IMG/VR virus record: IMGVR_UViG_3300045933_000262
Coordinates: 1-20,040 of that record
Length of the DNA: 20,040 nucleotides
Strand: one strand, 5' to 3'
Source of the DNA: a virus
Each line of letters begins with the position of its first letter. Within the stretch, counting starts at the first letter, position 1. A program made the translations under genes and the position numbers. Below the pieces are notes generated by a model that was not told the origin of the DNA, ran no database searches, and worked only from the letters and a program-made list of their open reading frames with translations. Below, piece after piece: positions 1-20,040 of this stretch.

Positions 1-31
1 CTCTCCAGCGATCGTCCTCAAAAGCGGGCAC
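1..31 (-). CDS. Possible 5' end of next leftward gene (partial)
   Basis: On the minus strand a GTG at 29-31 opens a frame that runs off the left edge and would begin MPAFEDDRWR. A purine-rich GGGGGGAGCG lies immediately upstream, with rather short spacing. The position, directly after an HNH nuclease, is where many tailed phages carry the small terminase subunit, but ten residues identify nothing. It could equally be non-coding. The stretch 32-99 holds no other gene that I can support. Confidence 0.3.
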   Translation of the reverse strand, partial: MPAFEDDRWR

Positions 32-99
32 CGCTCCCCCCCGGTTCGCGTCGGGCCGGTCGCGACTGCTGACACATCGGACGGCGTGAGGCTCTGGCG

Positions 100-456
100 T
101 CATCGTGGCCCGCCGTAGCCCACCTCGCGCGCCGTCTTCGCCGAGTGGTGCGAGGTGCAGCGGCTCCGCCAGTTGCTGTCATCCCAAAAGAGCCGACGAT
201 CGCCGCGATGTGGCACGTCGTGGTCGACCTCGGTCGCGGCGGTGTACTCGCCCTTCGCCAGGCAGTCGACGCAGAACGGATGGGCCGCGAGATGCCGCCG
301 AGCCGCCTTCGCCCATCGCCGGCCATAGAAGCCGCCGCCGACATGGAAGCGGCGGTGTACCTGACGCTGCGCCTGCGTGCAGGTCGGGCAGCGGGAGCCG
401 AGCGGCACCAACTGCGGACATGTGGCACTACAGCGCTTGAGCGGCAGGTTAGGCAT
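100..456 (-). CDS. HNH endonuclease, packaging-associated type
   Basis: This 118-residue protein has two N-terminal Cys pairs (CSATC and CPTC) followed by a compact HNH core: CVDC at about 83-86, then EVDHDVPHRGD, and a final NW...SHHSAKT segment. This is the pattern of the short HNH nucleases that sit beside terminase genes in many tailed phages, where they cut DNA and in several phages are needed for packaging. The ATG at 454-456 has GGAG four bases upstream. It is the last complete gene of the long leftward operon, 39 bases after the zinc-ribbon protein. The His-Asn-His architecture is seen; the packaging role is inferred from family context, and no terminase is visible inside the window. 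Confidence 0.8.
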   Translation of the reverse strand: MPNLPLKRCSATCPQLVPLGSRCPTCTQAQRQVHRRFHVGGGFYGRRWAKAARRHLAAHPFCVDCLAKGEYTAATEVDHDVPHRGDRRLFWDDSNWRSRCTSHHSAKTAREVGYGGPR

Positions 457-495
457 GGCGCTCCATCGATAGCCACCGGGCGCAGCTCGCCGCGC

Positions 496-1443
496 TCATC
501 GGTGCGCCCATTCGGTAAACGCCGGGCGATCGCACAGGAACCAAATCGCGAGCCCCTTGAGCCGCTGCAAGACGTCGACGTCGACATCCGACGGCAGGTC
601 GTCCAGCCGCGCGCGGCCCTCCAACACCCAGCGTTTGGCGAGATGATCGAAGCGCCGACTCGCCATGCGCTGCGACAGCGCCGAAGGTTGCTGCTGCCGA
701 TAGAGCCGGGCACAGTCGAGACAGCGTGGCCGCTTATGCGACCAGCGGACCTGTTGCCGGTTGAGCAGCAGCGTGCCGCAGTCAACGCAGGTCACGCGGA
801 TCGCCATCCGCTGCGCGCGGCGACGTTCCAGATGAACCCTGATCGCGCACGTCTTGCAGTGCCGATCAGGCGGCCCGGCGATCGAGTCCTGACATCCGGG
901 GCACGGGTGCATCGGTGGCGGTGGCGGCGGCGCCGGCCGCTGCGCGCGATTGAACGCCACGCGATGCGCGCGACAACAGAAGCGGTACTGCGGCGTTCGT
1001 TGCACCACCGGCGCCCCACAGTGCGGACAGGCGACGATGGGCCGCAGACGCTTTGCGTTGTAACACTGGAGGCATCGCCCGCCACGCTTCGTGGTGGCGA
1101 GCTCTCCGCATTCGTGACAACGGTATCGCCGCCCGCGCGCGCGTCGACGGCCGCCCTCGCGTTTGACGATCGGGCCGCAGACGACGCAGTACCGCCAGGC
1201 GCCCGGGGGCAGGATGACTCCGCAGACGCACACGCGCCGTGACGGGAAGCCGTTGCGAGAGAACGGGCGACAACTACTGCACCACTTCGGCGTTGGCCCA
1301 CGCCTGCCGCCTGGACGCGGCGGAATGGGGGCGGCGCAGTGCTGACACGTCGTCTCCACACCGGCGCCGGTGAGTCGGTGCGCCCGTCGCAGGACCGCGC
1401 GCGCTCGCTGTAGGCACCGATCCTGATCCGTCGACCGGCTCAT
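496..1443 (-). CDS. Multi-zinc-ribbon phage protein
   Basis: This 315-residue protein is dominated by cysteine pairs. CxxC or near-CxxC knuckles occur at about residues 33/36, 55/58, 72/74, 86/89, 109/112, 124/127, 139/142, 156/157, 181/184, 196/199, 219/222 and 241/244, enough for six treble-clef or zinc-ribbon units in series. A run of prolines at about 171-177 splits the array. The last 65 residues carry no Cys knuckles and look helical and charged. The many Arg residues between ribbons suggest nucleic-acid binding. It starts one base after the preceding gene's stop, so it is probably translationally coupled. I do not recognise a named family. A DNA- or RNA-binding scaffold, possibly transcriptional (late regulator or antiterminator), is only inference. 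Confidence 0.75.
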   Translation of the reverse strand: MSRSTDQDRCLQRARAVLRRAHRLTGAGVETTCQHCAAPIPPRPGGRRGPTPKWCSSCRPFSRNGFPSRRVCVCGVILPPGAWRYCVVCGPIVKREGGRRRARGRRYRCHECGELATTKRGGRCLQCYNAKRLRPIVACPHCGAPVVQRTPQYRFCCRAHRVAFNRAQRPAPPPPPPMHPCPGCQDSIAGPPDRHCKTCAIRVHLERRRAQRMAIRVTCVDCGTLLLNRQQVRWSHKRPRCLDCARLYRQQQPSALSQRMASRRFDHLAKRWVLEGRARLDDLPSDVDVDVLQRLKGLAIWFLCDRPAFTEWAHR

Positions 1444-1444
1444 C

Positions 1445-1789
1445 TCACGCCGCCGGCCCGATCAACACGAGGTCGCGATCGCGCCCGCCTTCTTTTGGCT
1501 TGCCGTACTTCTGCTGGAGCTCGACGACCTTGAGCACCTTGCCCACGGCGTTGACCACGACGTTGGCCTGATTCGTCGTGATCTCCTCCTCGAGCACGTC
1601 GGTGATGGTGGCGGTGAGCATGTTGATCGTGTCGAATCCGGTCTTCAAGCCTTGGCGGGCGATGAGCAGACTGCGGGTCTGCTTCACCTTCGGAGGCGGC
1701 TCGGGCGGCGGCGAGCCAGCAGGCGGGGGCGTGACCGCGGCACGTGCGGCCAGTTCGTCAACCTTCTCGGCAATGCGTCTGGTGCTCAT
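1445..1789 (-). CDS. Small phage protein, helical C-terminus
   Basis: This gene encodes 114 residues. The first 40 are Ala/Pro-rich and probably disordered (PPPAGSPPPEPPPK). The rest is a predicted helical hairpin containing EEITTNQANVVVNAVGKVLKVVE. A strong GAGGAG precedes the ATG by nine bases. The helical part recalls the 89-residue protein at 9417-9686 (DIARARAVADVAKVIVESAKVEV): both carry a short acidic turn followed by an Ala/Val-rich helix ending in Lys/Glu. Related proteins are common near phage replication or packaging genes but have no agreed function. Function is unknown. Confidence 0.7.
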   Translation of the reverse strand: MSTRRIAEKVDELAARAAVTPPPAGSPPPEPPPKVKQTRSLLIARQGLKTGFDTINMLTATITDVLEEEITTNQANVVVNAVGKVLKVVELQQKYGKPKEGGRDRDLVLIGPAA

Positions 1790-1837
1790 CGGGGTTTTCT
1801 CCTCTGCTGGTGGTTAGAACACGAAGCAAGGTGCTGA

Positions 1838-2221
1838 CTAGGCATGGACCTGATCCGCCGCATCGAGCGCGCGCATCGACGCCTTGTGCGCGACCTCGGC
1901 CCGATAGCCCGCGCCGGCCGCCTTGAGCGCCTTGGCGGCGATGTCGAGGGCGAGGCCCGCCGCCTGGAGCTCGTCGGCGAGGGCACGCAGGACCGTCATC
2001 GCCGCCTGTTCGGTGGTGATGGGCCGGCGATCGCCGAAGTAGCCGACGACCTGCCGCTCGAGATGCGCCGCCGCGCGCTCGAGACGGCCGGCGGCGTACG
2101 CGTTGAGGCCCGGCATCATCCCGTCGTGGCGCGCATCCTCGCGGCACTGGTGCAGGATGGCCAGGGCCTGGCGCAGATCGGCAATCTCGTCGCTGCAGCC
2201 GTGCAGCCGGCGCGGCCTCAT
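1838..2221 (-). CDS. Hypothetical phage protein, helical
   Basis: This 127-residue protein begins MRPRRLHGCSDEIADL. The start is chosen because ATG at 2219-2221 overlaps the stop of the upstream gene (ATGA); a longer frame is open upstream but lies inside that gene. The sequence is Ala-, Leu- and Arg-rich and predicted almost wholly helical, with amphipathic stretches (LRQALAILHQCREDARHDG, AAMTVLRALADELQAAG) compatible with a coiled coil. No catalytic motif, membrane segment or zinc site is visible. It belongs to the run of small accessory genes between RusA and the packaging end. Function is unknown. Confidence 0.65.
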   Translation of the reverse strand: MRPRRLHGCSDEIADLRQALAILHQCREDARHDGMMPGLNAYAAGRLERAAAHLERQVVGYFGDRRPITTEQAAMTVLRALADELQAAGLALDIAAKALKAAGAGYRAEVAHKASMRALDAADQVHA

Positions 2222-2466
2222 TGCACCCGTTCCAGGCGAATCACGGTCTGCCCGAGAATCTCCACCCATTGCCCATCATCCCGTTGAAAGACCGGCATCA
2301 TGCCGACATACATGCCGAAGCGCAGCCCGAAGCCTCCGTCGAAGCGCAGCATCAACGATCGCCCGTTGTTCGACGCCAGGCCGACGGTGCAGCGCATCGT
2401 GTCGTCGGCCGCGGCGTCCAGGCGGCTGATGTAGACGATGTCGCCCGCGATGAGGGGCACGCTCAT
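2218..2466 (-). CDS. Hypothetical phage protein, beta-rich
   Basis: This 82-residue protein begins MSVPLIAGDIVYISRLD. Its ATG overlaps the stop of the upstream zinc protein as ATGA, and its own stop overlaps the next start in the same way. Alternating hydrophobic and charged residues (SLMLRFDGGFGLRFGMYVGMM, WVEILGQTVIRLE) suggest a small beta barrel. The first eleven residues are almost identical to those of the upstream neighbour (MSVPLMAGDIV), and the similarity extends to the DNA. Small phage proteins with an N-terminal 'AGD-V' strand often bind nucleic acid or partner proteins, but I cannot name a function. Confidence 0.65.
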   Translation of the reverse strand: MSVPLIAGDIVYISRLDAAADDTMRCTVGLASNNGRSLMLRFDGGFGLRFGMYVGMMPVFQRDDGQWVEILGQTVIRLERVQ

Positions 2467-2654
2467 CGCCGGTCCTCGTCGTCGGTCGTGACGATCGATC
2501 GCCGGCGGATGCAGCCCGAACAGTCGCACGCGTACCGTGCGAGATCAGCCCGGTGCCCACAGTGCCAGCAGTACGTGACGGGCGGCGTCAGTCGCACGCC
2601 GGAATGACACCACGAACACGACACGATGTCGCCGGCCATGAGCGGCACGCTCAT
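2463..2654 (-). CDS. Small zinc-ribbon protein
   Basis: This 63-residue protein begins MSVPLMAGDIVSCSWCHSG. It contains CSWC, CWHC and CDCSGC, so up to two metal sites, and ends in a charged tail (TTDDEDRR). The start is placed at 2652-2654 because it mirrors the N-terminus of the next gene and follows the upstream stop at 2663 by eight bases. A longer open frame exists upstream but overlaps the neighbouring gene completely. It may be a structural or regulatory zinc finger; no specific function can be read. Confidence 0.6.
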   Translation of the reverse strand: MSVPLMAGDIVSCSWCHSGVRLTPPVTYCWHCGHRADLARYACDCSGCIRRRSIVTTDDEDRR

Positions 2655-2662
2655 CGCCGCCC

Positions 2663-2923
2663 TCAGCCCAGCACCAGCCGCGCCGGGATGCCGCGCGGGA
2701 ACAGGTCTCGCAGATCCGATTGCATCGGCGGCGTCTCGACGAGCTCGCGCTCGAACTGCGCCAGGTCCTGGTCGGCGCGCACGGCGATCCGCGTCACGAA
2801 CGCATAGATCGGGATGCCACCCTCGGTCTGTCCCTGCCACACGCGCGCCGGCACGGCCGGCCCGTCGCCCTGGTGGCGATTGATGTCGACGAGATGCGCG
2901 GTCGATTCGATCGTGATCTTCAT
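2663..2923 (-). CDS. Conserved-type small phage protein
   Basis: This gene encodes 86 residues beginning MKITIESTAHLVDINR. ATG at 2921-2923 is preceded by GAGGTGG at six bases. The order of elements (an ITIEST strand, VPARVWQGQTEGGIPIYAFVTRIAV, then an acidic helix DLAQFERELVETPP) matches a short protein I have often seen in siphophage early regions, but it has no established role. The body is beta-rich with a helical tail, without Cys or membrane segments. It sits in the accessory gene run with same-strand neighbours only bases away. Confidence 0.7.
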   Translation of the reverse strand: MKITIESTAHLVDINRHQGDGPAVPARVWQGQTEGGIPIYAFVTRIAVRADQDLAQFERELVETPPMQSDLRDLFPRGIPARLVLG

Positions 2924-2942
2924 TTGGGTCCACCTCGAGGCG

Positions 2943-3095
2943 TCAGGGTTTGCGCAGGGCGCGGAGTCGCACCAGGGCGCGATGCGCGCGGCGCTTGCGA
3001 TCGATGGAGCGGGTGCGCTGCAGCTGGACTTCGTAGTACTCGATCAGGCGGCGCACCTGGTCGGGCGAGGGTGGATCGCGACGGGGGCGGCTCAT
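2943..3095 (-). CDS. Very small basic protein (50 aa)
   Basis: Reading the minus strand from ATG at 3093-3095 gives 50 residues, starting MSRPRRDPPSPDQVRRLIEY and ending HRALVRLRALRKP, with a TGA at 2943-2945. It fills the gap between two clear genes exactly: six bases after the upstream stop and 19 before the next start. GGGAG lies ten bases upstream. The Arg-rich amphipathic helix (IEYYEVQLQRTRSIDRKRRAHRALVRLRAL) is compatible with nucleic-acid binding or a short coiled coil. A competing frame through the same bases starts at 3105 but runs into the next gene's leader and has a less protein-like composition. Confidence 0.55.
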   Translation of the reverse strand: MSRPRRDPPSPDQVRRLIEYYEVQLQRTRSIDRKRRAHRALVRLRALRKP

Positions 3096-3101
3096 GGTCG
3101 A

Positions 3102-3317
3102 TCAACTCCCTTCCGCCTGGTCCGCGCGCGCCCGCACGATGCGGAAGCAGTCATCGCAGATCACGACCATCCCGGGCGCGTTACCGTCGACACCCCAAAG
3201 CACGCGCGCTTCGGCGTGGGCCTCTGCGTCGGACCACCCGGTGTCGAACGTGTCACCGCACGCCGCACAGGTGTAGGCGCGGTCCGGTGCCGCGGCAGGC
3301 ACATCGTCGGTGCTCAT
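3102..3317 (-). CDS. Small zinc-finger protein
   Basis: This 71-residue protein has an acidic leader (MSTDDVPAAAPDR), then YTCAACGDTF and, near the C-terminus, VVICDDCFRIV. Together these give one four-Cys zinc site flanking an Asp/Glu/His-rich middle. The start overlaps the upstream stop as ATGA, which decides it against an upstream Met in the same frame. It resembles stand-alone phage zinc ribbons that modulate host transcription or replication, but nothing in the sequence fixes a target. Confidence 0.65.
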   Translation of the reverse strand: MSTDDVPAAAPDRAYTCAACGDTFDTGWSDAEAHAEARVLWGVDGNAPGMVVICDDCFRIVRARADQAEGS

Positions 3318-3457
3318 GGCAGGCCTCGCGCCAGGACTTCGGCGGCGCGCTCGAGGATCAGGCAGAGCACGCACGGCCAGAGCGGCAGCTTGCCCAACAC
3401 GGCAGCGACCAGGAAGATCAGGGCGAGGACAACGAGCAGCGCGGCGATCGTGGTCAT
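3314..3457 (-). CDS. Small single-pass membrane protein
   Basis: This gene encodes 47 residues starting MTTIAALLVVLALIFLVAAV. Residues 3-21 form a clear transmembrane helix, followed by a second hydrophobic patch with two Cys (PLWPCVLCLILERAAEVLARG). AGGAG precedes the ATG at 3455-3457 by five bases, which supports this start over one upstream in the same frame. The stop overlaps the next start. Such tiny membrane proteins in phage early operons can be inhibitors, exclusion factors or inert; the function is unknown. Confidence 0.6.
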   Translation of the reverse strand: MTTIAALLVVLALIFLVAAVLGKLPLWPCVLCLILERAAEVLARGLP

Positions 3458-3468
3458 GCGGGCTCCTC

Positions 3469-4131
3469 TCAGAGTCGTCCTCGCAGCACGGCCTGCTCCA
3501 GAGGCGTCAGGTCCCAGTGCGCGACGATCGCGTATAGCTGGCCCGCCAAGTGCCGCAGCAGCAGCGGGTCCTTCGGGGGCGCCGGCGTCCACACCGCATC
3601 CCACAGGATGTGATAGTTCGCGAGCGCGGCGCGCGGATGCAACCGTGGAGGCACGATGGGCACCACCGCCGTCGCTTCGTCACGCCACGCCTGCCGTTCA
3701 AGGATGCCGCCCGGTCGATAGCGGATCAGCGTGCCACGGTCCCACTGCGTGACGAAGCGCGGGAACGTGTTCACCGGCAGCGTGACCTCGCGCCGAGGCG
3801 CACGGCGCCAGCGTACCGCCTCGTCCAGGAACGTCGCGCTGCCGTCGGTCTTCAGCACGCAGCGACAGATCCGCGCGTCCGCCCGACAGATCGCCAGCCG
3901 CGGGAAGAGTGTCTCCTCTTGAACGCCGGCGACCGAGAGCGTCTGCCCAAGGTCCAGCACGTGCTGTCCCGCCGCGATCGCCTTGTAGCCGCGCCACAGG
4001 CCCTCGTAGTCCTTCTTCTCGTCGGGACTCGCCGCGCTGAGCACCGCCCGCTTGTAGTCGAGATACGCCTTCCGCGCGTCTTGCCGCGTGATCTGCGGGG
4101 CCCCGATCCGTTGAATGTCCGCCACTGTCAT
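3469..4131 (-). CDS. Hypothetical phage protein
   Basis: This gene encodes 220 residues from ATG 4129-4131, with GGAGG six bases upstream; a much longer open frame upstream overlaps two neighbouring genes and lacks a ribosome site. The protein is globular. The N-terminal half has basic helices (ARKAYLDYKRAVLSAASPDEKKDYEGLWRGYKAIA). The middle holds CRADARICRC followed by beta strands. The C-terminal half (LANYHILWDAVWTPAPPKDPLLLRHLAGQLYAIVAHWDLTPLEQAVL) has the look of a conserved siphophage protein whose role has not been defined. No catalytic motif is evident. Confidence 0.7.
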   Translation of the reverse strand: MTVADIQRIGAPQITRQDARKAYLDYKRAVLSAASPDEKKDYEGLWRGYKAIAAGQHVLDLGQTLSVAGVQEETLFPRLAICRADARICRCVLKTDGSATFLDEAVRWRRAPRREVTLPVNTFPRFVTQWDRGTLIRYRPGGILERQAWRDEATAVVPIVPPRLHPRAALANYHILWDAVWTPAPPKDPLLLRHLAGQLYAIVAHWDLTPLEQAVLRGRL

Positions 4132-4145
4132 CGGTCGCCTCCAAG

Positions 4146-4382
4146 TCAGGTCGTGCGAAACCGTCCGGCATCGGGGCAGCTGCTCCAATGGGTGTCGTCT
4201 GACGAAAAGTACGCGACCACCTCGCCGGCGACGCGCTCCGATCGCCGCGGGACCGCGCCCGCATTCATCGGCATCGCCTTCTGCTTCGGATGCGTGTGGT
4301 ACCAGTCGAGCCGTGCGGCGCACGCGCTGCATACGCCGGACTTCCGTGAGGACTCGTAGAGCGCGATTAACGTCTCGGCCAT
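4146..4382 (-). CDS. Small zinc-binding protein
   Basis: This 78-residue protein begins MAETLIALYESSRKSG. It carries VCSACAARLDWYHTHPK, giving two Cys and two His in a short span, and a later Cys in WSSCPDAG. ATG at 4380-4382 overlaps the upstream stop as TGATG; a GTG one codon earlier is an alternative start. It follows another zinc-ribbon gene and continues the pattern of tiny Cys-rich proteins. The function is unknown. Confidence 0.6.
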   Translation of the reverse strand: MAETLIALYESSRKSGVCSACAARLDWYHTHPKQKAMPMNAGAVPRRSERVAGEVVAYFSSDDTHWSSCPDAGRFRTT

Positions 4383-4567
4383 CACGCGAAGCCTTCGTCG
4401 TAGTCGTTAGGGTCGTCGTCTTTGCTGGTCCCGGCCTTGCCGTACGCCGTGCGCGGCCAGGTGCGCCCACAGCGCGCGCACACCCACATCAACGTACCGT
4501 CCGCGTCGCGGGCCCGCATCGGCGCGCCGTGGCCGAAGATCCAACAGACGAGCGGCCTCTTGGACAC
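4382..4567 (-). CDS. Small zinc-ribbon protein
   Basis: This 61-residue protein starts with GTG (4565-4567), three bases after the upstream stop. It has an N-terminal VCWIFGH, a central MWVCARCGRTW knuckle and an acidic C-terminus (KDDDPNDYDEGFA). The pattern C...H...CxxC recalls the short phage proteins annotated as 'C-W-x-F/L-G-H' zinc proteins, where the CWxxGH and CxxC pairs bind one metal. No enzymatic motif is visible and the role is unknown. Confidence 0.65.
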   Translation of the reverse strand: MSKRPLVCWIFGHGAPMRARDADGTLMWVCARCGRTWPRTAYGKAGTSKDDDPNDYDEGFA

Positions 4568-4570
4568 GGC

Positions 4571-5269
4571 CTACTTCTTCGCCTTCTTCGCCTTCGCGCG
4601 CTTCGTCCCTTCGGCGCGCTGGGCATGCCGCTCGGCGTCGTGGTCGGTCTTGCGCGGGCCTTTCTTCGATCCGCGCTTGGCGACCGGGCGCGCGCCTTCG
4701 ACAGGCTCGGCAGCAGCGCCCGGGAACTTCAACGTGCTCGCGTCGTCGACGAGATCGTCATCGGAGTCGTCATCCCCGTCGCCATCTTCGAAGTCGAGCG
4801 ACGGCTCCGCCTCGTCCCACGTGATGAACGCCTGGCTCGTGTAGAACCGGTTCACGTATTCGAGCTCGTTCTTATCGAGCGGCCCGAAGCTGACACCGAT
4901 GTAGAGCGTCCAGCCCTGCGCATCCTTCGACGACCGTGCGCGAATCTTCGTGACCTTCACCTGGTCGAGGCAGATCGACGCCTTCTCGGTATCCGGCGCG
5001 GCAAAACACGTGAGGCGTTGCCGATCGGCGGGCGGCAGGAACTCGACGGCCCGGAGGTCGACGACCGGATCGCCGCTGTTCATCTTGAACAGTGTCCGCT
5101 TGACGAAGCCGTACTCGGTCTGGTCGAGCGCGGTGGCGAGCTGCGCATTGAAGGGGGCGATCTTGAGCGTGAGATCGACGACCTTCGTGTCGCCGCTCGT
5201 CCGGCGCTCGATGCGATGGGTGATGCCTTCGCAGTACACCGGGATCTTCCCGACAGTGAAGAGGTCCAT
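4571..5269 (-). CDS. Phage protein with acidic linker and basic tail
   Basis: This gene encodes 232 residues from ATG 5267-5269, with AGGAG four bases upstream; an in-frame Met 18 codons earlier has no such site. Residues 1-150 are beta-rich (KVVDLTLKIAPFNAQLATALD, LDQVKVTKIRARSSKDAQGWTLYIGVSFGPLDK). Residues about 155-178 are nearly all Asp/Glu/Ser. The last 45 are Lys/Arg/Ala-rich, ending in KRAKAKKAKK. A beta-rich body with an acidic segment next to RusA and endonuclease VII suggests a single-stranded DNA-binding or recombination accessory role. The basic tail is unlike SSB, whose tail is acidic. This assignment is inference; I do not recognise a named family. Confidence 0.75.
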   Translation of the reverse strand: MDLFTVGKIPVYCEGITHRIERRTSGDTKVVDLTLKIAPFNAQLATALDQTEYGFVKRTLFKMNSGDPVVDLRAVEFLPPADRQRLTCFAAPDTEKASICLDQVKVTKIRARSSKDAQGWTLYIGVSFGPLDKNELEYVNRFYTSQAFITWDEAEPSLDFEDGDGDDDSDDDLVDDASTLKFPGAAAEPVEGARPVAKRGSKKGPRKTDHDAERHAQRAEGTKRAKAKKAKK

Positions 5270-5338
5270 GAGACTCCTTTCAGCCAAGGCGTGGTAATGA
5301 CAGTAGGGCGCCGGCGTGCTCAATTGGCCGCCACGCGC

Positions 5339-5632
5339 TCATCGACATGGCATCCCGCTACCAATCGCCGCGCCGCAGCGGGTGCAGAACGAGCCGTTCA
5401 CGTAGAACTCCCACTGGTGCTCACGCCGCGGTGGCGCGGCGTCGCGCTTCTCGGCTTCGGCCTTGAGTGCCGCGAGCGCTTCGTCCAGCGAGATGGTGCC
5501 GAGCGCATCGACCAGTGCGTTCACGAACGGGTCGCTGAGCAGGCCCAATGTGCGGGCCTCACGGAAGATGCGCACGGTCGCGTGATCGCGCAGGCGTTCC
5601 ACGGATTCCCGCAGTCTCCGGAGTTCGTCCAT
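5339..5632 (-). CDS. Hypothetical protein with C-terminal zinc knuckle
   Basis: This 97-residue protein begins MDELRRLRESVERLRDHATV. The first 70 residues are helical with heptad-like hydrophobics (coiled coil likely). The C-terminus is WEFYVNGSFCTRCGAAIGSGMPCR, a CxxC knuckle plus a further Cys. I chose ATG 5630-5632 because GAGGAG is five bases upstream of it; a GTG one codon earlier would be too close to that site. It precedes the 232-residue protein by 69 bases, one of the few real gaps in the operon. The function is unknown. Confidence 0.65.
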   Translation of the reverse strand: MDELRRLRESVERLRDHATVRIFREARTLGLLSDPFVNALVDALGTISLDEALAALKAEAEKRDAAPPRREHQWEFYVNGSFCTRCGAAIGSGMPCR

Positions 5633-5641
5633 CACGTCTCC

Positions 5642-6118
5642 TCAGTACGCTTCGCACGCCGCCGGCTGCGCGGCGATGAACAACGCGCCTTCGTACGGCG
5701 CAATCACGATCTCGACGTGGGCCGCGCCGTCGGCGTACCGCTTCACCGCGGCGATCTCGACCACCTGGGTGTCGTCATGGAACGCCACGCCAGAGAGCGC
5801 GTCGATGGCGGCGCGCACGCACTTGTCCAGGTCGGGCCGCTTCGTCGGATACAGCACGCGCTTCGGCGCACTCTTCGGGCGCGGCAGGTGGAATGCTAGC
5901 GCGACGCGGATCGGCGAGGCGTAGATCATGGCCTTCGTCTCGACGTCGAGCTCGCCCATCACGCGCTGCAGCTCGGCGCGAATCGTCGACTCCCACGTCT
6001 TGAGTGCGGGGTTGTCGCTCGTGACGATCGGCCGCGTCCAGCCTTTCGGGACGAACGCACGCGCCGAGCCCTTGGGTTCTGGTTTACCCCAAACCGTAAA
6101 TCGGATCTCTTGGGTCAT
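5642..6118 (-). CDS. rusA: RusA-family Holliday junction resolvase
   Basis: RusA enzymes are dimeric Mg-dependent nucleases that cut four-way DNA junctions formed during phage replication and recombination. The 158-residue protein fits the family's usual length and begins MTQEIRFTVWGKPEPKGSAR, the typical opening strand with the PxPK turn. The active-site signature is complete: KRPDLDKCVRAAIDALSG followed by FHDDTQVVEI, giving the spaced Asp residues that bind metal, and a basic strand (KRYADG) after it. ATG overlaps the stop of the upstream endonuclease VII gene (ATGA), so the two resolvase-type genes are translationally coupled. Family membership is confident; activity is inferred from intact residues. 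Confidence 0.92.
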   Translation of the reverse strand: MTQEIRFTVWGKPEPKGSARAFVPKGWTRPIVTSDNPALKTWESTIRAELQRVMGELDVETKAMIYASPIRVALAFHLPRPKSAPKRVLYPTKRPDLDKCVRAAIDALSGVAFHDDTQVVEIAAVKRYADGAAHVEIVIAPYEGALFIAAQPAACEAY

Positions 6119-6582
6119 TCGTGGGCCCTTAAGTAGTCGATCGCTAGAGAAAGCACCTCGATGCTGTCGCGCGCGTAACCCAGCAGTCCGTTACAGCTGC
6201 AACAGAGCAGGGCCCGGACCTTTCCAGTCAAATGGGAATGGTCTACGTCCAGCCGCCAATACCTGCGGCCTCCGGTTGTTTTCCGAGCGTCAGGTGGTCG
6301 CTTGCAGATCGCACACAGACCCTGTTGCTTCGCGACGAGATCCTTGAACTGATCGATCGTGAGGCCATACTTCTTGAGTCGCCGACGTAGATCTGAAGCG
6401 AAACGCTTTTCTGGGTTGTTCCTGGTCCATTCGCGGTTGTACGCTCGGCGCAACCCGCGACGCTTGTCTTCGTACGCCTTGACTTTTTCGGGGTTCTTAC
6501 GACGCCACTTGGCCTGATACGCCGGCGTCACCTTTGGCCCGACATACGGAGTGGCGTCGAAGAGCCGCTGTTGATCTCTCAC
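6115..6582 (-). CDS. Recombination endonuclease VII
   Basis: T4 endonuclease VII and its relatives are His-Me-finger nucleases that resolve branched DNA. This 155-residue protein has a Lys/Arg-rich N-terminal region (residues about 20-75, with NPEKVKAYEDKRRGLRRAYNREW). The family's zinc and catalytic core follows: LCAICKRPPD, a middle WRLDVDHSHLTGKVR carrying the Asp-His catalytic pair, and ALLCCSCNGLLGYARDSIEVL with the second Cys pair and the conserved Asn-Gly-Leu-Leu-Gly. It starts with GTG overlapping the stop of the DnaB gene, and its end overlaps rusA. Having both endonuclease VII and RusA side by side is partly redundant. Confidence 0.9.
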   Translation of the reverse strand: MRDQQRLFDATPYVGPKVTPAYQAKWRRKNPEKVKAYEDKRRGLRRAYNREWTRNNPEKRFASDLRRRLKKYGLTIDQFKDLVAKQQGLCAICKRPPDARKTTGGRRYWRLDVDHSHLTGKVRALLCCSCNGLLGYARDSIEVLSLAIDYLRAHE

Positions 6583-7928
6583 AGCATCCGATCCTGCTCG
6601 GGTGACTCGGTCGCCTCTCCGAATCGCATCTGCTCCGCAATCCAGTGCAACTTCACGACGCCAACGGGCCCGTTGCGCTGCTTCGCGATGATGATCTCGA
6701 CGTCCTCCCCGTCATCCATGCGCTTGGCGTCGTCGCCCTGGTTCGGTCGGTGGATCAGCATCACCAGGTCGGCGTCCTGCTCGAGCGCGCCGGAATCACG
6801 CAGGTCGTGAAGCGCCGGCCGCCGGTTGGTCCTGGCCGCGTCGCGGCTCAGCTGCGAGAGCACCACAACCGGAATGTCGAGGTCCTTCGCGAGATCCTTG
6901 AGGCTGGCTGAGATCGCCGACAGCTCAAGGTTGCGGTTCTCGGACTTCTCGCCGAGACGCACCAGTTGCAAGTAGTCAATGAAGACGATCCCGAGCCCAT
7001 ACCGAGCCTTCAGGCGCCGCACCTTCGCGCGCAGCTGCGACGCGGTCAGGCCAGAGGCGTCATCGATCGCCAGACGCTTCGACGCGATCCGTTCCATCGC
7101 GTGCGCGACGCGGCCCTGCTCGTTGTCGCTCAGAAACCCGGTCATGAGCTTGAACGCGTCGACGCGTCCCTCGAGCGCGACCGCGCGCAGCCCCACCATG
7201 CGTCGTGACATCTCGAGCGACACGAAGCCGGTCATCGCGTGCTCGGCTGCGTAGAGGGCCATCTGAAGCGCCATCGCGGTCTTCCCAACTGACGGGCGCG
7301 CCGCGAGCAAGATCAGGTCTGACGGCTGAAGGCCACGCGTGTAGCGATCGAGTTTCGAGAGGCTGGTCGGGACGCCGGTGACCACGCGCTTCGTTTCGAT
7401 CGCGTGGCCGATCACCGTGTAGAGCTCGCGCACCCAATCATCCGCCAGCACGAATTCTGAACGCGCCGCGCTCCGGCCGATGTCCATCATGAGGGCCTCG
7501 GCGCGGTCGATCGCCTCGTCAGCATTCAGCTCGGCCTCGTAGGCGTCCGCGATGATGCGGTTCGCGCCGTAGATCAACTCCCGGTATTTCGCCTTCTCGA
7601 CGACGATGCTCGCGTAGTACGGGAGGTTCACTGAACGCGGGACGCCGTCGATGAGCGAGGCGATATACGCCGCACCGCCGACGTCCTCGAGCCCACTGGC
7701 CCGCTGGAGTTGATCGGTCAGGGTCACGAGGTCCACCGCGCTCCGGCGGCTGGCGAGCGCGCCCATCGCCTCGAAGATGCGCCGGTGGGCATCGCGAAAG
7801 AACTGCTTGGCGCTCACCAGGGCGGCCGCCTCGTCGTACGCCACAGCCGTTTGCTCGATGAGAATCGCCCCAAGCACGGAGCGCTCGGCGTCCAGGTTGT
7901 GGGGCAGGGTCCGCCCCGGCGCGTTCAT
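6579..7928 (-). CDS. dnaB: Replicative DNA helicase, DnaB family
   Basis: This is the hexameric helicase that unwinds DNA ahead of the phage replisome. The 449-residue protein has the two-domain DnaB plan. The N-terminal domain begins PHNLDAERSVLGAILIEQ. The RecA-like domain contains Walker A (AARPSVGKTAMALQMA), LEMS, Walker B (GIVFIDYLQLV), SQLSRDAARTNRRPALHDLRDSG, EQDADLVMLIHR and the closing AKQRNGP motif. The start is ATG 7926-7928, overlapping the stop of the upstream loader candidate as ATGA; an in-frame Met 40 codons earlier lies inside that gene. No split or intein is seen. Length and motifs are normal. Confidence 0.96.
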   Translation of the reverse strand: MNAPGRTLPHNLDAERSVLGAILIEQTAVAYDEAAALVSAKQFFRDAHRRIFEAMGALASRRSAVDLVTLTDQLQRASGLEDVGGAAYIASLIDGVPRSVNLPYYASIVVEKAKYRELIYGANRIIADAYEAELNADEAIDRAEALMMDIGRSAARSEFVLADDWVRELYTVIGHAIETKRVVTGVPTSLSKLDRYTRGLQPSDLILLAARPSVGKTAMALQMALYAAEHAMTGFVSLEMSRRMVGLRAVALEGRVDAFKLMTGFLSDNEQGRVAHAMERIASKRLAIDDASGLTASQLRAKVRRLKARYGLGIVFIDYLQLVRLGEKSENRNLELSAISASLKDLAKDLDIPVVVLSQLSRDAARTNRRPALHDLRDSGALEQDADLVMLIHRPNQGDDAKRMDDGEDVEIIIAKQRNGPVGVVKLHWIAEQMRFGEATESPEQDRML

Positions 7929-8833
7929 TGACCGCGCTCCATGGCCGCCACCTTGTCGAGGTGCGAGGCGCCCTGGCTGGCGATCCGGCCATGCCGGCGG
8001 TCCTGCGTGCGCTGATTCCGCCACAGCCGGAGCTTGCCGTCGAGCCATGAGAGGAGGTTCCCCGTTGCGCTGAGGTCCTCGCCGGACGCCTCAACCGAGG
8101 CGGACACCTCCTGCGCGAACTGGGTCAGGTCGGCCTCGGAGAGCGCGCCGTTGGCGAGCCGGAGTGTGGTTTCGGCCCATTTTTGCGGGATGTTGAACAC
8201 CGGGCCTTCCCAGAAGGCGCCGAGATCCCGGCGGCCGATGATGGACGCGACGCGGGCGGACCGTGAGCCCGGCTTGGGCGGATCGATGGTTTCTCTCGCG
8301 CTCTCTTCCTTAGCATTAGCGTTAGCGTGATCAGGAATGTCACTCACTTGATGGTTGGAACGTTCCCGGTCTTGTCCGGGACTACTGCCGGAACCATTCC
8401 GGGAATCCTCCGGACGGATTTTGGGAAGCTTCCTGCCGCCGGGATGGAAGGAGAACAGGTACTGGGTTTCGGGATCGCACCGCGCGATCGTGTCGGCCGG
8501 CGGCTTCGGATGGGCCGTTCGTTTCGGGAACCGGATCTTTTGCCAGGTCTGCCAGACCGGGCAGCAGACGTAACTTTCGTCCTGGTGTTCGAAGAGCAGG
8601 AGCAGACCGATGGTCACCAGGCGGCGGAGCCCGTCGAGGACCTGTTTCTCGGTCGTCGCCTTGCTCCTGAACCTGGCGTTTTGGCCGCGCAACAGCGTGG
8701 CCGTGTACGTCATCACGCCGAAGTCGTCGCTCGAGAGCTTCACCTGCTCGTAGATGCGGTATTCGAAGTCGCTCAGCGCCGTCACCTTGCGCGACGTGCT
8801 CTCTTCGACATGCAGCAACCGGTGCCCGGACAT
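7925..8833 (-). CDS. Phage replication protein, initiator or helicase-loader candidate
   Basis: The 302-residue protein begins with about 110 residues resembling a winged-helix domain (SDFEYRIYEQVKLSSDDFGVM, TEKQVLDGLRRLVTIGLLLLFEHQDESYVCCPVW). A Ser/Pro/Asn-rich disordered linker follows at about 135-190. The C-terminal helical part (LTQFAQEVSASVEASGEDL...LLSWLDGKLRLWRNQR) is the kind that binds helicase. This architecture, immediately upstream of and overlapping dnaB, is common for phage replication initiators or loaders of the DnaD/O-protein type. GGAG lies five to six bases before the ATG at 8831-8833. The role is inferred from architecture and position; there is no AAA+ motif, so it is not a DnaC-type ATPase. 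Confidence 0.75.
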   Translation of the reverse strand: MSGHRLLHVEESTSRKVTALSDFEYRIYEQVKLSSDDFGVMTYTATLLRGQNARFRSKATTEKQVLDGLRRLVTIGLLLLFEHQDESYVCCPVWQTWQKIRFPKRTAHPKPPADTIARCDPETQYLFSFHPGGRKLPKIRPEDSRNGSGSSPGQDRERSNHQVSDIPDHANANAKEESARETIDPPKPGSRSARVASIIGRRDLGAFWEGPVFNIPQKWAETTLRLANGALSEADLTQFAQEVSASVEASGEDLSATGNLLSWLDGKLRLWRNQRTQDRRHGRIASQGASHLDKVAAMERGQ

Positions 8834-9058
8834 CTACGCTCCTGCGTCCATCTGAGGGGATTCACGGAGTCTCTGGCGCTCGGCTGGGAGCGGCAGTTGC
8901 AGCGCCTCTAAGGTGAGCTGGGCTTGCCGCTCGAGGAAGCCACGCACCTGGGCCCGAGTCGCCGGCTTCGAGAGCCCGAGTGCGTGGGTGATCGCGCGGC
9001 GCTGCGCCTCGGTGACGTTGTGGCCGGTGACGACGTAGAACAGCGATGGTGTCGACAT
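8834..9058 (-). CDS. Hypothetical phage protein
   Basis: This gene encodes 74 residues, starting MSTPSLFYVVTGHNVTEAQRRAI. It has a very strong AGGAGG four bases before ATG 9056-9058, the best ribosome site in this part of the operon, so high expression is likely. A beta strand is followed by helices (AQRRAITHALGLSKPATRAQVRGFLERQ) whose spacing could form a small helix-turn-helix. Its stop abuts the start of the replication protein. No function is recognised. Confidence 0.65.
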   Translation of the reverse strand: MSTPSLFYVVTGHNVTEAQRRAITHALGLSKPATRAQVRGFLERQAQLTLEALQLPLPAERQRLRESPQMDAGA

Positions 9059-9066
9059 GGCGCCTC

Positions 9067-9420
9067 CTATGGCACCACCAGCCGTGTCGCGGGCTGGGCA
9101 CCGTCGTCGTCAGCCTCGTCGACCTCCGGCGCCGCCTCGCTCAGCGCCAAGGCCAGGTGGAAGGCCTGCTCGACGAACTTCTCTGTGTGATGGCCGCTCG
9201 CCGGATCGCCCGCCAGCAAGCCTTGCGTCACGGCGAGGAGATACCGCTCGAAGCGATCCTGCTCGAGCTCGGCGCGGAGGTCGTCGATGAGGCTCGCGTA
9301 CTGCCGCTCGAGCCGCGCCTCGTCGGCGGTCAGGCACCGCGAGCAGACATCCGGCAGCGACCAGGCGCAGCCGATCGCGCAGGGGATCGCGTCCGTGCAG
9401 CCGCAGCGTTTGCAGGTCAC
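9067..9420 (-). CDS. Zinc-finger phage protein
   Basis: This 117-residue protein begins MTCKRCGCTDAIPCAIGCAW. The N-terminal 30 residues contain eight Cys (CKRCGC, C, C, VCSRC), matching a short phage zinc domain usually found alone or fused to helical segments. The middle is helical (ADEARLERQYASLIDDLRAELEQDRFERYLLAV) and the end acidic. The GTG start overlaps the upstream stop (GTGA). It may recruit a partner protein or DNA; I cannot say more. Confidence 0.7.
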   Translation of the reverse strand: MTCKRCGCTDAIPCAIGCAWSLPDVCSRCLTADEARLERQYASLIDDLRAELEQDRFERYLLAVTQGLLAGDPASGHHTEKFVEQAFHLALALSEAAPEVDEADDDGAQPATRLVVP

Positions 9421-9686
9421 GCGCGTGGCTCCTTCCCGGAACCGTTCGGCTTGCTGCCTGGTGGTAACGCGCGCTTCTCGGGCTCGTCCGGAATGAAGCC
9501 CGTACCCGACCAGGCGCCGGTGGTCTTGAGATACGCCACTTCCACCTTGGCCGATTCCACGATCACCTTCGCGACATCGGCGACGGCGCGCGCCCGCGCG
9601 ATGTCCATCGGCTTCTCCTCGTCCTTGAGCGCCTCGAGCGTCTCGAACAGGTGGTCACGCAGATCGTCGATCTTGTTCTTCCGCAC
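9417..9686 (-). CDS. Small helical phage protein
   Basis: This gene encodes 89 residues. GTG 9684-9686 is preceded by GGAGGAGG, so the start is well supported even though it overlaps the upstream HNH gene by 32 bases. The sequence MRKNKIDDLRDHLFETLEALKDEEKP then DIARARAVADVAKVIVESAKVEVAYLK is a form I recognise from many phage early regions, without known function. The tail is Pro/Gly/Ser-rich. It appears distantly related to the 114-residue protein at 1445-1789. Confidence 0.75.
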   Translation of the reverse strand: MRKNKIDDLRDHLFETLEALKDEEKPMDIARARAVADVAKVIVESAKVEVAYLKTTGAWSGTGFIPDEPEKRALPPGSKPNGSGKEPRA

Positions 9687-10401
9687 GGGTCCTCCTCCGG
9701 ATCTGGCGTTGGAGCGCCCCCAGCAACTGGACGGCCTGCGCGATCGGCTGCGGCAGGTTGTGAACGGTGTTGCGCGCCATCAGCTCGCGGCGCGTGATGC
9801 ATTCGAGGTTGTCGAGTCGACTATCGGTCTGGTCGCCGTTGCGGAATGCGATGACGTGCCCACGCGGCACGGGCCCATGCGCGCGCTCCCACACGAGGAG
9901 GTGTTCCTGCTTCCAGTTGACGGTCCACGGCACGGCGGGCACGTCCGACACCTTGCGGTAGACATAGCCGTCGCACACCCTGGTGCTGCCGATCGGCATC
10001 CAGCGGCGTGCGGCCACGCCGTTGCGCTCGCCGCGCTTGAACTGCGTCTCCCGCATGCGACCCGATGCCCAGCCGGGACGTCGGAGGCCTTTATTTGCCG
10101 GCTGGTGTCCCGGCCTGAAGCGAAACGCGGCACCGACGTGGTCGCCGCGCCGGAGTCGACACGCGTGGGGCCCGGCGAGATAGGCCTCGCTCTTCACCAC
10201 GCCGAGCAGACTCGCACGCGCGTAGACGCTCGTCAGGGATCGGCGCAGGCGCTGCGCCAACGCGACGGTCGGTGTGTCGGGATACAGGCGACGAAGCCGT
10301 GCATCGTCCGCCGCGCTCCACAACCGCCTTCCGGCTCGATAGCGATCAGTACTCACCGTCGTAGGCGCTTCGCCTCGGCGGCGCGCTCTCGTCGCGGTCA
10401 T
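9655..10401 (-). CDS. HNH endonuclease with N-terminal HTH domain
   Basis: This protein has 248 residues from ATG 10399-10401, which overlaps the upstream nuclease stop as ATGA; a longer frame upstream is a shadow of that gene. Residues about 25-85 form a Myb/SANT-like DNA-binding segment (LWSAADDARLRRLYPDTPTVALAQRL, VYARASLLGV). A linker with NKGLRRPGW follows. The HNH_3-type nuclease core is VNWKQEHLLVWERAHGPVPRGH, IAFRNGDQTDSRLDNLE and CITRRELMARNTVH. This combination is typical of phage-borne HNH nucleases related to homing enzymes. Its overlaps on both sides show it is built into the operon, so it may serve recombination or act as a domesticated homing nuclease. Confidence 0.85.
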   Translation of the reverse strand: MTATRARRRGEAPTTVSTDRYRAGRRLWSAADDARLRRLYPDTPTVALAQRLRRSLTSVYARASLLGVVKSEAYLAGPHACRLRRGDHVGAAFRFRPGHQPANKGLRRPGWASGRMRETQFKRGERNGVAARRWMPIGSTRVCDGYVYRKVSDVPAVPWTVNWKQEHLLVWERAHGPVPRGHVIAFRNGDQTDSRLDNLECITRRELMARNTVHNLPQPIAQAVQLLGALQRQIRRRTRAEEQDRRSA

Positions 10402-11408
10402 AACTTCTCGACCTCGAGGAAGAACCGGCCCTGATCGTCGGTGACCGTGTACTGCTTCTTGATCGCGGCCGGCAGGTCCGTCCGCGACGACTTTCCCCAG
10501 CGGCCGCTGATGGTGAACGGGCCGGCGATCGCGTGCATCACGCCGCGCAAGCGCTTCTTGATCCGGCCGTCCAGATCCGCCCACTCCTTGCCGGCCGGCT
10601 TCAATTCGTGCCAGCGGTGCAACTCGGCCTCGAGCTCGGGATCGGTGAGGACGCGGATCTCCTGCGCCGAGAGGTTGGGTTGGCACGTGGCACCCATGAA
10701 GGGACATCGACGGCACTCACTCGGGTCGTCGATGAACGGCGGCAGCGTGCCCGCCAGGGCGTGATCGACGACGCGCTCGGCCCTGGCCAGGAACGCCTCC
10801 ATCTCGTCGAGGTGCTCCTCGAGCACGATCGGTAGCAGCTTCGGCAGGCCGCTGCGGTCGAGCAGCAGGAAGCCGGCCGGGTGGCTGTGGCCGTACATGT
10901 AGGACAGCAGCTGGTAGCCGCCGCTCCGTGTCCACGGGTTCTCGAAGACGTCGGCGAAGGTCTCGATCCGATCGACCAGGTTCGGCGACCACGCCTTGAC
11001 TTCAATCGGGGCGCGCCAGCGGTCGACCTCGAGAAACGCGTCGACCTTCCCGCTGATCACTTGCCGGCCCTTGCGGTCGCGCACCTTGAACGCGTCCTGC
11101 TGGCCGACGATGCGGAATGCGGGCTCGGCGTTGCGACCGATCCGCGAGAGGTCGGCGAGCAGATCGCGCTCGCGATCGTTGCCGCGCCGGAATTTGGCCA
11201 GCGTAAACGCATCGAAGGGGAGTTGCTGATCCGGGACCGTCAGCTCGTAGACCATCCGGCGCTCACACGGGCGCCAGGCGGACGCGTAGACGTAGTTCGG
11301 GTGCGGCGAGGGTTGGCGGCGCTCCGAGAGCAGGAAGGCCTCCCACGCCCGCTCGACGGCCTTGCCGATGGCGTCCGGCGTCAGCGCCGGTGCGAGTCCG
11401 GCCGCCAT
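10398..11408 (-). CDS. Cas4/RecB-like Fe-S nuclease (first of two)
   Basis: This 336-residue protein belongs to the PD-(D/E)XK superfamily. Visible active-site residues are Asp123 in SGKVDAFLEVD, Glu136 and Lys138 in PIEVKAW, and the QxxxY motif at 166-170 (GYQLLSYMYG). A lone Cys48 (AWRPCERR) and C232xxC235...C242 (CRRCPFMGATC) form the four-Cys arrangement that binds a 4Fe-4S cluster in Cas4, AddB and related phage exonucleases. It probably resects DNA ends to give single strands for annealing. The ATG overlaps the upstream nuclease stop. The specific polarity and partners cannot be read from sequence. Confidence 0.85.
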   Translation of the reverse strand: MAAGLAPALTPDAIGKAVERAWEAFLLSERRQPSPHPNYVYASAWRPCERRMVYELTVPDQQLPFDAFTLAKFRRGNDRERDLLADLSRIGRNAEPAFRIVGQQDAFKVRDRKGRQVISGKVDAFLEVDRWRAPIEVKAWSPNLVDRIETFADVFENPWTRSGGYQLLSYMYGHSHPAGFLLLDRSGLPKLLPIVLEEHLDEMEAFLARAERVVDHALAGTLPPFIDDPSECRRCPFMGATCQPNLSAQEIRVLTDPELEAELHRWHELKPAGKEWADLDGRIKKRLRGVMHAIAGPFTISGRWGKSSRTDLPAAIKKQYTVTDDQGRFFLEVEKL

Positions 11409-12067
11409 CAGAAGTCCCCCACCTGCGTTGTCTTCGGCGGTCCCACGCGTTCCGGGCAATCGCCGAATCCGATCGAACAAAAGCGGCACTCGTCCCTGAC
11501 GGGGTACTTCGGCGGCGGGGTGTCGCTCGCGATCGTCTTGATGAGATCGACCATGCGCGAGCGTCGCTCTGGTGTGAGCTCGCTCGGCGTGAGGCTGACG
11601 TCACCGCCCTTGTAGTGCACCTCGCCTTCGAGGTTCGCCGGCAGATCCTTGCGGGCCTTCGGCAGCGCGTAGAGGTAGATCAGGACCTGCCAGATATCGC
11701 TCTCGCGCTCGCGCCCGGTCTTCCCGTCGACGACGAGCACCTCCTCGCCCTTCACCGCGACGAGATCCATCTTGCCGGCGACGATCGCGGCCTCGCCTTC
11801 GAGGCGGAACTCGTTCTGGTCCTCGACGGAGACCGTCCAGCCGTCGCGCTCGAGCTGCGCGCGGCGTCGGTTCATCAGCTTTGTGTGGTCGGCGTTCCAC
11901 TTCGCGAGGTCGGCGGCCTGCTCCTCGTACTTCGTGTGCTGGTAATGCGCCTTGAACCACGGCGAATAGAGGCACCGAGCGCCGCCGAGCACCTTGGCCA
12001 ACCACGTGACGTGAATGTACGGCTTCCCTTTGCGCGGGGTCGCGGTGCCGCGGGTGGCGGTGTTCAT
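11408..12067 (-). CDS. Cas4/RecB-like Fe-S nuclease (second of two)
   Basis: This 219-residue protein is close to stand-alone Cas4 in length. The active-site series is Asp101 (AGKMDLVAV), Asp114-Gly-Lys116 (VVDGKTG) and Gln127...Tyr131 (WQVLIYLYAL). Cys32 (GGARCLYS) plus C194xxC197...C204 (CRFCSIGFGDC) give the expected iron-sulfur site. The start is ATG 12065-12067, overlapping the upstream HNH stop as ATGA. It is similar in plan, but not closely in sequence, to the nuclease that follows it, so the pair reads as an ancient duplication or a heterodimer. No Cas1, Cas2 or CRISPR repeat is present in the window. Confidence 0.85.
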   Translation of the reverse strand: MNTATRGTATPRKGKPYIHVTWLAKVLGGARCLYSPWFKAHYQHTKYEEQAADLAKWNADHTKLMNRRRAQLERDGWTVSVEDQNEFRLEGEAAIVAGKMDLVAVKGEEVLVVDGKTGRERESDIWQVLIYLYALPKARKDLPANLEGEVHYKGGDVSLTPSELTPERRSRMVDLIKTIASDTPPPKYPVRDECRFCSIGFGDCPERVGPPKTTQVGDF

Positions 12068-12519
12068 GCGATCGCCTCGTCTCGCCACGTCCGGCCCTGG
12101 ATGATGTTGTTGATGCTGGTCCAACAGAGCCCATGCACTCGCGCGAGCTCGCTACGTTGAACGCCTCGCGCGTGCTGCGCTCGGATCTCGGCAACACGCG
12201 GCGCCGTCACCTTCGCCGCGGGATTACGCGCGCCCGCCTGTCTGGCGAGTCGCCCCTTGGCACGGGCATCGAGAACGTTGGCGGCCTGGGTTCCCAGGAA
12301 GAGGTGGTCAGGATTGCAACAGGGCGGGTTGTCGCAACGGTGCAGCACCTTGGTCGATGGGTCGTCGATTGGACCATGCGTGAACTCGTAGGCCAGCCGA
12401 TGCGCCAGGACCAGTCTGGACACGTGCCACGTCCGGCCGTACCCGTCCCTCGTTCGTGTGCCAGTCCACACCCAGCACGACTCCGATCGTTGAATCTGTC
12501 GCCAGAACCGTTCTGGCAT
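12064..12519 (-). CDS. HNH homing-type endonuclease
   Basis: This gene encodes 151 residues from ATG 12517-12519 (MPERFWRQIQRSESCWVWTG). Upstream in-frame starts overlap the preceding gene by about 80 bases and add only Arg-rich sequence. The HNH_3 fold is clear: CWVWTGTRTRDGYGR, LAHRLAYEFTHGPI, then VLHRCDNPPCCNPDHLFLGT with its catalytic His and metal-binding residues. A C-terminal helix-turn-helix (AEIRAQHARGVQRSELARVHGLCWTSINNIIQGRTW) would contact the target, as in homing nucleases. Its stop overlaps the next gene's start. It may be a mobile gene that has become fixed. Confidence 0.88.
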   Translation of the reverse strand: MPERFWRQIQRSESCWVWTGTRTRDGYGRTWHVSRLVLAHRLAYEFTHGPIDDPSTKVLHRCDNPPCCNPDHLFLGTQAANVLDARAKGRLARQAGARNPAAKVTAPRVAEIRAQHARGVQRSELARVHGLCWTSINNIIQGRTWRDEAIA

Positions 12520-12542
12520 GGGGAACCTTGAACGTCCCACGG

Positions 12543-13436
12543 CTAGCCCTCCTCGCCAGGTTCCCGGGCGGCCGTTTTTTCGCCGGCTTCGGCCGCGAAC
12601 CGCTTCGACTCTGCGACCCATTTCGCGGCGTCGACAATCACTTTGGCGTTGGGGTGTTTCTCCCAGTTCGGGCAGCCGAAGAATGCTACGCGGTCACCCT
12701 TACCGGGCCGGTATTTCAACTTCACCGGCTGGCCATTGACTGGTGCGCAATGCGGACACGTTGGGGGCTCCACGTCGGGCTCGCCCTCGCGTGTGGCGCC
12801 GAGCCGTTCGTCCTGCGTGCCGAAGCCTCGCCCGCGTCGGCAATGCTCGGTCTTCTTGGCGGTCCCCTCCCATGCCGACGCGAGATCCTCAATCGGCACC
12901 GCCGCCAGCCCGGTGAGCTCCCGCACGATGCCGCCGTCCAGGTTGGCGCGCGTCGCCTTGCGGACCGTGAGCTCGAGCGCCGCGCCGGTCTTGTCCTTAC
13001 AGAAGTCATCCGTCGACTGCCGACCGCCTTCGACGTTCGAGACCGTCTGGAGCGTGAGCCGCGATCGACCATCGCCACGGATCACGTACATGAACGACTT
13101 TCCATCCGCCGAGACAATCCGTACCGGCTCGCCGACGTTGAATATTTCGACGCCGAGGATGTCTCGGATGCGCTCACAACCCGAGTCAGAGAGGTAGCAG
13201 GTGATGCGCGCGTCCTTCGCCTTGAAGAGGACCCAGTCCTCGGGCGAGGTCATCCGGATCGCGCGCTTGCGCGCGGTCTCGAGAATCTGGATGCGGGCGT
13301 CGAGCACCTCGAGCGCCTCGCCTTTGAGCGCGGCCAGGTCGTTGACCGTGACCGGCACGGCCGGTTGTCGCAGCGTGCGAACCAGCCCGTTTTCGACTTC
13401 CTTCGCATCGGCCTCGAGCACGTCGTGGTCGGTCAT
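12543..13436 (-). CDS. Phage DNA-metabolism protein with C-terminal zinc finger
   Basis: This gene encodes 297 residues. It has a helical N-terminus (NDLAALKGEALEVLDARIQILETARKRA) and a mixed alpha/beta centre (DARITCYLSDSGCERIRDILGVEIFN, SFMYVIRGDGRSRLTLQTVS, RKATRANLDGGIVRELTGL). Near the C-terminus is a zinc-ribbon-like TCPHC...FFGCPNWEKHPNAKV, similar to the CxxC/GCPxxP fingers of topoisomerases. Its place ahead of two exonuclease-like genes is where phages often put a single-strand annealing protein (RecT, Erf or Rad52-like), and the basic centre would suit this. I do not see a diagnostic motif, so this remains a hypothesis. ATG overlaps the upstream stop. Confidence 0.75.
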   Translation of the reverse strand: MTDHDVLEADAKEVENGLVRTLRQPAVPVTVNDLAALKGEALEVLDARIQILETARKRAIRMTSPEDWVLFKAKDARITCYLSDSGCERIRDILGVEIFNVGEPVRIVSADGKSFMYVIRGDGRSRLTLQTVSNVEGGRQSTDDFCKDKTGAALELTVRKATRANLDGGIVRELTGLAAVPIEDLASAWEGTAKKTEHCRRGRGFGTQDERLGATREGEPDVEPPTCPHCAPVNGQPVKLKYRPGKGDRVAFFGCPNWEKHPNAKVIVDAAKWVAESKRFAAEAGEKTAAREPGEEG

Positions 13437-13654
13437 GATTCGGACTCCGGCAGCAGGGACTCGGATTGCCGGGGCACGCGGACGCGGGCCTTCGGCTTGA
13501 CCAGGTCGTAGGTGTCCATCAGGGCGCGCTCTTCGGCTTCGAAGGCCTGCACGGCGGCCCGCGCGACGGCGAGGCTGGCGCGCACACGGGCGAGCCGCGC
13601 CTCCAGCTCACGGGCAGCGGCGCCGAGGGATCGTCGGTCGGCCATGACGCTCAC
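13433..13654 (-). CDS. Small coiled-coil protein
   Basis: This gene encodes 73 residues. Residues about 10-50 are an almost continuous amphipathic helix (GAAARELEARLARVRASLAVARAAVQAFEAEERALMDTYD), predicted coiled coil, followed by a basic then Ser/Glu-rich tail. The GTG start overlaps the upstream stop (GTGA), and an ATG three codons later is an alternative. Short coiled-coil proteins in this position often partner the next gene, but the role is unknown. Confidence 0.6.
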   Translation of the reverse strand: MSVMADRRSLGAAARELEARLARVRASLAVARAAVQAFEAEERALMDTYDLVKPKARVRVPRQSESLLPESES

Positions 13655-14031
13655 TGCCCCGCGTCAGTCAGCCACGCCGTCACGGCGCCCGGCGACGACC
13701 AGGAAACAGCCGGCGCGTAGCGCACGAGCCAGAGGATGATGTGGTTGAGCGCCGCGCTGCTCTCGGGGTCCGCGCGGCGGATCATCTCGACGACATTGCT
13801 CTCGAGGCAGGCCCGCAGGAAATGGCCGGGCGACTTGTGGTGGACCAGGTAGTAGACGATCGGATCGTGCAGGTGGGCGGGCACCTGCGACACCTGTAGC
13901 CGGTCGTAATAGATCGCGGCCAGTTGCTGCCGGACCTGCTCCACGTCGTCGGCGCACGCCGCGTCCGGCGCACGGTCGGGCGTGCTTCCGTTTTTTCCCT
14001 CCGATTCGAGAGTGAGACGGTCGGTCGACAT
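13651..14031 (-). CDS. Hypothetical phage protein
   Basis: This gene encodes 126 residues. About 30 polar N-terminal residues precede a helical domain (DVEQVRQQLAAIYYDRLQVSQVPAHLHDPIVYYLVHHKSPGHFLRACLESN, ALNHIILWLVRYAPA). The pattern 'P..l.d.i..Y...H..PG.FL.A.L.NDL..a...ad' is one I associate with small phage early proteins, without a known function. The ATG overlaps the upstream stop as TGATG and its own stop overlaps the next GTG. Not membrane-bound, no metal site. Confidence 0.65.
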   Translation of the reverse strand: MSTDRLTLESEGKNGSTPDRAPDAACADDVEQVRQQLAAIYYDRLQVSQVPAHLHDPIVYYLVHHKSPGHFLRACLESNVVEMIRRADPESSAALNHIILWLVRYAPAVSWSSPGAVTAWLTDAGQ

Positions 14032-14234
14032 CAGCGCACTCCTCGTCGTTGGTGATCACGGGTCCGCGTGGTGACCGCAGCGCGGGCCATTCCCGCGTAG
14101 GTCTGGCCGCCTCGCACCCACGCCGGCGCGCATCCCCGACACAGGTAGGCGCTCACCAGCCGGAAGACCGTGCGTCGCGTGCACCGCACGTCGGCGGGCT
14201 CGCCACATTCCACGCACGTGCGTCGATGCGCCAT
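14031..14234 (-). CDS. Small zinc-ribbon protein
   Basis: This 67-residue protein is very basic. It carries RTCVECGEPADVRC near the start and YLCRGCAPAW in the middle, giving a four-Cys zinc ribbon, then an Arg/Thr-rich tail. A purine stretch GGGAGCGAAAGG lies just before ATG 14232-14234. The arrangement suggests nucleic-acid binding. Its position, early in the leftward operon, would suit a regulator of lytic genes, but there is no direct evidence. Confidence 0.6.
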   Translation of the reverse strand: MAHRRTCVECGEPADVRCTRRTVFRLVSAYLCRGCAPAWVRGGQTYAGMARAAVTTRTRDHQRRGVR

Positions 14235-14250
14235 CGCCTTTCGCTCCCGG

Positions 14251-14469
14251 TTAGAGCTGCGGCTTGTGGGGAATCCCGCGGAGGCGGGACACGAGGACGA
14301 AGCGATCCATCTCGCCGGAGGCGCGGATCTCGGCCATGACCCGGCGGCCTTCGGCGCGCGGGGATCGCGTGGACGATCGGCGCACCGTCAGCAGGGGGAT
14401 GTCGAGAAAGAGCATCGGCCGCAGAGGGCTTCGGTAGATGCCCGGCGCGACGAACACAAGGGGCGTCAT
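14251..14469 (-). CDS. Hypothetical small protein
   Basis: This gene encodes 72 residues from ATG 14467-14469 (MTPLVFVAPGIYRSPLRPML), seven bases after the upstream stop. A GTG at 14499 in the same frame would overlap the upstream gene. The protein is mostly beta strand (LFLDIPLLTVRR, VMAEIRASGEMDRFVLVSRL) with many Arg residues. I do not recognise it; the frame is favoured because it fits the tight gene spacing and has no competing frame. Confidence 0.5.
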   Translation of the reverse strand: MTPLVFVAPGIYRSPLRPMLFLDIPLLTVRRSSTRSPRAEGRRVMAEIRASGEMDRFVLVSRLRGIPHKPQL

Positions 14470-14476
14470 CGCCGCG

Positions 14477-14722
14477 TTACCCGACCTGGGAAAGGGCACG
14501 GCGCGCTTTGGTGCGCAGCTGCTCGACGATCGAATGCTTTTCGAGATGGCGGATCACGTCCGCCTTGCGCCACCGGTACGGGTGCAAGAAGGCCGGCAGC
14601 GGGATCGACGGGTCACCCGACTCGACCTTTTTTCGGACGGTGGTCTCGTTCAGGTCGTACAACTCGGCGAGCTGCGACAGCCGAATGAGAATCGGCAATT
14701 GATCCCAATTCGTGATGGCCAT
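14477..14722 (-). CDS. Excisionase/AlpA-like helix-turn-helix protein
   Basis: This 81-residue protein begins MAITNWDQLPILIRLSQLAE. LSQLAELYDLNETTVRKKVESGD is a MerR/AlpA-type winged helix-turn-helix, followed by the wing (LPAFLHPYRWRKADVIRHLEKH), in which the conserved 'YRWRKADV' is the family's minor-groove hairpin. Proteins of this type serve as phage excisionases (directing integrase to excise) or as early activators. It sits second in the leftward operon, so it would be made upon induction, which suits excision. Its start lies inside the upstream XRE gene, about 110 bases before that gene's stop. The choice between excisionase and regulator is open. Confidence 0.75.
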   Translation of the reverse strand: MAITNWDQLPILIRLSQLAELYDLNETTVRKKVESGDPSIPLPAFLHPYRWRKADVIRHLEKHSIVEQLRTKARRALSQVG

Positions 14723-14960
14723 GATTGGAACTCTCTGTAGGCGAGCAAAAGAGCTCGGCATCGGTGACGCCGAAGAACCGCACGAACACATCGCGCTCGT
14801 TCGGGGTGGGTGCGCGCACGGCGCGCTCGATTTGACTCAGCGTGATGGGCGCGAGGCGCAGGAAGTCGGCGAGCTCGCTCTGGCTGATGCCGCGCTCGAC
14901 GCGCAGGCGTTGGATCTGATTGGGGATGCCGGGTTCCGGCCGAAGGCGGCGGCGTGACAT
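14613..14960 (-). CDS. XRE-family regulator, Cro-like position
   Basis: This gene encodes 115 residues. Residues about 12-70 are a five-helix XRE domain (IQRLRVERGISQSELADFLRLAPITLSQIERAVRAPTPNERDVFVRFFGV) in which SQSELADFLRLAPITLSQIER is the helix-turn-helix. The remaining 37 residues are read through DNA that also encodes the N-terminus of the next protein in another frame, so the conserved part effectively ends near residue 78. As the first leftward gene, divergent from a second XRE gene across an AT-rich gap, it occupies the position of Cro in lambdoid switches. It would bind the intervening operators to favour the lytic operon. Confidence 0.8.
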   Translation of the reverse strand: MSRRRLRPEPGIPNQIQRLRVERGISQSELADFLRLAPITLSQIERAVRAPTPNERDVFVRFFGVTDAELFCSPTESSNHGHHELGSIADSHSAVAARRVVRPERDHRPKKGRVG

Positions 14961-15093
14961 CAGCGCACCCTTTCGGAAAAGCGCCGATTCTGTCGTAACA
15001 ATAAGTACTCGGTCAATCCTATAATTCGGATATCTGATATCCTTTTGATTCGTCTGGACTTATCGAATTATGTAACTATGATTACGCGCTGGT
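14961..15093. promoter_or_regulatory. Divergent repressor control region
   Basis: This 133-base gap between two divergent XRE genes is strikingly AT-rich within GC-rich surroundings. It contains a perfect palindrome GGATATC-T-GATATCC at 15028-15042, the best candidate operator. A TATAAT matches the -10 consensus at 15020-15025 on the plus strand. TTGATT (15045-15050) followed at 17 bases by TTATGT (15068-15073) could drive the rightward repressor. On the minus strand a TTGACC (complement of about 15011-15016) could be the -35 of the leftward operon. Promoter choices are tentative; the operator role follows from symmetry and position. Confidence 0.7.
15028..15042. promoter_or_regulatory. Perfect palindrome, candidate repressor operator
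   Basis: GGATATCTGATATCC has seven-base arms around a single T, midway between the two divergent XRE genes. The symmetry and length suit a dimeric XRE protein. No second identical copy was seen in the gap, so cooperative multi-site binding as in lambda is not evident. Confidence 0.6.
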
Positions 15094-15597
15094 ATGAAAA
15101 GACGGATGAGGAAGACCGACGCCTTGACCGAGCGCGTCCGCCGTCACCTTGCCGCCGCCATGCAGCAACGCCAGCCGCCGGTCAATCAAGCGGAACTCGC
15201 GCGCCGATCCGGCGTGCCGCCAGGGACGGTAAGTGACTTCTTCCGTGGCCGGCGAATCCCGATGGAGCAACTCGCGGCTCTCGCGGGCGTGTTCGACTGG
15301 CGCTTGGGCGACTTGATCGAGGAGACACCGCCGCCCGCGCCGCGCCACACCATCAAGAATGCGCGCGTGTTGGCGATCGCCGAGCGGCTTGAACGGGCGA
15401 AGAACGACGAGATGCTCGGGTCGATCGAGGACCTGTTGAAGGCCTGGCGCGTGCCGCCGTTATCTGAATCGCCCGCCAGTGAGCTGCGCGCACCTCAGGC
15501 GGGAACGCGGCGAAACGCTTCCAATGCCGAAGTTCAGCGCGGGGGACGTGGAGCACGAGCTCGACCAACGACGGACGCGCGACGACGCCGGACATGA
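15094..15597 (+). CDS. XRE-family phage repressor (CI-like position)
   Basis: This gene encodes 167 residues. The HTH domain covers residues about 10-75 (TERVRRHLAAAMQQRQPPVNQAELARRSGVPPGTVSDFFRGRRIPMEQLAALAGVFDWRLGDLIEE), with QAELARRSGVPPGTVSDFFRG as the recognition motif. A helical stretch (ARVLAIAERLERAKNDEMLGSIEDLLKAW) may mediate dimerisation. The last 40 residues are Arg/Ala/Gly-rich and probably unstructured. There is no LexA-like peptidase domain, so it would not self-cleave in an SOS response. Lying next to the integrase and divergent from a Cro-like gene, it is the likely lysogeny repressor. ATG 15094 lacks a good Shine-Dalgarno sequence. Confidence 0.8.
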   Translation: MKRRMRKTDALTERVRRHLAAAMQQRQPPVNQAELARRSGVPPGTVSDFFRGRRIPMEQLAALAGVFDWRLGDLIEETPPPAPRHTIKNARVLAIAERLERAKNDEMLGSIEDLLKAWRVPPLSESPASELRAPQAGTRRNASNAEVQRGGRGARARPTTDARRRRT

Positions 15598-15701
15598 GCA
15601 GCCTCCCTCAGCGACACAGGGGAACTCGCGCATCTTACTGCCGGCCACGGCCAGTGAACTGATTTTGTGTGCAGAGCGAAATAGAGCGGAGATGAGCGGA
15701 T

Positions 15702-17015
15702 ATGGGCGGGAGTCGAGGTAAGCGTGTCTGTCTCGCGGCCGGGATCTACCAAGATCGCTACGGCATCACGATTCGACATAACGGGCACGAGTCCCCGACG
15801 CGGTTCGCACTCGGCACATCGCTCGAGATCCTCCGCCGCGCCAAGCAGGCCTGGGCGGGCGAGCTGGCGACGCAGGCTGCGCAAGCGGCAGAGGCCGAGG
15901 CGCCGCTCGAGTCGCTTCTGGCGGACATTCCGCGCTATCTCGCCACCGTCGAGAGCCCGAAGAAGAAGGCCGACGATGCCGCCCGCCTTCAGCATTGGGC
16001 GCGCACTGCGCTGGCGAAGAAGCCGCGCACCGCGATCACCAAGCCCGAGATCAAGGCGCAGCTCGTGAAGTTCATCACCGAGCCGCAGCCACGCCAGCCG
16101 CATGCCAAGGGCGGCCCGACGCCCTCACCGAAGCCCCTCGCCGTGCAGACCGCGAACAACTGCCTAACGGTCCTGAAGTCGCTCTACCGCGAACTGAACA
16201 CCGAGACCGACCCGAACCCGACCGCCGAGATCCATGCGATGTCGCGTCCGGACGAGGACGACCCGCCGCGCGACATCGGCCTCGCGAATGCCCAGGCGAT
16301 TCTGGCGCACCTCTCGGATCGTGGGCGTGCGGCGAAGGGCGACAAGCGGCCCGCCCACAGCCTGACCAAGGTGCGGCTCCGCCTGATGATCTTCACGGGC
16401 TGGCCCCACGCCGTGATCAAGCGCCTCGTGCCGTCCGACGACATCATCTGGACGCCCAAGGTGGTCGTGCGCGTACGCGCGCGCCGAAAGGGCAAGGGCG
16501 TGCGTGAACGATGGCTGGAGCTCATCCCCGAGGCGGAGTTGGCCTTGCGCGAATTCGTGCGCGTCAACGCCCAGGGGGCCTTCTCGAACGCAGCGCTCTA
16601 CAAGGGGTTCCAACGCGCGGCGGACAAGGTGCGGCGAGACCAGAACGTGGAGAACGGCCATCGTCTCGCCCGCGGCGAGGCTCCCCTGCCGATCCTCGGG
16701 GCGTGTCGCCCGTACGACGTCCGGCACACCTTCATCACGCACATGCTGCGGCAGACCGGCGGCAACTATGCCGGGGTGCAGGAGCTCGCCATCCACAGCA
16801 CCGCCGACCAGACCCTGCACTACGCCCGCGCGGCCGTGTCCCCGTTGGGCGCGGCGGCGATTGCGGCGGCTGTCGGCAGCGTCCCGGCGCCCCCGCCTTC
16901 GCCTCCAAAGGCTGCCACAGTGGCTGCCACAGTTGGGGGTCCAAGATCGCCGAAATTGTTGAACTTTGCCTCAAAAACGCCGAAGGGGGGTCGGCGTCAG
17001 ACTCTGGCGAAATAA
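15702..17015 (+). CDS. int: Tyrosine site-specific recombinase (integrase) with atypical active site
   Basis: The 437-residue protein has an N-terminal arm-binding-like segment, a SAM-like core-binding domain (about 70-180) and a catalytic domain (about 190-380). Tyr374 (TLHYARAAV) is the nucleophile; Arg341 in RPYDVRHTFITHML is the box II Arg; His365 lies in ELAIHSTADQ. Two usual residues are missing: box I reads FTGWPHAVIKRL, with Pro/His where Arg is expected, and the His of H-x-x-R is Tyr338. The C-terminal tail is Pro/Lys-rich and includes AATVAATV, encoded by the attachment-site repeats. GGAG lies about ten bases before the ATG. The att core begins 32 bases after the stop, the normal place for a tRNA-targeting phage integrase. 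Confidence 0.9.
   Translation: MGGSRGKRVCLAAGIYQDRYGITIRHNGHESPTRFALGTSLEILRRAKQAWAGELATQAAQAAEAEAPLESLLADIPRYLATVESPKKKADDAARLQHWARTALAKKPRTAITKPEIKAQLVKFITEPQPRQPHAKGGPTPSPKPLAVQTANNCLTVLKSLYRELNTETDPNPTAEIHAMSRPDEDDPPRDIGLANAQAILAHLSDRGRAAKGDKRPAHSLTKVRLRLMIFTGWPHAVIKRLVPSDDIIWTPKVVVRVRARRKGKGVRERWLELIPEAELALREFVRVNAQGAFSNAALYKGFQRAADKVRRDQNVENGHRLARGEAPLPILGACRPYDVRHTFITHMLRQTGGNYAGVQELAIHSTADQTLHYARAAVSPLGAAAIAAAVGSVPAPPPSPPKAATVAATVGGPRSPKLLNFASKTPKGGRRQTLAK
16909..16934 (+). repeat. att-flanking repeat, left copy (candidate integrase arm sites)
   Basis: Two tandem copies of the 12-mer GGCTGCCACAGT lie at 16910-16921 and 16922-16933. With one extra base on each side they make a 26-bp block repeated exactly at 17138-17163. 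This copy lies in the 3' end of the integrase gene and encodes its AATVAATV tail. Paired direct repeats about 115 bases from a tRNA-derived core match the position of arm-type integrase-binding sites. Confidence 0.75.
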
Positions 17016-17047
17016 AGGCGTTTTTGCGTGTTTTCTGGCCGAAAAGC

Positions 17048-17099
17048 TGGCGCGCCTGACAGGACTTGAACCTGTGACCCCCGGTTTAGGAAGCCGGAT
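17048..17099 (-). other. tRNA-Arg(CCU) 3' half: attachment-site core
   Basis: The minus strand from 17099 down to 17048 reads as a tRNA 3' half: anticodon arm CCGGC/ACCGG with loop TTCCTAA (anticodon CCT), variable loop GGGTC, T-arm ACAGG-TTCAAGT-CCTGT, acceptor strand CAGGCGC, discriminator G and CCA. The closing pair of the anticodon stem is C-A, an oddity. No matching D-arm or 5' acceptor strand (expected GCGCCTG) is present beyond 17100, so this is not a working tRNA. Adjacent to int, it is the segment a phage carries to rebuild the tRNA on integration. Core limits are approximate. Confidence 0.85.
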
Positions 17100-17137
17100 T
17101 CCACTCAAAAAACAACGATAAACAGGCCATCAATTTG

Positions 17138-17163
17138 AGGCTGCCACAGTGGCTGCCACAGTT
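17138..17163 (+). repeat. att-flanking repeat, right copy (candidate integrase arm sites)
   Basis: This is an exact 26-bp match, in the same orientation, to 16909-16934, again with two tandem GGCTGCCACAGT units (17139-17150 and 17151-17162). It lies 38 bases beyond the tRNA-derived core and is non-coding here, so the identity is not explained by protein sequence. With the left copy it brackets the core, as P and P' arms do in attP. The rest of 17164-17260 shows no gene. Confidence 0.75.
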
Positions 17164-17260
17164 TGGAGGCGTACGCGCGCTCGAAAGCCCCGCACTTTCG
17201 CCCCTCGCGTTTCCGCCAGCCAGACCATTCCGCCAAGTTACCACACGCGGTTCGGATCAC

Positions 17261-17338
17261 TGACCGAGCGCGCCAGTGTGGCGTGAATCTGGCGTCCGCG
17301 GTCCTTGGCGACCCTGTCGGACGTCGCTACGATCTACA
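17261..17338 (+). promoter_or_regulatory. 78-bp promoter repeat, copy 1
   Basis: This block matches 17959-18036 over 78 positions with scattered changes. It begins TGACCGAGCGCGCCA and ends TCGCTACGATCTACA. It contains TTGGCG (17305-17310), a 17-base spacer and TACGAT (17328-17333), a credible sigma-70 promoter conserved in both copies. It drives the signal-peptide protein starting at 17364. The shared upstream half may be a regulator site. Confidence 0.75.
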
Positions 17339-17363
17339 CCAGCCTAGGAGGCACACCGTTCCC

Positions 17364-17861
17364 ATGAGTCGTTCTGTGATCGCCCCGGTCGCCGTTGCTC
17401 TACTCGCCGTCAGCGCGCTGGTCAGCGGCGCCTCCGCGCAACGCCCCATTCGGATCTTCCTCGCTCCCATCGAAACACGTGACGGGTTCGTTGATGAGCA
17501 CTCGAAGCGCCAAACCGATTCACGACTCGACCTGCAGAAGCGCTTGAACGAGCGCGACAAGACCCTCGTCTTCGTCGAGAACCAAGAGGCTGCCGACCTC
17601 ACGCTGCGCGTCGTGTCATCGAAGTTCGAGAAGACCGGCGAGCAAAAGACAGAGTACGGCCCTGGGAGAATAGGCACCTCGGGCTCCAGCACGACGACCG
17701 ACGCGACCAAGCCGACGATCCGCGTGGAACTGTCGGCTGGGGAGTACTCGAATGAGTTGATCGGCGTCGGCATCGCGCGCTGGATCCAGGCCGCTGACGA
17801 CGTGGCGCTCCAGACAGTACGCTGGATTAAGGACAACAAGCAGCGGTTGCTCGCCAAGTAG
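17364..17861 (+). CDS. Exported protein of unknown function
   Basis: This gene encodes 165 residues from ATG 17364-17366, with AGGAGG 12 bases upstream; earlier in-frame starts add no signal sequence and overlap the promoter. A classical Sec signal peptide (MSRSVIAPVAVALLAVSALVSGASAQ) has a likely cut after ASA. The mature part starts RPIRIFLAPIETRDGFVDEHSK and contains DLQKRLNERDKTLVFVENQEAADLTLRVVSSKFEK. This resembles the periplasmic 'sum of uncharacterised small proteins' class in which a predicted alpha/beta domain holds NxxADLxLxV. No lipobox and no catalytic residues are evident. It has its own promoter and could be host-derived cargo. Confidence 0.75.
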   Translation: MSRSVIAPVAVALLAVSALVSGASAQRPIRIFLAPIETRDGFVDEHSKRQTDSRLDLQKRLNERDKTLVFVENQEAADLTLRVVSSKFEKTGEQKTEYGPGRIGTSGSSTTTDATKPTIRVELSAGEYSNELIGVGIARWIQAADDVALQTVRWIKDNKQRLLAK

Positions 17862-17923
17862 ATGGTCCCGCGTCTCGCTTGCTACCGGCTCGCCGTCCTC
17901 GACCAGCCCGGCCGCGCGCGCGA

Positions 17924-17944
17924 GATCATCCGCCGCGGATGATC
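17924..17944. promoter_or_regulatory. Perfect 21-bp palindrome
   Basis: GATCATCCGC, one C, then GCGGATGATC: ten-base arms with a one-base centre. It lies 62 bases after the stop of the exported-protein gene and about 60 bases before the next promoter's -35. No T-run follows, so it is more likely an operator than an intrinsic terminator, although a seven-base stem with a seven-base loop could also form in RNA. Confidence 0.55.
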
Positions 17945-17958
17945 CGAGGTTGGATCGT

Positions 17959-18036
17959 TGACCGAGCGCGCCACTCTGGCTTGAATCTGGCGCGCGCCAT
18001 CATTGGCGACCTGTCGGAGGGTCGCTACGATCTCCA
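17959..18036 (+). promoter_or_regulatory. 78-bp promoter repeat, copy 2
   Basis: This is the diverged second copy of the 78-bp block at 17261-17338. TTGGCG (18003-18008), a 17-base spacer and TACGAT (18026-18031) are conserved. The next ATG, at 18039, lies only seven bases after the -10 box, where transcription should begin, so the downstream gene is predicted to be leaderless. Confidence 0.7.
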
Positions 18037-18038
18037 TC

Positions 18039-18518
18039 ATGACACCAGACACTCCGTCGGCCTCGCCGTGGCGATCCATCGCCCTGTACTTTGGCGGCCT
18101 GCTCGTCGTGTTCGCCGTCGCCATCCTCTGGATCGGGCCGCTGCCCGATGCCGCCGCCCTGAAGGCCGACCCGCCAGACCGGCGACCGGTCGGGACCACG
18201 ACTGCACCCACGACCACGATCACGCGCCCGGGCGGCCCGAACGGCCCGACCGTCACGGCCCGTGAATACGGCGGGGCCTGGCCCTTCACCGTCGAGCGTG
18301 GCGTCCTCGAATGCGACATGGCTTCCAAGACGACCGGCGCGCCGAAACGGCCCCTCGTGACGTTCTCGCCCACGCCCGGGATCATGTACGGCCTGAACGG
18401 CGCGGCGCGCGACTTTGGGTATCCCGATCCGATGTTGATCCAGAAGCCAGGGACCGTGCCGGCGGATCGGCAGCCGTTGATCGACCGGGGCCTGAAGCTC
18501 TGTCAGGGGCCCTCATAA
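18039..18518 (+). CDS. Membrane-anchored protein, DUF2511/YebY-like C-terminus
   Basis: This gene encodes 159 residues from ATG 18039-18041, chosen because it falls at the expected transcription start; a longer frame upstream crosses the promoter. A short cytoplasmic tail precedes a transmembrane helix (SIALYFGGLLVVFAVAILWIG). A Pro/Thr-rich linker (DRRPVGTTTAPTTTITRPGG) leads to a C-terminal domain: YGGAWPFTVERGVLECD, LVTFSPTPGIMYGLNGAARDFGYPDP and LIDRGLKLC. That order (WPF.V..G.L.C ... YALNG.A...GYP) is the one I know from DUF2511 proteins, which have no known function. Two Cys may form a disulfide outside the membrane. Confidence 0.75.
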   Translation: MTPDTPSASPWRSIALYFGGLLVVFAVAILWIGPLPDAAALKADPPDRRPVGTTTAPTTTITRPGGPNGPTVTAREYGGAWPFTVERGVLECDMASKTTGAPKRPLVTFSPTPGIMYGLNGAARDFGYPDPMLIQKPGTVPADRQPLIDRGLKLCQGPS

Positions 18519-18622
18519 ACCATTTATCGTGGCGGCCGTGACCCGAGCAGAACGTGGGGTCGCGCGACCTGGTGCTCCGCGGCGAACGATCCGGCTGAAG
18601 ACCCCATGGCGTCCGAGGAACC

Positions 18623-18651
18623 GCGCAGTGTGTAAGGCAATGCGTTACACT
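18623..18651 (+). promoter_or_regulatory. Leaderless promoter with palindromic operator (YwgA-like gene)
   Basis: GTGTAA-N9-TTACAC (18630-18650) is a 21-base palindrome. TACACT (18646-18651) can serve as a -10 box and GCGCAG (18623-18628) as a weak -35 at 17 bases. The ATG follows nine bases after the -10 box, so the transcript is predicted to be leaderless or nearly so. A second copy of this element precedes the HigB-like gene at 19948. The rest of 18519-18622 holds no gene. Confidence 0.7.
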
Positions 18652-18660
18652 GCCCAATAG

Positions 18661-19086
18661 ATGGACAAAGCCTCCCTCGTTCTGGCCGCGCTCAAGCCCG
18701 GCGGCGGGTTCCGCTACAGTCCAGTGCAGGTGCAGAAACTGTTGTTTCTGATCGATCGACAGATCCCCGACTTGGTCGACGGGCCGCATTTTGACTTCCA
18801 GCCGTACCACTACGGACCCTTCGATCGCACCGTCTACCAGGTCTTGACGGGCCTTGCCGTGCGCGGCTTCGTCGACGTGGACACCGCCGCGCCACGCCGC
18901 ACCTACTCGCTGACGCCTGAGGGCCTGCGAGAGGCTGAGCGGCTGTTTGCCGCGTTGCCGCTGCGCGCCCAGGACTTCATTACGCGGACCTCGGAGTTCG
19001 TTCGTCGTCTGTCATTCGCCCAGCTCGTCTCCGCGATCTACAAGGCGTATCCGGAGATGAAGGCGAACAGCGTGTTTCAGCACTGA
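18661..19086 (+). CDS. YwgA/SocA-like winged-helix protein
   Basis: This gene encodes 141 residues. Its hallmarks are SPVQVQKLLFLIDRQIPDLVDG, then HFDFQPYHYGPFDRTVYQVLTGLAVRGFV, and a wing-like RRTYSLTPEGLREAERLF. The 'LQKLLFLID ... F.PY.YGPFD..VY..L..L...G.V' series is the pattern of small bacterial proteins of the YwgA type, which resemble SocA/Panacea proteins. Panacea proteins act as antitoxins for varied partners, so a regulatory or neutralising role is plausible but unproven here. It starts just after a palindromic operator with no Shine-Dalgarno and is followed after 25 bases by the Ntn hydrolase, presumably in one transcript. Confidence 0.75.
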   Translation: MDKASLVLAALKPGGGFRYSPVQVQKLLFLIDRQIPDLVDGPHFDFQPYHYGPFDRTVYQVLTGLAVRGFVDVDTAAPRRTYSLTPEGLREAERLFAALPLRAQDFITRTSEFVRRLSFAQLVSAIYKAYPEMKANSVFQH

Positions 19087-19111
19087 CCGCCATCGTCCCC
19101 CGACCTCCGCA

Positions 19112-19858
19112 ATGACCGCGATCGTTGGGATTCTCTGCCGAGACGGCCTCGTCATCGGTACGGATAGTTCGGCGACCTCAAGCATCGGACCGATGCGAAC
19201 GATCGAACAGCCGGTCGAGAAACTCTCGATCGTTGCGGATACGGTCATCATCGCAGGGACAGGCCAGTTAGGACTGGGCCAGCGGTTTTGCCACGTCGTG
19301 GAGACCGCCTGGAGCAATCGCAAATTCACCGGGGATTACCTGAGCGTGGGGAAGGAGCTCGCGCGTGAAGGGATCAACGATTTCAGATCGACCAACATGC
19401 CCCAAGGGCATTACGGCGCCCTGGTGGGCTTCCCGCTGGGAGACCATCCGCATCTGTGCGAGCTGGCGGTCGCCGATTTTCAGCCGGAGTTCAAGACCGG
19501 GAAAGGCAATTGGTTCGTCTCGATGGGAAGCGGTCAGCCGATCACCGACCCCTTCTTGGCGCTGATGCGGGAGATTTTTTGGCAGAGTGGCCCGCCGACC
19601 GTACAGGACGCCATCTTCGCCGTGGCCTGGGCGCTGGACCACGTCATCAAGGTCAACCCGGGCGGCATCAACGGCCCCATCAGGATCGCGGTGCTCGAGC
19701 GTGATCCGTTATCGAAGGGCAAGTTTCGTGCGCGGATGCTCGACGACGATGATCTTCAGGAGCATTTCGACAACATTGCGGCCGCGAAGGAGCGGCTCAG
19801 GACGTTTCCGGCGGCGCAAACGCCGGCCGCGGGCACGCTGGACGTTCCGACGCCGTGA
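19112..19858 (+). CDS. HslV/proteasome-like Ntn hydrolase
   Basis: This 248-residue protein begins MTAIVGILCRDGLVIGTDSS. Removing the initiator Met would expose Thr2 as the N-terminal nucleophile, as in HslV. Further matches are Asp18 (GTDSSAT; Asp17 of mature HslV), Lys37 (PVEKLSIVADTVIIAGTGQLGLGQRF; the Lys33 equivalent, three residues later) and Ser140 in SMGSGQPITDPFLALMREIF, matching the GSGG...A..AL segment. It is longer than HslV (about 175), with an extra 60-residue C-terminal part ending in Ala/Pro-rich sequence. No HslU, Clp or Mpa-like ATPase adjoins it. It may be a self-compartmentalising peptidase that uses a host unfoldase. It is probably co-transcribed with the YwgA-like gene. 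Confidence 0.85.
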   Translation: MTAIVGILCRDGLVIGTDSSATSSIGPMRTIEQPVEKLSIVADTVIIAGTGQLGLGQRFCHVVETAWSNRKFTGDYLSVGKELAREGINDFRSTNMPQGHYGALVGFPLGDHPHLCELAVADFQPEFKTGKGNWFVSMGSGQPITDPFLALMREIFWQSGPPTVQDAIFAVAWALDHVIKVNPGGINGPIRIAVLERDPLSKGKFRARMLDDDDLQEHFDNIAAAKERLRTFPAAQTPAAGTLDVPTP

Positions 19859-19947
19859 ATTCGATCAGCGCCCGTCTCTCGCGCCGGCGCCAGGCGGAAC
19901 CCCCTCACCCCGCATCGATCCTTGAACATTTTTCGCGGCGTCCGCCC

Positions 19948-19976
19948 TTGCAGAGTGTAACGCCATGCGATACACT
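19948..19976 (+). promoter_or_regulatory. Leaderless promoter with operator (HigB-like gene)
   Basis: TTGCAG (19948-19953), a 17-base spacer and TACACT (19971-19976) form a good sigma-70 promoter. Between and overlapping them lies GTGTA-N11-TACAC (19955-19975). The 26 bases around it differ from the element at about 18628-18653 at only a few positions. The GTG start is seven bases beyond the -10 box, so the message should be leaderless. A repressor bound here would block polymerase directly. Nothing else was seen in 19859-19947. Confidence 0.75.
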
Positions 19977-19983
19977 TAGTGAT

Positions 19984-20040
19984 GTGCAGATTCGGTCGTT
20001 CACGCATGCGGGGTTACGACGGTTCGACCAAACCGGCGCG
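19984..20040 (+). CDS. higB: HigB-like toxin, N-terminus only (partial)
   Basis: GTG at 19984-19986 opens a frame that runs to the right edge, reading MQIRSFTHAGLRRFDQTGA. This closely follows the N-terminus of HigB/RelE-superfamily 'killer' toxins (M-I-R-S-F-x-H-x-G-L-x-x-F-x-x-T-G), ribosome-dependent mRNA interferases that are silenced by an XRE antitoxin, HigA, normally encoded immediately downstream. Only 19 residues are visible, so the catalytic residues cannot be checked. An overlapping ATG two bases earlier opens a frame without this similarity. The tight promoter-operator just upstream fits autoregulation by HigA. Confidence 0.75.
   Translation, partial: MQIRSFTHAGLRRFDQTGA

Follow-up and report, generated by a model that had tools for sequence, protein, structure and literature searches.

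A proteasome-family hydrolase and a YwgA-like partner form a conserved gene pair in phages and bacteria, a candidate toxin-antitoxin or abortive-infection module

What is a proteasome-like hydrolase doing beside a toxin gene at the edge of a phage contig? The window, as we call the whole 20,040-base virus record analysed here, ends in a module region (18623–20040) that carries a YwgA-like gene, a gene for an N-terminal threonine hydrolase, and the beginning of higB. A preliminary description had read these as a single circuit of a YwgA/SocA-like winged-helix protein, an energy-dependent HslV-like protease and a HigB toxin, switched by proteolysis of the antitoxin HigA. Both protein classes have a literature of their own. 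A 2021 survey of proteasome relatives recognized 22 new families and found no genomic context hinting at their function (PMC8665760), and Panacea antitoxins, which need a GPV motif, are paired with dozens of toxin types (PMC8832971).

Here, we delimit the conserved part of this locus, compare its two proteins with known families, and weigh what the pair may do.

All features of the locus lie on the plus strand. Operator 1 (18630..18651), whose imperfectly palindromic sequence GTGTAAGGCAATGCGTTACACT overlaps a TACACT −10-like hexamer, ends 9 nt before the start of the YwgA-like gene (18661..19086), which encodes a 141-aa winged-helix protein of the DarG toxin-binding-domain or Panacea type, a putative antitoxin or adaptor. 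The hydrolase gene (19112..19858, 248 aa) comes next, and both ORFs are intact in the window's ORF list. Operator 2, GTGTAACGCCATGCGATACACT (19955..19976), ends 7 nt before higB, of which the window holds the first 57 nt (19984..20040, 19 codons from a GTG at 19984) before the contig ends inside the gene. The context is that of a phage, with a Cro/CI-type repressor (15094..15597; PHROG and profile matches) and a tyrosine integrase (15702..17015; PHROG integrase match 6.6e-17) for which a scan found no relatives. A 29-nt direct repeat (97%; 16909–16937 and 17138–17166), with one copy at the 3' end of the integrase gene and the other past it, may serve as an attachment or excisionase site. Separately, a leader of about 100 nt is repeated before two adjacent small ORFs, one secreted-looking and the other DUF2511-like (17254–17313 and 17952–18011; also 17323–17359 and 18021–18057), parts of it being 83% and 73% alike.

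The adjacency of the first two genes is what proved to be conserved. Every one of 19 distinct hydrolase genes, counting one reduced to its first codons (L028), comes directly after a YwgA-like gene of the same orientation, bearing out the conservation that the preliminary description had suggested searching genomes for, and we regard it as near certain that the two genes are a real, conserved unit. Single-protein scans of the hydrolase against viral contigs, phages and plasmids, and of the YwgA-like protein against viral contigs, returned no relatives; these were recovered by querying genome contigs with 64 N-terminal residues followed by alignments, and searches begun with the YwgA-like protein added viral contigs. 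Acidobacteria and Chloroflexi have the pair, as do a proteobacterial assembly, Latescibacteria (with two copies) and viral contigs. The hydrolase family is rare, with members in 3 of 301 genomes of one phylum and 2 of 347 of another, a pattern that points to horizontal spread. Distant, larger Ntn relatives of about 320–440 aa in Bacteroidales (L006, L007 and L008) have only their N-terminal 43–60 residues in common with it and no YwgA neighbor, indicating that pairing belongs to the subfamily of the window's hydrolase. We set aside a correlation between YwgA and hydrolase distances (r 0.38), which included a false pair with a VWA protein (L007).

Loss within the pair runs in one direction. The YwgA-like gene is kept where the hydrolase has suffered a deletion and frameshift (L024) or has shrunk to its first codons (L028 and L080–82), and it stands alone, with no hydrolase, in L088 and L090; the broken copies come from metagenome contigs, and some could be errors of assembly. 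By contrast, a hydrolase lacking ywgA was never seen among the 19 hydrolase genes. In L088 (2501–3720), an AT-rich viral contig, two YwgA-like genes are in tandem. The L090 protein (2441–3271) is encoded directly after phage terminase genes and is extended at its C terminus by about 120 residues that have no Pfam match.

The hydrolase has the hallmarks of a proteasome relative. It passes the proteasome family model PF00227 (25.8 bits against a cut-off of 22.4), and its AlphaFold model (pLDDT 84) shows a proteasome beta fold, with a TM-score of 0.81 to 6bdf_1, a match to Anbu at Z 20.5 over 221 residues, and, like Anbu, a long helix at the C terminus. Residues T2, D18 and K37, the equivalents of catalytic T1, D17 and K33, are present in all intact aligned homologs; only the broken copy L024 departs. 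The preliminary description was therefore right about a proteasome-like enzyme with an N-terminal threonine, and the more specific assignment to HslV did not hold: the one link is a weak PHROG match to a 'peptidase HslV family' (E 8e-4), and NCBIfam returned proteasome beta and alpha models but no HslV model. Neither HslU nor any other AAA+ unfoldase was recognized beside the pair in the neighborhoods read, and we rejected the idea of an energy-dependent, HslV-like protease. PADLOC gave no match of the hydrolase to a named defense system.

The partner's predicted fold points to an antitoxin. For its AlphaFold model (pLDDT 94), DarG in the DarTG complex (7yk3_B) is the only Foldseek match under 1e-3, aligning at Z 11.3 over 135 residues where the next best reaches 9.1 over 85; winged-helix regulators match less well and mostly over the first 100 residues. 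Profile searches give weak agreement (NCBIfam DarG 3.6e-4, PADLOC DarG 2e-6), and the NCBIfam match covers only model positions 185–283, the N-terminal macrodomain being absent. Among the plasmid homologs, which are 24–32% identical, several carry a SocA/DUF4065 antitoxin annotation, and a YGPF motif that resembles GPV, but is not GPV, is invariant in 9 aligned homologs. We did not retain assignment to Panacea/SocA (PF13274), which scores 12.7 bits against a Pfam gathering score of 25.7. The YwgA-like gene of the preliminary description stands and its SocA-type label misses the cut-off; judged by predicted structure, its product resembles the binding domain of an antitoxin more than it does a regulator. 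PADLOC gave only partial matches to it (PDC-M19A, DarG, a specificity subunit and LmuC). One of these matches covers the last 95 residues of the PADLOC type I specificity-subunit model (2.3e-8) and suggests that some HsdS proteins may carry a YwgA-like domain.

The toxin gene leads off the contig. The window's 19-codon piece of higB is too short by itself for a family match. When 2.9 million viral contigs were searched for the operator, a single match came up, IMGVR_UViG_3300045933_000285 (L029/L038), whose first 137 nt match the window's last 136 at 99%. This contig encodes a complete HigB and then HigA, the latter matching TIGR02607 at 86.7 bits against an NCBIfam cut-off of 47.7, so that the antitoxin gene expected on extending the contig is indeed there. 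The whole HigB has RelE/ParE-type matches at about 50% in plasmids, and a HigA-type gene adjoins all five annotated plasmid HigB relatives examined. Beyond higB, higA and a 97-aa ORF come large ORFs on the opposite strand, including a large terminase subunit and a head protein and head protease in one ORF (L039). Of the contigs compared, this one has the tetranucleotide profile closest to the window's (0.92; for two others the value is about 0.90). Window and contig are likely neighbors in one phage population, a placement drawn from overlapping contig ends and not from a finished genome; with the contigs so joined, the cassette would likely sit between the integrase and the late genes. The head and terminase genes after higBA make it most likely that the cluster is cargo of a phage.

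The preliminary description joined HigB to the module through two operators. They are identical at 19 of 22 positions, as near to identical as had been described, and a pattern covering both had no match in 100 shuffles of the window. Each overlaps a TACACT hexamer, 7–9 nt ahead of the start codon, which would make the messages leaderless or nearly so; no sigma-70 consensus promoter was found, and the RNA between hydrolase and higB shows no unusual structure (z −0.54). Both operators have a TGTAAC-N7-GTTACA shape over the −10, and in the regions upstream of 31 HigB relatives the best TGTAAC...GTTACA match has the same 7-base spacing at 18 loci; several are clear, such as TGTAACATAATGTGTTACA in L068, and many others weak. 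Together with the higB–higA order, the palindromic operator fits a HigBA system. Since the window operators share the architecture of many related higBA promoters, they resemble sites for HigA, and a single HigA plausibly represses both transcripts, as the preliminary description had proposed.

Membership of HigB in the module is another matter. No higBA adjoins any other YwgA/hydrolase pair in the stretches read around them (in L027, a Gp49/HTH pair of another kind lies about 2 kb off), and no HigA-type operator precedes the other ywgA genes whose promoters were examined. On this comparison of loci, the predicted module is narrower than the three-gene proposal, comprising the YwgA-like protein and the hydrolase, and its putative operator link to HigA is local to the window's phage. 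The arrangement suggests that one toxin-antitoxin regulator may have captured a neighboring operon.

The neighbors of the pair are of several kinds. Adjacent to it or no more than a few kb away are type I restriction genes in L003, L004 and L077, genes for MunI and SacI, both type II restriction enzymes, in L005 and L076, and AbiE in L002. At the eight chromosomal loci, two N6-methylase neighbors were observed within 3.5 kb against about 0.1 expected, an estimate by hand arithmetic from the same genomes' N6-methylase counts that covers N6 methylases only. The distant chromosomal copies L019–L021 have no recognized defense gene nearby. In L025, L026, L028, L079, L080, L086 and L090, terminase, portal, capsid or virion genes adjoin the pair or a lone ywgA. 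One locus (L005; 3055–3189 and 5570–6001) also has a 45-codon ywgA fragment upstream of the MT-A70/MunI restriction cassette and a duplicated end of the flanking gene; the restriction system looks like an insertion with a long target duplication.

We think that the pair may be a toxin-antitoxin or abortive-infection module, carried here as a cassette under captured HigA control, and put the probability of this reading at roughly 45%. Its basis is the obligate pairing, antitoxin-type fold and active-looking hydrolase, combined with the one-way hydrolase loss, the patchy mobile distribution and the restriction-system neighbors. We infer the following course, from binding and inhibition through activity and trigger to HigA at operator 1 and a role in defense. 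A temperate phage would carry a mobile two-gene cassette, whose first gene would make a small binding protein of the DarG-toxin-binding or Panacea type and whose second would make a self-contained proteasome-family hydrolase, activated when removal of the first Met exposes Thr1. The YwgA-like protein, translated first from the common message, would bind the hydrolase and keep it inactive or restrict its substrates. Infection or stress would then remove or titrate the YwgA-like protein, leaving the hydrolase to cleave key proteins so that the infecting or superinfecting phage is no longer supported. In the prophage state HigA would repress both the cassette and higBA, and its loss would induce both. 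Several points count against this toxin-antitoxin reading: release from HigA would induce both partners and would not alone free the hydrolase, the YwgA-like protein misses the Panacea cut-off, three distant chromosomal copies (L019–L021) lack a recognized defense neighbor, and some pairs sit among phage late genes, where a role in lysis would be no less natural than one in defense.

The absence of a recognized ATPase beside the pair, as for other new proteasome homologs (PMC8665760), and its obligate pairing with a protein of protease fold also suit a different division of labor, in which the YwgA-like protein is a substrate adaptor or gate for an ATP-independent proteasome-like chamber, much as SocA brings SocB to ClpXP, and which could serve regulatory proteolysis or phage anti-defense. 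SocA is a precedent as a Panacea-domain proteolytic adaptor, but that role is exceptional in a group where direct binding is the rule (PMC8832971), and an adaptor for this protease does not explain why YwgA persists where the hydrolase is broken or absent; we consider this explanation unlikely, if a serious one. The late-gene neighbors would be accounted for if the pair acted late in the phage cycle, for instance in processing virion or host proteins, with the chromosomal copies as phage remnants. Such a role in reproduction seems rather improbable to us, given that three viral lineages have a broken hydrolase, that the window's phage already encodes a head protease, joined to the major head protein in a single ORF, and that restriction systems lie beside chromosomal copies in different phyla. 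The full circuit, with YwgA, hydrolase and HigBA as one module and HigA proteolysis freeing toxin and protease together, draws on the near-identical operators at both promoters and on the higA gene of the overlapping contig. It is very improbable: other pairs and ywgA promoters stand apart from higBA and its operator, and no ATPase was recognized that would let the hydrolase act on folded HigA.

Several known systems come close to the pair or to its neighbor. With Panacea (PanAT, PF13274) and SocAB the pair shares a two-gene layout, in which a small antitoxin-type protein accompanies a variable effector, and a patchy distribution in bacteria and phages, and its conserved GP motif is similar to theirs, but the YwgA-like protein is below the Pfam cut-off and the effector is a proteasome-family hydrolase, a kind that we did not find named in PMC8832971 or PMC10440598. 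Likeness to the C-terminal domain of DarG lies in the predicted fold and the full-length match to the DarT-binding domain; unlike DarG, the protein lacks a macrodomain, stands alone and has a different partner. The hydrolase shares the proteasome beta fold and T1, D17 and K33 with Anbu, HslV, BPH and the homologs of Fuchs, Alva and Lupas (PMC8665760), of which some are phage-borne, but differs from those homologs in that its subfamily has a fixed partner gene. The HigBA part is a regular type II system in its neighboring higB and higA and its palindromic operator over the −10, except that a HigA-type operator also stands here at an unrelated neighboring operon. The prophage-encoded Lit protease causes abortive infection by cleaving EF-Tu. 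Its likeness to the present case would be by analogy, in the proposed logic of a prophage protease that stops superinfection, and the two protease folds are unrelated.

Phage proteasome relatives and Panacea-type antitoxins are already known; in the literature searched we found no earlier description that joins them or places a YwgA-like protein or Ntn hydrolase in such a paired module. We tentatively suggest, at somewhat longer odds, that in this module a proteasome-family enzyme may for the first time be the effector of a toxin-antitoxin or abortive-infection system, restrained by a partner of antitoxin fold, and that for phages carrying the partner alone it may act as a decoy antitoxin when the host has the whole pair. 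The pairing gives an orphan proteasome homolog an obligate partner of antitoxin fold, beside restriction systems and in phages, which makes its function directly and cheaply testable. If the reading is true, proteasome-type enzymes would join the list of toxins or abortive-infection effectors.
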